Source: Planctomycetota bacterium (lineage in GTDB: Bacteria > Planctomycetota > Phycisphaerae > Phycisphaerales > UBA5793). From it: 64,000 nt of DNA. This document shows positions 1 to 64,000 of the stretch, piece after piece. The stretch is from the NCBI GenBank assembly GCA_963205185.1, contig CAUJHZ010000034.1, positions 1 through 64,000 on the forward strand, read 5' to 3'. The notes under the pieces are model-generated. The model saw nothing but the letters and a program-made list of their open reading frames with translations. It did no database searches and had not been told where the DNA came from. Position numbers and translations under genes: made by a program. Within the stretch, counting starts at the first letter, position 1, and each line of letters opens with the position of its first letter.

Positions 1-1
1 G

Positions 2-262
2 GGCGCTGCCGCTGATCACTGGGCGGCGATCGCATTCAGCCATTCAACGGGATATTTCGTTCTGCCCAATGGCCCATGTGGCGGAACCGAGATCGGCCTC
101 TACTACGGCGGCGGATTCCGCGCGACGAGGCCATTCCGAACCGGGCCCGAAGGGCAAGGACAGTTCCACCCTCGCCTTGCATCGGGTGCATGTGGAGGAT
201 TCTTGCAGATGATTGTGTACGAAAGCCCGTGCACAACTAGCAACGTCGTGCAGATTCCGTAG
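2..262 (+). CDS. 3' end of a secreted protein with the shared C-terminal domain (partial)
   Basis: The window opens inside a gene; this frame is open from base 2 to the TAG at 260-262, giving the last 86 residues. They contain LPNGPCGGTEIGL, then ASGACGGFLQ, then a final CTTSNVVQIP. The same order (PNG-C-GT, then ACG-FLQ, then C-TSNV) is seen in the C-terminal domains of the genes ending at 31546 and 32642, so this is the tail of a related secreted protein. The four Cys could form two disulfides. The N-terminal part, and so the main function, lies outside the window. Confidence 0.8.
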   Translation, partial: GAAADHWAAIAFSHSTGYFVLPNGPCGGTEIGLYYGGGFRATRPFRTGPEGQGQFHPRLASGACGGFLQMIVYESPCTTSNVVQIP

Positions 263-369
263 GCTCAGTCATAGACCGGCGGGCAACACGGCCCACCGCA
301 TACCGCGTCGCCCGCCGGTCAGCGCTTCTCGCCGCACGACCACGTGCGATGCGGCAGCAACCGCTCGGC

Positions 370-1467
370 TCAGCGATCGTCCTTCGGCCCTGAGTTCGAC
401 TTCGATGCGCGACTCAGCAGGATCGCATCCACGGCCTGCATGGCCGCGTCCATCACGGCGGCGGCCTGGGCCGGGTTCACCATCAGCGGGTCGGGCACGA
501 TGTAGCGCACATCCGTCGGGAACGCATCCAACTGCTCGCGCGGCAGGATCGGGATGTTGTGTGAGTCGCTCTCGTTGAGCAGTTGCTGGCATTCGCTGCT
601 GAGCAGGTACTCGGCGAAGAGGCGGGCGTCGGCGTTGTCGGGCCGGCCGGCCACGAGGCTGACGGTGTTGGGGATGAAGAGCGTGCCGTGCCCGAGCCGG
701 TCGCCGTGGCGCGGATAGACGAGCGCGATCCGATGACCGTTGCGCTGCAGGGCCCAGACGTCATCGGTATCCGTCAAGGCGAGATCGGCCAGGCCCTGCG
801 CGACTTCGCGGGCGGCCTGTGAATTGCCTTTGACGATGCGGATGTCGTTGGCCTTGAGGGCTTCGAGGAATTCGGTGGCCTTGTCCGGGCCCCAGAGCAC
901 GAACCACGCGGCGACGTGCCCGCGCGTCGTGCCGTAGTTCGGATCGGCCATGACCACGCGGCCTTTGAAGCGCGGATCGGCCAGGTCGCGCCAGTAGCGC
1001 GGCGGGTCCTTGATGCGCTGCGGGTCGTAGGCGACGACGCGCGCGCGGGCGGCCAGGCCGTACCAGCGCCCCTGCGGATCGCGGAAGCTTGCGGGCCAGT
1101 TGCGCGTGGCTTCGCTCTCCCACGCCTGGAGCAGCCCCTCGTCGGCGAGTTTCTGCGTCAGAAAGACCTCGCTCGACCAGAACACATCGGCCTGCGGGTT
1201 GTCGCGCTCGGCGCGGAGGCGCTCGACGAGGCCGGTGGTCTTGGTGGCCTCGGAGTCGTAGCGCGGCAGGATGAGAATGTCAGGGTGCGCTGCGTTGAAC
1301 GCGGCGAAGATCTGCTCGGCGTACTGCTGATCGGCGCTGGTATAGACCACCACGGTGCGCTTGGCGGGCGGGCGGCTGCACGAAGCAGGGGCCAGGGCGC
1401 AGAGCAGCGCGATGACGAGCAGCGCCAGGCGGGAGGCGCATGACGGCGTGGGGACGCTCCTGTGCAC
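370..1467 (-). CDS. Fe(3+)-type ABC transporter substrate-binding lipoprotein
   Basis: This 365-residue protein begins at a GTG with a basic and hydrophobic leader and a lipobox-like LAPASC, giving a predicted lipid anchor at Cys30. The mature part starts TVVVYTSADQQYAEQIF, the usual opening of the iron(III)/2-aminoethylphosphonate class of periplasmic binding proteins (FbpA/FutA-like), and carries ADVFWSSEV, a hinge-strand VVMADPNYGTT and the LFAEYLLSSECQ stretch near the end. It would capture a ligand, probably ferric iron, for an inner-membrane permease. No permease is adjacent; the closest ABC ATPase is about 6 kb away at 7493-8611. Ligand identity is inferred from the family only. Confidence 0.85.
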   Translation of the reverse strand: MHRSVPTPSCASRLALLVIALLCALAPASCSRPPAKRTVVVYTSADQQYAEQIFAAFNAAHPDILILPRYDSEATKTTGLVERLRAERDNPQADVFWSSEVFLTQKLADEGLLQAWESEATRNWPASFRDPQGRWYGLAARARVVAYDPQRIKDPPRYWRDLADPRFKGRVVMADPNYGTTRGHVAAWFVLWGPDKATEFLEALKANDIRIVKGNSQAAREVAQGLADLALTDTDDVWALQRNGHRIALVYPRHGDRLGHGTLFIPNTVSLVAGRPDNADARLFAEYLLSSECQQLLNESDSHNIPILPREQLDAFPTDVRYIVPDPLMVNPAQAAAVMDAAMQAVDAILLSRASKSNSGPKDDR

Positions 1468-1510
1468 GCCGGATCATACGGTCCTGGCGGGGGGAGGGCA
1501 GCGGCGGCGG

Positions 1511-1756
1511 TCAGACGATCCAGCCGACGATGGTCAGCAGACCGATCCAGAACACGCAGCTCATGCCGACGACGATTCCTCCGGCGAGCCAGGCGGGGAA
1601 GAGGTCGATCGGCTCGGGCCCGGGCTGGAAGTCATCGTCGCCCTGGCCGCCGAATCCGGCGCGGACGGCGTCGTGGAGACAGTCCGCGAATTCGGGCGCG
1701 GCGCCGGCCGCCAGGCCGGACATTCGCGCAACGGGTTGGGTGGGAGAGAGATACAT
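1511..1756 (-). CDS. small hypothetical protein with one C-terminal membrane helix
   Basis: A short frame of about 81 residues starting at an ATG (1754-1756); an in-frame TTG nine bases upstream is less likely. The N-terminal two thirds are polar (PEFADCLHDAVRAGFGG, then an acidic GDDDFQPGPEP patch), and the last 30 residues form one hydrophobic segment ending LLTIVGWIV, suggesting a tail-anchored small membrane protein. No family is recognised. It sits alone between the binding-protein gene and the divergent glycosyltransferase, and may not be real. Confidence 0.4.
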   Translation of the reverse strand: MYLSPTQPVARMSGLAAGAAPEFADCLHDAVRAGFGGQGDDDFQPGPEPIDLFPAWLAGGIVVGMSCVFWIGLLTIVGWIV

Positions 1757-1916
1757 GTTGCTCAATTCAATTCGGCGCGATCGGGGCGTCGCTTAAGGTG
1801 CTTTCGAAACCGCACTGCCGATAATGAGCCTCGGGCGAAAACCCGAGCCGGCAGCCGGCGGCTATGCTGCGTTTCATGCCAGTGAGATGAATTTCATCGT
1901 GGACCGCGAAAACTCG

Positions 1917-3512
1917 ATGAGTCGTGGGTGGAGGCGCTGGTTCGCGATCGCGGCTGTCATGATCTGCGCGCTCGTCGCCGCGGCGCGCCTGACCGGACCG
2001 AGTGACCTGCACGACCAGACGCAGGAAAAGACCAGCGCCTACACGACTGATCTGGCTCTGCACGCGGGCGACTGGCGGCGGTGGGTGCTGCCGATGCAGC
2101 AGGGCGCCTATCCGGCCACGAAGCCGCCGCTGTACAACTGGCTCGCGACGCCGTTGGTGCAACTGACGCAGGGTCGATGGGAGTGGCCGCACCGTTTGCC
2201 GAGTCTGCTGGCGTACCTCGCGGTGTGCGCCGTGCTGTGGCGCCTTGGCGATCGCATCGATCCCAAGGGCCTGACCGGGCCGCTGGCCGCGATGATCCTC
2301 GCGTCGAACTACGCGTGGTTCAAACTCAGCGTCCTCGTGCGGCCGGACACGCTGCTGTCGATGTGGCTCGTGCTGGGCTGGATCGGCGCGACGGCGGTGG
2401 TCGGCAACGCGGCGGGCGCAGCAAAGCGCAACCGGTGGAGAGCGGTGATCTGGATCGCGTGCGCACTGGCGGCGCTGACCAAGGGTCCGCCGGCGCTGCT
2501 CATTCCGATGTTCATCGTCGTGCTCGGCTGGTTCACGGGCGAGCCGTGCAGCGGCGCTGCAGCGCGGCTTCGGCGCGCGGGCCGGGCGCTGCGGCAGAGC
2601 GGCGCGCTATGGGGCCTGCCGCTGGTGCTGGGCGTCACCGCGTGCTGGCTGGGCCTGGTGTGGTGGGTGAGTCCGGATCATCTCTACGACACGCTCATTC
2701 GCGAAGAGTTCGTCGATCGCGCGATGGGGACAGGCGCCGAGGGCGTCAAGCACGGGCCGTGGGATCTGATTCGAACGGCGTTGAACATGCCGCTGTACTT
2801 CGTGACGCGGTTCCTGCCGTGGTCGATCTTCTTCTTTGGGGCGCTCATCGACCTGCGGCGCGAGGGCGGCGACGAGCACTCTTGGCCCGATGCCGCGATG
2901 AACCCCGTGCACGAGTGGATGCGCAGCGGCGTAATTTACACGCTGCTCGTCGTCGTGGCGTTCACGGTCTCGGCGGGCAAGCGGGCGGATTACATCGCGT
3001 CGGCGTATGTCTCGGCGTCGCTGGTGACGGCGTGGTGCCTGACGCACCTGGGCTGGAGGCTCGCCGCCCGCCAGCCGGGGCTGGTGCTCGCCGTAGCGGC
3101 GCTCACCACGGCAGCGCTGATTGCGCACGAGCGAATCAATGGATATGCCGTGAAGTACCCCCTGGCGGAATCACTCCGGGACTTTGCGCGGCAGGTCCGG
3201 CCGGAGATCGAAGCCCAGCCGCATACATTGGAGTTCTATCGCACGGGCGTGGCGCCGCTGCAGGTGATGCTGCATCGCTCGCAGCCGGTGCTCGCTGCGC
3301 CGGCTGAACTCGTCGAGGCGATGCGGGGCCACGAGGGAGTCTGGCTGATCGTGGCCGATCGGGGCCTGGACGAGGTGCTCGAGCAGGCAAGGCTGCAGGA
3401 GTGGTCGCTCGATCTTCGGGCGAGTTCAACGCCGGCCAGAGGCAGCGAGGCGGCGGCGCCGCTGGAGATGCGCCTCTATCTCGTGCGGCAGGCGGTCGGC
3501 CGGGGGCGGTAG
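1917..3512 (+). CDS. ArnT-like integral membrane glycosyltransferase (GT83/PMT superfamily)
   Basis: A polytopic protein of about 531 residues. After a first helix (WFAIAAVMICALVAAARL) comes an acidic loop and then KPPLYNWL, the arrangement typical of ArnT/dolichyl-phosphate-mannose type transferases, which move a sugar from a polyprenyl-phosphate carrier onto lipid or protein on the periplasmic side. Further helices follow (RLPSLLAYLAVCAVLW, ALLIPMFIVVLGWF, VVVAFTVSAGKRADY), and the last 120 residues are a soluble tail. In-frame ATGs at 1824 and 1887 would add 31 or 10 residues; 1917 was chosen because it places a short basic tail directly before helix 1. Acceptor and sugar cannot be told. 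Confidence 0.8.
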   Translation: MSRGWRRWFAIAAVMICALVAAARLTGPSDLHDQTQEKTSAYTTDLALHAGDWRRWVLPMQQGAYPATKPPLYNWLATPLVQLTQGRWEWPHRLPSLLAYLAVCAVLWRLGDRIDPKGLTGPLAAMILASNYAWFKLSVLVRPDTLLSMWLVLGWIGATAVVGNAAGAAKRNRWRAVIWIACALAALTKGPPALLIPMFIVVLGWFTGEPCSGAAARLRRAGRALRQSGALWGLPLVLGVTACWLGLVWWVSPDHLYDTLIREEFVDRAMGTGAEGVKHGPWDLIRTALNMPLYFVTRFLPWSIFFFGALIDLRREGGDEHSWPDAAMNPVHEWMRSGVIYTLLVVVAFTVSAGKRADYIASAYVSASLVTAWCLTHLGWRLAARQPGLVLAVAALTTAALIAHERINGYAVKYPLAESLRDFARQVRPEIEAQPHTLEFYRTGVAPLQVMLHRSQPVLAAPAELVEAMRGHEGVWLIVADRGLDEVLEQARLQEWSLDLRASSTPARGSEAAAPLEMRLYLVRQAVGRGR

Positions 3513-3625
3513 CGCCGCGGCGTGCGGCGGACTTGAGGATTTCATGCCCGAGGCGGTGAACCTCCGATAAGTCCGACATCGGTCATCATGGTCGTGATCG
3601 ATGTCCGGGGCTCAAGGGGCTGCGC

Positions 3626-4990
3626 GTGCGAACCATCGCGATCATCAACCAGAAGGGCGGCTGCGGCAAGACCACGACCGCGATCAACCTCAGCGCCGCC
3701 GCAGCGCGCCGGGGCAAGCGGGTGCTGCTGATCGACCTCGACCCGCAGGGGCACTGCGCGCTGGGGCTGTCGGTGCCGGCGACATCGATCGAGAAGCAGA
3801 TCGGCGATGCGCTCATGGCCGATCTCAATCGCTCCTTCGACGCCACCGACCTGACATGGCAGGCGGGGGACAATCTTGATCTCATCCCCAGTTCGGTGCG
3901 GCTTGCGGCTCTCGAGGCGGTGAGCGGCGGGCTGTCGCGGCTGCCCGATCGGGACCGGCGCCTGGAGCAACTGCTCCGCTGGGTGGCGCCGCGCTATGAC
4001 CTGTGCGTTCTCGATTGCCCGCCGCACATCGGGCTGCTGACGTTCAACGCGCTGCGGGCCAGCAGCGAGATCATCGTGCCCGTCGAGACGAGTTACTTCG
4101 CGCTTCAGGGGGCGGAGAACCAGGTTCGCACGATCGACACGGTGGCGCGGCGGATCGGGCGGTCGCTCTCGGTGGTGCTGCTGCCGACGATGTTCGACGA
4201 AGCGGTGCGCCTGTCGCAGGAGATTCTCGAAGAACTCAAGCGGCGCTACGGCCAGAGCGTGGCGCCGATTACGATTCGCTTCTGCGCTTCGCTGCGCGAG
4301 GCGGCGAGTTTCGGTCAGCCGATCTTCGAGTATGCGCCCGACTCCACGGGCCGGCGTGACTATGAAGCGCTGGCGCAGTGGGTGGAGACCTATCGCCCGC
4401 CGCGACGTACTGAATTCGACGGGATTCCAGTTCACGCGCCGGCCGATCTCGGTTCGCCGGCGGTGGAGACGTGCATCGGGCCGATGTGGCCGCGGCCGAT
4501 CGCCGAAGGCGGTAATCGCGCCGCGGAACTGGCGCAGCGGGCTCGCTACCTGCTGCAGCGGCGCTGCGAGGCGCAGGCGAGCGAGCAGACGAGTCTGGCC
4601 GAGCCCGTGATGCGGCCGGCGCCCGTCGCGCCCGCGCCTGAGGCAGCGCCGATTCCTGCGGTCGAACTGGAGCGCCGGCCGGCGGCAACCGGGTGCCGCA
4701 TCAGGATGGTCTACCGCGCCGCGCACAGCGCCGAGCGCGTGTTCATCGCGGGCGACTTCAATCAGTGGACGCCGCAGGAAACGCCGATGCGATTCAACGA
4801 CTCGCAAGGGGAATTTGAGGCGTGGCTCACGCTGCCGCCGGGGCGCTATCGCTATCGCTTTGTCGTGGACGGGCACTGGATCATCGACCCGGATAATCCG
4901 CGCACCGAGCCGAGCGCTGCCGGGCAACTGCACAGTCTGCTCACCGTGGCGGAGGATGCTGCGGCGCCGGCGAGAGACCGGGCGGGATGA
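3626..4990 (+). CDS. ParA/MinD-family ATPase fused to a C-terminal CBM48 glycogen-binding domain
   Basis: 454 residues from a GTG start. Residues 1-257 are a ParA-type ATPase: deviant Walker A KGGCGKTTT (10-18), LLIDLDPQG (34-42) and a Walker B-like LCVLDCPPHIG. A Pro/Ala-rich linker (about 258-355) leads to residues 356-442, which read as an AMPK-beta/isoamylase-type CBM48 domain with VFIAGDFNQW, then PGRYRYRFVVDGHW and DPDNP. ParA ATPases dimerise on ATP and position cargo on nucleoid or membrane; CBM48 binds alpha-glucans. A fused protein could position glycogen granules or a polysaccharide enzyme, but that is inference. The next gene starts 22 bases downstream, so they probably form an operon. 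No ParB gene is seen. Confidence 0.85.
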   Translation: MRTIAIINQKGGCGKTTTAINLSAAAARRGKRVLLIDLDPQGHCALGLSVPATSIEKQIGDALMADLNRSFDATDLTWQAGDNLDLIPSSVRLAALEAVSGGLSRLPDRDRRLEQLLRWVAPRYDLCVLDCPPHIGLLTFNALRASSEIIVPVETSYFALQGAENQVRTIDTVARRIGRSLSVVLLPTMFDEAVRLSQEILEELKRRYGQSVAPITIRFCASLREAASFGQPIFEYAPDSTGRRDYEALAQWVETYRPPRRTEFDGIPVHAPADLGSPAVETCIGPMWPRPIAEGGNRAAELAQRARYLLQRRCEAQASEQTSLAEPVMRPAPVAPAPEAAPIPAVELERRPAATGCRIRMVYRAAHSAERVFIAGDFNQWTPQETPMRFNDSQGEFEAWLTLPPGRYRYRFVVDGHWIIDPDNPRTEPSAAGQLHSLLTVAEDAAAPARDRAG

Positions 4991-5012
4991 GCGAGCGGCC
5001 GCGACGGGCCAA

Positions 5013-6458
5013 ATGACCATGACGAACTCGAACGTGCCATACTCGCGCGACGCCTACGACGACCTGGCCGATCTTTTTTTGACGGATTCGCACTCGGCGT
5101 CGCCGCAGGCCGCGCGCGGCGAATCCGGCCCGGGTGAGCCGCTGCGCTTTCCCGCACGGACTGGCGCAGAAGGCGAAGCGAAGCACGAGTCGCGGCGGCC
5201 CAAGGCGCGGGGACGCCTGCTGGCGATGATGCGCGTCAACCTTCCCGTGATTGCAGGCCCGTGGCTGGAGCAGGCGGCGTCTGTTCTGGCGGCTGAACTC
5301 GGGCCGGTTGCGCTGCTTCGTGAGCGAGGCTCGCACGTGATGCTCGATCTCATCGCCGGCCGGGCAGGGCAGCAGGCCGTCTCGGCGCTGCGCTCGGATT
5401 CGGACCCGGCGACGACGCTCGAGTCGGCAGTGCGGCAACTGCGCGACGTGATGGCGTGCTGGGCGGTCGAGGCCCCGACGCCATCGGCATCCGGCGGGGT
5501 CGACTGGTCCCAGTTTGATGAAATTGTGCTGCTCACGGGGGCGGACGAAGCGGCGACGGTGGCCGCCTTTGCGCAGGTCAAGGCGCTGCAGGCCGCGGTG
5601 GAGGTCATGCCACGATTGTGCCTCATTGTGGTCGGCAGCGAGGATGATGCGGCCCGGCGAGCGGGCGGCCGCATCGCGCGGGCGTGCGAAGAGTCGCTCG
5701 GCTGCGATGTTGAATTGCGGGCGGTGGTGCGCCGCATGCAGCCGGTGCCGATGCGCCATCTCGGGCGGTTCGATCGCGTGCAGGGCAGCGCTGCGCTCAT
5801 CGCGCGCGTGCTGGTCGAAGCCGGCGCCGCGTCGCGGGCGGTGTCAGTTGAGGCGCCGGCAGCCGCGCGGGCGGAAGTCGTTCAAGGCGCGCCGCCGCGC
5901 GTGGCGCTGCGGCCTGCGGCTCTGAGAACCGAAGCCGTTGAAGCTCCCGCGGGCCGGCCGGCTGAACGACCTGTCGTCAAGGTCCCATTCTCAAACGAAC
6001 CGGCCGTTGCAGCCGCACGCGAGCGAAATCGAAGTGATGGCGCGACGGAGCGGGCCTGCTCCCGGTCGCAGCCGAGCGAACCGAGCGCAGCGCCAACCGT
6101 AACGCTGGTCTCTCTGCTCTCTGACCTGCGGCCGCTGGACGCGACGTGCCCGCGGGCGCCGGAGGTCGAACTCGCGTTCGATCAGCAGGGGCGGATGCAC
6201 GCTCTGGTCGAGGATGACGGCGACGCTTCGCTGCAGCGTCTGATTGCGGCCGGCGATTGGGCGTGCGAACACGGCGATCTGCTCAGGAAGCTGAATCCGT
6301 GGCTTTCAGCGAACGGCGAGGCATCGGCGGCGCCGGTGCTGCACCTTTTCACGGCCCGGCCGCGCGAGCGCCGGCTGCTCGCGGACGGCTCGATGCGCGT
6401 GCACATCCTGGTGCGCGATTCCGACGGCGCGGTGGTGACGCATCTCGATCTGAACTGA
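5013..6458 (+). CDS. hypothetical protein, possible P-loop-less ParA/MinD relative
   Basis: Start taken at ATG 5013, six bases before a second in-frame ATG, because the frame upstream overlaps the ParA-CBM48 gene. 481 residues. The polar N-terminus (1-70) is followed by RVNLPVIAGPWLEQA and PVALLRERGSHVMLDLI, whose spacing resembles the first strand, helix and second strand of a ParA fold but with no GKT loop. Later DEIVLLTGADEAATVAAFAQ resembles the MinD/FleN strand and helix that follow Walker B, then LCLIVVGSEDDAARRAGGRI. The last 200 residues are low-complexity then globular. The relation is judged by eye and uncertain; co-transcription with the ATPase supports a joint role. Confidence 0.7.
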   Translation: MTMTNSNVPYSRDAYDDLADLFLTDSHSASPQAARGESGPGEPLRFPARTGAEGEAKHESRRPKARGRLLAMMRVNLPVIAGPWLEQAASVLAAELGPVALLRERGSHVMLDLIAGRAGQQAVSALRSDSDPATTLESAVRQLRDVMACWAVEAPTPSASGGVDWSQFDEIVLLTGADEAATVAAFAQVKALQAAVEVMPRLCLIVVGSEDDAARRAGGRIARACEESLGCDVELRAVVRRMQPVPMRHLGRFDRVQGSAALIARVLVEAGAASRAVSVEAPAAARAEVVQGAPPRVALRPAALRTEAVEAPAGRPAERPVVKVPFSNEPAVAAARERNRSDGATERACSRSQPSEPSAAPTVTLVSLLSDLRPLDATCPRAPEVELAFDQQGRMHALVEDDGDASLQRLIAAGDWACEHGDLLRKLNPWLSANGEASAAPVLHLFTARPRERRLLADGSMRVHILVRDSDGAVVTHLDLN

Positions 6459-6480
6459 GCAGCCCGGCGCAATGCGCTGC

Positions 6481-6514
6481 AAAAAAGGAAGCGAGCCGCT
6501 CCGTCGAGAGCGGC
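6481..6514 (-). terminator. intrinsic terminator of the gene at 6540-7253
   Basis: Read on the minus strand, a 7-bp GC stem (6495-6501 with 6508-6514, loop of 6) is followed closely by TTCC and a run of six T (6486-6481). It lies about 25 bases after the stop at 6540. No T-run follows in the plus direction. Confidence 0.75.
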
Positions 6515-6539
6515 CCGCGCCGGTGGATGGTCGGTTCAA

Positions 6540-7253
6540 TTACTGGCGATTGATGCGGCCGTCGCGGACTTTGATCTTGTCGAAAATCATCTTTCGGCCT
6601 GCGCGCTCGTTCCCGGTTTCGATGGCGACCGCCTCGATGCCCTGGATGAAGGAGGCGCCGTCGAATTCCACAACGGAGCGCTGATCGAGCGAGATCTGAA
6701 GCCGACCATCCCCCCGGGCCGCCAGAACGAGCGTGTAGTTGTGGTTTGGCTCCCAAGTCATGTTGGGTATGGGCTCGTACGCACCGCCGCCCTGACCGTC
6801 CGGGACGAGCACGAAGATGCCGCCGCCGGCCGCGAACTTGACGCGCGTGACGACTCGGTTGTTTGTAACGTTCTTGGGTGTGACATACCACGTGACGTCA
6901 TTGCGATCAAAGCCCAGCAGCATGGTCATGACGTAGTCATCGCCCGTCGGCTGCGGAATGCTGGCGAAGACGGGACTGGAGACCAGCGTCTCGAACCCGA
7001 ACGCCGCGCCGCGCGAAGTGACGCTGACGCCGACTCTGCGGTCGCCCTGGCCCCAATACGCCACCGATGCCGTGCCGGGGATCGACTGCCAGCCGTGTTG
7101 ACCGTTGAGTTCGCCCAGCACGAAGGTGCGGGGAGCACTTGGATTGAGACTGAACGGCTCCTCGTAGTAAACCACGAGCGCCGCGTTGGCCGTAGAGGCC
7201 ACGAGTGCCACGAGGGCGGCGACGACAGCGGTGATGTGCGAATACCTGATCAT
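6540..7253 (-). CDS. secreted hypothetical protein, lectin-like fold possible
   Basis: 237 residues with a good ATG start preceded by GGAGAA. The leader ITAVVAALVALVASTANA ends in an AxA signal-peptidase I site at about residue 24. The mature protein alternates short hydrophobic strands (DYVMTMLLGFDRNDVTWYV, HNYTLVLAARGDGRLQISLD) in the way of concanavalin-like jelly-roll domains of planctomycetal secreted proteins. No catalytic motif, no Cys, and no shared Ser-Asn-Val tail. Single-gene unit with its own terminator. Confidence 0.7.
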   Translation of the reverse strand: MIRYSHITAVVAALVALVASTANAALVVYYEEPFSLNPSAPRTFVLGELNGQHGWQSIPGTASVAYWGQGDRRVGVSVTSRGAAFGFETLVSSPVFASIPQPTGDDYVMTMLLGFDRNDVTWYVTPKNVTNNRVVTRVKFAAGGGIFVLVPDGQGGGAYEPIPNMTWEPNHNYTLVLAARGDGRLQISLDQRSVVEFDGASFIQGIEAVAIETGNERAGRKMIFDKIKVRDGRINRQ

Positions 7254-7341
7254 CTTGCGTTCTCCACTTCTGTGACTGTGGCGCGCCCCTCTCGACGCGC
7301 TGCAACCCCCGATTGAACACGCCGACGGCGCGTTACCTGAG

Positions 7342-7362
7342 CCGATGCGGGTGGCGCATCGG
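7342..7362. other. perfect 8-bp hairpin downstream of the ABC ATPase gene
   Basis: The arms 7342-7349 and 7355-7362 are exact inverted repeats with a 5-base loop. It lies 131 bases beyond the stop of the gene at 7493 (minus strand) and 89 bases upstream of the gene starting at 7253. No T-run follows on either strand, so it may be a transcript-end stem or a binding site. Confidence 0.35.
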
Positions 7363-7492
7363 GTGATAGACCGGCCCTTCAGTAGACCCCGCCGCCGCGG
7401 AAATGCAAGCCGCAGCGGCAGATTTGCGGCGGATCACGCGCTTTTCCCTGCGTTTTCCGCAGATCCTGCCGTGTCTTACCAGATCATATACG

Positions 7493-8611
7493 TCATCCGG
7501 CCCCGATCCGGTTGCCGAATTCCCCGCGTTCGAAAAGATGAATCCGATCGAGGTCGATTCGCAGGCTCTCGCGGCTGCCAGGCTTGACAGCCGCCGTGGC
7601 ATCCACGCGGGCAACCAGCCGCCGCCGGGCCGGGCTGGCCAGAAACAGGTCCATGCGGTCGCCGAGGGGCTCGACCACCTGCACCTCGAGTTGGACGGCC
7701 GCCGCGTGGCCGTTGTCCGCCGCCTTCGCGGCGAGGCTGAACGCTTCAGGCCGTACGCCGAGCACAACCTGGTTTCCCGCGAGCCGTTGCGCCGCGGCCG
7801 CGAGCCGCTCGGGCAGGGGCAAGCGGATGCCGCCCTGCTCGGCTGCCCACAGCCGCCCCTGCTCGGACTCGATGCGCACGTCGATAAAGTTCATGGGAGG
7901 CATGCCAAGGAACCCGGCGACGAAGCGGTTGGCGGGCTCGCGGTAGACCTCCAGCGGCGTGCCCACCTGCTGCACCACGCCCTGGCTCATGATGACCACC
8001 CGATCGCCCAGCGTCATCGCCTCTTCCTGATCGTGGGTGACGTAGATGGTGGTGGTCCTGAGGCGCTGGTGCAGGGCTTTGAGTTCAGCGCGGGTTTCGA
8101 CGCGCAGTTTGGCGTCCAGATTGGAAAGTGGCTCGTCAAAGAGGAAGGCCTTGGGTTCCCGGACGATGGCCCGGCCCACCGCCACGCGTTGCCGCTGACC
8201 GCCAGAGAGTTGGCGGGGTTTGCGGTCGAGCAGATTCTCGATGCCGAGGATCCGGGCCGTCTCGTGCACCTTGCGATCGATTTCAGCGCGGGGCACTCGC
8301 CGGAGTTTGAGCGCAAAGGCCATGTTGCGATGCACGGTCATGTGCGGGTAGAGCGCGTAGTTCTGAAACACCATGGCGATGTCGCGGTCTTTGGGATGCA
8401 CGTCGTTGACGACGCGTCCGGCGATGCTGACCGTGCCGGAGGTGATCGATTCCAGGCCGGCGACCATGCGCAGGGTGGTGGACTTGCCGCAGCCTGAGGG
8501 TCCGACGAGCACGACGAACTCGCCGTCGGCGATGTGGAGGCTGACGTCATCGACGGCGCGGACCGGGCCGGGGTAATCCTTGCAGATGTGGCTCAGGACC
8601 ACTTCGGCCAT
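7493..8611 (-). CDS. ABC transporter ATP-binding protein, MalK/UgpC/MsmX type
   Basis: 372 residues. Walker A GPSGCGKST (near 37-45), ABC signature LSGGQRQRVAVGRA, Walker B AFLFDEPLSNLDA and the switch His in YVTHDQEEAM are intact. The C-terminal 130 residues form the TOBE/MOP-like regulatory domain typical of sugar and glycerol-phosphate importer ATPases (LGMPPMNFIDVRI, VVLGVRPEAF). It hydrolyses ATP to power an inner-membrane importer, and MsmX-type ATPases can serve several permeases. No permease or binding protein is next to it. The iron-type binding protein at 370-1467 is on the same strand but five genes away, so pairing is only a possibility. Confidence 0.93.
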   Translation of the reverse strand: MAEVVLSHICKDYPGPVRAVDDVSLHIADGEFVVLVGPSGCGKSTTLRMVAGLESITSGTVSIAGRVVNDVHPKDRDIAMVFQNYALYPHMTVHRNMAFALKLRRVPRAEIDRKVHETARILGIENLLDRKPRQLSGGQRQRVAVGRAIVREPKAFLFDEPLSNLDAKLRVETRAELKALHQRLRTTTIYVTHDQEEAMTLGDRVVIMSQGVVQQVGTPLEVYREPANRFVAGFLGMPPMNFIDVRIESEQGRLWAAEQGGIRLPLPERLAAAAQRLAGNQVVLGVRPEAFSLAAKAADNGHAAAVQLEVQVVEPLGDRMDLFLASPARRRLVARVDATAAVKPGSRESLRIDLDRIHLFERGEFGNRIGAG

Positions 8612-8802
8612 TGCGCCGTTTCTCCTCGTGCAGCGGCCGCGCGCCTCGATGCACCGGCTGCGAGCATAGTAGTCGCGGCGCGACGACGCGGAGCGCCGTT
8701 ACCCAATCGGCGCAACCGGCACGGTTTGCCGCGCGAGGCTCATCGAGTCCGAGAGTTGCGCCCTCGGCGGGCCGACATCACTGGCAGCAGGGGGTGGATG
8801 CC

Positions 8803-9117
8803 ATGCAACAGAGCAAGCCGTCGAAGAACTTCGATCAGATCAAGCCCTTCCTTCGCATGCTCGAAGGATCGATCGACGACGCCCGCAAGCGCCGCCTGGG
8901 GCACGATACGGTCCCGCCGGCGCCCGGCACGGCCGGCCGCACTGCCGCAGCGCCGGCAAACGCCGCGCAGCCGGGTCCGGGGAACCCGATTCCCATGCCG
9001 GCCAACCACGCAGCGCCGCCTGCGGCCGGGCCCGAAGCGGACCGACCGCTGCGCGCCACTCCCATCAAGCCCAAGCAGTCGCTGCACCCCACCGGCTTTC
9101 GTCCCACGGGCTCCTGA
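8803..9117 (+). CDS. small Pro/Ala-rich hypothetical protein
   Basis: Start at ATG 8803, preceded by a G-rich GGGGGTGG. 104 residues: a charged, probably helical N-terminal 35 (NFDQIKPFLRMLEGSIDDARKR) followed by a Pro/Ala/Gly-rich, likely disordered tail with NPIPMPANHAAPPAAG. No signal peptide, membrane segment or known family. The frame stays open upstream of 8803 but looks like non-coding background there. It is followed by a hairpin at 9154. Confidence 0.55.
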   Translation: MQQSKPSKNFDQIKPFLRMLEGSIDDARKRRLGHDTVPPAPGTAGRTAAAPANAAQPGPGNPIPMPANHAAPPAAGPEADRPLRATPIKPKQSLHPTGFRPTGS

Positions 9118-9153
9118 TCCGCGGAACGGACGCGAAGCCTGATGGTCCGCAAA

Positions 9154-9179
9154 CGGCGCGTTACGCGCCGCACGTCTTT
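9154..9179 (+). terminator. possible weak terminator
   Basis: A 7-bp GC stem (9154-9160 with 9164-9170, loop of 3) lies 36 bases after the stop at 9117; only three T follow at 9177-9179, so termination would be weak. Confidence 0.35.
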
Positions 9180-9346
9180 CCCACGCTCTCAGGTCAGCCC
9201 CTGTTCGCAGCGTCAATGGTTGCAATGGCTTATGCCACTTCGGCCGCTGGTCGAACTGGATCTGCAGTGCAGCGCCCCGGGCCAATGGCGCCATCGACTC
9301 GGGAGCCGGTTCTGAATCGGGTGATGGGAAAGTGAAGGATGTGGTC

Positions 9347-9736
9347 ATGTCAGGTCCCAATATCATCAACCCGAATCTCGCGGTACTCGATCGGCTGGGT
9401 GAAACGGCCGTCGTGACGCTGACGATCGAGGTCCTCTCGGGCGACGAGACGGCCCTGATGCTCCGCGAACTGCTCACCAGCGTGTACCAGCAGGGCAACA
9501 AGCACTTCATCCTCGACCTGCAGAACGTGTCCTCCATGGACTCGGTCTGCGTTGGGGTGCTGGTGGAGATGCTCACGCAAATGCAGCAGACGCGCGGCGG
9601 CGGCCGCATCGCCCTGGTGAACGCTGACGGCAATGTGGCGTACCTTTTCCGAATCACGCGGCTCGATCGGGTGTTCCCGATCTGCCGCGACGTGATGACC
9701 GCGCTCACCGCCGTCGAGCACGCCAGCGCCGCATGA
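9347..9736 (+). CDS. STAS-domain protein (anti-sigma factor antagonist family)
   Basis: About 129 residues from ATG 9347, with AAGGA at proper spacing; a GTG at 9332 would add five residues. The whole protein is one STAS domain: AVVTLTIEVLSGDETALML, then HFILDLQNVSSMDSVCVGVL, which matches the SpoIIAA loop whose Ser after Met-Asp is phosphorylated by the partner kinase. That Ser is kept, while the following SGLG is changed to VCVG. The family acts in partner-switching control of sigma factors or in stressosome-like complexes. No anti-sigma kinase, phosphatase or sigma factor gene is adjacent, so the partner must be elsewhere. Confidence 0.85.
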   Translation: MSGPNIINPNLAVLDRLGETAVVTLTIEVLSGDETALMLRELLTSVYQQGNKHFILDLQNVSSMDSVCVGVLVEMLTQMQQTRGGGRIALVNADGNVAYLFRITRLDRVFPICRDVMTALTAVEHASAA

Positions 9737-10253
9737 ACCGGCGCGGCGAAGCATGGGCCGACTGAATCGGACCCGATTTCTCAAGCGTCTCGGCCGAGCG
9801 TATTCGATGCGCCGCAGCGCGATGGTGAGACGGTCGACCTCTCTCTTTGCCGCGCCGCAAGCCACGCTGAGCCGGTAATCCGCCCGGGAGCCCCGGGGTG
9901 AGATGCTCGATCTGAAGTGGTTGTGCCGCACCCGCTTGAGCGCTGCGCAGGATCAGAGCGCGGGCAAGTCCTGAAGCGTCAGGCGCTTGCTGCGCGTCGC
10001 GATCGGCGGCGCCGCGCGCACGGCGAATCAGGCAAACTGCACCAATGGCGTGATGACTTGACTGAAGCATGATTGCTTCTAGCGGGGCGGCGCGATCGGC
10101 CTCGCCGAGCCGTCGTCTGCACGACGACTCATCAGCCAGTTCGGACGCTCACCCCTAGCGCGCGTCGCGTCGGACGAGTGAGCGCACTACACCACCCGCG
10201 CGGTGGCCACGGCCCCGCAAGGGCGCGGAAAACGCAAGAAGGGATGTGCGATC
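9737..10253 (+). other. intergenic region of about 500 bases with no convincing gene
   Basis: No frame with good coding character was found. A perfect 6-bp hairpin with a 4-base loop is at 10064-10079. The last 20 bases hold AAGAAGGGA, the ribosome-binding region of the next gene. The leader could carry its promoter, but no convincing -35/-10 pair was found. Confidence 0.4.
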
Positions 10254-11885
10254 ATGAGAAGCAGTATCTGGAAAGTGGCGGCAGGCGCTGCAGGCGTTCT
10301 GTCGCTGGTCCTCGCCACAGCGTGTGAGACGACGGACGATTCGCAAACGCGCCAGGAGCCCGCCAAACCTGTCGTGCAGGAGCAGCAGGTCGCGCGGGCT
10401 GAACCGACGCCGCCGCCCGCAGCGCCGGAGGCGCCTCCGGTCGCGGCGCGCGCGGCGCCGCAATGGTGGCCGACGATGAAAAACGATCGGACGATGCACT
10501 GGACGGCCATGTGCTTCCCGACCGGCGATCCGCTCACCAGCGTGATCGGCGTCGAGAAGGGCTTGCCCACCGAGGCCAGGCTCAATCAGAACTTCAACTA
10601 CCGGATCCTCGTTACCAATCTGACTGCCAACACGCTCGAGAGCGTCGTGCTCTTTGAAGACTTCGGTCAGAACCTCGAGTACTACGCATCGACGCCGTCC
10701 GCTTCGACCGGCGGCGGGCGCATCTCCTGGATGCTCGGCACCATGGCGCCGCGCGAAACGAGGAACATCGTCGTCACCGCCAAACCCGCCGCGGAGGGCA
10801 CGGTCGGCGCCTGCGCGAGCGTGACCTACGCCACGGCGTTCTGCGCCAATGTGCCGGTGGTCTCGCCGAAACTCAAGATCGTCAAGACCGGTCCGGCTGA
10901 GATCGTGCGGTGTGACGAGATCGTCTACAACATCGAGGTGTCGAACGTTGGTACCGGCGCCATCAACAACGTGAGAGTGATCGACACTCTCCCCAAGGGA
11001 ATGACCACCATCGAAGGTCGCAATGTCTTCGAAGCGGCCGTGGGCACGCTCGCGGCGGGGCAGATGAAGCGCTACTCCTTCCGCGCCGAGGTGGGATCAA
11101 AGGGCAAGTTTGAAAACCGCGCGGTCGCGACGGGCGATGGCGATCTGACGGCCGAGTCGGCCCTTGTGTCCGTCATGGCCCGCGAACCCGCCCTGGAGAT
11201 CGCCGTGTCGGGTCCGAAGGAGAGTTATATCGCCGTGCCGGTGACCTATGAGATCACCGTGACCAACAAGGGCGATGCGGCGGCGGCGGACGCGGTGCTC
11301 GAAAGCGCCGTGCCAAACGGCGCTGCGCTCGTCAACGCTTCGAATGGCGCATCGGCGGTCGGCGGCAAGGTCCTCTGGAAGCTCGGCACGATCGCCACCG
11401 GCGCGTCGAAGAAGGTTACCGTGACTCTGCGCGGCGATCAGCCCGTCTCGCTCCGCAATCTTGTCACCGCCAAGGCCTACTGCGCCTCGGCTGTGACCGC
11501 GACTGCGGATACGGTGGTGCGCGGCATCCCGGCGATTCTGCTCGAGGTCGTGGACCTGTCCGATCCCATCCGCGTCGGTGACAACGTGACGTACCAGATC
11601 ACGGTCACCAACCAGGGTTCGGCGACGGACCACAACATCCGACTCATCTGCACTCTCGAGGAGAATCAGCAGTTCGTGTCGGTGAGCGGCGCAACGGGCG
11701 GCACCGCCGCGGAGGGCGTGATCACCCTGTCGCCGCTGGCGCAACTCGCGCCCAAGGCCCAGGCCGTCTGGACCGTCACGGTCAAGAACGTCACGCCGGG
11801 TGATGTCCGCTTCAAAGTGAGGATGCGAAGCGACAACATCACGCGCGATGTCGAAGAGACCGAAGCCACGAACGTGTGGAAGTAA
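10254..11885 (+). CDS. DUF11-repeat lipoprotein
   Basis: 543 residues from ATG 10254 with AAGAAGGGA upstream. The leader VAAGAAGVLSLVLATAC gives a lipobox-like site at about Cys24, followed by a Pro/Ala-rich stalk to about residue 80. The rest holds consecutive Ig-like DUF11 repeats, seen in recurring patterns such as DEIVYNIEVSNVGTGAINNV, VPVTYEITVTNKGDAAAADA and DNVTYQITVTNQGSATDHN. Such repeats occur in envelope and wall proteins and in OmcB-like proteins. It is probably a structural cell-surface protein. A strong hairpin terminator follows. Confidence 0.85.
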   Translation: MRSSIWKVAAGAAGVLSLVLATACETTDDSQTRQEPAKPVVQEQQVARAEPTPPPAAPEAPPVAARAAPQWWPTMKNDRTMHWTAMCFPTGDPLTSVIGVEKGLPTEARLNQNFNYRILVTNLTANTLESVVLFEDFGQNLEYYASTPSASTGGGRISWMLGTMAPRETRNIVVTAKPAAEGTVGACASVTYATAFCANVPVVSPKLKIVKTGPAEIVRCDEIVYNIEVSNVGTGAINNVRVIDTLPKGMTTIEGRNVFEAAVGTLAAGQMKRYSFRAEVGSKGKFENRAVATGDGDLTAESALVSVMAREPALEIAVSGPKESYIAVPVTYEITVTNKGDAAAADAVLESAVPNGAALVNASNGASAVGGKVLWKLGTIATGASKKVTVTLRGDQPVSLRNLVTAKAYCASAVTATADTVVRGIPAILLEVVDLSDPIRVGDNVTYQITVTNQGSATDHNIRLICTLEENQQFVSVSGATGGTAAEGVITLSPLAQLAPKAQAVWTVTVKNVTPGDVRFKVRMRSDNITRDVEETEATNVWK

Positions 11886-11923
11886 CTCACGCGTTCGATG
11901 GTTTGAAAGCACCACGCCAGTGC

Positions 11924-11955
11924 GGCGCCCGGGGTCGAAGACTCCGGGCGCCTTT
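11924..11955 (+). terminator. intrinsic terminator after the DUF11 lipoprotein gene
   Basis: A 9-bp GC stem (11924-11932 with 11944-11952), extendable by two further pairs, is followed by TTT. It starts 39 bases after the stop codon. Confidence 0.65.
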
Positions 11956-12140
11956 CGCGTTGCCTTCGCCTCGCCCGGCCGCGCGTCGGCTGGGCTGTTC
12001 CCGATCGGTTTCCGAGGTCAGAACGGAGCATCCGCCGCCGGGGCCGCCTTCGCGGGAATGTCCGCCGGTTCCTGCCGGTTATCGTTACGCCGCGGGCCAC
12101 TGCACTCCGCAGGGGCGGCGGGCGTGAAAGCGAGGACCAC

Positions 12141-14777
12141 GTGGCGGGGATGCGTGTGAACGGAATCGTGGGTGGGTGCGTGCGGGGCGTGGTGCTGCTG
12201 CTGGCGGTGATCGCCTCCGCAGCGGCCGTGGCGCCGCCGCCGGTCGAGTCCGCCCGAGGCGATGATCTGAGCCGTGTTCAGGTCTCGGCGTCGAGCGGCG
12301 ACCTGCTTCGATCAATCGTCCGCCAGATGGGCTTTGACGAGGGCGAAGCGAAGTGGTCGAACCGATCGGCGGAGCTGATCGTGAGCGAGCAACAGTGGCG
12401 CACACTCGAGCAACTCGGCTGCGCGGTGCAACTCGTCGAACGCAGCCGGCCGCTGGCGGAGATCATTGCGGAGCGCCAGGCGCAGCTCGACGGCCCGGAT
12501 TATCCTGACCTCGCCGAAGTGATCACCCAGATGCAGAACGCCGCGGCCCAGTACCCGGCGATTTGCGCGTTTGTCGATCTGACGACTCTTTACAACACGC
12601 CGCCCACGTTTGAGGGCCGGCACCTCTACGCCGTGAAGATCTCGGACAACGTGGCGACGGACGAAGATGAGCCGCCGATGCTCATCGTCGGCGCGCATCA
12701 CGCCCGCGAGATCGTTACGCCGGTCATTTCGCTTCTGGCGATGGACAACCTCCTCAGCGGCTATGCGAGCGACCCGGCGATTCGCGACGTCGTGGACAGC
12801 CACGAAATCTGGATTGCGCCGGTGTGGAATCCGGATGGCTACAACCACGTCTTCACCACCAACAACATGTGGCGCAAGAACCGCCGCGTCTTTGCCCAGG
12901 GCATCGGCGTCGATCAGAATCGCAATTACCCGCTGGGCTGGGAGCGGCCGTGCGCCGGCACGAATAATCCGGACAGCGAGACTTACAAGGGCCCCAGCGC
13001 CGGCTCCGAAGTCGAGACGCAGACGCTCATGACCTGGGCTCGCGATGTGCGCTTCGCCAAAGTGATCGACTATCACTCGTCGGGCCGCGAGACGCTCTAC
13101 GCCTACAACTGCACGAGCCATCCGTTTGAGAGCTACCTTGAGCAGGAAGCGCTCGGCCTGACGATCGCCTCGGGCTACGTCGATGCGCGCCTGCCCAGCG
13201 CTGAAGGCGAGCACTTTCAGTGGCAGGCGGGCAACTTCGGCACGCATGCGTTCCTCATCGAGACGCACACGGAGTTTCAGCCGTCCTACCAGAGCGCACT
13301 GGCCGAGGCCAGCCGCGTCTGGCCCGGCATCCTGTGGATGCTCGAACACCATGTGCCGCTCACCGGCCGCGTGACGGAAGCAGGTAGCGGCGATGCGGTG
13401 GAGGCGACGATCACGCCGGCGGGCGTGAACTACGTGCTCGGCGAAGGTAACTCGTCGAGCCCCGCCACCGGCCGCTACTACGCCGCCTATGCGCCCGGCT
13501 CGTATGACGTGGTCTTCGAAGCGCCGGGCTATCAGTCGCAGGTCGTGCAGGTTGATGTGCAATCCGGCTCGCCGGCAGTCCTCGACGTTGCTCTCAATCG
13601 GACTCTCATTTCCTTCGACTTCCCCAGCGGGGTGCCGTCCACGATTCATCCGCGATTTGATCGATTCTCACTGCGCATCGACGAGTCCGAGCCCGGCTCG
13701 CTGCAGCCCGGAACGGCTCTGCTGCACTATGGCCCGCCGGGAGGGCCGTTTGAGGCCAACCCGCTCGTGTCGATGGGCGGCGGCAACTGGCTGGCCGTCT
13801 TCCCGCTCACGCCCTGCGGCGAGCAAGTCGCCTACTGGCTCAGCGCAGAAGATGTGAACGGCGTGCAGGTCGTCAGCCCTGCGGGCGCACCCGGTGAGAC
13901 GTATCTGGCGCTCTCCTCGACCGGCGTTCAGACAGTGTTCGAAGACAACTTCGAAACCAGTCGCGGCTGGACCACCGCCGTCAACGGCGCCACTGCGGGC
14001 CAGTGGCAGCGCGGCGTGCCGGTGAACGATCCAAACTGGGCTTATGACCCCGAGACCGATGGCGATGGCAGCGGCTCGGCGTTTCTCACGCAGAACGAAT
14101 CGGGCAACACCGACGTGGACAACGGCGCGGTCCTGCTCACCTCGCCCGTGTTCGATCTTTCCGCAGGCGGCGCGAGCATCAGTTACTACTACTACCTCAA
14201 TCTCACCAACCAAGACGGCAGCGACCGCCTGCTCGTCGAGGTCTCGAGCAGCGGAACCGGCGGGCCGTGGACGCCCGTCATCGCGCACACCACCAACGGC
14301 GGCCTCGCGTGGCGCACGCACACGATTTCCCAGGCCGATCTTGACGCGGCCAACATCACCATGACGGCGAACATGGCCCTGCGCTTCACCGCCAACGACG
14401 CAGGAACGCAGTCGATCGTTGAAGCAGGCGTCGATGGGGTCTCCATCACGACTTCGCGCTGCGATCCCTTCCCGGTTCTGGCGGTGGGTCAACTGACCGG
14501 CGGGCAATCGGGGCAGTTTGATGTGACCGGCGCGACGCCCAACGAACTCGCGTACCTCGTCTACAGCCTGCGCGGCTACGGGACGACCAACGTGGCGCCT
14601 CTGGGCGTCACACTTGATCTCGCCCAACCGGTGCAGGCCGGCACGGCCAAACGAACCGACGGCCAGGGCGCCGCGCGGTGGTCGCTGCCGATCCCCAACG
14701 TGCACAACGTGACGGTGTGGTTCCAGGCCGCCCAGCAGGGCCGGACGAGCAACGTGGTGAGGACCGTGGTGCAGTAG
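12141..14777 (+). CDS. secreted M14-family zinc carboxypeptidase, multidomain
   Basis: 878 residues; GTG 12141 with GAGGA upstream, or ATG 12150. A signal peptide covers about residues 1-35. The M14 domain (about 120-400) shows the zinc ligands HAREIV (His, Glu) and DYHSS (His), substrate-binding WNPDGYNH and DQNRNYP, and the catalytic Glu in FLIETHTEF. Next come a carboxypeptidase regulatory-like beta-sandwich (ending about 480), a beta-sandwich region with a MAM/immune-inhibitor-A-like segment (FEDNFETSRGWT, about 600-770), and a C-terminal 100-residue domain ending RTSNVVRTVVQ, related to that of other secreted proteins here. It trims C-terminal residues from extracellular peptides; specificity is not readable. 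Confidence 0.93.
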   Translation: MAGMRVNGIVGGCVRGVVLLLAVIASAAAVAPPPVESARGDDLSRVQVSASSGDLLRSIVRQMGFDEGEAKWSNRSAELIVSEQQWRTLEQLGCAVQLVERSRPLAEIIAERQAQLDGPDYPDLAEVITQMQNAAAQYPAICAFVDLTTLYNTPPTFEGRHLYAVKISDNVATDEDEPPMLIVGAHHAREIVTPVISLLAMDNLLSGYASDPAIRDVVDSHEIWIAPVWNPDGYNHVFTTNNMWRKNRRVFAQGIGVDQNRNYPLGWERPCAGTNNPDSETYKGPSAGSEVETQTLMTWARDVRFAKVIDYHSSGRETLYAYNCTSHPFESYLEQEALGLTIASGYVDARLPSAEGEHFQWQAGNFGTHAFLIETHTEFQPSYQSALAEASRVWPGILWMLEHHVPLTGRVTEAGSGDAVEATITPAGVNYVLGEGNSSSPATGRYYAAYAPGSYDVVFEAPGYQSQVVQVDVQSGSPAVLDVALNRTLISFDFPSGVPSTIHPRFDRFSLRIDESEPGSLQPGTALLHYGPPGGPFEANPLVSMGGGNWLAVFPLTPCGEQVAYWLSAEDVNGVQVVSPAGAPGETYLALSSTGVQTVFEDNFETSRGWTTAVNGATAGQWQRGVPVNDPNWAYDPETDGDGSGSAFLTQNESGNTDVDNGAVLLTSPVFDLSAGGASISYYYYLNLTNQDGSDRLLVEVSSSGTGGPWTPVIAHTTNGGLAWRTHTISQADLDAANITMTANMALRFTANDAGTQSIVEAGVDGVSITTSRCDPFPVLAVGQLTGGQSGQFDVTGATPNELAYLVYSLRGYGTTNVAPLGVTLDLAQPVQAGTAKRTDGQGAARWSLPIPNVHNVTVWFQAAQQGRTSNVVRTVVQ

Positions 14778-14828
14778 GTTGAAACCGTCGGCTGCCGCCT
14801 ACGGCTATGAGAGATTCTGAGGCCGCGC

Positions 14829-15221
14829 TTACGGACTCTTCTCGGTCCAGTAGCGCATCACCTTGCCGTCGATGAGTTCGAAGCAGGTGGTGGTGGTTTC
14901 TTCTTTGTGGTTCCAGCCGTCGTAGAGGAAGAGGAATTCGCCGCTGCTGCTTTCGCTGCGGCGGTACTCGTAGCGCCAGATTTCGCCTTTCACGCCGTCG
15001 CGCTCGAAGGTCTTGCGCGAGGTCGGCGCGCCGAATGCGGCGTCGAGCCACTCGGCGCTGGTCTGGTTGGGCTGAACCTGCGCGAGGCTGGCGCTGGTGA
15101 TGCGCCGTCCCTGCACGCTGACGGTCTTGTTGCCGCTGACGATGTTGCAGCCGCCCAGCGCTGCGGCGCCAAAGACGACGGCGGCGAGGGCGAATCGACG
15201 GGCGAGAGTCAAGGCGGGCAT
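14829..15221 (-). CDS. small BamE/SmpA-like lipoprotein
   Basis: 130 residues; ATG preceded by GGAGAT. The leader ALAAVVFGAAALGGC carries a lipobox LGGC with Cys25. The mature part has PNQTSAEWLDAAFGAPTS, which resembles the helix and turn of BamE/SmpA domains (a G/N-x-T motif before a helix, then a G-x-P turn), followed by beta strands EIWRYEYRR and EFLFLYDG. BamE is an outer-membrane assembly-complex lipoprotein; many family members have other roles, so the specific function is open. It may share a promoter region with nothing upstream, since the next gene ends 107 bases beyond its start. Confidence 0.6.
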   Translation of the reverse strand: MPALTLARRFALAAVVFGAAALGGCNIVSGNKTVSVQGRRITSASLAQVQPNQTSAEWLDAAFGAPTSRKTFERDGVKGEIWRYEYRRSESSSGEFLFLYDGWNHKEETTTTCFELIDGKVMRYWTEKSP

Positions 15222-15327
15222 GGGTCCATCTCCTGGCGTCGCGGGCGCAGCGGGCAGAGGTCTCAGCGATCATCGGCAAGGCGGCAACCCGACCTGCACC
15301 GCATCATAGGACCGCGCTGCCGCGAGG

Positions 15328-17166
15328 TTATTCGCCACTACCAGCGGGCGGGACCGATCTCGGCGCAGCGATCGGAAACGGGTCCCAGCGGCTCAGATCG
15401 AAGCGCCACCGTCCCGGATCGGGACGCCAGGGCAGCGCGGGGCGCGGGAAGCAGTCGATCGCATCGCTGCCCTCGTGCATTCGCACCAGGCCCAGATCGA
15501 GCGCCATGCCGTCGGTCACCGCGCGCGGCAGCGTGATCGTCACCGTCCAGCGGCTGGGCTCGATTGCGGTTGTGACGTCGCGGGAATCGAGCAGGGCGGA
15601 GCGCTGCCAGTCGCGCACTGAGCCGTCGGGCAGGACGGTCAGCGCGATGACAGGCTCATCGAACGGGCCGAGCAGGATGGTGAGCGATTCGTAGCCGACC
15701 AGCTCGCTCCAGTGGGCGACCGCGTCGGTCGGCCGCGGCGACGGCGGCGCATCACTCGCCGGTTGCGGCAGCGGTTGGGCAAGAGTGCACGAGACCGTCA
15801 GTTGCCACTCGTCGGTGTCGGGATGGCGGCGCACGAGCAGCGCCGAAGGCCGCGCGGGGTCGGCCGCTTCAGGCTCGCCGGCGAGCCACGTCGCCAGCGT
15901 CCAGCTGCGCCAGCCCACCTCGGCGCCATAGCCCGGCGGCAGCACGAGCGCGGACGGCGCGAGCAGCGCGAGCGTGCGGTTGGTGTCGAGCACGCGCACG
16001 ATCAGGCGCTCCGATGGCGGGGACGTCTCGCGATGGAGGCGCGCGCGCGCCACGCTGGCGGGCGCGAGGCTCAGGTCGGTAAGCGGCTCGGGCGAATTGG
16101 CGAACGACATCGAAGCGATCTGCGCCGCGGCCGAGAGATTGGCGCAGGCCAGTCTGACTTCAAGCCCGGCGTCGGATTCGATCCACGGCGCCGCATCGGG
16201 CTGGCTCGACAGCCAGGACTTGATGCGCAGGCGCCACTCTTCATCGCGCGGCGCCTCGGTGAGGCGCGCCAGCAGAATCGCTTCGAGACGGCTGAAATTC
16301 GCGTCCCACGCGGGCCAGGCGGCGAAGCGCTCCGGTCCATCCCACGCCGTGCGAATGAGCATGGTCTGGAGTTGCTGCGAGAGCGCTTCGTCAATGGCGG
16401 TCAGGTCGCGCAGCGCCGCCATCCACCGCCCGCTGGTCTGCCGGCCGAGGATGCGCACGAGCGAAGTTTCGTCGGTTTCGCCCGCCGCCGCGTCGGGATT
16501 GACGTGCCGCCGCCACAGCGCGCGGCGGACCGCTTCCAGTGGCGAGGTAGCGTCGGGCTCGGCCAGATCGCCATCGCGCGCCAGAGGTGCGCTCGATGGC
16601 TCATCGGGATCGGGCGTGACGGGCACAAGCACCGCGCGATCGGCGCCGATGTTGATTCCCGCGCCGGGCCAGGCCGGCGGATCGTCGAGCACGATGACGT
16701 AGGCGGCAACGGGCATGTCGCTCTCGCCCGGCTCCATTTCGAAGATCTCAGCCGGCGGCGACGCCCACGGCCAGTGCGCATAGCGCAAAACCGATCCGGT
16801 CCGGGGTTGATGCGGCCGGGCGCCGAGACGACGCACCGGCAGCGTCACGCTGCTTCCGGCGTCGGTGCGGGCCTGCACGCTCGCGGGGGCGGCGGCCGGC
16901 TGGCCGGTCCAGAGCAGGGGGATGAGCAGCGGCCGATCGGGCAGCGTGGCAATGGAGGCTTCGAGCAGCGCGTAATGGCCGGCGGACTCGGCCGGCGCTT
17001 CGGTCGGGCGCTCTGTGCCGGACGATTTTCCCGTTTTGCACGCGCTCAGGGCAATGCAGACAAAGCCGCACGACAGCGCAACCGATAACCGCTGTGGCCT
17101 CCGCGCAGCGCGAGGCTCGCGGGGCGGACGTGGAGAAGGCGACGGTCTGGAGGATCGTCGGGGCAT
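15328..17166 (-). CDS. large hypothetical lipoprotein
   Basis: 612 residues. The long basic, Pro/Arg-rich leader (1-27) is followed by SVALSCGFVCIALSAC, giving a probable lipobox Cys43; no shorter start is available because ATG or GTG is missing between. No family is recognised. The body is rich in Asp, Pro and Trp with many predicted beta strands (AAYVIVLDDPPAWPG, RWTVTITLPRAVTDG), a middle alpha-helical part (RLEAILLARLTEAPRDEE) and a final Pro/Trp-rich stretch (WRPDPGRWRFDLSRWDPF). The last domain resembles the beta-sandwich region that carries product-like readouts in secreted hydrolases, but no catalytic motif is seen. It is transcribed divergently from the CBM48 gene, with 71 bases between starts. 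Confidence 0.7.
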   Translation of the reverse strand: MPRRSSRPSPSPRPPREPRAARRPQRLSVALSCGFVCIALSACKTGKSSGTERPTEAPAESAGHYALLEASIATLPDRPLLIPLLWTGQPAAAPASVQARTDAGSSVTLPVRRLGARPHQPRTGSVLRYAHWPWASPPAEIFEMEPGESDMPVAAYVIVLDDPPAWPGAGINIGADRAVLVPVTPDPDEPSSAPLARDGDLAEPDATSPLEAVRRALWRRHVNPDAAAGETDETSLVRILGRQTSGRWMAALRDLTAIDEALSQQLQTMLIRTAWDGPERFAAWPAWDANFSRLEAILLARLTEAPRDEEWRLRIKSWLSSQPDAAPWIESDAGLEVRLACANLSAAAQIASMSFANSPEPLTDLSLAPASVARARLHRETSPPSERLIVRVLDTNRTLALLAPSALVLPPGYGAEVGWRSWTLATWLAGEPEAADPARPSALLVRRHPDTDEWQLTVSCTLAQPLPQPASDAPPSPRPTDAVAHWSELVGYESLTILLGPFDEPVIALTVLPDGSVRDWQRSALLDSRDVTTAIEPSRWTVTITLPRAVTDGMALDLGLVRMHEGSDAIDCFPRPALPWRPDPGRWRFDLSRWDPFPIAAPRSVPPAGSGE

Positions 17167-17237
17167 GGGTGGCGGCGGGCCCTCGTCGGCTTGCCGTGAC
17201 TTTAGCGCGGGCAGTCGAAGGAAGGGACGAGTCGATC

Positions 17238-17669
17238 ATGGTCACGCCTCAGCCGCAGGGCACGCACCGCTTCGAAATCTATCTTCCCGAAGCGCGGACG
17301 GTGGCCGTGGCCGGTACGTTCTGCGAATGGTCGCCCCAGCGCCACCCCATGCAGCGGCGCGGCGACGGCTGGTGGACGGCGGAAATCGAGATCGAGCCCG
17401 GCGATCATTCGTTTCAATACGTCGTGGATGATCGCGAGTGGGTCGCGGACTTTGCGGCCAGCGGCGTGGAGCGCAACGGCTTTGGCTGCTGGGTGAGCCG
17501 GCTGCACGTCAAGCCGCGCTCGAGCCGGCCGATGCTCGATCGCGAACTCGAAGCGATCGTCGAACTCGTGCGCGAAGCGGCCGACCGCCTGCGCGACCCG
17601 GCCCCGCGCCCGCTGGCGTTCCCGCGCTCAGCCGAAGTCGCGGATGACGACGAGCGACTGGTGGCCTGA
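17238..17669 (+). CDS. free-standing CBM48 (AMPK-beta-type) glycogen-binding protein
   Basis: 143 residues from ATG 17238 (GAAGG about 12 bases upstream). Residues 9-75 form a CBM48 domain: VAVAGTFCEWSPQRHPM, then GWWTAEIEIEPGDHSFQYVV and DDREWVADF. The aromatic ladder that stacks on alpha-glucan (Trp after Glu, Trp in the GDGWW turn) is present. The C-terminal 60 residues are a charged helix (LDREL, AIVELVREAADRL). It is cytoplasmic by sequence. A second CBM48 is fused to the ParA ATPase at 3626-4990, and both may target glycogen. No glycogen enzyme gene is in the window. Confidence 0.85.
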   Translation: MVTPQPQGTHRFEIYLPEARTVAVAGTFCEWSPQRHPMQRRGDGWWTAEIEIEPGDHSFQYVVDDREWVADFAASGVERNGFGCWVSRLHVKPRSSRPMLDRELEAIVELVREAADRLRDPAPRPLAFPRSAEVADDDERLVA

Positions 17670-17677
17670 GTCTTGAC

Positions 17678-18223
17678 TCACCTGCCCGCGCACCGTTCGA
17701 ACGCCGGAAGATGATGTTCTGCGGATGCCCAGCGCAACCGTTCGAACGCGTCTCGAGCGTCCTGTTGCTCAATGGTCGGCAGCAGCCGATCGTACAGGGC
17801 GATGTTCTCTCGCTCCGACTTGGCGGCCACAACACACGCCTCCGAGCGCGTGGCCGGCACTTCGAATTCGAATGAACCATACGGGTTGGCCGGCGCCTGC
17901 ACGCCATACTTTTCCAGCAGCGGGGTCAGCAACATCTGATGACGGCGCTCGGCCTGGACAATGTTGACGAACGGTCTGACCTCACCCATGGAGGAGATGA
18001 TCGCTGCATACAACGCCTCGGCGCGGCGTTCGTCGTCCAGAGCGGCGAGCAGTGCCAGTTGCGTGGGTTCGTCGAGCATCGCCACGCGCTGCGCGTCGGC
18101 AGATTCGCTCAGTGCCGTGGAGCTTGTGTTCTGGCTGCTGCACGACATGCTGACGCCGGTCGCCAAGGTCAGCATCGCAGCGTGGCGGAAGAGGGATCTC
18201 ATTGAAGTCGCTTTCCGGTTCAT
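17678..18223 (-). CDS. DUF2202 ferritin-like lipoprotein
   Basis: 181 residues; ATG preceded by GGGAAGTGAG. The leader HAAMLTLATGVSMSC gives a lipobox-like site at about Cys28. The body matches DUF2202: ALLAALDDERRAEALY (first helix, Asp/Glu-Arg-Arg with a metal-type Glu), FVNIVQAERRHQMLL (second helix, Glu-x-x-His), and EACVVAAKSERENIALYDRL and HHLPAFERCAG. Such four-helix ferritin-like proteins usually hold a di-metal centre, but the biological role is unproven. A second ATG at residue 8 is possible. It is single and convergent with the CBM48 gene, with 8 bases between stops. Confidence 0.8.
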   Translation of the reverse strand: MNRKATSMRSLFRHAAMLTLATGVSMSCSSQNTSSTALSESADAQRVAMLDEPTQLALLAALDDERRAEALYAAIISSMGEVRPFVNIVQAERRHQMLLTPLLEKYGVQAPANPYGSFEFEVPATRSEACVVAAKSERENIALYDRLLPTIEQQDARDAFERLRWASAEHHLPAFERCAGR

Positions 18224-18561
18224 GGCTCACTTCCCGTCGAGTGATGGCTGGCGGCGCGTGGCCGCTTGTGGTGTGTTCGCTGGCGCTACCTGAGTGTCAC
18301 CCGACTTACCTCGCGCGGCCACGGGGAATCTCCCCCCGGATCTGTGGAGCGTGAAATCAGCGGCACCGCCTTTCCGAACGCATCCTCCGGCGGTGCATCG
18401 AGTCTTCGGGTCGGCGCGTTTGTCGGCAGGGCTCACGAAGTTCACAGCGCGTCCCAAGAGCCGTGTTTTCGGACAGGTCGTCTCCCGCGGAGGCGCGAAG
18501 AGTCTACGACGGATAGGATTGCTCCGATAGGGCAGCAGGTCGTGTGCTTGGGGGGCCATCA
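18224..18561. other. intergenic region between divergent genes
   Basis: 338 bases separate the starts of the DUF2202 gene (minus) and the propeller-like gene (plus), so both promoters should lie here. Open frames in it lack ribosome-binding sites and coding character. No riboswitch or operator was recognised. A G-rich stretch (18550-18556) just before the ATG at 18562 serves as the ribosome-binding site. Confidence 0.4.
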
Positions 18562-18933
18562 ATGGCTTCGGAAATGGCTCAATCGTCCGCAACGGCGGAG
18601 CGTCGAGTCGAAGATCTCATCTTCGTCGGCTTCAACTCGCGCGTGGCGGCGCTGGATCGCTACAGCGGCGAACTCGTCTGGCAGTGGAAGAGCCCCAAGG
18701 GCAGCGGGTTTGTGTCGCTGCTGCTCGACGGCGACCGATTGATTGCATCAGTGAACGGCTACACGTACTGCCTCGAACCGCTCTTCGGCCAGCAGGTCTG
18801 GGCGAATCCGCTGCGCGGCTTTGGGGTTGGCGTGCCCTCGCTGGCGAGCGTGCGCGGCATGACGGGCGCCAGCGGCATGGGCGCCCGCGCCGCGCAGCAG
18901 CAGCACGCCGCCGCAGCGGCCGCGGCGGGGTAG
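18562..18933 (+). CDS. small PQQ-type beta-propeller fragment protein
   Basis: About 123 residues from ATG 18562, with a G-rich site upstream. It contains two incomplete propeller blades: DLIFVGFNSRVAALDRYSGE followed by LVWQWKSP, and DRLIASVNGYTYCLEPLFGQ followed by QVWANPL. The Ala-Leu-Asp-x-x-x-Gly-x-x-x-Trp pattern is the PQQ-dehydrogenase-like repeat. A full propeller needs six to eight blades, so this must be a truncated or self-assembling form. The tail is Ala/Gln low complexity. First gene of a probable three-gene operon: 18 bases to the next gene. Confidence 0.65.
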   Translation: MASEMAQSSATAERRVEDLIFVGFNSRVAALDRYSGELVWQWKSPKGSGFVSLLLDGDRLIASVNGYTYCLEPLFGQQVWANPLRGFGVGVPSLASVRGMTGASGMGARAAQQQHAAAAAAAG

Positions 18934-18951
18934 TGCACAGGAGAGCTCCAC

Positions 18952-19635
18952 ATGGGCGAGTCGGACATTCCGGATTTCAAACCGATGACTCCGCCGCCCG
19001 GGCCGGGCGAGGATGGACTGCGTGCGGCAGGCGAGGTGCGCGTGCCGCCCGTGGGCACGGCCCCGCCGACGTATCGGCCCTATTACGAGCGGCCGCAGGA
19101 GTCGGCGTGGCCGAAGGTGATCGGCATCATCTGCATCGTGTTCGGCTCGCTGGGTTCGCTCGGCGGGTTCTGCGGGGCGCTGGGCAGCCTGCTGCAGGGT
19201 TTCATCGGCAGAGTCGCGCAGAACGCCGGGCAGTCGCAGGAGACGCTGGAAGCGATGGCCCGGTACACGCCGTACACCGCAGCAGCCAACATACTTGGGC
19301 TGGGCGTGGCGGTCGTGCTGCTCGTGGGCGGCATCGGGCTGGTCAAACGCCTGCGCTGGTCGCGCGCAGCACTGCTGCACTGGTCGTGGATGAAGATGCT
19401 GGTGGCCATCTTGGTCGGCGTACTGGGATACCTGATGCAGCAGGCCCAGTTCGAGGCGATGCAGAACGATCCCAACTTCTCCGGGCAGATGCCGGCGATG
19501 TTCGGATCTTTCATGCGCGCTGCCGGCGCCGTCGGGTTGGTCCTGCAGATCGTCTGGTCCTGGGCCCTGCCGATCTTCACGCTCATCTGGTTCAACCGGC
19601 GGCCGATTCGCGAAGAGGTGAGCCAATGGGGTTGA
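18952..19635 (+). CDS. hypothetical four-helix integral membrane protein
   Basis: 227 residues; ATG preceded by AGGAGAG. The first 50 residues are Pro-rich and cytoplasmic-looking (MTPPPGPGEDGL). Four hydrophobic segments follow: IGIICIVFGSLGSLGGFCGA, ANILGLGVAVVLLVGGIGLV, MLVAILVGVLGYLM and AVGLVLQIVWSWALPIFTLI. No catalytic or transport motif. A probable partner of the zinc-ribbon membrane protein 22 bases downstream. Confidence 0.7.
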   Translation: MGESDIPDFKPMTPPPGPGEDGLRAAGEVRVPPVGTAPPTYRPYYERPQESAWPKVIGIICIVFGSLGSLGGFCGALGSLLQGFIGRVAQNAGQSQETLEAMARYTPYTAAANILGLGVAVVLLVGGIGLVKRLRWSRAALLHWSWMKMLVAILVGVLGYLMQQAQFEAMQNDPNFSGQMPAMFGSFMRAAGAVGLVLQIVWSWALPIFTLIWFNRRPIREEVSQWG

Positions 19636-19657
19636 TTGCAGCGGGCGGAGCGGCGCG

Positions 19658-21136
19658 ATGAACTGCAAGACGTGCGGCTATGCGCTGTGGAACCTCCGCG
19701 CCCGCGTGTGCCCGGAGTGCGGCCAAGGCTTCAGCCCGGCGGATTTCGAATTCGCGCCTACGAGCGTCAAGTTCTGCTGCCCGCACTGCAATCAGGAGTA
19801 CTACGGCACCGATGCCCGCGGCCACCTCGTGCCGCGCGAGTTTGAATGCGTGACGTGCACGAAGCCCATCACCATGGATGAGATGGTGGTGCTGCCCGCG
19901 CAGGGCCTGCGCGAAGCGGACACGGCGCCCTACCAGGTGCCGTGGCTCGTGCGGCTCGACAAGGGGCGCCTGAGCGCGTGGTTCCGCACGGTGGGGTGGG
20001 GTTTCGGCATGTCGCCGCAGGTCGGGCGGTCGCTGGGAACGCAGGCCGCCACGGGTACTGCGTTTGGCTTCGGCGTCAGCGTCCTTTTCATCATGGTGCT
20101 GCTCTCTGCAGGGTGGTTCGCCGGGGTGATGACGGCGAGCGACGCGCCGGGTGGATTCGCGCTGCAACTGGTGGTCGGCACCGCCGTGGCGCTGCTCTGT
20201 TCGCTGGCAGTCGCCGCGGCGCTGCTGGGGATTGTCATCGCCACGGCGCACGGCGTGCTGCGCATGATGGGCGAAGGAACGCGCGGCATGGGCCGCAGCA
20301 CGGAAGCGATCGCCTACACGACCGGGCCGATGCTGACGATGGCGGTGCCGTGCATGGGCATCTACATCCTGCCGCTCGGGTGGATCTGGTGGATGGTCGG
20401 CGGCGCGCTGGCACTGGCCGGAGCGCAGCAGGCGAAGACCTGGAAGTGCTTCGTGGCGATGGCCGTGCCCGGCGTGGTGCTGCCGGGCATTCCGATCGCG
20501 TCGGTGATCATTTCGATTTTCTCGACCATCGGCGCTTTCAGCGCGGCGATGCCGCCGACTGCTTCCGCCACCCTCGGCACGGACTTTTCCGTGACGACGC
20601 TCGCCATGGCGTGGCGGGCCGAGGCGGCGATGCAGAGCGGGCCCGTGACCGCACACGGCAGCTCGCTGATGAAAAGCGGCATCGTGAGTTCCGGCGCCTA
20701 CCTGACCGCCGACGCAACGCTGTCGCCGGCGGATGTGCCGATCGGCTCGCTCACGCTGGCCGACTTTACGGGCGGGCCGCTCTCATCGGTGCAACAGCAG
20801 TCCATCGATGCGGCGAGCGCATCGCTTTCTTCCGCGACGATCGCGCATCGCGTCGGCGACATGGTCTTCACCTACCACGGCGTGGACCGCGGGCCGAAGT
20901 CCGATCGCTTGTGGATCATCATCGCCTGGCCCGATCGCACGGGCGCGGCAGCGCTCGATCCCGCGTACGAGATTGTCGTCGGCCGCGCCGATGGCGAGAC
21001 GCGCACCTACGCCGTCGCGGACTTTCCCGCGCAACTGCAATACCAGAACATGATCCGCGCCCAGAACAATCTCGCCCCGCTGCCCATGCCCGACACCGTG
21101 ACCCAGGAGCAGCCGGCGCTGGCGCCCGAGCGTTAG
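19658..21136 (+). CDS. zinc-ribbon multi-helix membrane protein
   Basis: 492 residues; ATG preceded by GGCGGAGCGG. The N-terminal 75 residues hold two or three zinc-ribbon knuckles: CKTCGYALWNLRARVCPECG, then CCPHC and CVTCTKPIT. A cytosolic stretch is followed by several hydrophobic segments (about 145-290; VSVLFIMVLLSAGWFAGVM, MAVPCMGIYILPLGWIWWM, AVPGVVLPGIPIASVIISIF) and a long soluble C-terminal domain of mixed alpha/beta character (LWIIIAWPDRTG, YEIVVGRADGETRTYAV). The knuckle form CxxCG-(16)-CPECG is common in planctomycetal proteins. Function unknown. Its stop lies 7 bases from the stop of bipA on the other strand. Confidence 0.75.
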   Translation: MNCKTCGYALWNLRARVCPECGQGFSPADFEFAPTSVKFCCPHCNQEYYGTDARGHLVPREFECVTCTKPITMDEMVVLPAQGLREADTAPYQVPWLVRLDKGRLSAWFRTVGWGFGMSPQVGRSLGTQAATGTAFGFGVSVLFIMVLLSAGWFAGVMTASDAPGGFALQLVVGTAVALLCSLAVAAALLGIVIATAHGVLRMMGEGTRGMGRSTEAIAYTTGPMLTMAVPCMGIYILPLGWIWWMVGGALALAGAQQAKTWKCFVAMAVPGVVLPGIPIASVIISIFSTIGAFSAAMPPTASATLGTDFSVTTLAMAWRAEAAMQSGPVTAHGSSLMKSGIVSSGAYLTADATLSPADVPIGSLTLADFTGGPLSSVQQQSIDAASASLSSATIAHRVGDMVFTYHGVDRGPKSDRLWIIIAWPDRTGAAALDPAYEIVVGRADGETRTYAVADFPAQLQYQNMIRAQNNLAPLPMPDTVTQEQPALAPER

Positions 21137-21143
21137 GCAAACA

Positions 21144-22976
<1,833 letters not shown>

Positions 22977-23120
22977 GGCGGGCGTTCCGGGAGGTGTGTG
23001 AACGGTGATTGTAGGATGCGAGGGCCCGCGCGCGGGGGAGGTGGATAACCGAATCAACCGGGCGGCCGTATGATCCAGTCCGTCAGAGAATCATCTGCAA
23101 GCCGCATCCGGAGCACCATC

Positions 23121-24287
23121 ATGAGTTGCAGCGTCGTCTATGCCCTGGCCGGAGCCGCGGCGGTTTCGAGCGCGGCACTCGCGCAGCCCCATGAGCCGGT
23201 CGCGTCGGGGAGCGAGCAGGTACACGTCATCACCTTCCCGCACCAGGCCGACCTGTGGGACGCAGCGCTCTCGCCCGACGGTCGGCTGCACGTGGTCTAC
23301 TCCGTCAAAGCGGCGGGCCAGGGGCGGCGCGGGGCATCGAGTCTCTACTACGTGGCCACGAGCGATGCGAGCCATCAGCGCTGGCTCGATCCGAGGCTGG
23401 TCCCAACCGGCGAACTTCCCGCCACGGTGGGAGGCGAGCGCCAGCCGCTGATTGCCGTGATGCCCCGCGATGTCGTACTCGTCGCGTGGCCCAGCGGCGG
23501 GATGATCGGCGCTGTGCGAAGCGCGGATAACGGCGGGTCGTGGGTGGCGGTCTCGCCGCGCGCCGCCAACGCGCCCGGCCACGCCGACACTATGACCATG
23601 GGCGCGAGCCCCGGCGGCCGCGTCGCGTTTGCCTGGACGGACACGGCGGTGATGGGTCGAGGCGATGATGAACTGGCCGCGCCGCTGCACGTGGCCATCT
23701 CGACCAACAGCGGCGCGACGTACGCCTCGCCCACGGCCATCAACACCGATCTGCCCGGCGCGTGCGTGTGCTGCACGCCTGATGTGGCGTTTGACGACTC
23801 GGGTGATCTCTGGGTCGCGTACCGCACGAGCAGCGAGAACATCAAGGAAATCTGTGTGGCGCGCGTGGGCTTGGACGGGGCCGTCACCGGCGTCATTGTG
23901 AGTCGCGACGAGTGGCATCTCAAGGGCTGCCCGATGAACGGGCCTGAATTGGCCGTGAGCGGCGACGGCGGCAAGGTGAGCGTCACGTGGACGCGCGACA
24001 CGCTGATCCGCGGCGCCGTCAGCGCCGATGGCGGGCAGAAGTTTGGCGAGGTATTCGACCTCGGCGCGGGCAGAGTGCACAACGGCGCCGCACGCGGCGG
24101 GGCTTTGCGCATCAACTGGGAGTCGGGCGGCAGTCTCATCGTGGCCGATCCGGCGCAGCGCGAGCAGCAGCAGGCCCTGCGCGTGAGTCGCGCGGCGACG
24201 ATGCTGGTTACCGCCGACGGTCGGACACTGCTCGTGACGGCCGCGGCGAAGGATGAGTCACCCGCAGCGGAGGAGCCGCATCATTGA
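23121..24287 (+). CDS. secreted BNR/sialidase-fold hypothetical protein with a Cys cluster
   Basis: About 388 residues from ATG 23121 (GGAG at correct spacing); an ATG at 23070 is possible. The leader VVYALAGAAAVSSAALA ends in an AxA-type site. The body shows repeated propeller strands with Asp-box-like turns (SADNGGSWVAV, STNSGATYASP, SADGGQKFGEV), the neuraminidase-like BNR signature. The usual sialidase catalytic Arg triad is not evident. Notable is GACVCCTPDVAF followed 50 residues later by KGCPMNG; four Cys in this arrangement could bind a metal or form disulfides. Exported beta-propeller of unknown ligand. Confidence 0.75.
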   Translation: MSCSVVYALAGAAAVSSAALAQPHEPVASGSEQVHVITFPHQADLWDAALSPDGRLHVVYSVKAAGQGRRGASSLYYVATSDASHQRWLDPRLVPTGELPATVGGERQPLIAVMPRDVVLVAWPSGGMIGAVRSADNGGSWVAVSPRAANAPGHADTMTMGASPGGRVAFAWTDTAVMGRGDDELAAPLHVAISTNSGATYASPTAINTDLPGACVCCTPDVAFDDSGDLWVAYRTSSENIKEICVARVGLDGAVTGVIVSRDEWHLKGCPMNGPELAVSGDGGKVSVTWTRDTLIRGAVSADGGQKFGEVFDLGAGRVHNGAARGGALRINWESGGSLIVADPAQREQQQALRVSRAATMLVTADGRTLLVTAAAKDESPAAEEPHH

Positions 24288-24320
24288 CTGGCGCCCCGGC
24301 GGCCGGCTGGCGAACTGGTG

Positions 24321-25361
24321 TTAGCCGAATTGTGCCGCGATGCCTGCTTGATTCACCGGCCGGATCACCCCGCGCTCAGTCACAATCGCGGTGATGAGTT
24401 CGGCGGGCGTGACGTCGAACGCGGGGCTGAAGACGCGGGCATCGCCCGGCGCGGTGCGGCGGCCGAAGCCTTCGGTGATCTCCTCGGCGGCGCGATGCTC
24501 GATGGGAATATCGGCGCCGCTGGGGCAGTCGAGATCGATCGTGCTGGTGGGCGCCGCGATGACGAAGGGAATGCCGTGGTGCCGCGCGAGCACGGCCACG
24601 CCGTAGGTGCCGATCTTGTTGGCGGCGTCGCCGTTGGCGGCGATGCGATCGGCGCCGGTGATGACGGCGGTGATGCGCTTCTGAGCCATGGCCGTGGCCG
24701 CGGTGGAGTCGGTGATAATCGACACGTCGATCCCGGCCTGGCTGAGTTCCCATGCCGTCAGCCGCGAGCCCTGCAGCAGCGGGCGCGTCTCGTCGGCGAG
24801 GATGGTGATGGGCAGGCCGAGTTCGGCGGCGCGGTACATCGGCGCCGTGGCCGTGCCGATGCCCCCCGTGGCCAGCGCGCCCGCGTTGCAATGCGTGAGC
24901 AGGTGGAGGCGGTCGCCCGTGAGTTCGCGCAGCAGCTTCAGCCCGTGCTCGCCGATGGCGCGGCAGGCTGCGCGGTCTTCTTCGTGAATCGCCAGCGCTT
25001 CGGAAAGCAGATGGTCGCGCAGATTCTCATCGCGGATTGGCGCGGCGGATTTCCTGAGGCGCTCGATGGCCCGGAAGAGGTTCACGGCAGTGGGGCGGCT
25101 GGTGGCGAGGTGATCGGCGGCGGCGAGGAAACCGGCGCGGGCATCGCGCTGCTGGGCGCCGAGGACGCAGCCGTACGCCGCGGCGATGCCGATCGCCGGC
25201 GCGCCGCGCACCGAGAGACGCCGGATCGCCTGCCAGACGCTCTGGACATCGCGGCAGTCGAGCCACTCGGTCTGCGAAGGCAGTTGCGTCTGGTCCAGCA
25301 GGCGGAGATGTCCGCTCACCGCATCGCCGACCCACTCCATGTGTTTCACAGGCTCGTGCAT
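24321..25361 (-). CDS. mtnA: S-methyl-5-thioribose-1-phosphate isomerase
   Basis: 346 residues, the normal family length. Hallmarks: RGAPAIGIAAAYG, RPTAVNLFRAIER, HCNAGALATGG (catalytic Cys), DETRPLLQGSRLTAWEL, ITGADRIAANGDAANKIGT (catalytic Asp) and the substrate loop RAAEEITEGFG. It converts 5-methylthioribose 1-phosphate to the ribulose form in the methionine salvage pathway. No other salvage gene is adjacent. It stands 45 bases from galE on the same strand, so the two may be co-transcribed. Confidence 0.97.
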   Translation of the reverse strand: MHEPVKHMEWVGDAVSGHLRLLDQTQLPSQTEWLDCRDVQSVWQAIRRLSVRGAPAIGIAAAYGCVLGAQQRDARAGFLAAADHLATSRPTAVNLFRAIERLRKSAAPIRDENLRDHLLSEALAIHEEDRAACRAIGEHGLKLLRELTGDRLHLLTHCNAGALATGGIGTATAPMYRAAELGLPITILADETRPLLQGSRLTAWELSQAGIDVSIITDSTAATAMAQKRITAVITGADRIAANGDAANKIGTYGVAVLARHHGIPFVIAAPTSTIDLDCPSGADIPIEHRAAEEITEGFGRRTAPGDARVFSPAFDVTPAELITAIVTERGVIRPVNQAGIAAQFG

Positions 25362-25405
25362 GGCGATGGCGCAACAGGGGGCGCGTGTCAGTGAAGGTCA
25401 GACGA

Positions 25406-26410
25406 TCAGTCCAGCCGCCCGGCATAGCCGTTGGGGTGGCGCGAGTACCAGCCCCAGGCCGAGTCGATGATGTCATCGATGCCGGTGATCTTCGCCGACC
25501 AGCCGAGTTCGCGCCTGATGCGGCCGGGATCGGCAAACAGCCGGGGCGGGTCGCCGGGCCGGCGTGGGCCTTCGATCACTTTGATCTTCTTTCCCGTGAC
25601 GCGCTGGGTTGCGTTGATGATGTCGCGCACCGAGTAGCCCTTGCCGATTCCCAGGTTGAAGATGAATCGTGTGCCCGGCTGAAGCCGGTCCATGCACAGG
25701 ATGTGCGCGTCGATGAGGTCTTCGACGTGGATGTAATCGCGAATGCACGTGCCGTCGGGCGTGGAGTAGTCGGTGCCGAAGATCTCGACGTGCGGCCGCA
25801 AACCAAGCGCCGCCTGGAGGATGATCGGGATGAGATGCGTCTCGGGGTCGTGCGCTTCGCCGATCTCGTGCTCGCGATCGGAGCCGGCGACGTTGAAGTA
25901 GCGCAGAATGGCGCAGGAGAAATCAGGATTGGCCCGGCTGTAGTCGGTGAGCACGCGCTCGACGAAGAACTTCGACCAGCCGTAGGGATTGATTGGCTGC
26001 TGCGGGCAGTCTTCGCTGATGGGAATGTGCTCGGGCTTCGGCTCGCCGTAGGTCGCGCAGGTGCTCGAGAACACGAACTTCTGCACACCGACGGTGCGCA
26101 TGGCGTGGAGGAGTTCGATGGCGTGCGCTGCGTTGTTGCGGTAGTAGCGCAGGGGGTCATCGACGGACTCGCCGACGTAGGCCAGGGCGGCAAAGTGCAT
26201 GACGCAGTCGATGGCGTTGCCGCGCAGCACGCGGGCGATGTGCCGCCAGTCGCACAGTTCGTGGACGACCAGGGGCGTTTCGCCGGTGACGGCGGCGCGG
26301 AAGCCGCGGCTGAGGTTGTCCACCACGACGACTTCGTGCCCCGCCCGGCGCAAGAACTTGACGGCGTGCGAGCCGATGTAACCAGCCCCGCCGGTCACCA
26401 GAACGTTCAT
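25406..26410 (-). CDS. galE: UDP-glucose 4-epimerase
   Basis: 334 residues; the start is set at ATG 26410 by a perfect GGAGGA seven bases upstream and by the N-terminal MNVLVTGGAGYIGSH (NAD-binding GxxGxxG). The catalytic Ser (SSTCATYG) and YGWSK (Tyr-x-x-x-Lys) follow, then the GalE-specific NPYGWSK, NLGIGKGYSVRDII and the C-terminal LGWSAKITGIDDII. It interconverts UDP-glucose and UDP-galactose in the cytoplasm for LPS, exopolysaccharide or galactose use. Upstream is the divergently spaced YqaA-like gene on the same strand, 88 bases away. Confidence 0.96.
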   Translation of the reverse strand: MNVLVTGGAGYIGSHAVKFLRRAGHEVVVVDNLSRGFRAAVTGETPLVVHELCDWRHIARVLRGNAIDCVMHFAALAYVGESVDDPLRYYRNNAAHAIELLHAMRTVGVQKFVFSSTCATYGEPKPEHIPISEDCPQQPINPYGWSKFFVERVLTDYSRANPDFSCAILRYFNVAGSDREHEIGEAHDPETHLIPIILQAALGLRPHVEIFGTDYSTPDGTCIRDYIHVEDLIDAHILCMDRLQPGTRFIFNLGIGKGYSVRDIINATQRVTGKKIKVIEGPRRPGDPPRLFADPGRIRRELGWSAKITGIDDIIDSAWGWYSRHPNGYAGRLD

Positions 26411-26497
26411 GAGTTCCTCCGCACCCGATGCCGAAGGTCCATCCAACTCCGCCGCCCCGGTGTCACCTCGTGTGCGCGAGCCCGGCCGGCGCCGTTT

Positions 26498-27154
26498 TCA
26501 GTTTAGCATCTTGATGACGAGGAAGCCGCCCACCAGCAGGGCCGTGAAGACGATGCACAAGAGGTTGAAGTACCGGTCGATGAAGGGCAGGGCACGCGGG
26601 CCCACGGCCCAGAAGACGCCTGCCACGGCGAAGAAGCGCATGCTGCGCCCGACGATGCAGGCGATGGTAAACACGAACAGGTTCATCTCGGCAAACCCGG
26701 CCGTGATGGTGAGCAGTTTGAATGGGATCGGCGTGAGCGCGGCCACGAAGACCCAGACCTCGCCGCGCGCGTCGAATTCGCCGGCGAGCCAATCGATGCG
26801 CTCCTGCGTGATGCCCGGGATGTGCAGGGCGAGATCGATCAGCGCGTAGCCGATGACGTAGCCGAGATAGGCCCCCAGCACGCTGGCGACGGTCGTGACC
26901 GTGGCGAACCACATCGACTTCTTCCGGTTGCCCAGGCACAGCGGGCCGAGCAGCACATCGGGCGGAATCGGGAAGAAGCTCGACTCGGCGAAGCTCAGTA
27001 TGAACAGCGCCAGCGTCGAGTGGCGGTGGTGCGCGAACGAGAGGACCCAGTCATACAGGCGCCGGTGCAGAGCCCAGCGCGGCACGTGGGTCAGTGCGGC
27101 GGCGGCAGTGGAGTCGCTCGGACTCGTGGAAGGGTTGGTCAACGGACCGGGCAT
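26498..27154 (-). CDS. YqaA/DedA-family (VTT-domain) membrane protein
   Basis: About 218 residues from ATG 27154; the frame upstream of this is not coding-like. The N-terminal 35 residues are Ser/Thr-rich. Hallmarks of the VTT/DedA fold follow: FILSFAESSFFPIPPDVLLG (re-entrant loop with Glu and Pro), GAYLGYVIGY, and LTPIPFKLLTITAGF with its conserved Pro and Lys, then IVGRSMRFF. The YqaA subgroup resembles DedA proteins, which act in membrane phospholipid translocation or proton-dependent transport. The last helix is LLVGGFLVIKML. Divergent from the ExbB-like gene with 74 bases between starts. Confidence 0.88.
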   Translation of the reverse strand: MPGPLTNPSTSPSDSTAAAALTHVPRWALHRRLYDWVLSFAHHRHSTLALFILSFAESSFFPIPPDVLLGPLCLGNRKKSMWFATVTTVASVLGAYLGYVIGYALIDLALHIPGITQERIDWLAGEFDARGEVWVFVAALTPIPFKLLTITAGFAEMNLFVFTIACIVGRSMRFFAVAGVFWAVGPRALPFIDRYFNLLCIVFTALLVGGFLVIKMLN

Positions 27155-27228
27155 GGCCGGATTGTATCGACGCTTTCCATGCGGCTGCTTTGCCGACTTG
27201 CCCGCCGGACGCGTCGTATCATCCGCGG

Positions 27229-27882
27229 ATGCCCGGTGGCGCGCTGGAATCACTTTCGTCAGTCATGGTGCGGGGCGGCTGGGTCATGTGGCCGCTGCTG
27301 CTGCTCAGCGTCGTCTCCGTCACGCTTTGCATCGAGCGCGGCTGGTACTGGATCACCCTGCACAGCCCCGGCCGGCGGCGGCGGCTCAATCGCCTCAACA
27401 CGGCTCTGCGAACGGGCAACCGACCCGAGGCCGAGCGGCTCGCGCAGCGGGCCCAGCGAAGCGTCTACTCGGTCCTCGCCGGGCGGCTGCTGGGCGAGAG
27501 CGCCAGCGACGCGGTGGCGATTGAGTGCATCGAAGAGCTGCGCCCCGCGGTCGAGCGGTTCATGCCGACGCTTTCGACCATCATCACCGCCGCGCCGCTG
27601 CTGGGGATTCTCGGCACGGTGACGGGCCTGATCAGCAGTTTCGAACTGCTCGGCACGTCGCAGATGATCACCGATCCGCGCGAGATTTCCGGCGGCATCG
27701 CCGAGGCGCTGATCTCGACGGCGGCCGGCTTGATCGTCGCCCTGGTCACGCTGTTTCCGTACATGATCTTCAAGGGGCAGGTGGAAAGGGCGTATCGTCG
27801 GATGGAATCCATCATCGCTGCGGCCCAGCACGGCCTGTCCGGCGCGGGTGGCGCGAGCAAGTCAACGGGAGTCGAAGGATGA
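27229..27882 (+). CDS. MotA/TolQ/ExbB-family proton channel protein
   Basis: 217 residues. Three membrane helices: about 18-36 (WVMWPLLLLSVVSVTLCIE), 115-137 and 162-182. The hallmark ExbB sequence AAPLLGILGTVTGLISSF is in helix 2, and ISTAAGLIVALVTLFPYM in helix 3. TolQ/ExbB/MotA proteins form pentameric proton channels around a TolR/ExbD/MotB dimer. No ExbD/TolR gene follows; instead the next gene begins inside its stop (ATGA overlap). The last 18 residues are Gly/Ser-rich. The start at ATG 27229 gives the usual cytosolic tail; downstream GTGs are possible. Confidence 0.9.
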   Translation: MPGGALESLSSVMVRGGWVMWPLLLLSVVSVTLCIERGWYWITLHSPGRRRRLNRLNTALRTGNRPEAERLAQRAQRSVYSVLAGRLLGESASDAVAIECIEELRPAVERFMPTLSTIITAAPLLGILGTVTGLISSFELLGTSQMITDPREISGGIAEALISTAAGLIVALVTLFPYMIFKGQVERAYRRMESIIAAAQHGLSGAGGASKSTGVEG

Positions 27883-29147
27883 TTGTTCGAAGTCGAGTTG
27901 CCGCCGCGGTGGCTGGCGCCATGGGATGTCTGGCCCCTCTCGCCGCACCGGCTCCAGCGCAGGATGCGGCGTGGAGCGGCTCGGGGCCGTACCTGCGCGT
28001 CGTGGATGTCGATGACACGCACATGCGCCTCGACATCGCCGTGCGGCTGTTCGCGCCGGCGGAGGGGGAGGGTCCCACGGTGGCGCTCGCGGGCGCGATG
28101 CACATCGCCGAGCCCACGTTCTACGCGCTGCTCCAGCAGTTTCTTGATGCACAGGACCTGGTGCTCTTCGAGGGAGTCAAGCCACGCGGCATGGGCGGGC
28201 TCGAAGCCGCCGACGACCCGACGCGCGTGCGGCGGACCGAGTCGGCCATCCGCTTTATCGCCATCATGGCCGCGCGCCGGCACAAGGAGACCGGCGCGTA
28301 TCCCGCGACGATCGACGATCTCGCCCAGGCGCTCGAAGCGCGGGGCGGGGAGCAGGCGGCGTGGGTGCGCTCGTCGATGAACGACGCGTGGGGCCGACCG
28401 CTGCTCTACTCGGCAAGCGACGACACGCTGGAAGTGCGCAGCCTCGGCGCCGACGGGCGCGAGGGCGGCATGGGATTTGACGCGGATCTGGCGCTGAGCG
28501 ACCAGACGCCGCTGACTGGCGCGGAGACGGGCGACGACCCCGGCCTGCAGGCGCGCATGGCCAGTGCCCTGGGCCTGGCGTTTCAACTCGATGCGCTCCA
28601 TCACGACGGGCCGACGTACCGCAACAGCGATCTGACGATCGACCAGGTGCAGGAGCGCGTGGCCGCGGCGGGCGGGGATGCATCATTTCTGTTCAAGATT
28701 CTTGATGGTTCATCATTCGCCGGAATGGCGGCGCGGTTCGTCATCGGCATCATCGAGAAGATCCCGTCCATGGGAGCCACGATGAAAGTCATGCTCGTCG
28801 AGACGATGCGGGCGACCGACATCGAGAATCTCGGCGAAGGCAAGGGCCTCCCGCCGGGCATGGCCGAGATGATGCGGGTCATCGTCGTCGATCGCAACAA
28901 GGTCGTGATCGAAGATCTCAAGGGTGTGCTGGCGGGGGCGGATGCGCCCCAGTCGATCGCCGTCGTCTACGGCGCCGGGCACATGGGCGACATGGAAAAG
29001 CGGCTGGTGGCCGAGTGCGACTACCGGCACGTCGGCGGCTTCTGGCTGCCGGCCATCACGGTCGATCTCGCCGAGGCGGGCATGGGGCGCGGCGATCTGG
29101 AGCGCACGCGCAAGATGCTTGAAGTGATGCAGGGCGGCGGACGTTAA
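27879..29147 (+). CDS. TraB/GumN-family protein with an inserted pseudopilin (GspG)-like segment
   Basis: 422 residues from ATG 27879, which overlaps the preceding stop by four bases, with AAGGA just upstream. A signal peptide covers 1-28. TraB-fold parts: VALAGAMHIAEPTFY (68-82) with a conserved His, LVLFEGVKP (95-103) with a conserved Glu, and VVYGAGHMG (362-370). Between them, residues about 124-205 resemble the C-terminal half of GspG/major pseudopilins: KETGAYPATIDDLAQ, NDAWGRPLLYS, RSLGADGREGG. TraB/TIKI-type proteins include metalloproteases and erythromycin-esterase relatives. It is exported or periplasmic and translationally coupled to the ExbB-like channel. Confidence 0.82.
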   Translation: MIVRSRVAAAVAGAMGCLAPLAAPAPAQDAAWSGSGPYLRVVDVDDTHMRLDIAVRLFAPAEGEGPTVALAGAMHIAEPTFYALLQQFLDAQDLVLFEGVKPRGMGGLEAADDPTRVRRTESAIRFIAIMAARRHKETGAYPATIDDLAQALEARGGEQAAWVRSSMNDAWGRPLLYSASDDTLEVRSLGADGREGGMGFDADLALSDQTPLTGAETGDDPGLQARMASALGLAFQLDALHHDGPTYRNSDLTIDQVQERVAAAGGDASFLFKILDGSSFAGMAARFVIGIIEKIPSMGATMKVMLVETMRATDIENLGEGKGLPPGMAEMMRVIVVDRNKVVIEDLKGVLAGADAPQSIAVVYGAGHMGDMEKRLVAECDYRHVGGFWLPAITVDLAEAGMGRGDLERTRKMLEVMQGGGR

Positions 29148-29488
29148 GGCTCGGCGCGGGCTGATAGCGCGTCGCGTGGCGTCGCATTTCGCGCCGCAAT
29201 GTCTGCGTGCGAGGCAATCAGGCGACTGAGCAGTGGTGCCGTGCGGGCAATCTACCCGCAATGCTGCAAGACGGCCCGCGGCCGCTGACATACTCACGCG
29301 GACGGGCCGCCTGCGCATCATCCCTGATTCGTGGGGGCGGGTCGCCCTCCGATTGATTCCCGGGGCACAACTGAGTGAAGACGGCCGACGCGCGCAACGC
29401 GAACGGGTGCGCTGCGCAAACGGTCTGCCGCGATCGGGGCTTTACATCCGTGAGCCTGCTGCACCTTCGAGAGAAAGGGAACGCCAAC
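29148..29488 (+). other. intergenic region with no convincing gene
   Basis: 341 bases. Frames here carry no ribosome-binding site and no recognisable protein. AAAGGGA just before the ATG at 29489 is the next gene's ribosome-binding site. No hairpin terminator was seen after the TraB gene. Confidence 0.4.
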
Positions 29489-31546
29489 ATGACACTGCTC
29501 CATGGAAGACATCCGCTGATCATGGCGCGCCGCGTGGCGACGTCGATGGTCATGCTGTGCGCCTGCGCCTGGTCGCACGCGCAGGTGCTGAACTTCAATC
29601 TGACGCTGGACGGCTCGCAGGAAGTGCCGCCCGTGGACACGATGGCGACGGGGCTGGGCACCGCCACGCTCGATCTGTCGAGCAACCTCTTCTCGTGGAA
29701 CTTCTCCTACGAGAACCTGAGCGGCGGCGAGACGGCAGCGCACTTTCACGCGCCGGCGCCGTACTGCCAGTCTGCCCCGCCGGCGATCACCCTGCCGCCC
29801 GGCAGCCCGAAAGTAGGCTCGCAGGTGGTAACCAGTCAGCAGCGCGACCAGATCATCCAGGGACTGTGGTACGTCAACGTGCACACGAGCAATCATCCCG
29901 GCGGCGAGATCCGCGGGCAGGTGGAGCCGGAGCCGATCAGCGACCCGCTGCCCGGGCCGATTCCGCTCAGCGACCACACCGTTCGACTCGAGACCGTGGC
30001 GGATGGCATGACGGCGCCAAACTGGGCGGCGCCGGCGCCCGGCATTGCGGGACGCCTGTATGTCAGCGATCAGACCGGGATCATCTGGAACGTCAATCTC
30101 TCGACGGGCGCCAAGAGCACCTTCCTCGACGCGAGCGGCAGGCTCGTGCCGCTGGGCATCTTCGGCCAGGGGACGTTTGACGAGCGCGGCCTGCTCGGCG
30201 TCGCGTTCCATCCCGGCTACGCCAGCAACGGACTGCTCTACACCTACACCTCCGAACCGTTCGATCCGAACGGCCCGCCGGCCGACTTTTCGACGATGCC
30301 CCAGGGCACCGATCCGAATCACCAGACGGTGATCATCGAGTGGCGCGTGAACAACCCGACCGATCCGAACGCGACGGTCGATCCGAACAGCGCCCGCGTG
30401 CTCCTGCGCATCGACCAGCCGCAATTCAACCACAACGGCGGGTGCGTCAACTTCGGTCCTGACGGCATGCTGTACATCGCGCTGGGAGACGGGGGCAACG
30501 CCGACGACCAGGACACGGGCATCGACCCCTTCGGCGTCATGGTCAAAGGCCACGGCTGCAAAGGCAACGGGCAGGATAAGAACACCATCCTCGGTTCGGT
30601 CGTGCGCATCGATCCCCAGGGCAACAACTCCGCCAACGGGCAGTACGGCATTCCCGCGGACAATCCGTTCGTGAACGCCGACGGCCTCGATGAAATCTTC
30701 GCCTACGGATTGCGCAACCCGTTCCGCTTCTCGTTCGATTCGGTCAGCGGCGCGCTGCTGCTGGGCGACGTGGGACAGAACGACATTGAAGAAGTCAACA
30801 TCATCGAGTCCGGCCGCAACTACGGCTGGAACCTGCGCGAGGGAACGTTCCGCTTCGTGCGCAACGGAGCCCGCTCAGGCTACGCGGCCGATCCGGACGG
30901 CATGATCGACCCGGGACTGACCGATCCCATCGCCCAGTACGATCACGATGAAGGCATCTCAGTCATCGGCGGCTTCGTGTACCGCGGCAGCGCCATGCCC
31001 GCCCTCAATGGAACGTACATCTTCGCGGAGTTCGGCCAGCAGTTCAACAACGATGGCCGGCTGCTGCACCTGGATGAAAACAACGGCATCCAGGAGTTTC
31101 GCATCGCGGGCGGCGGCGAGGTGGACTTCTTCATCCTCGGCATGGGCCAGGACGCCGACGGCGAGATCTACGCGCTGGCCAACAACACCGGCGTGCCCTT
31201 CGACACGACGGGTAAACTGGTCCGCATCAGCCCGCCGGTCGCGCTGGCGGTCAGCGGATCGTGCCCGGGCATCATGACGGCGACGGCGAGCGGCGCGACG
31301 CCGGGCGGACGCGTGGCGTTCATCCGCGCCACCGGCACGGGCAGCCAGCGGATCCCGCAGGGCAACCCGTGCGCTGGCACCACCCTGGGGCTCGATCGAA
31401 CTGCGGTGCTCGTCGCCTCGCCGACGGCCGACAACCAGGGCCAGGCGAGCGTCAGCGGCAACGTGCCACCCAACGCCTGCGGTAACGTCTTCCTGCAGGC
31501 GCTGGACATCCAGACCTGCACCACATCCAACGTCGCGGGGTTGTAG
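29489..31546 (+). CDS. secreted CHRD domain plus sorbosone-dehydrogenase-like propeller protein
   Basis: 685 residues from ATG 29489 (AAAGGGA upstream). Signal peptide 1-31 (AxA, VATSMVMLCACAWSHA). Residues about 35-150 form a CHRD domain: LDGSQEVPPVDTMATGLGTA, then HFHAPAPY and NVHTSNHPGGEIRGQ. Residues about 170-575 form a six-bladed quinoprotein glucose/sorbosone-dehydrogenase-like propeller (GLLGVAFHPGYASNG, GPDGMLYIALGDGG, GLRNPFRFSFD, GDVGQNDIEEVN, NYGWNLREG). Residues 584-685 are the shared C-terminal domain with GSCPG, GATPGG and a final CTTSNVAGL. The propeller may oxidise sugars with PQQ. A terminator follows at 31578. Confidence 0.9.
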   Translation: MTLLHGRHPLIMARRVATSMVMLCACAWSHAQVLNFNLTLDGSQEVPPVDTMATGLGTATLDLSSNLFSWNFSYENLSGGETAAHFHAPAPYCQSAPPAITLPPGSPKVGSQVVTSQQRDQIIQGLWYVNVHTSNHPGGEIRGQVEPEPISDPLPGPIPLSDHTVRLETVADGMTAPNWAAPAPGIAGRLYVSDQTGIIWNVNLSTGAKSTFLDASGRLVPLGIFGQGTFDERGLLGVAFHPGYASNGLLYTYTSEPFDPNGPPADFSTMPQGTDPNHQTVIIEWRVNNPTDPNATVDPNSARVLLRIDQPQFNHNGGCVNFGPDGMLYIALGDGGNADDQDTGIDPFGVMVKGHGCKGNGQDKNTILGSVVRIDPQGNNSANGQYGIPADNPFVNADGLDEIFAYGLRNPFRFSFDSVSGALLLGDVGQNDIEEVNIIESGRNYGWNLREGTFRFVRNGARSGYAADPDGMIDPGLTDPIAQYDHDEGISVIGGFVYRGSAMPALNGTYIFAEFGQQFNNDGRLLHLDENNGIQEFRIAGGGEVDFFILGMGQDADGEIYALANNTGVPFDTTGKLVRISPPVALAVSGSCPGIMTATASGATPGGRVAFIRATGTGSQRIPQGNPCAGTTLGLDRTAVLVASPTADNQGQASVSGNVPPNACGNVFLQALDIQTCTTSNVAGL

Positions 31547-31577
31547 GTCGCCGCACCAGACCCGCGATGAACCACCT

Positions 31578-31618
31578 GACCACCCCGGCAGCACCGCCTG
31601 CCGGGGTGGTCACTTTTG
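31578..31618 (+). terminator. intrinsic terminator after the CHRD/dehydrogenase gene
   Basis: A 14-bp perfect stem (31578-31591 with 31598-31611, loop of 6) is followed by A-C-TTTT. It starts 32 bases beyond the stop. Confidence 0.85.
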
Positions 31619-31636
31619 CAGCCGGCAGCGACTGAA

Positions 31637-31657
31637 AACTGCAAAATCTGTGCAGTT
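31637..31657. promoter_or_regulatory. 7-bp inverted repeat upstream of the 31848 gene
   Basis: The arms 31637-31643 and 31651-31657 are perfect inverted repeats separated by 7 bases, about 190 bases before the next start. It could be an operator or only a stem in the leader; nothing decides. Confidence 0.3.
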
Positions 31658-31847
31658 CGTGTCCGAATCTCACCCACTTGCGCCTCAGAATCGGTTACAT
31701 TTGGCAGCTGCAAACCTCGATCGAATGCGGAAGCAGCCCGCAGGATGGCGTGTTCGGCTCGCTGTCTCTCCGGGCTTTCGCCATGGGCTGTGTACGCCCG
31801 TATCGCATGTGGCTTCGGCCGAGGTGGGATTTCAGAAGGAGGATCTC

Positions 31848-32642
31848 ATGAATCTGCGTCGTTTCACTGGGCTGCTTGCGGCGGGAACTGTGGCTGGTCT
31901 GGCGCTCACCGCCGCCGCGGATGTGATCAACTTCGACGACCTGCAGGGGCAGGCGCCGGTTCCGCCGGGGTACGGCACGGTGGCTGACTGGGGCGATTTC
32001 ACCTACTACGACGCCTCCCAGCCGCCCTACAACCCCAACTCGCCGCCGTGCCGGGTCTACAGCTACTCGCTGCAGACGTTCAAGTTCGGCCGCGACGTCG
32101 TGGTCGAAGGCGCCTACTTCTCGGGCTACGGCACGAACCGCGGCTTCCTGCCCATCGGCTTCAAGCTGTACAGCAACAACGTGCTCGTGCACACCAGCGC
32201 CACGCTCGATCTCGGCGACGGCTCCGGCCCGACGTGGCTCGCGACGGGTTACTCGGGCGTGTGCGACACCGTCGTCCTCACTGGCTCGCCCGGCTTTTAC
32301 GTGATGGATGATGTGACGTTCTACGAGGCGGGTGGCTATCGCCTGTCCGTCCGAGGCACCTGCCCCGGCACCGTGACCGTCGAGTGGAATGGCGCGACGC
32401 CTTCGACGCAGCAGGGGCTCGTGTTCGGGCAGTCTGAGGGCAGCACGACGATTCCCAACGGCGCCTGCCAGGGCACGATGCTCGGCATCCAGGGCCAGGT
32501 GCGCCTCGTGAACTCGTTCGGCACCGGCCCCAACGGCAGCGGCAACGTCTCGGGCAACGCCGGCACCAGCGCATGCGGCCACTTCCTGCAATTGATCGAA
32601 GTGCCATCATGCTCGACCAGCAACGTGGACAACATCCCGTAA
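31848..32642 (+). CDS. secreted hypothetical protein with the shared C-terminal domain
   Basis: 264 residues; the start at ATG 31848 is fixed by a near-ideal AAGGAGGA five bases upstream. Signal peptide 1-24 (LLAAGTVAGLALTAAA). Residues 25-160 form a beta-rich domain (VINFDDLQGQAPVPPGYG, FKLYSNNVLVHTS, FYVMDDVTFYEAG), the pattern of the PEP-CTERM-type carbohydrate-binding-like exported proteins that start with a NFDDL. Residues 164-264 are the shared domain: RGTCPGTVTV, NGATPS, IPNGACQGTMLGI, SACGHFLQL, CSTSNVDNIP. A strong terminator follows, so this is a single-gene unit likely to be well expressed. Confidence 0.8.
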   Translation: MNLRRFTGLLAAGTVAGLALTAAADVINFDDLQGQAPVPPGYGTVADWGDFTYYDASQPPYNPNSPPCRVYSYSLQTFKFGRDVVVEGAYFSGYGTNRGFLPIGFKLYSNNVLVHTSATLDLGDGSGPTWLATGYSGVCDTVVLTGSPGFYVMDDVTFYEAGGYRLSVRGTCPGTVTVEWNGATPSTQQGLVFGQSEGSTTIPNGACQGTMLGIQGQVRLVNSFGTGPNGSGNVSGNAGTSACGHFLQLIEVPSCSTSNVDNIP

Positions 32643-32668
32643 TACGCGGAAGGCAATCTTTGCCTCAA

Positions 32669-32708
32669 GAGCCGCCCCGGGGAGTTCACCGGGGCGGCTC
32701 CGTTTTTC
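32669..32708 (+). terminator. intrinsic terminator after the 31848 gene
   Basis: A 12-bp perfect GC stem (32669-32680 with 32689-32700, loop of 8) followed by CG and TTTTT. Confidence 0.9.
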
Positions 32709-32710
32709 CT

Positions 32711-32744
32711 CGCCCACGATGAGGCTCTGCGAATCGTGGGGTGC
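32711..32744 (+). repeat. REP-like repeat, single copy
   Basis: This 34-base sequence is identical to 33384-33417 in the same orientation. It contains imperfect inverted ends (CCCACGAT and ATCGTGGG) around a 12-base middle, so the single copy can itself fold as a stem-loop. It starts three bases after the T-run of the terminator. Confidence 0.85.
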
Positions 32745-32746
32745 GT

Positions 32747-33277
32747 TCAGTCTCTTGGATCGCCGGCGCGCCAGACCCATGCGCCCTGCCGGGCATGATC
32801 AATGATGTAGCGCTCGACATTGGACAGATGCGACTCATCGCGCACCGGATCCACGCCGATCTTGCGCTGCCAGAGTGATCCCGGGATCTCGGCTCGCAGT
32901 CGGTGCGATGACTTGCGCTTGGCGTTGCCGACGACCTTGCGAAGTGCGGCTTCGTCGGCGGCCGCACTCACAAGCAGATGCGCATGATTGGCAACGACCG
33001 CGATCGCGCGAACGTGCAGCCCTTGCTTGTCCAGCGAATCGCGCAGGCACTTGCCGGCTGTCACTCGCTGCGAGCGATCCAGACGTACAGCGTCTTTGTG
33101 AAGCGCGGATTGAACAGCGAGGTTGAGGGCTTGATGTTCGTGGGCCGGCGGCGGGTTGCGGTAGTCGCCCGAGGAGTGGATGCGATGATCGTGATCACGA
33201 AAGCCGCGCGGGTCGCCGGGCAGCCAGGCGCCGAAAGTGTGGAACTCCACGTGGAACCACTGTAGCGGCGGGGACAT
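32747..33277 (-). CDS. REP-associated tyrosine transposase (RAYT), Y1_Tnp domain
   Basis: About 176 residues from ATG 33277; the frame runs on to a GTG at 33334 that lies within the flanking repeat, so the shorter start is preferred. WFHVEFHTFGAWLPGD is the usual opening strand, VVANHAHLLVSA contains the His-hydrophobe-His (HUH) metal pair, and VERYIIDHARQG carries the catalytic Tyr of single-Tyr transposases. LWQRKIGVDPVRDE matches the LWQR/FHDHVLR region. RAYTs are domesticated relatives of IS200/IS605 that act on REP palindromes; such palindromes flank this gene at both ends. Confidence 0.88.
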   Translation of the reverse strand: MSPPLQWFHVEFHTFGAWLPGDPRGFRDHDHRIHSSGDYRNPPPAHEHQALNLAVQSALHKDAVRLDRSQRVTAGKCLRDSLDKQGLHVRAIAVVANHAHLLVSAAADEAALRKVVGNAKRKSSHRLRAEIPGSLWQRKIGVDPVRDESHLSNVERYIIDHARQGAWVWRAGDPRD

Positions 33278-33328
33278 GGGGGAGGGTAGAAACGGATCTT
33301 GCAGCGGAAAAGCTCCGAATCTCGGGAA

Positions 33329-33419
33329 ATGCACCCCACGATTCGCTCGAAGACTCGCTCATCGTGGGCGTGTGGCGCGACCACGCCCACGATGAGGCTC
33401 TGCGAATCGTGGGGTGCAT
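33329..33419. repeat. REPIN-like inverted pair of REP repeats
   Basis: An inverted copy (about 33329-33370) and a direct copy (33384-33419) face each other. The outer arms match over 18 bases (starting AATGCACCCCACG) and the inner arms match over 14 bases around a centre of about 9 bases (33371-33379 region). The right copy is identical over 34 bases to 32711-32744. The left copy differs in its middle (12 bases in place of about 6). Confidence 0.85.
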
Positions 33420-33433
33420 TCGAGCGAGATGCT

Positions 33434-34729
33434 TTACTGCCCGTCCACGGTCAGCTGCACGCCGCTGCCGGTGCGGTTGCGGGCGATGATGTCCACGCCG
33501 CTGCCGAGTTCGCCGATTGGATCGGGCGGGATGATGTCCACGACTTTTTCGCCGAGTTTCGCTTCGCCGCGCTGGACACGCTGCTCGAAGACTTTGCACT
33601 CGTGCAGCAGGCGTTCGAGAATCTCCTCTTCGGGAATGTTGGCGACCTTTTCGCCCTGCACGTAGATGATGCCGCGCCGGTCGCCGGCGAAGATCGCCAC
33701 ATCGGCGCCTTCCGCTTCGCCCGGGCCGTTGACGACGCAGCCCATGACCGCAATCTTGATGGGCAGCACAATTTCCTCGGCGAGTTTGCGGCGAACATCC
33801 TGCACGAGTTGATAGAGATCGACCTGAATGCGCCCGCAAGTGGGGCAGGCGATGAGTTCAGCGCCCTTGCGCTCGCGCAGGCCGAGGCAATAGAGCATCT
33901 CCAGGCCGTCCTGAACTTCGAAGACCGAGTCGTTGGCGTAACTGATGCGGATCGTGTCGCCGATGCCGTTGGCCAGCAGGGTGCCGATGCCGATCACGCT
34001 GCGCACGGCGCCGGTCTCGCGCGGGCCGGCGTGGGTGACGCCCAGGTGCAGCGGGTAGTCGAAGCGCTCGCTGATGGCGGTGTACGCGTCGATGACCACG
34101 GCCGGGTCGATCGACTTGGCGCTGATGACCACGTCGTGGAAGTCGCGCTCTTCGAAGATCTCGAGGTACTCTTCGAGTTTGGCGACCATGATGGCGATCA
34201 GGCGGCCGTGCTTCTGGTCGGAGAAGAACTCGCCGAGTTCCTTGAGGCGCTTGTGCTTGTCTTTGCGCTCGATGATCGAGCCTTCGTTGACGCCGACGCG
34301 GATGGGCAGGCGGCGCTCCTTGCACGCGTCGATCACGGCGTTGACCTGGTCGCGATCGGAGATGTTGCCGGGGTTGAGGCGGATCTTGTGCACGCCCGCT
34401 TCGATGGCTTCGAGGGCCCGCTTGTAGTGGAAGTGCACGTCGGCGACGATGGGCACGCGCGTCTGGTTGAGAATCTCAGGCAGCGCCTGTGTGTCAACGC
34501 GCTCGGGCACAGCCACGCGGACCATGTCGGCCCCGGCCGCGGCGAGGCGGTTGATCTCGGTGACGCAGGCGTCGATGTCGTAGGTGTAGCCGGCGGTCAT
34601 GGTCTGGACGGACACGGGGGCCGGCTCGGTGGTCCGGCCTTGCGCATCGGGCAGACCGCCGCCGATGCGGACGACGCCGACGCGCTCATCGCCGACGGAG
34701 ACCTGGCGTGTTGGACGACGCTTGTTCAT
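33434..34729 (-). CDS. ispG: 4-hydroxy-3-methylbut-2-enyl-diphosphate synthase
   Basis: 431 residues. The TIM-barrel N-terminal domain has SVQTMTAGYTYDID, DMVRVAVPE, PIVADVHFHYK and KIRLNPGNI. The [4Fe-4S] domain has CPTCGR (around residue 295) and CVVNGPGE (around 330), giving the Cys ligands. Length and order fit the standard bacterial enzyme without the plant-type insert. It converts ME-cPP to HMBPP in the MEP isoprenoid pathway in the cytoplasm, using reduced ferredoxin or flavodoxin. Its stop lies just beyond the REP-like pair, and the gene is followed closely upstream by the nucleotidyltransferase (9 bases apart, same strand). Confidence 0.97.
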   Translation of the reverse strand: MNKRRPTRQVSVGDERVGVVRIGGGLPDAQGRTTEPAPVSVQTMTAGYTYDIDACVTEINRLAAAGADMVRVAVPERVDTQALPEILNQTRVPIVADVHFHYKRALEAIEAGVHKIRLNPGNISDRDQVNAVIDACKERRLPIRVGVNEGSIIERKDKHKRLKELGEFFSDQKHGRLIAIMVAKLEEYLEIFEERDFHDVVISAKSIDPAVVIDAYTAISERFDYPLHLGVTHAGPRETGAVRSVIGIGTLLANGIGDTIRISYANDSVFEVQDGLEMLYCLGLRERKGAELIACPTCGRIQVDLYQLVQDVRRKLAEEIVLPIKIAVMGCVVNGPGEAEGADVAIFAGDRRGIIYVQGEKVANIPEEEILERLLHECKVFEQRVQRGEAKLGEKVVDIIPPDPIGELGSGVDIIARNRTGSGVQLTVDGQ

Positions 34730-34738
34730 GGGCGGATT

Positions 34739-35233
34739 CTAGGACGGCCGTTGCCCTTCACTGAGTTGCTGGCGGATCGCGTCCAGTTCAATCGCCGCCC
34801 GCAAATCGCGCGGCCGACCGAGGCTGCGTTTGGCGTGAATGAGAGCGTCGATGTTGAGAACCCGACACCGCACCTCACCGAAGCGGGTATCAACGGCTTG
34901 CGAGGCCACCTCTTCAAAGCTTCCGAATCCCGCGACTTCTCCAAGGATGTCGAGGATTCCCAGTTCGGTCACCAGATACAGATTCTTGAAGTGAACCAGC
35001 TGTTCCGCGCGTTCAGTCAGCGGCGGGCGGCGCGGAGTCGATCGCCACCGTGGATCGAGACCGTCGAGAGCGGCCAGAAGCGCCTGCATGTTGCGCAAGT
35101 TGAGTGGAGCGCAGACATCGAGATCCTCTGTGACCAGGCTGCAACCGTGCATCACGCAGGCTACGCCGCCGACGATCACGTACTCAAAGTGATGATCAGT
35201 CAGGCGATTGATCAGGTCGAGGGTCGAAGCCAT
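34739..35233 (-). CDS. nucleotidyltransferase-fold protein (AbiEii/DUF6036-like)
   Basis: 164 residues. YVIVGGVACVMHG, then SLVTEDLDVCAPL, is the Pol-beta-type Gly-Gly ... Thr-x-Asp-Leu-Asp active-site pattern. RCRVLNIDALIHAKRSLGRP gives the helix that carries the usual Lys-x-x-x-x-Arg. It transfers a nucleotide to an unknown acceptor. Its start overlaps the end of the small gene at 35196-35414 by 38 bases, the arrangement of many two-gene toxin-antitoxin and nucleotidyltransferase modules. It may be co-transcribed with ispG, whose start is 9 bases past its stop. Confidence 0.8.
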   Translation of the reverse strand: MASTLDLINRLTDHHFEYVIVGGVACVMHGCSLVTEDLDVCAPLNLRNMQALLAALDGLDPRWRSTPRRPPLTERAEQLVHFKNLYLVTELGILDILGEVAGFGSFEEVASQAVDTRFGEVRCRVLNIDALIHAKRSLGRPRDLRAAIELDAIRQQLSEGQRPS

Positions 35234-35414
35234 AGAACTCCCGGCCGGCGGCGCGGGCCGCGCGGATCAGTTCCAGCGCCTGGTCGTGCCGCCGCAGGCG
35301 CTCCAGAGGCGTGAGCGAGAGGAGGTATCCGGTCAACGTGAGATCGATGCCGTAGGCCATGGCCGCCTGGATGGCGTCTGGATGAGGCGGATGTGCATCG
35401 GGTGTCTCAGGCAT
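35196..35414 (-). CDS. small protein paired with a nucleotidyltransferase
   Basis: 72 residues from ATG 35414. Two helical stretches, DAIQAAMAYGIDLTLTGYLL and SLTPLERLRRHDQALELIRA, followed by a short Arg/Ala tail ending in EFYGFDPRPDQSPD. The Thr-Pro-x-Glu-Arg-Leu-x-x-His/Asp pattern recurs in small proteins encoded just before nucleotidyltransferase genes in diverse bacteria. It overlaps the downstream gene by 38 bases, implying translational coupling. It probably acts as the partner or antitoxin, but this is inferred from layout. Confidence 0.7.
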   Translation of the reverse strand: MPETPDAHPPHPDAIQAAMAYGIDLTLTGYLLSLTPLERLRRHDQALELIRAARAAGREFYGFDPRPDQSPD

Positions 35415-35569
35415 CAGCGAATGATACGGCTCGCGACCGAAGATGGTGCCTCAGCGCGGCGGCCGGGCGACCAGCCACATGTTGTCGCTGGTCGGCGGAC
35501 GGTCGAGGGCTCTGAAGCGGAGGATGTCGAATCCGCCGCGCCGGCTACTGTTGCGGTACGATTCCGGCG

Positions 35570-36820
35570 ATGGGTTTCGACGCCATCGAACTCGTGATGG
35601 AGATCGAGGATGAGTTCCGAATCGTCCTGGAGCAGGACGATGTGGCGCACGTCGTCACCGTCGGACAGCTCGTCGAAGTGGTCGAGAAGAAAATGTCGCC
35701 TGAAGGTCGGCGCCGGACTGGCGCAGCCTTCTACCGAGCCAGGCAGATCATTGCCGACTCGGTGCTGATCGACAAGCGCGTGATTCGACCGCACACTGAT
35801 CTTCGCCCGCTTATCCCGCCTAACCAGGTTGCGGGCGTGTGGGATGATCTGCGCGATGCGGGCTTTCGCCTCCCGGCCCTGTCCCTGTCGAAGTTGGGTG
35901 TTGCCATGTTTCTTGCAGTGTGGATCACGTTGACCGCCATCGGCGTGAAGGGGATGCTCGCATTGTCAAGCTGGAGTTGCCTGGGTGCGTTGGCGGGGTA
36001 CGCCATGCTGTTCTTCGGCTGGTTGCCGTCTTATTGGCTGGTTTGTGCGGCTTCACGACCAAGCCTGGTTCCCTCCGTGCGAGCCCTGCCTCCTTCGTAT
36101 TCGACCGCCGGCGCGTTAGCGCGGCGCTGGTCGCCATCATCGTCGGGGGAGTCAGATTCCGAACGTTATCGAGACGCAGATGCGACGCTGGAGTTCGGTT
36201 CAGCGGTCCCCGACGATCCTGATCTCTCGGAGAAGGCTCTCGATCAACTGAAGGCGGTCATTTGTGAAATGTCCGGGGCTGCCCGCGCCGAGGTGCACGA
36301 CACCTACCGACTCAGCGAGATCCTCCCACGGCGCACTCGATGGGCGTTCTGTGATGTGCTCAAGCAGCGTGGGGCTCCTGTCCTGCCGTTGCAATTGAAT
36401 GCCTGGGTTCGCTCATTCATCGCCTTGCCGCTTCTGCTCATCGGGCTCGCGCTCGTCGCTGGCTCGCTGTGGATGATGCTGCTTCTGGCCGATGCCGGGT
36501 GGTTTGGCATGGCGGCAGTGGTCGCCATTGCCGGCTTGTCGCTGGCGGTGTTTCTGGCGTCCCTGGCGCACGGCGGTCTGGCTGCATTCGGGCGAAAGCG
36601 CCGCATCGCATGGCTGGTGAGCGAGTTCCCCAAGGAGTGGACAACCCTGCTTTCCACCGCTCGTTGGCTCGCCGATCATGGCTGGCCCTTCACGGCTCCT
36701 CACGTCGATGTCAGGAGTCGAAGCGTCGCCCGACGCATCAGAGAACTGGTGGCGGATCAGGTCGGAGTTCCGTTGGACAGAGTGCAGCTGGAGTCGAAGC
36801 TGGTGGACCTGCTGGATTAG
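35570..36820 (+). CDS. membrane protein built of degenerate acyl-carrier-like modules
   Basis: 416 residues. Residues 2-42 read like helices II-IV of an acyl carrier protein: GFDAIELVMEIEDEF, then TVGQLVEVVEKKM, but the phosphopantetheine Ser is Ala5. Two similar modules follow, 57-108 (RQIIADSVLIDKR ... GVWDDLRDAGFRLPALSLS) and 223-278 (LDQLKAVICEMSGAARAEV ... FCDVLKQRGAPVLPLQL). Each is followed by a two-helix membrane hairpin (108-128 and 136-160; 281-303 and 311-334). Residues 386-416 (VARRIRELVADQVGVPLDRV) resemble carrier helix I and stop just where the Ser motif would begin. An in-frame stop at 35513 rules out a longer N-terminus. Function unknown. Confidence 0.75.
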   Translation: MGFDAIELVMEIEDEFRIVLEQDDVAHVVTVGQLVEVVEKKMSPEGRRRTGAAFYRARQIIADSVLIDKRVIRPHTDLRPLIPPNQVAGVWDDLRDAGFRLPALSLSKLGVAMFLAVWITLTAIGVKGMLALSSWSCLGALAGYAMLFFGWLPSYWLVCAASRPSLVPSVRALPPSYSTAGALARRWSPSSSGESDSERYRDADATLEFGSAVPDDPDLSEKALDQLKAVICEMSGAARAEVHDTYRLSEILPRRTRWAFCDVLKQRGAPVLPLQLNAWVRSFIALPLLLIGLALVAGSLWMMLLLADAGWFGMAAVVAIAGLSLAVFLASLAHGGLAAFGRKRRIAWLVSEFPKEWTTLLSTARWLADHGWPFTAPHVDVRSRSVARRIRELVADQVGVPLDRVQLESKLVDLLD

Positions 36821-37698
36821 CTGCCGGCACTGCTGGCGCCGGACGCTTCTCGGGCACTTGACGAAGCGTTCGTAAACAGACACCGATCCGGTCGCTGGGC
36901 GGCCGTGGTCTTCAGCCGCATCCACGGCGTTGGGCGGTCGTGGGCCGAGATGACCAGCTTGGCGCGCAGGTGCGGGGCCGATTCGTAGAGGGCCTCGATC
37001 CGCTGCGGGTCGTTGCACTGGCGCGACAGGTGGATGAGACAGATCGACTGCAGCCGCGACGTGGTTGCAATGCGCTGCACGGCTTCGAAGGACTGCTCGT
37101 TGGAGAGATGCCCCTTGCCGCCCATGATGCGGCGCTTGAGCAAGATCGGCCGGTCCGACTCGCGCTGCATCACCGGGCAGTAGTTGCTCTCGAAGGCGAG
37201 CACGTCGAGGTTGGTAAAGTGGTCGAACAGATCCGCGGGCACCGCGCCGAGATCAGTGGCAAAGCCGATCGAGCCGGACTGTGAGTCGAAGCGGTAGCCG
37301 ACCGTGCCGTGCTCATCGTGGGCGAAGTGCACGGGGCGAACGCGCACGCCCTCGGCGAGGTCGAATGCGGTGTGAAAGCAGTCGCAGCGCATGACGGTCG
37401 CGCCGCAGCGGTGGGCCCACGAGCGGTGGTGCCGGTGGAAGCGCAGCGTGATGCCGTACTTGCGGCTGGCGTTGATCCAGCCCTGGTAGAAGTGATCCGA
37501 GTCGAAGTGCGTGATGAGCGCGGCCTGCACGTCGGTGAGGCGCAGGCCGACATGCCCGAGCCGGCGGCCGGTCTCGCGCGGGCTCAGGCCGAGATCGATG
37601 AGCGTGACGGTGCGCTGCCCGGCGGGATCTTCGCACACGAGCACGCTGCAGTTGCCCGTGGACCCGCTGCCGAGCACGCACAGCGACATCCGTGTCAT
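36817..37698 (-). CDS. MBL-fold metallo-hydrolase, YycJ/WalJ-like
   Basis: 293 residues from ATG 37698 with GGAGGA upstream (ATG 37689 is also possible). SLCVLGSGSTGNCSVLV is the usual YycJ opening, then LITHFDSDHFYQG, VHFAHDEHGTVGY, IGFATDLGAVP, LAFESNYC and SICLIHLSRQCNDP. The standard His-x-His-x-Asp-His motif reads His-Phe-Asp-Ser-Asp-His, so the second His is Asp. YycJ-type enzymes are thought to act as exonucleases in DNA repair. The 3' end overlaps the convergent carrier-like gene by four bases. The C-terminal 30 residues are Ser/Ala-rich. Confidence 0.87.
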   Translation of the reverse strand: MTRMSLCVLGSGSTGNCSVLVCEDPAGQRTVTLIDLGLSPRETGRRLGHVGLRLTDVQAALITHFDSDHFYQGWINASRKYGITLRFHRHHRSWAHRCGATVMRCDCFHTAFDLAEGVRVRPVHFAHDEHGTVGYRFDSQSGSIGFATDLGAVPADLFDHFTNLDVLAFESNYCPVMQRESDRPILLKRRIMGGKGHLSNEQSFEAVQRIATTSRLQSICLIHLSRQCNDPQRIEALYESAPHLRAKLVISAHDRPTPWMRLKTTAAQRPDRCLFTNASSSAREASGASSAGS

Positions 37699-37863
37699 GT
37701 GGCGTGTCCTCCGTGGGTGCAGGGTACTCGGCGGGCCATTCGGGTCAACGTCCGAGTGGGGGAAACCGCCTTGAAATCGGGCCGGCCAGTCGTGTTTCTG
37801 AGGGTGAGGCGCCGCACCGGGTTACACTGATGGTAAGCCGAGTGCGGCGATAGAGGAGCGATC

Positions 37864-39474
37864 ATGGTGCGTTCACAATCGGGCGATCGGTGTGTCAGCA
37901 GCGGTTTGGTCCGAGGCTCGGCCGTGGCGGTGTTGGTCCTGGGCCTTCTCGCGGCTCCGGCAATCGGTCAGGGCGGACTCCCGGCGTGGATCGAGCCGCC
38001 GGAGGGGTCGGTGCGGTTTGGAATGTGCGTCGCCTCGGGTGACGACGTCACGGGCGATGGAATTGATGACATCATCGTTGCTGACCCGGCGTATGAGTCG
38101 CAGATCGGCCGAACTGGAAGGTGGTTTGTCTGGAACGGCGCTACGCGCGAGCTGCATTGGTCAGTTATCGGGCAGGATGTTCTGCGAAGTCACTGGCAGG
38201 GGGCGGACAACCATGCTGCGGCGGCATTCATCGACGACCTGGATGGCGACGACGTTCCCGATGTGTTGATCGGTCATGTCGGCGCGCTCGGCACGCGCGG
38301 CTTGGCGCAGGTGTATTCAGGCCGAACGGGCGAAGTGCTCTGGCGCGTGGAGGGCGAGAGCACTCAGGATCACCTTGGCATCGATGTGGCGCGCGTCGGA
38401 GATCTGAATGGAGACGAGGCGCGCGAATTTGCAGTGGTGACTCCTGGTACTTGGGAGGTGCACCTCTACTCCGGTGCTGATGGCGCACTCGTTCGAGTCG
38501 ACACGGTTACCGCCGCGCGTCGAGTGCGCAACGCTGGAGATGTCAATGGCGATGGCGTGGCGGACATGGTGGTCGGTTGCTACGTTCTGGGTGGGGGCCA
38601 AGGCATCCGAATGTACTCGGGTCTGACGGGAGAACTACTGTGGTACGCCGCCCGTCAGATCGGCTATATCTGGGAGGACTTCGGCTATAACCTGGCGGCC
38701 GGGCATGATCTCGGTGGTGATGGCATTCCGGACATTTTCGCAACGGGCACGAAGCGTGGCTGGGTTCACATCGTGTCAGGAGCGACGGGAGCGGTTTCGT
38801 CGATGGACCTTGGATCGGCCACACAAGTTTCCTGGATCGGTATGGGCGATCTCAACAGTGACGGACGAGTAGAGCCCATCGCAGGTTACTTTTCCGGATC
38901 CAACGGTCTGCCAGTCCGCCTCAAGGTATTTGATCACCTCCCGGGCCCCGATCCGATCGAACGCCTCGTCTACACAGTCGATTGGACCGCAGTCGCAAAC
39001 GGATCGATCTGGGGAACTGAGATGGCAGTCGCAGACGTGAACGGCGACGGGTGCGATGATCTCATCCTCGGCAGCGATAACAACACTGGCGTGCACATCG
39101 TTGGCGGTTCGCCGATGCTCTTCGGACACGATTACGACACCTATGCCGGGTTTGGCAAACGCGAGGTGCAGCGCGGCACGCTCGCGAGGTTCGCCGCGTT
39201 CGGCAACGCGCCCGGCCGGCCCGTTCGCCTGGTCGCCTCGACTCGCGGCAACGGCTGCACGTTCATCCGCCAACTGGGCATCTGCATCGACCTCGACCGG
39301 CCGTTCCAGCAGATCGGCCAGTCAATGGTGGGTGAGGATGGCTTTGCGCGATTCTCGATTGCCGTGCCGCCCGGCACGCCCCTCGGGCCCGTCTGGCTGC
39401 AGTGCCTCGACGTCAACTTCCCCGGCCGCGGGCCGACGACGTCGAACGTCATGAAGATCCAGATCGTCGAATGA
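37864..39474 (+). CDS. secreted FG-GAP/VCBS-repeat protein with a shared-type C-terminal domain
   Basis: 536 residues; ATG with AGGAGCG upstream. The signal peptide ends near AVAVLVLGLLAAPAIGQ. The body has repeated Ca-binding FG-GAP motifs: GDDVTGDGIDDIIV, DDLDGDDVPDVLIG, GDLNGDEAREFAVV, GDVNGDGVADMVVG, ADVNGDGCDDLILG, folding as an integrin-alpha-like beta-propeller. The last 100 residues (AGFGKREVQRGTLARFAAFG to a final PTTSNVMKIQIVE) match the C-terminal domain of the carboxypeptidase at 12141. Probable surface or matrix protein; ligand unknown. Confidence 0.87.
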   Translation: MVRSQSGDRCVSSGLVRGSAVAVLVLGLLAAPAIGQGGLPAWIEPPEGSVRFGMCVASGDDVTGDGIDDIIVADPAYESQIGRTGRWFVWNGATRELHWSVIGQDVLRSHWQGADNHAAAAFIDDLDGDDVPDVLIGHVGALGTRGLAQVYSGRTGEVLWRVEGESTQDHLGIDVARVGDLNGDEAREFAVVTPGTWEVHLYSGADGALVRVDTVTAARRVRNAGDVNGDGVADMVVGCYVLGGGQGIRMYSGLTGELLWYAARQIGYIWEDFGYNLAAGHDLGGDGIPDIFATGTKRGWVHIVSGATGAVSSMDLGSATQVSWIGMGDLNSDGRVEPIAGYFSGSNGLPVRLKVFDHLPGPDPIERLVYTVDWTAVANGSIWGTEMAVADVNGDGCDDLILGSDNNTGVHIVGGSPMLFGHDYDTYAGFGKREVQRGTLARFAAFGNAPGRPVRLVASTRGNGCTFIRQLGICIDLDRPFQQIGQSMVGEDGFARFSIAVPPGTPLGPVWLQCLDVNFPGRGPTTSNVMKIQIVE

Positions 39475-39509
39475 CACTAAAGAGTCGCGGCGCTGCTGAT
39501 GCGCGTCGG

Positions 39510-40349
39510 TCAATCGCGCACCGCCGCCAGGTCGTCGGCTTCGATCATTTCGCGCGAGGCCTTGCCCGGTTCGAGTTCCGCGAGCGGCCCGGGGTGCGCC
39601 TGGAGAAACGCGAGCGTCTCCGCGACGACGGTCGATTCGGCCGCACGCTCTTTGAGCGCCTCGACCATGAACGGGCGCGTGTTGCGCGAGAGGAACAGCG
39701 TGCGGAAGATCCACTTCACCTGATCGATCTCATCGCGACTCATACCCGAGCGGCGCAGGCCGACGATGTTGATCCCGCCGACGGTGCGCAAGGAACGAGT
39801 GATCATGAAAGGAGGGACGTGTCGCGTGATGCCGACCGTGCCGGAGACGAAGGCCAGTCGCCCGACGGCGACTTTCTGCGCGACGCCAGAGCAGCCCCCG
39901 AGATTCACGCCGTCATAGATCACCGCATGACCTCCCACGAGCGCGTTGTTGGCGAAGATGCAGCGATTGCCCACCTGTGCATCGTGCCCGGCGTGCGAGC
40001 CAACCATCAACATGTTGTTGTTGCCGATGCGCGTCGGAATGGTCTCGGAAGTCGCGCGGTGGATCGTCACGTGTTCGCGGAAGATGTTGCCGTCGCCGAT
40101 GACCGTGCCGGCTCCGGCTCGCGACGGGTCGAATTTGTAATCCTGCGGCTCGAAGCCGATGCAGGTGAAGGGGTAGATGCGGTTGCCGGCGCCGATGGTC
40201 AGCGGGCCGCGCAGGAAGTTGTAGCCCATCAGGACCGTGCCCGGGCCGATGGTGATGCGGCCTTCGAGGCGGCAGGCGACGCCGATCTCGACGTCATCCG
40301 CCAGTTCCACTTCGGGCCCGATGACCGCGCTGGGATCGATTCGTTTCAT
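39510..40349 (-). CDS. lpxA: acyl-ACP--UDP-N-acetylglucosamine O-acyltransferase
   Basis: 279 residues, slightly longer than the usual 260-270. Left-handed beta-helix hexapeptide repeats fill residues 1-190 (VIGPEVELADDVEIG, TIGPGTVLMG, VIGDGNIFREHVTIH). NNMLMVGSHAGHDAQVGN carries the catalytic His of LpxA, and GLRRSGMSRDEIDQVK begins the C-terminal helical domain. It adds a 3-hydroxyacyl chain to UDP-GlcNAc, the first step of lipid A synthesis, so the organism makes lipid A-type LPS. Divergent from lipB with 41 bases between starts. Confidence 0.95.
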   Translation of the reverse strand: MKRIDPSAVIGPEVELADDVEIGVACRLEGRITIGPGTVLMGYNFLRGPLTIGAGNRIYPFTCIGFEPQDYKFDPSRAGAGTVIGDGNIFREHVTIHRATSETIPTRIGNNNMLMVGSHAGHDAQVGNRCIFANNALVGGHAVIYDGVNLGGCSGVAQKVAVGRLAFVSGTVGITRHVPPFMITRSLRTVGGINIVGLRRSGMSRDEIDQVKWIFRTLFLSRNTRPFMVEALKERAAESTVVAETLAFLQAHPGPLAELEPGKASREMIEADDLAAVRD

Positions 40350-40390
40350 AGCCTGAATCGTAGTCGCGCAGGTTCGCTCTACAATCGCCC

Positions 40391-41143
40391 GTGCCGGTGC
40401 AGGCGGGCAGCGCGGGAGCGGAACTGGAGGTCATCGACCTCGGGCGCATGCGCTACGCGCGGGCATATCAGCAGCAGATTCGCCGGCGCGATGCCCTGCT
40501 GGCGGCCCGGCAGCGGGGGCAGGCTGACGGGGTCATGTTCCTGCTGCTCGTCGAGCATGAGCCGGTCATCACCGTCAGCCGCCGGCCGGGTGCCGGCCGG
40601 CACCTCATTGCGCCGCCGGCCGAACTGGCCCGGCTGGGCATCGAAGTCTGCGAGACCGATCGCGGCGGCGACATCACTTACCACGGGCCGGGCCAACTCG
40701 TCGTCTATCCCATTCTCGATCTTCAGCGGCTCGGGCTGGGGGTGGCGGCGTACATGCGCTGGCTCGAGGGCATCGTGATCGTCGTCCTGGCGCGCTTTGG
40801 CGTGCGGGGGCATCGGGACGCCTGCGCGACGGGCGTGTGGGTCGGCGGCGCAGGAGATTCGTGCGGCGGGGGCGGCGTGGACGGCGGGGGCGGCGGCGGG
40901 GCAAAGATCTGCGCCCTGGGCATCCGCGTCGGGCGGTGGATCACGATGCACGGCCTGGCGCTGAACGTATCGACGGATCTCGATCACTTTCGCACGATCG
41001 TGCCGTGCGGCCTGGCGGACAGGACGGTGACGAGTCTGCGGCAACTGCTCGGCGACGCGGCGCCGTCGATGGATCAAGTGAAGGCTGCGATGGTGGAAGA
41101 GTTCAGCGCGGCGATCAGGGCGTGCGCGGCGCCGGCTCGCTGA
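40391..41143 (+). CDS. lipB: octanoyltransferase LipB with a Gly-rich insertion
   Basis: 250 residues from GTG 40391. LVEHEPVITVSRRPGAGRHL, DRGGDITYHGPGQLVVYPIL (substrate pocket with His), KICALGIRVGRWITMHGLAL (catalytic Lys) and FRTIVPCGL (catalytic Cys) are all present. It moves the octanoyl group from ACP to lipoyl-dependent enzymes. Between GVWVGGAGDS and AKICALG lies a run of about 18 mostly Gly/Asp residues (CGGGGVDGGGGGG) not normal for LipB. Reading frame is kept. Its 3' end overlaps the convergent lipoprotein gene by 29 bases. Confidence 0.93.
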   Translation: MPVQAGSAGAELEVIDLGRMRYARAYQQQIRRRDALLAARQRGQADGVMFLLLVEHEPVITVSRRPGAGRHLIAPPAELARLGIEVCETDRGGDITYHGPGQLVVYPILDLQRLGLGVAAYMRWLEGIVIVVLARFGVRGHRDACATGVWVGGAGDSCGGGGVDGGGGGGAKICALGIRVGRWITMHGLALNVSTDLDHFRTIVPCGLADRTVTSLRQLLGDAAPSMDQVKAAMVEEFSAAIRACAAPAR

Positions 41144-41786
41144 CCTGCACGGTGGCGCCGGCCAAGGCGGCGATCCGCCTCTTGAGCCGCGACTCCATCC
41201 GCGCATCGCGCGCGATCGGCTCCCAGAACTGCGCGGTCATGCCGCGCTCGCGCAGCGCGGGGTCCACCGTTACGTTGCTCTTGCGCACCGCCATGGTGGG
41301 CACCTGCAGGCCCGGCCGGTGCGAGCGCTCGACAAAGCAGCGGACGTTGAGCACGAGCGTGCCGCGATGCTCTGCGGGCACGAAGAGGGGCTCGGCGGGG
41401 CTCACCTGGCCAAAGGGCGGCAGCGCGGCGGGGCCGGTCTCGGCCTCGACGCCGCCGACGGGCTCGAACTCGATGCGAACGATCCGCCGCTCGTATTGCA
41501 GTGTCGATTCGACCGCCTGGGCCACGGTTGAGTTGTCGCCTTTCCACGGCTCGAGAAAGCTGCTGGCGCTGCGCGGCCGGGTGGTGATGACGCCCAGCCG
41601 GCGGTCAATGCGGTCGAGCAGGAACTGCTCATCGCGCAGGGCGTCCACCGTCGCGTCGAATGCCGCGTCGTAATTGGCCGGCCGGACTTCGACTCGGGCG
41701 GGACCGCGCGAAGCGCAGCCGGTCATGCCGGCGGCGAGCATGAGCAGCAGAGCGATCGCGAGCAGGTTGAGCGGCCGTGCATCCAT
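41115..41786 (-). CDS. hypothetical lipoprotein
   Basis: About 223 residues from ATG 41786; upstream residues are not coding-like. Leader LNLLAIALLLMLAAGMTGC gives a lipobox (MTGC) near Cys24. The mature domain is alpha/beta: ANYDAAFDATVDALRDEQFL, IDRRLGVITTRPR, ERRIVRIEFEPVGG, GTLVLNVRCFVERSH. The order of a helix, a strand with a Val-Ile-x-Thr and paired strands resembles lipoproteins of BamC/LptE type, but no family is certain. It overlaps lipB at the 3' end by 29 bases. Confidence 0.7.
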   Translation of the reverse strand: MDARPLNLLAIALLLMLAAGMTGCASRGPARVEVRPANYDAAFDATVDALRDEQFLLDRIDRRLGVITTRPRSASSFLEPWKGDNSTVAQAVESTLQYERRIVRIEFEPVGGVEAETGPAALPPFGQVSPAEPLFVPAEHRGTLVLNVRCFVERSHRPGLQVPTMAVRKSNVTVDPALRERGMTAQFWEPIARDARMESRLKRRIAALAGATVQVSEPAPRTP

Positions 41787-41818
41787 CCGGCACAGCATAT
41801 GCGGGGAGAAGCGGCGAG

Positions 41819-41864
41819 GCATCAAGGGGTCGAGGGACGAGGATCAAGGCATCAAGGCATCAAG
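41819..41864 (+). repeat. short degenerate tandem repeat
   Basis: GCATCAAG occurs at 41819-41826, 41849-41856 and 41857-41864, with a related ATCAAG at 41843. It lies in the gap between two minus-strand genes; no function is suggested. Confidence 0.6.
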
Positions 41865-41896
41865 CGAGCGACGCAACTCCATCACCCACTCACCCC

Positions 41897-42484
41897 TCAC
41901 CGCCCCGGATCGGCCATCGCGGCGCTGAGCACTTTGATGAACCCCTCGGGCATCTCGCGGCCGAGGTCGCGCAGCGCGTGCACGTGCCGCCACGACTGCT
42001 CGTACTTCTCCATCTGGCAGTAGAGTACGGCGAGGTTGCGGTGCACGCCGGTGTCATTCGGATCGGCGGCGAGAATCTGCAGGTAGAGCGACTCGGCCCG
42101 TTCGAGTTGCCCTTTGCTCTGATGCTCGATCGCGGCGGCGAACAGGTCGCGCTGAGCGCGCGGCCCCTCGTCGATGAATCGGACATCGCGGATGATGATC
42201 TCGCGCGGCTCGGCCGGGGCGGCGGCCGAATCTCCATCGGCGGATGCGAGCCCGGCGCGGGCGAGCAGACTGTTGAGGTCGCTCGCGCCCGCGGGGAGTT
42301 GTTTGGCGAGATCCGAGTTCGCATCGGCGCCCGCCGCGCCGGTGAGCAGGCCGAGCGCGGTCTGCGGGCCGAGCCCCTTTTCGCGCAGCGCCAGCAGCGG
42401 CTCGACAAGGCGCGAGGCCCCGTAGAGCGAGCCGCAGGTCATGGCGAGGTACAGAGCCGGCTTGATCTTGCGGAATCCACCCAT
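41897..42484 (-). CDS. TPR-like membrane-anchored hypothetical protein
   Basis: About 195 residues from ATG 42484 (an ATG at 42523 is also possible; longer starts overlap the divergent PadR gene's upstream region). An N-terminal hydrophobic segment (IKPALYLAMTCGSLYGA) may anchor it. The C-terminal 85 residues read as two or three TPR-like helical pairs (AQRDLFAAAIEHQSKGQLER, AESLYLQILAADPNDTGVHR, NLAVLYCQMEKYEQSWRHV). TPRs mediate protein contacts. No partner evident. Confidence 0.7.
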   Translation of the reverse strand: MGGFRKIKPALYLAMTCGSLYGASRLVEPLLALREKGLGPQTALGLLTGAAGADANSDLAKQLPAGASDLNSLLARAGLASADGDSAAAPAEPREIIIRDVRFIDEGPRAQRDLFAAAIEHQSKGQLERAESLYLQILAADPNDTGVHRNLAVLYCQMEKYEQSWRHVHALRDLGREMPEGFIKVLSAAMADPGR

Positions 42485-42629
42485 GCGGCGTCTATCGAGC
42501 GGCCTGCGGCACGTGTTGAGCATCACCCGCCCCACACTGGGTCGGCGCGCCAGGCGAGGCCGAACAGCCGTCAGAGCTGCGAAAGGCGGTGGTCCGAAAA
42601 CGCCCGGCCGGCCGGGGGTGGACTCATTG

Positions 42630-42644
42630 CTATGTGTGGCATAG
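42630..42644. promoter_or_regulatory. candidate operator of the PadR regulator
   Basis: CTATG-(5)-CATAG, a perfect 5-bp inverted repeat 29 bases upstream of the PadR start, in an AT-rich island within very GC-rich DNA. PadR proteins usually repress their own operon through such dyads. Confidence 0.45.
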
Positions 42645-42672
42645 TATGTGAGGTCCAACAGGAGAAGCAGCG

Positions 42673-43026
42673 ATGCGGATCGAGAGCGAACTGATGCGCG
42701 GAGCCGGGCCGCTGGCGGTGCTCAAACTCCTTGAGCGGCGCGAAATGTACGGCTACGAACTCGTCGAAGCCTTGTCGCGGCAGACAGACGGCGTGCTCGA
42801 TATGGGCCAGTCCACGCTCTATCCGCTGCTGTACAACCTCGAAGCCAAGGGGCTCATCGCCGGCGAGTGGCGCGAAGCGGATTCGGGGCGCCAGCGCAAG
42901 TACTACCGCTTGACCGGCACCGGGCGCAAACGGCTGGCGCGGGATGAGAAGCAGTGGGCGGCGCTGCATGGCGCGATGGCGGCATTGGGCATCGCCCCGA
43001 GCCCGCGCGCGGGGGCCGTGCTGTGA
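42673..43026 (+). CDS. PadR-family transcriptional regulator
   Basis: 117 residues; ATG with AGGAGAA upstream. GPLAVLKLLERREMYGYELV, DMGQSTLYPLLYNLEAKGLI and READSGRQRKYYRLTGTGRK are the winged-helix hallmarks (YGYE, LYPxLxxLE, KYYxLT) of the short PadR-s1/s2 group. It likely represses its own operon. The following gene starts in the stop codon (GTGA overlap), so regulator and target are translationally coupled, as in many PadR operons whose second gene is a membrane protein. Confidence 0.93.
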   Translation: MRIESELMRGAGPLAVLKLLERREMYGYELVEALSRQTDGVLDMGQSTLYPLLYNLEAKGLIAGEWREADSGRQRKYYRLTGTGRKRLARDEKQWAALHGAMAALGIAPSPRAGAVL

Positions 43027-44900
43027 ACGCGCGCCCCGATACGACGGATTCGTGGTGGTACCGCGTGCTGTTCACGCCGGTGGGCCCCCGGCTGGTGGTG
43101 GGGCGGCAGTGGCCCGGGTTACCCAGGCGCCGGCCCTCGGCTGGCGCGCTCATCGACGCCTCCGATCTGCCCCCGGCGCTGCGCGACTTCATCCGAGCGC
43201 TGGTATCCAGAACGCGCCTCTGGCGGCGCGAGAAGGCCGATGTGGCTCGCGAACTCATTGCGCATTTCGACGATGCGCAGCGACGCGAGATTGATCCGGA
43301 CCAGGCGTTGCGCGAATTCGGTGATGCCAGGCAGGCCGCAAAGTTGATCCGTCGCGCCAAGAAGCGCCGGCGGCCGCTCGTCTGGCAGGCGTGGCGGCGG
43401 TCGCTTCAGGCGGTGGGCTTTGCATGCCTCATCGGCATCGCCTTGTATGGACTGCTCATCATCCGTTACTACGCCGGCGAGCCGCTGGTGGCGCGAAACT
43501 ACACTGCGGAACTCAACTCAGAAATCCTGGCGCTGCCGCAGGATGAATGCGGCTGGCCGCTGTATCGCGAGGCGCTTCTGGCGCTGGAGGCGCCCCTTCC
43601 GTCCGGTCCCGACGGACGCTCGATTCGGTCACCCGCGGACGATGGCTGGGAAACCATGGTCGAGTACCTGCAACGTAACCAAGGCGTACTTGAGCTGGCT
43701 CGCCGCGCCGCCTCGAAACCTCACCTGGGCATACCGCTCGTGCCTGGTGAGAAGGAACTCGAAGATCACTGGGCGTTCGCGGACACTGCGGATTCACCCT
43801 GGTCGTCTGCCAACGCTGCGGCCAATGAGACGCCGATCGGCTGGGGGAGGACTCTGGGTGTTTCGGAACTTCGGCCGCTCGTGCGCATGCTGCTGGCCGA
43901 TGCGCAGCTTTCGATGCTCGAGGAAGACAGCGATCGTGCTCAGCGCGATCTCTTCGCCCTGATCGACCTGGCGCAGCAATGCCGTGAGTCGCCGCTGTTC
44001 ATCGGCGACCTCTATTCACTCTACGTGCTCCATTCCGCGTCCGACGTGCTGGCGGAGAGCCTCGTTCACTCGTCTCAGTGCTTCGATGATGATCAGCTCA
44101 CCGGGTTCGCACATCGTCTCAGTGCCTATTCGGGCGGCGGTTCAATTCACGTGCGGTTTTGGATGCAGCGGACCTGTTTCGAAGACCTGATCCAGCGGCT
44201 GTATACCAACGACGGCCAAGGCAACGGCCGGCTGACGAGCGAGGGCATCGCCATGCTTCTCTCGGTCGGGCCCTCCGTGCCGCTGATGGGCAAAGGTGAT
44301 GAGGAGACCCGACTGGAATGGCTCACGGGTCCGCTGGCGGCAGAACTCATCGGCAGCCGGCGCGAGGTGAAGGAGGAGTTTGAGCGGCAACTGTCGCTCA
44401 TGGAGCGGCAGGCCGTGGAGCCGATGTGGACGTGGACGGAAGTCCCCGGAACATCGTTCGAGAACGAACTCGAGTCGGAGGCCTACCGTCGGCGATACCT
44501 GCCGCTCTTCGTGATGTTGCCAGCTATCGGCCGGGCTGCGACGCAGGCCGAGATTACCACGCAGCGCCGTGTTGCCACTCTCACCGCCATCGCGATTGAA
44601 CTTTATCGACGGCGCAACGGCGCCTATCCAGAGACGCTCAATCCACTTGTGCCCGAACTGCTGCCCACATTGCCAGTTGATCGCTTCGATGGACGGCCAT
44701 TACGCTATCGCTTGACGGATGACGGGCCGCTGCTCTACTCGATCGGCTCCGACCGGATCGACGACGGCGGCGCCCCGGCCGAGACGGAATATCAACGCCT
44801 GCACGTGCCGCGGTACACGTGGAAGATCCCGAATCCGCCGATGCAGGCCGACTGGATCCTGTGGGATGGGAGGCGCTCACATGAGGAATCGGGCGACTAG
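43023..44900 (+). CDS. membrane protein with a HAAS-like N-terminus and pseudopilin-like C-terminus, PadR partner
   Basis: About 625 residues from GTG 43023, which overlaps the PadR stop. Residues about 45-125 are a helical segment (LRDFIRALVSRTRLWRREKA, VARELIAHFDDAQRREIDPD, FGDARQAAKLIRRA) resembling the HAAS/permease-prefix domains paired with PadR. One membrane helix follows (AVGFACLIGIALYGLLII, about 138-155). The large periplasmic-looking middle has no known motif. The end (RRNGAYPETLNPLVPELLPT, DGRPLRYRL, LLYSIGSDRIDDGG) resembles the C-terminal half of GspG-type pseudopilins. Role unknown; probably the PadR-regulated envelope protein. Confidence 0.72.
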   Translation: MNARPDTTDSWWYRVLFTPVGPRLVVGRQWPGLPRRRPSAGALIDASDLPPALRDFIRALVSRTRLWRREKADVARELIAHFDDAQRREIDPDQALREFGDARQAAKLIRRAKKRRRPLVWQAWRRSLQAVGFACLIGIALYGLLIIRYYAGEPLVARNYTAELNSEILALPQDECGWPLYREALLALEAPLPSGPDGRSIRSPADDGWETMVEYLQRNQGVLELARRAASKPHLGIPLVPGEKELEDHWAFADTADSPWSSANAAANETPIGWGRTLGVSELRPLVRMLLADAQLSMLEEDSDRAQRDLFALIDLAQQCRESPLFIGDLYSLYVLHSASDVLAESLVHSSQCFDDDQLTGFAHRLSAYSGGGSIHVRFWMQRTCFEDLIQRLYTNDGQGNGRLTSEGIAMLLSVGPSVPLMGKGDEETRLEWLTGPLAAELIGSRREVKEEFERQLSLMERQAVEPMWTWTEVPGTSFENELESEAYRRRYLPLFVMLPAIGRAATQAEITTQRRVATLTAIAIELYRRRNGAYPETLNPLVPELLPTLPVDRFDGRPLRYRLTDDGPLLYSIGSDRIDDGGAPAETEYQRLHVPRYTWKIPNPPMQADWILWDGRRSHEESGD

Positions 44901-44938
44901 CATGGAACCCGGGCGCGGCGCGTGCGAACGGAGTGCTG

Positions 44939-45508
44939 ATGGGAAGCGCCATATCAGGCAATTGGTCGCAGATCCGACGGTGGATCTGGGCCGGCGTGAC
45001 CGGGCTCGCGCTTGCTACCGGGTGGGTGGCGTATCGAGCCACGCGGCCAATCATCGGCGATGTGCGCATCGACAACCGGGTCATTCTGCTCCACATCCCG
45101 CGCGATCTCACCGGGCGAGTCGTCATCCGCCAGGCGACGGCTGATGATGACCTCCAGTTGGTCAGCGGGTTCGGCCGCGGCGAGCATCCGCGATGGTATG
45201 ATGTATACGTGTCGCCGGATGGCGCCGCAGTCGTGGACGATGTGGAGATCTTCCGAAATCTGAAACGGTTCGAAAGGCATGAAGGGCACTGGTCGCTGCG
45301 CGCCGTGGACGCCGATGGGAAGCGCCTTCCCTGCTGTTTCGCCTCGTGGCAGCCAAGCGATCAGATCGCCTTTCGGCTTTACTCAACCGCAGCCGACGGA
45401 ACGCGAGTCGCGCTCGTTGGCGATCGGAGCTTCATGCGCCTCCGGTGGCCGGAGGACTCGAGCGTCGTGGGAGAGATGTTCTGGGCGGACAGTGGCTGGT
45501 CGCCATAG
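44939..45508 (+). CDS. membrane-anchored hypothetical protein
   Basis: About 189 residues from ATG 44939 (GGAG upstream). An N-terminal helix (WIWAGVTGLALATGWVAYRA) is followed by a beta-rich domain (NRVILLHIPRDLTGRVVIRQ, DDDLQLVSGFGRGEHPRWYD, GHWSLRAVDADGKRLPCCF). It starts 39 bases after the PadR partner gene and may be the third gene of that operon. No family recognised. Confidence 0.65.
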   Translation: MGSAISGNWSQIRRWIWAGVTGLALATGWVAYRATRPIIGDVRIDNRVILLHIPRDLTGRVVIRQATADDDLQLVSGFGRGEHPRWYDVYVSPDGAAVVDDVEIFRNLKRFERHEGHWSLRAVDADGKRLPCCFASWQPSDQIAFRLYSTAADGTRVALVGDRSFMRLRWPEDSSVVGEMFWADSGWSP

Positions 45509-45522
45509 GCGTCCCGCGTGGA

Positions 45523-46695
45523 TCACTGCAACGGCAACCGCCGCGCATGTTCGAGATACGTGTCGTAATTCGCCCGCATCTCAATCAGTGAATCGCCGGC
45601 GAACTTCTCGCGCAGCGCCCGCGCCACCTCGAACGCGATCACGTTTTCCATCACCACGCTGGCGGCGCTGACAGCGCAGATATCGGAGCGTTCGTACTGG
45701 CTCATCTCGGGCTGCTTGGTGTTGAGATCGACGCTGGGCAGGCCGCGCAGGAGCGTGCTGATGGGTTTCATGGCGCCGCGCACGACGATGGGCATGCCGT
45801 TGGTCATGCCGCCTTCGAGGCCGCCGGCGCTGTTGGTGGGCCGCGTGAAGCCCAGCGACGGCTCGCCCTTTCGCGATGCGTCGTACTCGATCGGATCGTG
45901 CACCTGCGAGCCGACGCGGCGGGTGGCCTCGAAGCCCAGGCCGATCTCGACCCCCTTGAACGCCTGGATACCCATGACGGCCGCGGCGAGGCGCGCATCG
46001 AGTTTTTCGTGCCAGTTCATGCACGAACCCAGGCCGATCGGGCAGCCGAAGACATGCGCCTCGACCACGCCGCCCACGGTGTCCTTGTCCATCTTGGCGC
46101 GGCGGATGGTCTCGATCATCGCTTTGCTCGCCGGCTCGTCGGGGCAGTAGACCTCGCTCGCATCGCGCTTCGCCCGCCACTGGTCGAGTTGACCGGCATC
46201 AATCGCGGCGTCGGTGGTGATGGTGTGAATCGAGCGCACGAAGCCGAAGACCTCCATGCCGAACTCGCGGAGCAGGCAGCGGGCCAAGGCGCCGGCGGCG
46301 ACGCGCGAAGCCGTCTCGCGGGCGCTGGCGCGCTCGAGCGTGTCGCGGCAGTCGGTGGTGAGCCACTTGACGCTGCCGGCCAGGTCGGCGTGGCCGGGCC
46401 GGGGGCGGTGCACGGCGGGGGTCTTGATCTCGTCATCGAGACGCGAATCGCGGTTGGGAATCTGCATGACGACGGGCGCGCCGGTCGTGTGCCCGCGGCG
46501 GACGCCGGCGAGCAGGGTGATGGCGTCGGACTCGATGCGCTGGCGGCCGCCTCGGCCGTAGCCGCCCTGGCGGCGATGCAGTTCGGCGTTGATGAAATCG
46601 ACATCCACGGGCAGGCCGGCGGGCAGGCCGCAGACCAGCGCCGTCAGGGCTGGGCCGTGCGATTCGCCCGCGGTGTGGCAGGAGAGGTCAGCCAT
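45523..46695 (-). CDS. aroC: chorismate synthase
   Basis: 390 residues, with start at ATG 46695 (MADLSCHTAGESHGPAL). Hallmarks: HTAGESHG, RRQGGYGRGGRQRIESD, the flavin-binding GMTNGMPIVVRGAMKPIST and the C-terminal YDTYLEH. It makes chorismate from EPSP with reduced FMN. aroA, which supplies EPSP, is at 55941-57287, so both last steps of the shikimate pathway are in this window but not linked. The upstream frame beyond 46695 is Pro-rich and not expected to be translated. Confidence 0.97.
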   Translation of the reverse strand: MADLSCHTAGESHGPALTALVCGLPAGLPVDVDFINAELHRRQGGYGRGGRQRIESDAITLLAGVRRGHTTGAPVVMQIPNRDSRLDDEIKTPAVHRPRPGHADLAGSVKWLTTDCRDTLERASARETASRVAAGALARCLLREFGMEVFGFVRSIHTITTDAAIDAGQLDQWRAKRDASEVYCPDEPASKAMIETIRRAKMDKDTVGGVVEAHVFGCPIGLGSCMNWHEKLDARLAAAVMGIQAFKGVEIGLGFEATRRVGSQVHDPIEYDASRKGEPSLGFTRPTNSAGGLEGGMTNGMPIVVRGAMKPISTLLRGLPSVDLNTKQPEMSQYERSDICAVSAASVVMENVIAFEVARALREKFAGDSLIEMRANYDTYLEHARRLPLQ

Positions 46696-46772
46696 GGGTT
46701 GAGCATAGGCGAGGGCAGGTGCAGGGTGGCTTCCCGATGGCGGCTGCGGCGCGGCGGCGTTATGATGGGGCC

Positions 46773-47084
46773 ATGGCCACAACCGTACCTTCCATCATGC
46801 CCGGGCAGCACGTGCGGGTCACGCAGCAGATCCCCCAGGGCGAAGCGACGTGGACGACGACGATTGAGGGGCAGGTCGTGGCGTACCGGCAGGCGAAGAC
46901 CGGCTCGTGGTTCGCCCACTCGAAAGATGACCGCCTGTGGCTGGACCGGCTCGAACTTCGCCGGCGCGATGGCGAGATCGTGGTGTGTAATCTCGACCGC
47001 TTCAGCCGCGTGGAAGTGCTGGGCGAGTCCCCGGCGCCGGCGACGGGCGGGGAAGACGGCGCGCCGAGCACGAGCGACGAATAA
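46773..47084 (+). CDS. small hypothetical protein
   Basis: 103 residues from ATG 46773 with a G-rich site upstream. A beta-rich body: GQHVRVTQQIPQGEATWTTT, then GQVVAYRQAKTGSWFAHSKD, DRLWLDRLELRRRDGEI and SRVEVLGE. The fold resembles small SH3/OB-like barrels. The acidic Ser/Thr tail (GGEDGAPSTSDE) is probably disordered. Homologues of this form are common, uncharacterised planctomycetal proteins. It starts 78 bases from aroC, divergently. Confidence 0.7.
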   Translation: MATTVPSIMPGQHVRVTQQIPQGEATWTTTIEGQVVAYRQAKTGSWFAHSKDDRLWLDRLELRRRDGEIVVCNLDRFSRVEVLGESPAPATGGEDGAPSTSDE

Positions 47085-47288
47085 CCCATTGCCTTGTTGT
47101 GACTTACGCGTATGCGACTCGCCGGGTGCAGGCCGCGGCGCGCCGGCGATTCTTGCGGTCTTTCCTTCTTTTCCGCGATCCCGGCGGCCCGGTGGACGGT
47201 ACAACTCAGGCGGCATGAACGCCGCGCCCGGCATTCCTCGGGTGGCGCCATCCAGTCAAATCAACACAACAACGAAAGTGGAAAAGCC

Positions 47289-47930
47289 ATGCACATGCGG
47301 AATCGGTTGAGCCTCTGGGCAAGTGTGGGCCTCGTAGCCCTGCTCGGTATGACCGCGGCGATGATGAACCCCCCAGGCGCCGCAAGCGGCTCGCAGCAGC
47401 CGGCCGAGATCGGCCAGGCCGCGCCTGATTTCACGCTCAAGGACGTGAACGGCAAGGAGCACAAACTCAGCGACCTCAAGGGCAAGAACATCGTGCTCGA
47501 GTGGATCAACCCCGGCTGCCCGGTGTGCAAGCGCGTGATGGCCAGCGGCCTCGTCGAGCAGATGCGCGCCGAACTCAAGGCGATCGACAAGGACTTCGTG
47601 CACCTGGCCATCAACAGCACCAAGAACATGACGGCGCAGGACAGCGTCGATTATCTCAAGACGTACAAACTCGCCGAGGACATCCCCGCGCTGGATGACA
47701 GCGAAGGAACGGTCGGCAGGTTATACGGCGCCAAGACCACTCCTCACATGTTCGTGATCGACTCCAAGGGCGTGCTGCGCTACTCGGGCGCATTCGATGA
47801 TGATCCCAGCGGCCGCAAAAGCGACCGGACAAACTACGTCGTCAACGCGCTGCGGCAGATCGTTGCGGGCGAGACGGTGACGCCGGAAAAGACCACACCC
47901 TACGGCTGCGGCGTGAAGTACAGGAAGTAA
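47289..47930 (+). CDS. secreted redoxin/thioredoxin-like protein (AhpC/TSA fold)
   Basis: 213 residues. A leader of about 30 (LWASVGLVALLGMTAAM). The redoxin fold starts QAAPDFTLKDVNGKEHKLSD, and the active site is WINPGCPVCKR: Cys-x-x-Cys after Pro-Gly, where AhpC/TSA has a Thr. HMFVIDSKGVLRYSG gives the cis-Pro-like loop and KGVL strand. It probably reduces disulfides or peroxides on the periplasmic side. Start ATG 47289 with a second Met at residue 3. A strong terminator follows. Confidence 0.9.
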   Translation: MHMRNRLSLWASVGLVALLGMTAAMMNPPGAASGSQQPAEIGQAAPDFTLKDVNGKEHKLSDLKGKNIVLEWINPGCPVCKRVMASGLVEQMRAELKAIDKDFVHLAINSTKNMTAQDSVDYLKTYKLAEDIPALDDSEGTVGRLYGAKTTPHMFVIDSKGVLRYSGAFDDDPSGRKSDRTNYVVNALRQIVAGETVTPEKTTPYGCGVKYRK

Positions 47931-47965
47931 GGATCTGTCGCAAGACCGATCAAGGTAAACAACGC

Positions 47966-47996
47966 GCCCCGCCCGGTTCTGGGCGGGGCTTTTTTG
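47966..47996 (+). terminator. intrinsic terminator after the redoxin gene
   Basis: A 9-bp GC stem (47966-47974 with 47981-47989, loop of 6) followed by six T. Confidence 0.92.
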
Positions 47997-48084
47997 CGCG
48001 CAGTGGCGCTGAGGTGGAGTTGAAACGGCGGCCAATCGATTCCCAACTACTTTCCGGCGGTCTATCCGCTGAAAGGAGACGGCT

Positions 48085-48324
48085 GTGGGTCAGGGTTCGA
48101 CGGGAAACGTGATTGCCGCGGTGTGTTCGTTCTTCGTGCCCGGCCTGGGCCAGCTCGTGCAGGGGCGACTGCTGGCGGCGGTGCTCTACTTCCTCTTCGC
48201 GGCCCTGCTCTGGCTCGTGCTGCTGGGCTGGCTCGTGCACCTCGTCTCCATCCTCGACGCGGCGCTCTACGTGCCCCCGCACGCCCGGCGGCGCAACGTG
48301 CAGGTCCGCTGCGCTGCCGGCTGA
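48085..48324 (+). CDS. small two-helix membrane protein
   Basis: 79 residues from GTG 48085 with AAGGAG seven bases upstream. VCSFFVPGLGQLVQGRLLAA is the TM2-type Pro-Gly-Leu-Gln-Gly motif; helices AVLYFLFAALLWLVLLGWLV and LVSILDAALYV follow. TM2-like domain proteins are widespread, mostly of unknown role. The 3' end overlaps its own terminator stem. Confidence 0.8.
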   Translation: MGQGSTGNVIAAVCSFFVPGLGQLVQGRLLAAVLYFLFAALLWLVLLGWLVHLVSILDAALYVPPHARRRNVQVRCAAG

Positions 48325-48346
48325 GCCAGCGCCGGGCGCCTTTTTT
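48311..48346 (+). terminator. intrinsic terminator overlapping the 3' end of the TM2-like gene
   Basis: A bulged stem (48311-48314 plus 48317-48321 with 48331-48335 plus 48336-48339) with the stop codon in its loop, followed by C and six T. Confidence 0.75.
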
Positions 48347-48427
48347 CGCAAAAATCGGCAAGAATCAAAAACCGCTCCCGGCGTAAGTGCGTCATGAATG
48401 GTGACACACACCCGCTGGAGGCGCGCG

Positions 48428-48988
48428 ATGGCGAGCGACATTCACCTTTCGCTGCTGGACCGGGTTCAGATTGCCTCGCCGTGCCCCGCGAAGTGGGAGG
48501 ACATGGCTGGCGATGACATGACGCGGCATTGCAGCCAATGCGATCTGGATGTGCACAACCTTTCCGCGATGACGCGCGAGCAGGCGGAAGCGTTTCTGCG
48601 CTCGCACCTGGATGGCGGCCGGGTCTGCGGCCGCATCTACCGGCGCAGCGACGGGACCATCCTGACGCGGGATTGCCCGGTCGGGCTGGCGGCGATCCGC
48701 GCCCGGGCGCGGCGGACGTTCGGACGCGTGGCGGCGGCGCTCGCAGCGCTCGTCTCAGCGACTGCATTCGCGCAGTGGCGAAGCGGTCAACATGAAGAGT
48801 ATCCGCTGAGCAATTGCGCCAGCGTGCGCGACTTCAACTTGTTTGGCAGGATTCGCAGCTGGGTCCGATCTTCGCCGCCGCAACAGATGAGCAGCGGAAT
48901 GTGGATGGGAGCGATTGCTCTGCCCGACGTGCGAACATGGAGCGAAACGCTCACGAACACTTCCGACGGTGAGCGAGACTTCGAGTAG
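48428..48988 (+). CDS. Cys-rich hypothetical protein with a membrane helix
   Basis: 186 residues; ATG with GGAGG six bases upstream. Motif order SPCPAKWEDMAGDDMTRHCS, then CDLDVHNLSAMT, then GGRVCGRIYRRSDGTILTRD and CPVGLAAI: four to five Cys/His likely bind metal or form disulfides. This arrangement recurs in uncharacterised bacterial proteins that always carry the W-x-x-M-x-G-D, H/R-x-C-x-x-C and N-L-S pattern. A hydrophobic stretch (VAAALAALVSATAFA) follows at about residues 100-114, then a polar tail. Confidence 0.75.
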   Translation: MASDIHLSLLDRVQIASPCPAKWEDMAGDDMTRHCSQCDLDVHNLSAMTREQAEAFLRSHLDGGRVCGRIYRRSDGTILTRDCPVGLAAIRARARRTFGRVAAALAALVSATAFAQWRSGQHEEYPLSNCASVRDFNLFGRIRSWVRSSPPQQMSSGMWMGAIALPDVRTWSETLTNTSDGERDFE

Positions 48989-49022
48989 CGCGCCCTGGCC
49001 ACGCGCGGGACGGAGCGGCAGC

Positions 49023-49541
49023 ATGCTCGTGTACGTGATCGGCACGGCAATCCCCTGGCTCGGCCTGTTCGGCTGGATGTGGTACGCCGAATGGCAGGGT
49101 GAGAGATACTGGATCGAGAGTGTCTGGAGTATGCCGCGCCTCGAGTACTACGACGTGCCGTGGATCCTGGCGCTGATGGTGCTGCTGCCGCTCGTCAGCG
49201 CCTGGTCGGGAATGGAACTGATGCGCCTTTGGCGCCGGCCACGGCTCTTTGACCGGCGCGTCGGCGGCTGGTTCGGCAGGCGCTTCGCGCTGGGGCTTCT
49301 GGCCGGGCTGGTCAGTGTGGCGCTGTTTGGTCTCGCGACCACGTACCAGCCCGAGACCCGTCTGCCCGATGTGGTAAACGTGCTGTCGAGCGCTCTTGTG
49401 CCGACCGCCGGTCTGGCGCTGCTGCTGCGGCGCATCAAGACCGGCTGCTGCATCGTGTGCGACTACGACACGCGGCATCTACCCTTTCCCCAGACGCCCG
49501 GCGTGCGCCGATGTCCGGAGTGCGGCGCGGAGGTGGCGTGA
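49023..49541 (+). CDS. membrane protein with a C-terminal zinc ribbon
   Basis: About 172 residues from ATG 49023 (GGAG upstream). Hydrophobic segments VIGTAIPWLGLFGWMWYA, ILALMVLLPLVSAWSGM, FALGLLAGLVSVALFGLA, then the zinc ribbon CCIVCDYDTRHLPF...RRCPECG. The Cys-x-x-Cys-Asp-Tyr knuckle is the planctomycetal ribbon form also found in the gene at 19658. The start is set by the membrane segment; the frame runs on upstream. Confidence 0.75.
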   Translation: MLVYVIGTAIPWLGLFGWMWYAEWQGERYWIESVWSMPRLEYYDVPWILALMVLLPLVSAWSGMELMRLWRRPRLFDRRVGGWFGRRFALGLLAGLVSVALFGLATTYQPETRLPDVVNVLSSALVPTAGLALLLRRIKTGCCIVCDYDTRHLPFPQTPGVRRCPECGAEVA

Positions 49542-49551
49542 GGGAGAGCTG

Positions 49552-49911
49552 ATGGACAAAGTCAATCTCGCCGAGAAGTTCGCCCTCTTCAGCGACCAGT
49601 GGCGCCCCAGGATCATCGGGCAGTGCAACGGCCAACTCGTCAAGATCGCCAGGGTCCAGGGCGAGTTCATCTGGCATGCGCACGAGAATGAACATGAGTT
49701 GTTCTTCGTCGTGAAGGGCTCGCTCACGATCCGGCTGCGCGATCGTGATGTCGAACTGCGCGACGGTGAGATGTTCATCGTGCCGCGCGGCGTGGAGCAC
49801 CAGCCGATCGCGGAAAACGAAGCGTGGATCATGCTTTTCGAACCCGCCTCGACGCTCAACACCGGCAACGTGCGCAGCGAGCGCACGGTCGAACGCCTCG
49901 ATCGCCTCTGA
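49552..49911 (+). CDS. cupin-domain protein
   Basis: 119 residues; AGGGAGAG precedes ATG 49552. Motif 1 EFIWHAHENEHELFFVVKG and motif 2 DGEMFIVPRGVEHQPIA are the two conserved cupin beta-strand motifs, with three His and one Glu as metal ligands. Most small cupins bind a metal and act as dioxygenases or isomerases; the substrate cannot be told. The gene is 10 bases past the zinc-ribbon gene. Confidence 0.92.
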   Translation: MDKVNLAEKFALFSDQWRPRIIGQCNGQLVKIARVQGEFIWHAHENEHELFFVVKGSLTIRLRDRDVELRDGEMFIVPRGVEHQPIAENEAWIMLFEPASTLNTGNVRSERTVERLDRL

Positions 49912-49982
49912 AACTCGCCTGCAACGGCGCGTCCGCCTGCGTGTAGACACAAGCGACATTCCCCCCACACCTGGAGGTTCAT

Positions 49983-50345
49983 ATGGGTCAGCCCGTCGTG
50001 CATTTTGAACTGTGGTCGAAGAATCCCGCGAAGATCGGCGAGTTCTATTCCAAGGTGTTTGGCTGGCAGGTGAACCACATGCCGGAGATGACCTATCACT
50101 TCGTGGACACCGGCGGACAGGGCGGCATCAACGGCGGCATCATGCAGCCGCAGGAGGGCCCGTGGCCCGGCAACATGGCGCTGTACCTGAACGTCGATGA
50201 CCTCGCGCCGTTTCGCAGGAAGATCGTCGAGGCGGGCGGGAAGATTATTGTCGAAAACATGGACATCCCCGGAGTGGGTTCGCTGTGCCTGTTCGAGGAC
50301 ACCGACGGCCGCGTCATGGGCATGTGGCAGAAGGCGGCTCACTGA
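49983..50345 (+). CDS. VOC-family protein (glyoxalase/extradiol-dioxygenase fold)
   Basis: 120 residues; ATG with GGAGG upstream. VVHFELWSKNPAKIGEFYSK opens the VOC fold, and GSLCLFEDTDGRVMGMWQ ends it (metal Glu region). The central loop WQVNHMPEMTYHFVDTGG and GGIMQ fits the small VOC group. Possible metal-dependent isomerase or dioxygenase; function unproven. Confidence 0.88.
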   Translation: MGQPVVHFELWSKNPAKIGEFYSKVFGWQVNHMPEMTYHFVDTGGQGGINGGIMQPQEGPWPGNMALYLNVDDLAPFRRKIVEAGGKIIVENMDIPGVGSLCLFEDTDGRVMGMWQKAAH

Positions 50346-50382
50346 AGCGCCCCATCGCGCAGCGCGGCGGCAGAAAAGTTCT

Positions 50383-50943
50383 ATGATTTGCTGCATGATC
50401 ACGCCCAATCCCGTTACGACCGTTGAGCAATTGGAGCAGGCGCGCGACCTCGGCCGGTGCGAACTGGTGCGAGGAGAACTGCGGATGATGAGTCCCGGAG
50501 GCGGCAGGCACGGCCGTATCGCGCTGGCGATTGGACGGATTCTCGGCACATTCGTTTCGGCCAATCACCTCGGCGCCACCTACGCCGCGGAGACGGGGTT
50601 CGTCATCGAACGCGATCCCGATACCGTCCGGGCGCCGGATGTCGCGTTCCTCCGAAAGTCGCGATTGAATCTTGAACACGCTGAAGGATTCATCGCCGGC
50701 CCGCCCGATCTCGCCGTTGAGATGATCTCGCCCAGCGATTCGGCCAGCGAAGTGCTCGACAAGGTGCAGCAGTGGCTCGGCGCCGGCTGCGAGAGCGTCT
50801 GGGTGGCCGATCCTGACAAGCGGACGATTGCGGTTTATCGCAGCGACCGACCGGTGCGCGTCTGGCGCGAAGGCGAGTCGCTGGTCGATGAAGCGCCGCT
50901 GCCGGGCTTCGTGCTGGTCGTGGATGAAGTTTTCAACGCCTGA
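50383..50943 (+). CDS. Uma2-family (DUF820) putative endonuclease
   Basis: About 186 residues (a second ATG at 50395). ARDLGRCELVRGELRMMSPG, RHGRIALAIGRIL, RAPDVAFLRK, PPDLAVEMISPSDS and CESVWVADPDKRTIAVYR are the Uma2 hallmarks of a restriction-endonuclease-like fold (Asp and Glu catalytic). Such genes are abundant in planctomycetes and cyanobacteria; role unknown, transposon-linked in some cases. No mobile-element marks beside it here. Confidence 0.9.
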   Translation: MICCMITPNPVTTVEQLEQARDLGRCELVRGELRMMSPGGGRHGRIALAIGRILGTFVSANHLGATYAAETGFVIERDPDTVRAPDVAFLRKSRLNLEHAEGFIAGPPDLAVEMISPSDSASEVLDKVQQWLGAGCESVWVADPDKRTIAVYRSDRPVRVWREGESLVDEAPLPGFVLVVDEVFNA

Positions 50944-50963
50944 CCATCCCCAGGCGGATCTGG

Positions 50964-51998
50964 TCACCGGGCGAGCCACTTGAGCCAGTGGCCGTGGTGG
51001 TGCGCCTCGGCCAGCAGGGTGCGCTGCGGCTTTCCGTTGCGGATCGTCGTGAGATGCAGCATCGGGCCGGGATCGTCGCCCAGCCACTCGAGCGAGATGC
51101 GGGCGAGGTCGCGCCGCTGGCCGAGGCTCGCGATGAGTTCATCAAACCGCTGCCGCCAGGCGCTGTCCATCTGGTAGATCGCGTGGCAGTGGAAGATGCA
51201 GGGCAAGGCGCGTTCGTCGACCCCGGCGAAGACCTCGGGCACGAGGTCCATCGCGTCGCCGGTCAGGATGCGAGGCGGGGCATGGCGCGCGATATCGCGC
51301 GCTGCACGAAAGAGGGTGAGCCGCTCGACCATGTCCGGCCAGATGAGCGATTCGAGCCAGCGCATCGCGTCGTCATCCATCGCATCCACGGGGGCGAGGT
51401 CAATGCCGATGCGATCGGCGATCGGCGGCATCGCTTCCGGCAGCGGGGGCGCCAGGTCGCCGCGCAGTTCGGTCTCGATGCGCGCCGGCGAGTCGGGACC
51501 GATTTGATGACCGTCGCTGTACCGGTAACGGTAGTGATCGAAGAACAGATTGAGGCCGCTGGAGGCGCCGACCTCGATGAGGTGCAGCGGTCGGTGGAAG
51601 GATTCGAACGCGCGCGCGAACGCCGGCAGCAGCACGCCGCAGCGGCCGACTTCGTTGGTCTGGACGAGGCGCGTGGCGACGAGGTGGAGAATCTCGCTCT
51701 CGTAGTGCTTGCAAAAGTCCTGGAACGCCGGCCAGGCGTGCGCGGCCGGCCGCATGCCGCCGACGGTGGGGTAGAACTCGCGCAGTGGATGCTCCGCGCC
51801 GCCGAGCAGCAGGTAGTGCACCGCCCCGAAGAGCATGTTCGACGGCGGATGGCGTTTGGGACCGCCGCTGGCCAGCATGCGGATCGCCTCATCCTCGGCC
51901 ACACGCGCCGAAAGCGTCGCATAGAGCGGGCAATACTCGGCGCACACCTTGGCGAAGAACTCAAACTCTTTGCTGAGTTGTTCGGAGTCGATCGTCAT
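50964..51998 (-). CDS. DUF2332-family protein
   Basis: About 344 residues from ATG 51998, overlapping the upstream gene's stop. KEFEFFAKVCAEYCPLYATL, HPPSNMLFGAVHYLLLGG, LIEVGASSGLNLFFDHYRY, CIFHCHAIYQM and LAEAHHHGHWLKWL are family features; the Glu-Val-Gly-Ala-Ser-Ser-Gly-Leu-Asn motif is like the SAM-binding loop of methyltransferases. Function unknown. It is translationally coupled with the VOC gene. Confidence 0.9.
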   Translation of the reverse strand: MTIDSEQLSKEFEFFAKVCAEYCPLYATLSARVAEDEAIRMLASGGPKRHPPSNMLFGAVHYLLLGGAEHPLREFYPTVGGMRPAAHAWPAFQDFCKHYESEILHLVATRLVQTNEVGRCGVLLPAFARAFESFHRPLHLIEVGASSGLNLFFDHYRYRYSDGHQIGPDSPARIETELRGDLAPPLPEAMPPIADRIGIDLAPVDAMDDDAMRWLESLIWPDMVERLTLFRAARDIARHAPPRILTGDAMDLVPEVFAGVDERALPCIFHCHAIYQMDSAWRQRFDELIASLGQRRDLARISLEWLGDDPGPMLHLTTIRNGKPQRTLLAEAHHHGHWLKWLAR

Positions 51999-52471
51999 CA
52001 ACCCGAGCCGTGCTTCTCGGCGGCCCGGCGCTGCAGTTCGTCGGGCGTAACATCCTCGACGTGCGTGGCGAAGCCCCACTTGTGGCCGAACGGATCCTCG
52101 AGGAACACGCTGCGGTCGCCATAGAACTGTGTAGCGACGGGGCGCAGAACCTTCGCGCCGGCGGCCTGAGCCTGCGTCGCGAGTGCATCAACATCTTCGA
52201 CATAGATGTAGATCGAAACCGGCGTGCCGCCCAGCGTCTGCGGACTGACGGCCCCAATCTCCGGATGTTCATCGGCGAGCATGATCATCGCGTGCTTGCC
52301 GATGCGGATCTCGGCGTGACCGACCTTGCCGCCGGGCCCACCCATGCGAAAGAGTTCGATCGCGCCGAAGGCCCGCTGGTAGAACTCGATGGCGCTGGCC
52401 GCGCCATTGCAGATCAGGTACGGCGTCGCGGCTTTGTATTCGTCCGGGATTGGATTCACTGGGGAAGTCAT
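51998..52471 (-). CDS. VOC-family protein (PhnB/bleomycin-resistance-like)
   Basis: About 157 residues from ATG 52471 (AGAGG upstream). PYLICNGAASAIEFYQRAFG, MGHAEIRIG-like, MIMLADEHPEIGA, SIYIYVEDVDAL and VFLEDPFGHKWGFATHVEDV are standard PhnB-type motifs. It may bind a hydrophobic or antibiotic ligand or act as an isomerase. Its stop overlaps the ATG of the DUF2332 gene by four bases, so the two are coupled. Confidence 0.9.
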   Translation of the reverse strand: MTSPVNPIPDEYKAATPYLICNGAASAIEFYQRAFGAIELFRMGGPGGKVGHAEIRIGKHAMIMLADEHPEIGAVSPQTLGGTPVSIYIYVEDVDALATQAQAAGAKVLRPVATQFYGDRSVFLEDPFGHKWGFATHVEDVTPDELQRRAAEKHGSG

Positions 52472-52494
52472 TGGGCGCCTCTTCTGCAAATCAT

Positions 52495-53781
52495 TCAGTG
52501 AGCGTTCAGCGGGAACTTCGTGCAGAACTCCGCGATCTCGCCGCGCACCTTCTCACAGGTGGCTGCGTCGCCGGCGCTGCCCAGCACGCGATCGATCCAC
52601 TCGGCCACCTGCTGCATCTCGCCTTCCTTGAGCCCGCGCGTGGTGAGCGCCGGGCTGCCCAGGCGCAGGCCGCTGGTCACGCGCGGCGGGCGCGGGTCGT
52701 TGGGAATGCCGTTCTTGTTGGTGATGATTCCTGCTGATTCGAGCCACTTCTCGGCGTCGGCGCCGGTGAGGTTCTCATCGCGCTGGCGCAGATCGACGAG
52801 CATGAGGTGGTTGTCCGTGCCGCCCGAGCACAGGCGGTAGTTGCGCTCGGCCAGCGCGCCGGCGAGGGCTCTGGCGTTCTTCACGACCTGGTTCGAGTAG
52901 TCCTTGAACGAGGGCTGCAGCGCTTCGCCGAACGCGACGGCCTTGCTCGCGATAATGTGCATGAGCGGACCGCCCTGCACGCCCGGGAAGAGCGCCTTGT
53001 CGATCTTCTTGGCGATCTCCTCGTCGTTGGTCATGATGAGCCCGCCGCGCGGCCCGCGCAGAGTCTTGTGCGTGGTCGTCGTGACAATGTGCGCATGCGG
53101 GAAAGGCGATGGATGCGCGCCCGTCGCGCAGAGTCCTGCGATGTGGGCGATGTCGGCCATGAGGATCGCGCCGCATTCATCCGCCACGGCCCGGAATTTT
53201 GCAAAGTCGATCGTTCGCGGATAGGCCGAGTATCCGCAGAGAATCATCTTGGGTTTGTGTTCGAGGCAGACGGCGCGCATGGCGTCGTAGTCAATGTGCT
53301 CGAAGCGCGGGCTGCTCGCGTCATAGATGAGCGGGTAATGCACCGGCTTGAAGTAGCGGCCGGAGAAGTTGATCTTCATGCCGTGGCTGAGGTGGCCGCC
53401 GTCTTTGAGCACGAGCGAGGCGAAGCTGTCGCCGAGTTCGAGCATGGCCATGAAGACGGCCATGTTGGCCTGCGCGCCGCTGTGGGGCTGCACGTTGGCG
53501 AATCTGCAGCCGAACAGTTGCCTGGCGCGCTCGCGGGCGAGGTTCTCGATCTGGTCGTGGAACTCGCAACCGCCGTAGTAGCGCGCGCCCGGATAGCCCT
53601 CGGCGTACTTGTTGGTCAGGCACGTGCCCATCGCGTGCATGACCATGGTCGAGACGTGGTTTTCGGAGGCGATGAGTTCGAGCGTCGTCTCCTGCCGCCG
53701 GGCTTCGCGGGTGATGATGTCCGCCGCCTGCGGATCGTGGGCGGCGAGTTGACTGAGAAACGTGCGGGAAAGTTCATCCAC
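52495..53781 (-). CDS. glyA: serine hydroxymethyltransferase
   Basis: 428 residues from GTG 53781 with AGGAG upstream. [40 protein letters not shown] and [11 protein letters not shown] (PLP Lys) are diagnostic. It interconverts serine and glycine while charging tetrahydrofolate with a one-carbon unit. It is in single-gene layout here; the next gene downstream (VOC) begins 23 bases beyond its stop on the same strand and may be co-transcribed. Confidence 0.97.
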
Positions 53782-53889
53782 GGCAAAGGCTCCTGCAGGT
53801 GCGGCCCCGTCGCCACGGCGGCAGGGCGGTTGTCGATGCTAGGACCGCCGCCGCTGTTCGTGGCGACTCCCGGCACACGCGGGCCGGCG

Positions 53890-53930
53890 AAAAAGCACCG
53901 ATGCCGCGCCTGCGAGAGGCGCGGCACCGG
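53890..53930 (-). terminator. intrinsic terminator of the beta-helix gene
   Basis: Read on the minus strand, a stem of about 13 pairs with one mismatch (53898-53910 with 53918-53930, loop of 7) is followed after three bases by five T (53894-53890). It begins 31 bases after the stop at 53962. Confidence 0.75.
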
Positions 53931-53961
53931 AATCGGGAGGCAACCGCAATTCGTCGCGGCG

Positions 53962-55224
53962 CTACCGCAGCCGCACGGCATTGCTTGAGGCGCAACTGGC
54001 GCGATCGAGCAGCACCGTCCACATGCCGCAGCCGCTCTCCGAGAGCCAGCCCGAGAGATACCCACGGCCCAGGCCGTCGGACATCGCCCGGATGCCGGGC
54101 TGGATGCCCATGGCCGGCGGCCGAATGGTGATGAATGCGCCGGCGCAGAGGTCGCGGCCGGGCAGTTCGAACGGCCCGTTGCGATCGGCGAAGATCAGGA
54201 AGATCTCAGACTTGGGCGAGGCGCCGGTCCAGTCGAACCTGATCTGCCCCGCCTGCGGGCAACTCGTCTTGGCCGTCAGCATGATCTCGCTGCACTCCAC
54301 CTGGTACTCGTACGCGCCGATGTCCACCAGCGGGCCCGTGCCCCGACCGGTGTCTTGCGTGTACGGATCATCAACGCAGCGGCAATGGCAGGCGATGTCC
54401 ATCGTCAGGCCGGCGGGCAGGCAGAGGTTGTCGCCTGCATCGATGCACGGCGAGCCGGGGCGCAGGGCGAAATTCAGACTGCCCGCATCAACGAAACTCG
54501 GATCCTCGCAGACGTTGCAGAAGCCTTCCTGCCACGGATCAGAGTTGCAGAAGTTGAACGACGCGTTGCCGATGATCGCCGCCGGCCCGTTGTCCCAGAC
54601 GACGCAGTTGGCGTAGGTCGATTGGCCAAACGTCGAATAGTCGCAGATGCCCGCGCCGCAACTTCCGACGGCGCGCGCGGGCTGGCTGTTGCCGGCGATG
54701 GTGAGGTTGATGGCGCGCACGACGCCGCCCTCGTTGTGGATGCCGCCGCCGTCCACCCAGCCCTGGTTGTTTTCAGCGATCACGGAGTTTTCGATGTACA
54801 GGTCTGCGTCGATGGCCCAGACGCCGAAGCGGTCGTTGCGATTGAGCATGCAGTTGATGATGTGCGCGCCGCCGCCGGGCAGCAGGGCGACGCCGTCCTT
54901 GCCGCCGGTGACGGTAACGCCGTCGAGGCAGCGGTAGATGCCTTTCTCGGCCGGAGCGAAGATCACGCCGCCCTCGACCCACGTGAGCGTCGGGCCGAGC
55001 ACCGAGCGGATTGTGATGAGCTTGTCGCCCCAGACGAAGCCGTCGTAGATGCCCGGGCCGAGGAGGATGAGATCGAAGTCGCGGGCCTTGGCCATCGCGG
55101 TCGGGAGGTCGGGGATCTCTTCCGGCACGCGGAAAACATCCGCGGATGCCGTCGAAGCGCCGGCGAGCAGCGCGGCCACAGCCGCGAGCGGCGCAAGCAA
55201 GGATTGTCGTATGGTGGTGTTCAT
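53962..55224 (-). CDS. secreted parallel beta-helix protein with the shared C-terminal domain
   Basis: 420 residues; ATG with AAGAGGTGA upstream. Signal peptide 1-28 (LAAVAALLAGASTASA). Residues 30-310 carry right-handed beta-helix coils with Asn-rich turns (GGAHIINCMLNRNDRFGVWA, LYIENSVIAENN, IHNEGGVVRAINLTIAG, STYANCVVWDNG) and Cys-rich turns (CNSDPWQEGFCNVCEDPSF), the choice-of-anchor or polysaccharide-binding type seen in planctomycetal secreted proteins. Residues 318-420 match the shared C-terminal domain (KTSCPQAG, WTGASP, LCAGAF, SGCGMW, CASSNAVRLR). Probable surface protein. Confidence 0.87.
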   Translation of the reverse strand: MNTTIRQSLLAPLAAVAALLAGASTASADVFRVPEEIPDLPTAMAKARDFDLILLGPGIYDGFVWGDKLITIRSVLGPTLTWVEGGVIFAPAEKGIYRCLDGVTVTGGKDGVALLPGGGAHIINCMLNRNDRFGVWAIDADLYIENSVIAENNQGWVDGGGIHNEGGVVRAINLTIAGNSQPARAVGSCGAGICDYSTFGQSTYANCVVWDNGPAAIIGNASFNFCNSDPWQEGFCNVCEDPSFVDAGSLNFALRPGSPCIDAGDNLCLPAGLTMDIACHCRCVDDPYTQDTGRGTGPLVDIGAYEYQVECSEIMLTAKTSCPQAGQIRFDWTGASPKSEIFLIFADRNGPFELPGRDLCAGAFITIRPPAMGIQPGIRAMSDGLGRGYLSGWLSESGCGMWTVLLDRASCASSNAVRLR

Positions 55225-55472
55225 GGCGTCACCTCTTCCCGTTCAACTGGAGACTGGATCGCGCAGTCGGCGGCGCTCGAGTTGAGCGCTGTCTGCACGA
55301 TGATGAACGCTATGGAGGCGCCGCGCCGGCGAGCTACAGGAACGCGAACCTGTTCGATGTTCGCCAAAGTTTTGCAGGGGCGGGGTTCCTATACTCCGCT
55401 TTGAATGCGATCCTGCCATAAGCGCGACTGGCGCAGCAGGTTGCAAACGTCGGGGCAGGAAAGACGTCAAAC

Positions 55473-55802
55473 GTGAGCAGGGATTCATCTAAATCATCGG
55501 CAGCGAACAAGGCCATTGAGACCGTCGAGCCCATCGGCGCGCGCGTGCTGATTCGCAAGGATGAAGACCGCAAGCAGACCAAGTCAGGCATCCACCTGCC
55601 CGACAAGATTGAGATCCCGACCCTCACCGGACGCATCGTTGCCGTCAGCGCGCAGGTCGAGCATGATGAGGATTACCCGATCCGCCAGTACGACCGCGTG
55701 CTGTTCAATCCCAAGGACGCGATTCCCGTGGACTTTGAGGGGGACAACCGTCTCTTCGTCGTGCCGGTCGAGAATGTCGTCGCGGTGTTCCGCAAGGAAT
55801 GA
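55473..55802 (+). CDS. groES: GroES-type co-chaperonin
   Basis: 109 residues from GTG 55473 (AGGAAAG about 10 bases upstream). After an 18-residue Ser-rich extension, IGARVLIRKDEDRKQTKSGI, HLPDKIEIPTLTGRIVAVSA, YDRVLFNPKDAIPVDF and LFVVPVENVVAVFRKE follow the Cpn10 barrel; the mobile loop (KQTKSGIHLP) is present. It forms a heptameric lid for GroEL. No groEL follows and no CIRCE inverted repeat was found upstream. Many planctomycetes have several, some unlinked, groES/groEL genes. Confidence 0.88.
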   Translation: MSRDSSKSSAANKAIETVEPIGARVLIRKDEDRKQTKSGIHLPDKIEIPTLTGRIVAVSAQVEHDEDYPIRQYDRVLFNPKDAIPVDFEGDNRLFVVPVENVVAVFRKE

Positions 55803-55940
55803 GAGGGGTCGGCCTGACGGCCGCGCGCCCTCGACTCATGATCGCTGGCACGGTCAGCGCGCCTTCGGCATAGCGACGCGAAGCGCGACGTCATGCCACG
55901 CATCCAGCGCATGCCGCAGCCGCTGCGATTAGAATCAGGC

Positions 55941-57287
55941 ATGGCCGGTATTCACGCCCGTGGAAACTCTCTGCTTATCGCACCGCTGGCGGCGCCGTTC
56001 CGGTTTTCCATTACGCCGCCGGGTTCGAAAAGCCTGACCAACCGCTTTCTGCTGCTGGCCGCACTGGCCAATGGGCGCTCGACGCTGCACCGGCCGCTGC
56101 GCGCCGAGGACACTGACGTCATGGTCGCGGCCCTGCGGCAACTCGGAATTGACATCGAGAGCGAAGAGCGTGATGAACCGCAGTCGTGGAGCGCGCTGCA
56201 CGTCACCGGCGCGGGCGGCGCGCTGCGCGGCGGCGCGACGCTCAAGCTGCACAACGCCGGCACAGCCGTGCGCTTCCTGACGGCCGCCTGCGCGCTGGCC
56301 GATGCGCCCGTCATGATCGACGGCAACGCGCGGATGCGCCAGCGGCCTATCGCGGAACTCGTCGAACTCCTGCGCTCGATCGGGGCGAAGATTGAGTTCG
56401 TTCAGGGTGAAGGCTCGCTGCCTCTGCGTGTGCGCCCCGCAGCGCTGCGCGGCGGAGAAGTCGCCGTCGGGCCGACGCTGTCGAGCCAGTTCATCTCTGC
56501 ACTGCTCATGATGGGGCCGCACATGCACGAAGGGCTTTCTCTGCGCGCGACGGCGGCGCTGACCTCGCCCGGGTACGTCGCCATGACACTGGGGTGCATG
56601 GATCGCTTCGGCGCGACCATCGACGCCACCGCTTCGCTCGATCGCATCGACGTGGCCGCCGGCGCGTACGAGGGTGTCGATGTGAATATCGAGCCGGATG
56701 CGTCGAGCGCGACTTATTTCCTCGCGGCGGCGGCGCTGAGCCCCGGGTCGGTGTGCACGATCGAGGGGCTGGGCAAGGGATCGCTGCAGCCGGATGTACG
56801 CTTCGCCGATGCGCTGCACGAGATGGGCGCCAATCTCACGTTCGGGCGCGCGTTTCTCACGATCTCCGGCTCCGAAGAGCCGCTGCGCGGCATCGATCTC
56901 GATTGCAGCCTCATGCCCGACGCCGCGATGACGTTGGCCGTTGTCGCCGCTTTTGCGCAAGGTGAGACGGTGCTGCGCGGCCTGTCCACGCTGAAGCACA
57001 AGGAGACGGACCGGCTCGCGGCCCTGCAGGCCGAACTGGCCCGACTCGGCGCTGCCGTGGAGATCGAAGACGATGAACTGCTCGTGATCGAACCGGCAGC
57101 AGACGCGCGGCAGCGGCGCGATGAAATCCTGATCGAAACGTACGATGACCATCGCATCGCCATGGCGTTCTCGGTCGCCGGGCTGGTGCGGCCGGGCGTG
57201 TGCATTGCCGATCCCGGCTGCGTCGGCAAGACTTATCCAGGCTACTGGCGCGATTTCGATCGAATGCGAGGCTCGGTCGCATCATGA
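55941..57287 (+). CDS. aroA: 3-phosphoshikimate 1-carboxyvinyltransferase (EPSP synthase)
   Basis: 448 residues from ATG 55941 (ATG 55893 would add 16). ITPPGSKSLTNRFLLLAALA, LHNAGTAVRFLTAACALA, NARMRQRPIAELVELL, DASSATYFLAAAAL and TYDDHRIAMAFSV are diagnostic; the active-site Lys (PGSKS) and Arg/His are kept. It joins shikimate-3-phosphate and PEP in the aromatic pathway; aroC is at 45523-46695. The stop overlaps the ATG of the photolyase gene by four bases. Confidence 0.97.
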   Translation: MAGIHARGNSLLIAPLAAPFRFSITPPGSKSLTNRFLLLAALANGRSTLHRPLRAEDTDVMVAALRQLGIDIESEERDEPQSWSALHVTGAGGALRGGATLKLHNAGTAVRFLTAACALADAPVMIDGNARMRQRPIAELVELLRSIGAKIEFVQGEGSLPLRVRPAALRGGEVAVGPTLSSQFISALLMMGPHMHEGLSLRATAALTSPGYVAMTLGCMDRFGATIDATASLDRIDVAAGAYEGVDVNIEPDASSATYFLAAAALSPGSVCTIEGLGKGSLQPDVRFADALHEMGANLTFGRAFLTISGSEEPLRGIDLDCSLMPDAAMTLAVVAAFAQGETVLRGLSTLKHKETDRLAALQAELARLGAAVEIEDDELLVIEPAADARQRRDEILIETYDDHRIAMAFSVAGLVRPGVCIADPGCVGKTYPGYWRDFDRMRGSVAS

Positions 57288-58717
57288 CCGCGATCGTCTG
57301 GTTCCGCCAGGATCTGCGGCTCGACGATCACCCGGCGCTGCGCGCTGCCGTCAATCGTGGCGAGGCGGTTGTTCCGGTGTACATCTGGTCACCTGGCGAC
57401 GAAGGGGACTGGGCGCCAGGTGCGGCGAGCCGGTGGTGGCTGCATCACTCGCTTTTCTCGCTGGACGATCAGTTGAAGCGGTTCGGCTCGCGACTGATCC
57501 TGCGATCCGGGACTGCCCTTGATGAGCTGTCAGCACTGATTGGCGAAACCGGCGCCACTGCGGTGTTCTGGTCGCGCCGTGTCGAGCCGGCAGCAATCAA
57601 AGTTGAACGAGCAGTGGAGCGGATGCTCAGCGCTCGCGGTGTAATGTGGGAGTTGTTCAACACTTCGCTGCTGCATGATCCGGCGACAGTCAGAACGAAA
57701 TCGGGAGGTCCGTACCAGGTCTTCACGCCGTTCTGGAAAGCGCTGCAGGATGGAACGGAGATCGCCCAGCCGATCGCTGCGCCGCGACAGCTTGCAGCGC
57801 CTCGAAAGTGGCCCAAGTCCCTGCATCTCGAACAGCTCGAACTGTTGCCGACGCCTGACTGGGCTTCGGGATTTGGCTTGATGTGGTCACCGGGCGAGGC
57901 GGGCGCGCAGGCGCAGACCAAACGGCTGCTGGGAGAGATCGCGGACTACGACAGCGAGCGGGATCGCCCCGACCGCGACGGCACATCACGGCTGAGCCCG
58001 CATCTGCACTTTGGCGAAGTGTCGCCGCGGCGCGTGTGGGCGCAGGTGATTGCGCACGAGACCCGGCATCGCAGCGGGCCGTCGAAGGGCGCCCTGGCGT
58101 ATCTGCGTCAACTCGCGTGGCGCGAGTTCGCGCACCACCTGCTGCACCACTTTCCTCAAACACCTGCCCGGCCTCTTCGCGATCAATACAGCCGCTTTCC
58201 ATGGCGGCGAAGCAGCAACGATCTGCGCGCGTGGCAGCGCGGCTTGACCGGCTATCCGTACGTCGATGCCGGGATGCGCCAGCTCTGGTCCACCGGATGG
58301 ATGCACAACCGGGTGCGCATGCTGGCCGCTTCGCTGCTGGTCAAGCATCTGCTGCTCGACTGGCGGCACGGCGCGGCGTGGTTCTGGGACACGCTCGTGG
58401 ATGCGGATCTGGCCAACAACACCCTTGGCTGGCAGTGGTGCGCCGGCTGCGGGGCGGATGCAGCGCCGTACTTTCGCATCTTCAATCCGGTGACGCAGGG
58501 GAGGAAGTTCGATCCGCAGGGCCGGTACGTGCGGACGTGGGTGCCGGAGTTGAGCAGCCTGCCCGACGAGTTCATCCATCGGCCTTGGGAGGCGCCGGCG
58601 GCCGTGCTGCGGGCGGCGGGCGTCGCGCTCGGGCGCACCTATCCTCACCCGATCGTCAGTCATGAAGCTGGACGCCGGCGGGCGCTCGAAGCGCTCAGTG
58701 CCGTGAAAGTGAGATGA
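57284..58717 (+). CDS. phr: deoxyribodipyrimidine photolyase (cryptochrome/photolyase family)
   Basis: 477 residues from ATG 57284, overlapping the aroA stop. TAIVWFRQDLRLDDHPALRA opens the photolyase antenna domain; PYQVFTPFWKAL, TSRLSPHLHFGEVSPR, LAWREFAHHLLHHFP and the FAD-domain signature DAGMRQLWSTGWMHNRVRM, LANNTLGWQWCAGCGADAAP and RIFNPVTQGRKFDP are present. It repairs UV cyclobutane dimers in light. The next gene overlaps its stop (ATGA). Confidence 0.97.
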   Translation: MTAIVWFRQDLRLDDHPALRAAVNRGEAVVPVYIWSPGDEGDWAPGAASRWWLHHSLFSLDDQLKRFGSRLILRSGTALDELSALIGETGATAVFWSRRVEPAAIKVERAVERMLSARGVMWELFNTSLLHDPATVRTKSGGPYQVFTPFWKALQDGTEIAQPIAAPRQLAAPRKWPKSLHLEQLELLPTPDWASGFGLMWSPGEAGAQAQTKRLLGEIADYDSERDRPDRDGTSRLSPHLHFGEVSPRRVWAQVIAHETRHRSGPSKGALAYLRQLAWREFAHHLLHHFPQTPARPLRDQYSRFPWRRSSNDLRAWQRGLTGYPYVDAGMRQLWSTGWMHNRVRMLAASLLVKHLLLDWRHGAAWFWDTLVDADLANNTLGWQWCAGCGADAAPYFRIFNPVTQGRKFDPQGRYVRTWVPELSSLPDEFIHRPWEAPAAVLRAAGVALGRTYPHPIVSHEAGRRRALEALSAVKVR

Positions 58718-60348
58718 TGATGCTTTCGATTCGCGCATGCCCAATCATGCTCGCTGCGGCGTTTCTTGTGTTGCGCTTTACGCCGGCGGCGGCTGCACGG
58801 CAGGAGCATGACTCTTCCGCAACGATCAGCCGCATGGACCTGATCAACGCCTTCGAGCGGCTGGACGCGCAGTTCATGCAGCGCCTGGCGGACCAGCGCG
58901 CAGCGCCTCCGCCGGACGTCCCGGCCGATTCGGAGGCGTGGCGCCAGTGGACGCTGCTCGACGAAGCGGAACTCGAGCGCCTCAATCTGCAGGCCGATCG
59001 CGCGGCGTCGTCATTCCTGGGCGGCGATCTCAGCCGCGTCCCCGCGTTGATGAATGCCGCACTGGCTGTTCGGCCGGGCGACACTTCGGATGAGGCGTTT
59101 CTGGCGCTGGCCTATTCACTGCATCTGGAGATCGATCCCGCTCGCCCGAGCGTGGAGCAGATGGCTGCCGGCGGCGCGTATGCCGGCAAGTGCGCCTTCC
59201 GCGTTTCGTCGATTTATCCGCTGCCCGAGGGCGTCGAAGTGCCGGCGGAAGTCGGGCTGATGATCGTGCTTGATGAGATGGGTTCTTCCACGAGTTCAAT
59301 CAACCAGCTATTGCTCTCCGTGGACGAATCACGCCGCGTGAGCGGCGCTGTCCTGGCTCACCTCGTCGGACAGTTGGGAGCCGGCACGCGCGAAATCAAG
59401 CTGCGCTCGGGCCCCATGGACCTTGTCGGATTTAGCTTCGATCAGCCGCCGAGGACGTTTCCCACCATCGGCCGCTGGACCGTGCTGCCCGAGGCGCTTG
59501 AGGCAGCGCAGCGGCGGCTGAGCGCGCGGCTCGATGCGGCCGCCGAAGCGGATGCGACGCAGCAGCAGCGCCTCGCGCAGGATCTGCTCCGCCAGCGCCT
59601 GACGCTGCTCGATGATCCCGATTCGCGCGCGGACACGACCGGACTGCTCGTTGATCACTCCCAACTGATCGGTTCGCTCGATCGCGAGTGCACAATGATC
59701 GAGGGTGGAATCGATCCATACGCCGGCCGCAGCGGCGATACGTGGCACGGCGTGCGCCTGGCAGAAGATGTGTATCTACCGGCCCGCATTTATGTGCCCG
59801 CCGAAGTGGATCGGCCGGGACCAATGCCTCTGGTCATCGCGCTGCATGGCGCGGGCGGCGACGAGAATTTCTTCATGGAGGCAGGCGGCGACGGCATTAT
59901 CAAGCGCCTCGCCGATGAAAGGGGCTTTGCGGTCGTCAGCCCGCAGGCTTCGCCGCTGATGGATGTCGGCCTCGCGTTCGATTCGATTGTCAGTTTGATG
60001 CAGTCGCTCTACGACATCGACGAGAAGCGCATCTACGTGCTGGGCCACTCCATGGGCGCCATGATGACGGGCGGAATTTCCGCAGCGCGGCACGATCGCA
60101 TCGCGGCAGCATGCTGGCTGGCGGGGGCGAGCTACTCGCGCGGCTCGACGATCCCTCCGACGCTGGCCGTCGCGGCGCAACTCGACGCCATCATCGCGCC
60201 GGCGCGAGTGAAGGCGGTCGTGAGCGAGGCGCGAAAAGCCGGCATGGAGGTCGAGTACCGCGAGATGCAGCACTACGGCCACGTGCTCATGGTCGGGCCG
60301 ATTCTGCCTGAGGTGATCGACTGGCTGCTGGCGAGGCGCCTGCAATAA
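58714..60348 (+). CDS. secreted serine hydrolase (esterase/PHB-depolymerase-like) with a long N-terminal domain
   Basis: 544 residues from ATG 58714, overlapping the photolyase stop. A leader covers about 1-29 (IMLAAAFLVLRFTPAAAA). Residues 30-330 are a helical/beta region with no recognised family, including VEVPAEVGLMIVLD-like strands. The C-terminal alpha/beta-hydrolase has LVIALHGAGGDENFF (oxyanion loop), YVLGHSMGAMM (catalytic Ser about 445), AQLDAIIAP (catalytic Asp about 489) and MQHYGHVLMV (catalytic His about 519). It may cleave ester bonds of a polymer or lipid; substrate unknown. Confidence 0.87.
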   Translation: MMMLSIRACPIMLAAAFLVLRFTPAAAARQEHDSSATISRMDLINAFERLDAQFMQRLADQRAAPPPDVPADSEAWRQWTLLDEAELERLNLQADRAASSFLGGDLSRVPALMNAALAVRPGDTSDEAFLALAYSLHLEIDPARPSVEQMAAGGAYAGKCAFRVSSIYPLPEGVEVPAEVGLMIVLDEMGSSTSSINQLLLSVDESRRVSGAVLAHLVGQLGAGTREIKLRSGPMDLVGFSFDQPPRTFPTIGRWTVLPEALEAAQRRLSARLDAAAEADATQQQRLAQDLLRQRLTLLDDPDSRADTTGLLVDHSQLIGSLDRECTMIEGGIDPYAGRSGDTWHGVRLAEDVYLPARIYVPAEVDRPGPMPLVIALHGAGGDENFFMEAGGDGIIKRLADERGFAVVSPQASPLMDVGLAFDSIVSLMQSLYDIDEKRIYVLGHSMGAMMTGGISAARHDRIAAACWLAGASYSRGSTIPPTLAVAAQLDAIIAPARVKAVVSEARKAGMEVEYREMQHYGHVLMVGPILPEVIDWLLARRLQ

Positions 60349-60368
60349 ACTCCTCTCAAGGAGCATCA

Positions 60369-61049
60369 GTGGATTACCGCATCATCAGCATCGGCACTCT
60401 GGCCGCACACCCGCTCTGGGGCGAGCGCGGCGAAGTGCGCACGGCGCACGCCACGACGACGCTGCTGCGCGGCGGCGATCGGTCCATCATCGTCGACCCA
60501 TCCCTGCCCGGCGAGATTCTCGAGGCTCGGTTGCGCGAGCGCTCGGGATTGAGCGCTGCGCAGATCACGCACGTGTTCCTTACATCGTTTCGCCCGGACG
60601 TGCGGCGGGGCTTGCGGCTGTTCGATCACGCCACATGGTGGATTGCCGCCGCCGAGCGCGAAGCGATCGGGCAGGCGCTGGTGGCGCAGTTCGAGCAGGC
60701 GCGCGATGAGGGCGAAGCGGACCTGGCCGAAATGGTCCGCGAGGAAATCGCGCTGCTTCGGCGTTTCGAGCCGGCTCCCGATCATCTGGCCGATCGCGTC
60801 GATCTATTCCCGCTGCCCGGGCGCACGCCCAGCAGCGCCGGGCTGCTGCTCGCCCTGCCGCGCTACACGCTGCTCATCTGCGGCGATGCGATCGCGACCA
60901 TGGAGCATCTCGAGAAAGGCCAGGTGCTCGCCGACTGCTTCAACCTTGAGCAGACTCGCGAGTCATTTGCCGAAGCGGTTGAGATTGCGGACCTGCTCGT
61001 GCCGGGGCGCGACAATCTCGTGGTGAACCCGACGCGCCGGCCGTTCTAG
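60369..61049 (+). CDS. MBL-fold protein that has lost all metal-binding histidines
   Basis: 226 residues from GTG 60369 with AAGGAG upstream. The fold order follows metallo-beta-lactamase proteins: TTTLLRGGDRSIIVDPSLPG, then ITHVFLTSFRPDVRRGL where the His-x-His-x-Asp-His motif would be, PGRTPSSAGLLLAL (normally Gly-His-Thr), TLLICGDAIATMEHLEKGQV (Asp kept) and LLVPGRDN (normally Pro-Gly-His-Asp). All four expected His are Ser, Arg, Val or Arg, so no binuclear metal site is likely. It follows the esterase gene by 20 bases and may be in that operon. Possible pseudoenzyme or scaffold. Confidence 0.8.
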   Translation: MDYRIISIGTLAAHPLWGERGEVRTAHATTTLLRGGDRSIIVDPSLPGEILEARLRERSGLSAAQITHVFLTSFRPDVRRGLRLFDHATWWIAAAEREAIGQALVAQFEQARDEGEADLAEMVREEIALLRRFEPAPDHLADRVDLFPLPGRTPSSAGLLLALPRYTLLICGDAIATMEHLEKGQVLADCFNLEQTRESFAEAVEIADLLVPGRDNLVVNPTRRPF

Positions 61050-61078
61050 ATTCGCTGGCATCCGCATAGCATTGCAGC

Positions 61079-62110
61079 GTGAATCGTTCCGCCGCCCGCA
61101 TCCTCGACGCCAATGCCAACCGCGCGCGCGAAGCGCTGCGCATCATGGAAGATTACGCGCGATTCATCGCCGATGACCGCGAGCTGGCGGCGCAACTCAA
61201 GTCGATCCGTCACGAATTGCGCTCGGCGCTGGATCGCCTGCCGCCGGGCTGGCTCGAGGCGAATCGCGATGCGCCCGGCGACGTCGGCCGCACCACCAAG
61301 ACCGAAAGTGAGGGACGGCGCGAGAGCATCGCGGCCGTTGTGGTCGCGGCGGGCAAGCGCCTGGGCGAGGCCCTGCGCAGTCTCGAAGAGTATCTCAAGT
61401 CGATCGACGCCCCAGCCGCCGCCGCCATCGAGGCGCAGCGCTATCGCGCGTACGACGCGGAGCAGCAGCTGCAACGGCGCCTCGGTACCGTGACGTGCCC
61501 GCAGTGGCGGCTGTGCGTGCTCATCACGGAGTCGCTGTGCACGCTGCCGTGGATCGAGGTGCTCGAGGCGGCGATCGCGGGCGGAGCGGACTGCATCCAG
61601 TTGCGCGAGAAGAACCTCGAGGACGGCAAGTTGCTCGGGCGCGCAACGGTGGTGGTCGATCGCTGTCGCGCCGCGGGCATTGCGAGCATCATCAACGATC
61701 GCGCCGACGTGGCGCTGCTCACGGGCGCCACGGGCGTGCACCTCGGCCAGACCGATCTGCCCGTCGGCCACGTGCGGCGGCTGGCCGGGCGACAACTCAT
61801 CGTCGGTGTTTCGACAAGCCATCTGGCCCAGGCGGAGGCGGCGGCCCGCGGAGGCGCCGATTACTGCGGGGTGGGGCCGATGTTCCACACCACCACCAAG
61901 GACAAGCCGCAGCTGGCCGGTCCGGCGTACCTCCAGCAGTACATCGAGCGCGTTCCGCTGCCGCACCTGGCCATCGGCGGCATCACCCGCACCAACGTGC
62001 GCCAACTCGTCGCGGTCGGGTGCCGCGGCGTTGCGGTGAGTTCGTACGTGTGCGCGAGCGACGATCCGTGCGACGCCGTGCGGAAGTTGCGCGAGGCGCT
62101 GGGCCCGTGA
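61079..62110 (+). CDS. thiE: thiamine-phosphate synthase with an N-terminal ThiD2-like domain
   Basis: 343 residues from GTG 61079. The N-terminal 130 (NRSAARILDANANRAREALR, IMEDYARF, LRSALDRLPPGWLEA) match the ThiD2 family, proposed to be an alternative HMP-phosphate kinase. The C-terminal ThiE has CIQLREKNLEDGKLLGRA, IINDRADVALLTGATGVHLG, GVSTSHLAQAEAAARGGADY, CGVGPMFHTTTK and LAIGGITRTN. The fused enzyme couples HMP-PP formation with thiazole phosphate in one protein. No TPP riboswitch is seen in the 29-base gap upstream. Confidence 0.95.
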   Translation: MNRSAARILDANANRAREALRIMEDYARFIADDRELAAQLKSIRHELRSALDRLPPGWLEANRDAPGDVGRTTKTESEGRRESIAAVVVAAGKRLGEALRSLEEYLKSIDAPAAAAIEAQRYRAYDAEQQLQRRLGTVTCPQWRLCVLITESLCTLPWIEVLEAAIAGGADCIQLREKNLEDGKLLGRATVVVDRCRAAGIASIINDRADVALLTGATGVHLGQTDLPVGHVRRLAGRQLIVGVSTSHLAQAEAAARGGADYCGVGPMFHTTTKDKPQLAGPAYLQQYIERVPLPHLAIGGITRTNVRQLVAVGCRGVAVSSYVCASDDPCDAVRKLREALGP

Positions 62111-62236
62111 AGCAGGGGGTCGGTTGCACAAACCGGTCATTCCGGCAAAGTGCATCCCGGCAGCGACGGCGGGGGTGGGGACACATGCTGCATGACTCGC
62201 ATCAAGCACAAGATGCACTCGTTCGCACGCTCGTGG

Positions 62237-62256
62237 ATGCCTGCCTGCGCAGGCAT
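62237..62256. repeat. 8-bp palindrome with a 4-base loop (REP-like)
   Basis: ATGCCTGC (62237-62244) and GCAGGCAT (62249-62256) are perfect inverted repeats in the 223-base gap before the LptB-like gene. Flanks (GTGG before, GACGGC after) resemble dispersed extragenic palindromes of other bacteria; a second GCCGG-type stretch at about 62140-62160 may be related. Confidence 0.5.
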
Positions 62257-62333
62257 GACGGCGCCGGCACGCCTTTGTTGAGCAGATCGCGGCTCTCACC
62301 GCCGCAAACCCAAACGCCTACCATCGGAACCTG

Positions 62334-63071
62334 ATGCAACTGCTCCAGGTCAGCAATCTCGTCAAGACCTACGGCCAGCGAGCCGTCGTGGATGGCGTGT
62401 CGTTTCACGTCGATCGCGCGGAGATCGTGGGCCTGCTGGGGCGCAACGGCGCCGGCAAGACGACGAGTTTCCGCATGAGCATCGGCATGACCACGCCCGA
62501 CGGCGGACAGGTGGTCTTCGATGGGCACGACGTGACGCGCGAGCCGATGTTCCGCCGGGCCAATCGCGGCATGGGCTATCTCAGCCAGGAACCGAGCATC
62601 CTCCGCCGGGCGACGGTCGAGCAGAATCTCATGGCGTTTCTCGAACTCCAGCCGCTCAGCCGGCAGGAGCGCGCGGTCCGGCTCAACGATCTTCTCGCCC
62701 AATTCGGCCTGACCAAGAACCGCCACCAGTCTTCCAGGACTTTGTCGGGCGGCGAGCGCCGCAAACTCGAGATCGCCCGCTGTCTGATCAAAAACCCCGA
62801 TCTCATCCTTCTCGACGAGCCGTTTTCGGGGGTCGATCCGCTCGCGGTGGAGGACCTGCAGCGCGAGATTCTGCGACTTCGCGAGCAGCGGGGCATTGCC
62901 ATGCTCATCACCGACCATAACGTCCTGCAGACCCTTCGCGTGTGCGACCGGGCCTACATCCTCAACGACGGTCGGATTCTGGCCGAAGGTCCTCCAAAGG
63001 ACCTCATTCGCGATGAGATCGTGCGCCAGTCCTACCTCGGGTCGATGTTCCGCGGCGACGAATTCGATTGA
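62334..63071 (+). CDS. lptB: LptB-type ABC transporter ATPase
   Basis: 245 residues. Walker A GLLGRNGAGKTT (near 39-48), the Q-loop GYLSQEPSILR (LptB-typical), signature LSGGERRKLEIARCL, Walker B DLILLDEPFSGVDPLA and switch His ITDHNVLQTL. The last 30 (PPKDLIRDEIVRQSYLG) fit LptB. It powers LPS export with LptFG and the LptCAD bridge; none of those genes is in the window. lpxA (39510-40349) supports LPS production. Confidence 0.92.
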   Translation: MQLLQVSNLVKTYGQRAVVDGVSFHVDRAEIVGLLGRNGAGKTTSFRMSIGMTTPDGGQVVFDGHDVTREPMFRRANRGMGYLSQEPSILRRATVEQNLMAFLELQPLSRQERAVRLNDLLAQFGLTKNRHQSSRTLSGGERRKLEIARCLIKNPDLILLDEPFSGVDPLAVEDLQREILRLREQRGIAMLITDHNVLQTLRVCDRAYILNDGRILAEGPPKDLIRDEIVRQSYLGSMFRGDEFD

Positions 63072-63087
63072 ATCGGCTGGAACTCTG

Positions 63088-63921
63088 ATGAAGCGATCCG
63101 GAGTCATGCGGCTCGTACCTGCGACGCTCCTGGCCCTGCTCATGCTGAGCGCGAGCGGGTGCGGCATCGCCTGGACAGACCGCGAGGGGTTCATCCGCCA
63201 CGACGGCGTGTACGTGTTCCACGCGCCGGGAATCTCCGGCGACGTGCCGCACGATCATTACTTCGCAGCCGGACTGCTGCGGGCCGGTGTGCAGGAAGTG
63301 CGCTTTGTCACCTGGACGACGATGTCGCCCGGTCGGAATCTCACTGACGTCGCTTTGCACGAGGCGCAGGCGCGGCGGCTGGCGGACCGGGTGCGCGGCT
63401 TCAAGGCGACATCACCCGAAGCGCGGGTCGTCCTCACCGGGCACAGCGGCGGCGCCAAGATTGCGATCCGCGCCGCCGAGTTGCTCGAGGTCGGTTCCGA
63501 CGTCATCGAGCAGGTGTGGCTGCTGGCGCCGGCGCTGTCGCCCGACTACGACTTCGGTCCGGCGCTGGAGCGCGTGCCGCGCATCGTCGCCTTCAGTTCG
63601 CCGCATGACGGGCTGCTCCTGGGCGCGGGGACATCGCTCTTTGGCACCTCTGATCGATACTTCGGGGACGCGGGCGGCCGCGTAGGTTTCCTTTATGAGC
63701 ATCCTCGGTTCGAGCAGTGGGGCTACGACCCCGCCTGGCTGGCGTTTCGAAACAGCGGCGATCACATGCAGGTGCTCGGGCAGCGCTTTGCGTGGCAGAT
63801 CATCGGGCCGTCGATGCTCAGCTGGATTCCGCCGGCGACGCGCGCCGAGGCCAGCCTGACAACCGCCGGCGCCGCCGCCTCCGATGGCCGATCGGAAGCA
63901 GCGCCCGCTGACGGGCCATGA
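63088..63921 (+). CDS. lipase-like alpha/beta-hydrolase lipoprotein
   Basis: 277 residues from ATG 63088. Leader RLVPATLLALLMLSASGC with lipobox SASGC (Cys26). GVYVFHAPGISGDVPHDHYF and VLTGHSGGAKIAIRAAELL contain a Gly-x-Ser-x-Gly nucleophile site, with VWLLAPALSPDYDF and RIVAFSSPHDGLLLGAGTSL (possible Asp) and NSGDHMQVLG (possible His). It is probably an envelope-anchored esterase. It starts 16 bases after lptB and may be in the same operon. Confidence 0.8.
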   Translation: MKRSGVMRLVPATLLALLMLSASGCGIAWTDREGFIRHDGVYVFHAPGISGDVPHDHYFAAGLLRAGVQEVRFVTWTTMSPGRNLTDVALHEAQARRLADRVRGFKATSPEARVVLTGHSGGAKIAIRAAELLEVGSDVIEQVWLLAPALSPDYDFGPALERVPRIVAFSSPHDGLLLGAGTSLFGTSDRYFGDAGGRVGFLYEHPRFEQWGYDPAWLAFRNSGDHMQVLGQRFAWQIIGPSMLSWIPPATRAEASLTTAGAAASDGRSEAAPADGP

Positions 63922-63953
63922 CCCTCGGCCGCGGCTCGCTACAATTGCCGACT

Positions 63954-64000
63954 ATGAAGCCCACGCAGATCGCCGCCGCCCTCGAGCAGAAGTTTTCCGG
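63954..64000 (+). CDS. start of a further gene (partial)
   Basis: ATG 63954 opens MKPTQIAAALEQKFSG and then leaves the window. The opening resembles the N-terminus of small helical proteins such as Nif3-like or DNA-binding types, but 15 residues are too few to assign. No clear ribosome-binding site is visible. Confidence 0.35.
   Translation, partial: MKPTQIAAALEQKFS

Follow-up and report, generated by a model that had tools for sequence, protein, structure and literature searches.

In the window, by which we mean the whole stretch of 64,000 nucleotides that was analysed and which is contig C34 of a 4.55 Mb genome (97% complete), a gene that joins a ParA-type ATPase to a CBM48 domain lies between a membrane protein gene and the gene of a putative partner. 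All are on the forward strand:

1824..3512 (+), PMT-type glycosyltransferase-like membrane protein, upstream, with relatives in 10/86 loci
3626..4990 (+), ParA-CBM48 fusion gene, 454 aa, GTG start
3626..4405 (+), Soj/ParA-type ATPase domain (aa 1-260) with N8-Q9-K10-G-G-C-G-K15-T-T, D37/D39 and an invariant basic residue at 224
4406..4690 (+), disordered Pro/Ala linker (aa 261-355), including the moderately conserved helix RAAELAxRAR (aa 298-322; window 4517-4591)
4691..4954 (+), AMPK-beta-type CBM48 (aa 356-443), in which W381/W418 align with AMPK W100/W133
5013..6458 (+), putative partner gene, 481 aa, starting 23 nt past the ParA-CBM48 stop

The product of 3626-4990 is a complete Soj/ParA-type deviant-Walker ATPase followed, by way of a linker and a helix, by an AMPK-beta-type CBM48, and judged by its sequence it would be assigned to the ParA/MinD ATPase superfamily and to CBM48 and to no narrower class. 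In Pfam searches the protein gave matches over the cut-off to AAA_31 (1.5e-45, aa 1-182), BcsQ (PF06564, 5e-15), CBM_48 (5.9e-8) and AMPK1_CBM (PF16561, 5.8e-16, aa 366-444), the last of which places the C-terminal segment in CBM48 by sequence. When the C-terminal 98 aa were searched alone with phmmer, AMPK beta-2 (4e-12) and also beta-1 were retrieved, together with weaker matches to the plant glucan phosphatases LSF1 and SEX4. The AlphaFold2 model has confident domains at approximately 1-260 and 357-442, and between them runs a disordered linker that contains a single helix (298-322); the linker is flexible and its length varies across relatives. Compared with ParA/Soj structures the ATPase model reached TM-scores (by target) of 0.89-0.91, and its core was nearest to chromosomal Soj/ParA structures, not to MinD. 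A first-pass annotation, made from the sequence alone, had described a complete deviant-Walker ATPase with the motif KGGCGKTTT, joined by a Pro/Ala linker to an AMPK-beta-like CBM48. The motif is as it was given, the coordinates and GTG start of the reading frame were exact, and the linker is seen as a disordered segment in the AlphaFold2 model. The same annotation had allowed that the C-terminal segment might prove to be a different beta-sandwich, but both the AMPK1_CBM and the AMPK beta-2 matches (5.8e-16 and 4e-12) align it with AMPK beta.

The residues expected of both domains are largely retained among relatives. KGGCGKTT was present in 76/76 aligned relatives, as in the deviant Walker A of ParA/MinD (A/D) ATPases, and the alignment shows no variation in the NQKGGCGKTT block, in K10 and K15 or in D37 and D39, in keeping with the signature lysine and the Walker A' aspartate of these ATPases. 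Position 222, the canonical DNA-binding basic position of ParA, is basic in 57% of the relatives, and position 224 is basic in 86/86. In the CBM48 alignment, tryptophan occupies the AMPK W100 position (W381) in 80/83 rows and the W133 position (W418) in 71/82, arginine is found at 411 in 74/82 and glycine at 433 in 77/81. K126 and N150 are further glucan contacts of the AMPK CBM48; in the window's own protein R411 replaces K126, and position 436, aligned with N150 and an asparagine in 64/82 rows, is a histidine. By these alignments the glucan-contact residues are mostly conserved in the ParA-CBM48 family. Plant PTST was shown to lose its binding to starch when the two tryptophans at the positions of AMPK W100 and W133 were mutated, and its CBM48 acts as a localising arm (PMC4339375).

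The fusion was present in 74/120 sampled genomes of the class (67 near full-length profile matches and 7 confirmed from fetched loci), so the two-domain architecture is far from the isolated one-genome fusion that would have told against the first-pass reading. Within the genus the same architecture is found at 71-94% identity, and among the best 80 loci full-length relatives at 35-56% identity are spread over the class, the nearest named relatives being Planctomycetota, mostly of the class Phycisphaerae. One of these 80 loci (L109) is labelled Limnohabitans; in the tree it falls within the Planctomycetota rows, and its contig was probably misbinned. A CBM48 was found in 120/128 fetched loci that have a ParA of the fusion type, and with both domains so conserved and KGGCGKTT in every aligned relative, a chance or frame artefact was rejected. 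Of the 8 loci without a CBM48 call, three (L056, L098, L099) have a sequence stretch that ends within the gene, L156 has its CBM48 in a second reading frame past an unknown base, L011 holds a paralogue, and a ParA without CBM48 is found in L108, L149 and L150. Maximum likelihood placed the Soj paralogues together on a single branch of great length (2.03 changes per column) and put L149 and L150 within groups of fused proteins, a pattern that agrees with one fusion and then loss of the CBM48. A single origin with few later losses is likely and no more than that, since the deepest forks of the tree are only moderately supported. A plasmid origin was rejected, since among the 5000 best tblastn records from plasmids none covered 80% of the query. 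As to the gene content of the two nested loci, the ParA relative of L149 (4054-5127, minus strand) has neither CBM48 nor partner gene, and that of L150 (3813-4784, minus strand) has no CBM48 and has kept the partner gene.

Downstream of the fusion, the product of 5013-6458 consists of an N-terminal DDLADLFL motif, a predicted FlhG/FleN-like fold (aa 64-276), a Pro-rich linker and a C-terminal alpha/beta domain (aa 362-481). Pfam gave no convincing match for it. A profile of the family found FlhG (9e-7) and FleN (1e-4), and the model superimposed on FlhG with a Z of 12.2 and an rmsd of 4.7 over 169 residues, as expected of a MinD-like fold; a Walker A, sought as GK[ST] within the N-terminal 220 aa, was found in 0/53 rows. 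The family adjoins ParA-CBM48 in 86/128 loci, where the ends of the two genes often overlap or nearly abut, and it is from this adjacency that the gene may be taken as a usual, conserved partner of ParA-CBM48. Most lineages without an adjacent partner group in a single large clade, families f8, f107 and f108 among them, and other lineages, for instance f95 and f104, gave no adjacent partner match either. By a loose pattern, a DxLADLFL-like segment was recognised in the N-terminus in 22/53 rows. This N-terminus is acidic, with a median net charge of -3 over 30 aa, and positive in 12/53. In a study of ParA/MinD positioning systems the described partners were found to have a positively charged disordered N-terminus (PMC10241942), a feature of the described systems and not of the ATPase, in which the adjacent gene, a putative partner, differs. 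The same genome has a canonical FlhF and a Walker-bearing FlhG elsewhere, in a flagellar cluster on contig C76 with the order MotB-FliP-FliR-FlhB-FlhA-FlhF-FlhG, and the proposal that the 5013-6458 product is the genome's only FlhG was rejected on account of this pair.

On the upstream side the usual gene is aroB (36/86 loci), and in 15/86 it is a gene that we take from its sequence to be rsfS-like; in the window's genus the PMT-type membrane protein stands in their place. Because relatives of the PMT-type gene occur in only 10/86 loci, it is probably outside the ParA-CBM48 system. Queries with GT3, phosphorylase and GlgE retrieved a single glycogen gene near the fetched loci, a GT3 synthase in L044. 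An examination of the neighbours, which the first-pass annotation had proposed as a check, thus yielded a conserved FlhG-like partner and, save for this GT3, no neighbouring glycogen genes. Neither that partner nor the association with FlhF described below had been mentioned at first pass.

Glycogen genes were sought in the class by family searches only. Among the 120 class genomes GT5 GlgA is nearly absent (2/120), GlgE was found in 3/120, the eukaryote-like GT3 glycogen synthase in 61/120, a GH13 branching-type enzyme in 59/120 and glucan phosphorylase in 111/120, including 67/74 carriers of the fusion. Carriage was not associated with GT3, GT5 or GlgE in these genomes (37/74 carriers vs 28/46 non-carriers, p=0.26), so that no link between the fusion and glycogen synthases was found. 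Branching-type enzymes (p=0.06) and all these enzymes combined (p=0.02) tended, if anything, to be less frequent in carriers. In the window's genus glucan phosphorylase is present and no GT3, GT5 or GlgE was recognised. It had been proposed at first pass that the ATPase places glycogen granules or a polysaccharide enzyme; the ParA-type ATPase, the genuine CBM48 and the conserved architecture stand, but glycogen as the cargo was not borne out by the synthases. Since these show no association and none was recognised in the window's genus, the "glycogen granule" is still a conjecture.

ParA/MinD ATPases place many cellular cargos, which are normally reached through a partner protein. The explanation that we tentatively prefer, and to which we give somewhat less than an even chance, is that ParA-CBM48 is a placement ATPase of the ParA type whose CBM48 tethers an alpha-glucan or a glucan-bound enzyme, with the pseudo-FlhG as adaptor or regulator. 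Through ATP-dependent dimerisation the ATPase would organise itself on a surface inside the cell, probably the nucleoid, and the C-terminal CBM48 would be its tether to a particle resembling glycogen or to an enzyme complex loaded with glucan, which would in this manner be spread, placed or inherited. The Walker-less FlhG-like neighbour may serve as adaptor or regulator, and its N-terminal DxLADLFL segment perhaps docks on the ATPase. In this scheme we infer the dimer cycling, the binding to matrix or nucleoid, the glucan binding, the adaptor role and the identity of the cargo. Speaking for it are the observed architecture and its conservation (74/120 carriage), the Soj/ParA-like core with invariant deviant-Walker residues, most of the CBM48 contacts, phosphorylase in 67/74 carriers, the partner gene adjoining in 86/128 loci with its predicted FlhG-like fold, and the tryptophans and localising arm of PTST. 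Counted against the glucan tether are the histidine at the N150 position and the arginine for K126 in the window's protein, and against the explanation as a whole the absence of CBM48 in two sampled genomes (G225, G375) where ParA persists, the lack of a synthase correlation (p=0.26) with a GT3 nearby in L044 only, the acidic partner N-terminus, a basic position 222 in only 57% (with 224, however, basic in 86/86), and the association with FlhF.

It is this last association that provides the main rival, a serious one even if we think it rather unlikely, in which ParA-CBM48 and the FlhG-like partner place cargo associated with the flagellum, the pole or a chemosensory cluster and the CBM48 binds a protein or a sugar other than glycogen. 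By Fisher tests, in which shared ancestry is ignored, FlhF occurs in 52/74 carriers vs 10/46 non-carriers (p=2e-7) and in 40/47 genomes with the partner (p=3e-9); permuted within families, the association has p=4e-4. In family f96 FlhF was found only in the two carriers, and G225 and G375 are also without it. The Walker-less FlhG-like partner is a family without a Pfam match that is tied to lineages having FlhF, its fold is nearest to FlhG/FleN, and the genome does have a flagellar cluster. Yet the association is exploratory, because several gene families were tested, and FlhF may simply mark lineages with less gene loss; the fusion occurs without an FlhF match in families f8, f107, f108 and f102, and FlhF without the fusion in f101. 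A link to motility is further weakened by the canonical FlhF-FlhG pair already present in the same genome, by flagellar genes that lie on contig C76 and not beside those of the window, and by the conserved sugar-contact residues of the CBM48.

Two other roles were weighed. The CBM48 might report the glucan level, as in AMPK, and gate a ParA ATPase that controls, for example, segregation or division; its AMPK beta type, the flexible linker of variable length and the loss of CBM48 in L150 while ParA and partner stay, as expected of a regulatory add-on, agree with such a metabolic sensor, but no division or segregation gene was recognised as a conserved neighbour, aroB and the rsfS-like gene being usual upstream, and we hold it to be quite improbable. 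One locus, L038, has a ParB gene at a distance of about 4 kb. That the fusion is the chromosomal ParA of a ParABS locus was rejected, as the adjacent gene is FlhG-like and not ParB and the genome has a separate Soj-type paralogue. It is very doubtful that the ATPase acts like BcsQ, controlling a machine for polysaccharide synthesis or export while the CBM48 holds the nascent chain: the PF06564 match (5e-15), BcsQ matches in Foldseek and the glycosyltransferase-like gene that precedes the fusion in the window's genus and in a few others are offset by a far better match to Soj/ParA structures, an NCBIfam BcsQ (TIGR03371) score of 94 bits against a cut-off of 157.85, the occurrence of the upstream gene in just 10/86 loci, and the finding of no recognisable cellulose-synthesis genes around ParA-CBM48.

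Measured against known systems, the fusion shares its deviant Walker ATPase with the Soj/ParA segregation ATPases (8RAY, 2BEK, 6IUB; 32-38% identity over approximately aa 1-256), but these have no CBM48 and are partnered by ParB, whereas here the neighbour is FlhG-like and the basic residue is shifted to 224. With BcsQ it shares a ParA-like ATPase tied to polysaccharide; BcsQ has no CBM48 and matches the ATPase less well than Soj in sequence and fold. AMPK beta, whose domain links a human energy sensor to glycogen, and PTST have the same type of CBM48, the two glucan tryptophans and the use of the domain as a localising arm, but they are eukaryotic and, unlike ParA-CBM48, have no ATPase domain. 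FlhG/FleN share their fold with the putative partner (Z 12.2), which differs in the missing Walker A (0/53), an extra C-terminal domain and its coexistence with a canonical FlhG. McdA/McdB and other ParA/MinD placing systems likewise combine a ParA-type ATPase with a putative adaptor in a small operon, but those systems reach their cargo by way of a partner whose N-terminus is positive, whereas here a putative carbohydrate domain is on the ATPase itself. We know of no carbohydrate cargo for ParA/MinD ATPases. The first-pass annotation knew of no described ParA system that uses a CBM48, and in the open-licence literature searched we likewise found none, nor ParA-driven placement of glycogen. 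The cargos named in one survey of ParA/MinD systems are chromosome, plasmid, divisome, microcompartments, flagella, chemotaxis clusters and conjugation machinery, and glycogen is not mentioned there (PMC10241942). Taken together, the findings suggest that ParA-CBM48 and its partner form an undescribed system that places a cargo linked to a sugar polymer in the cell. It is a bolder and unlikely proposal that throughout the class ParA binds its cargo directly through the carbohydrate domain and shares out glycogen-like carbon stores when the cell divides, a process that a dead FlhG homologue would couple to polarity or motility. A class-wide fusion that has kept its sugar contacts makes active placement and sharing of bacterial storage glucan testable.

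Further genes of related type were seen in the same genome. A second, small CBM48 protein is encoded in the window at 17241-17669 (plus strand; CBM_48 1.7e-9, AMPK1_CBM 8.5e-9), about 12 kb from the ParA-CBM48 gene and with related matches in the genus, and a stand-alone AMPK-beta-type CBM48 protein of 113 aa (7.8e-15) on contig C58 (L160, 5182-5523, plus strand). A Soj-type ParA with KGGVGKTT lies on contig C27 (L159, 6163-7086, minus strand); no ParB was recognised beside it, and its surroundings include genes named from their sequence as porin-like and recO-like. At 10203-11885 (plus strand) the window also encodes a 560-aa protein with four DUF11 repeats that resembles cell-surface proteins.
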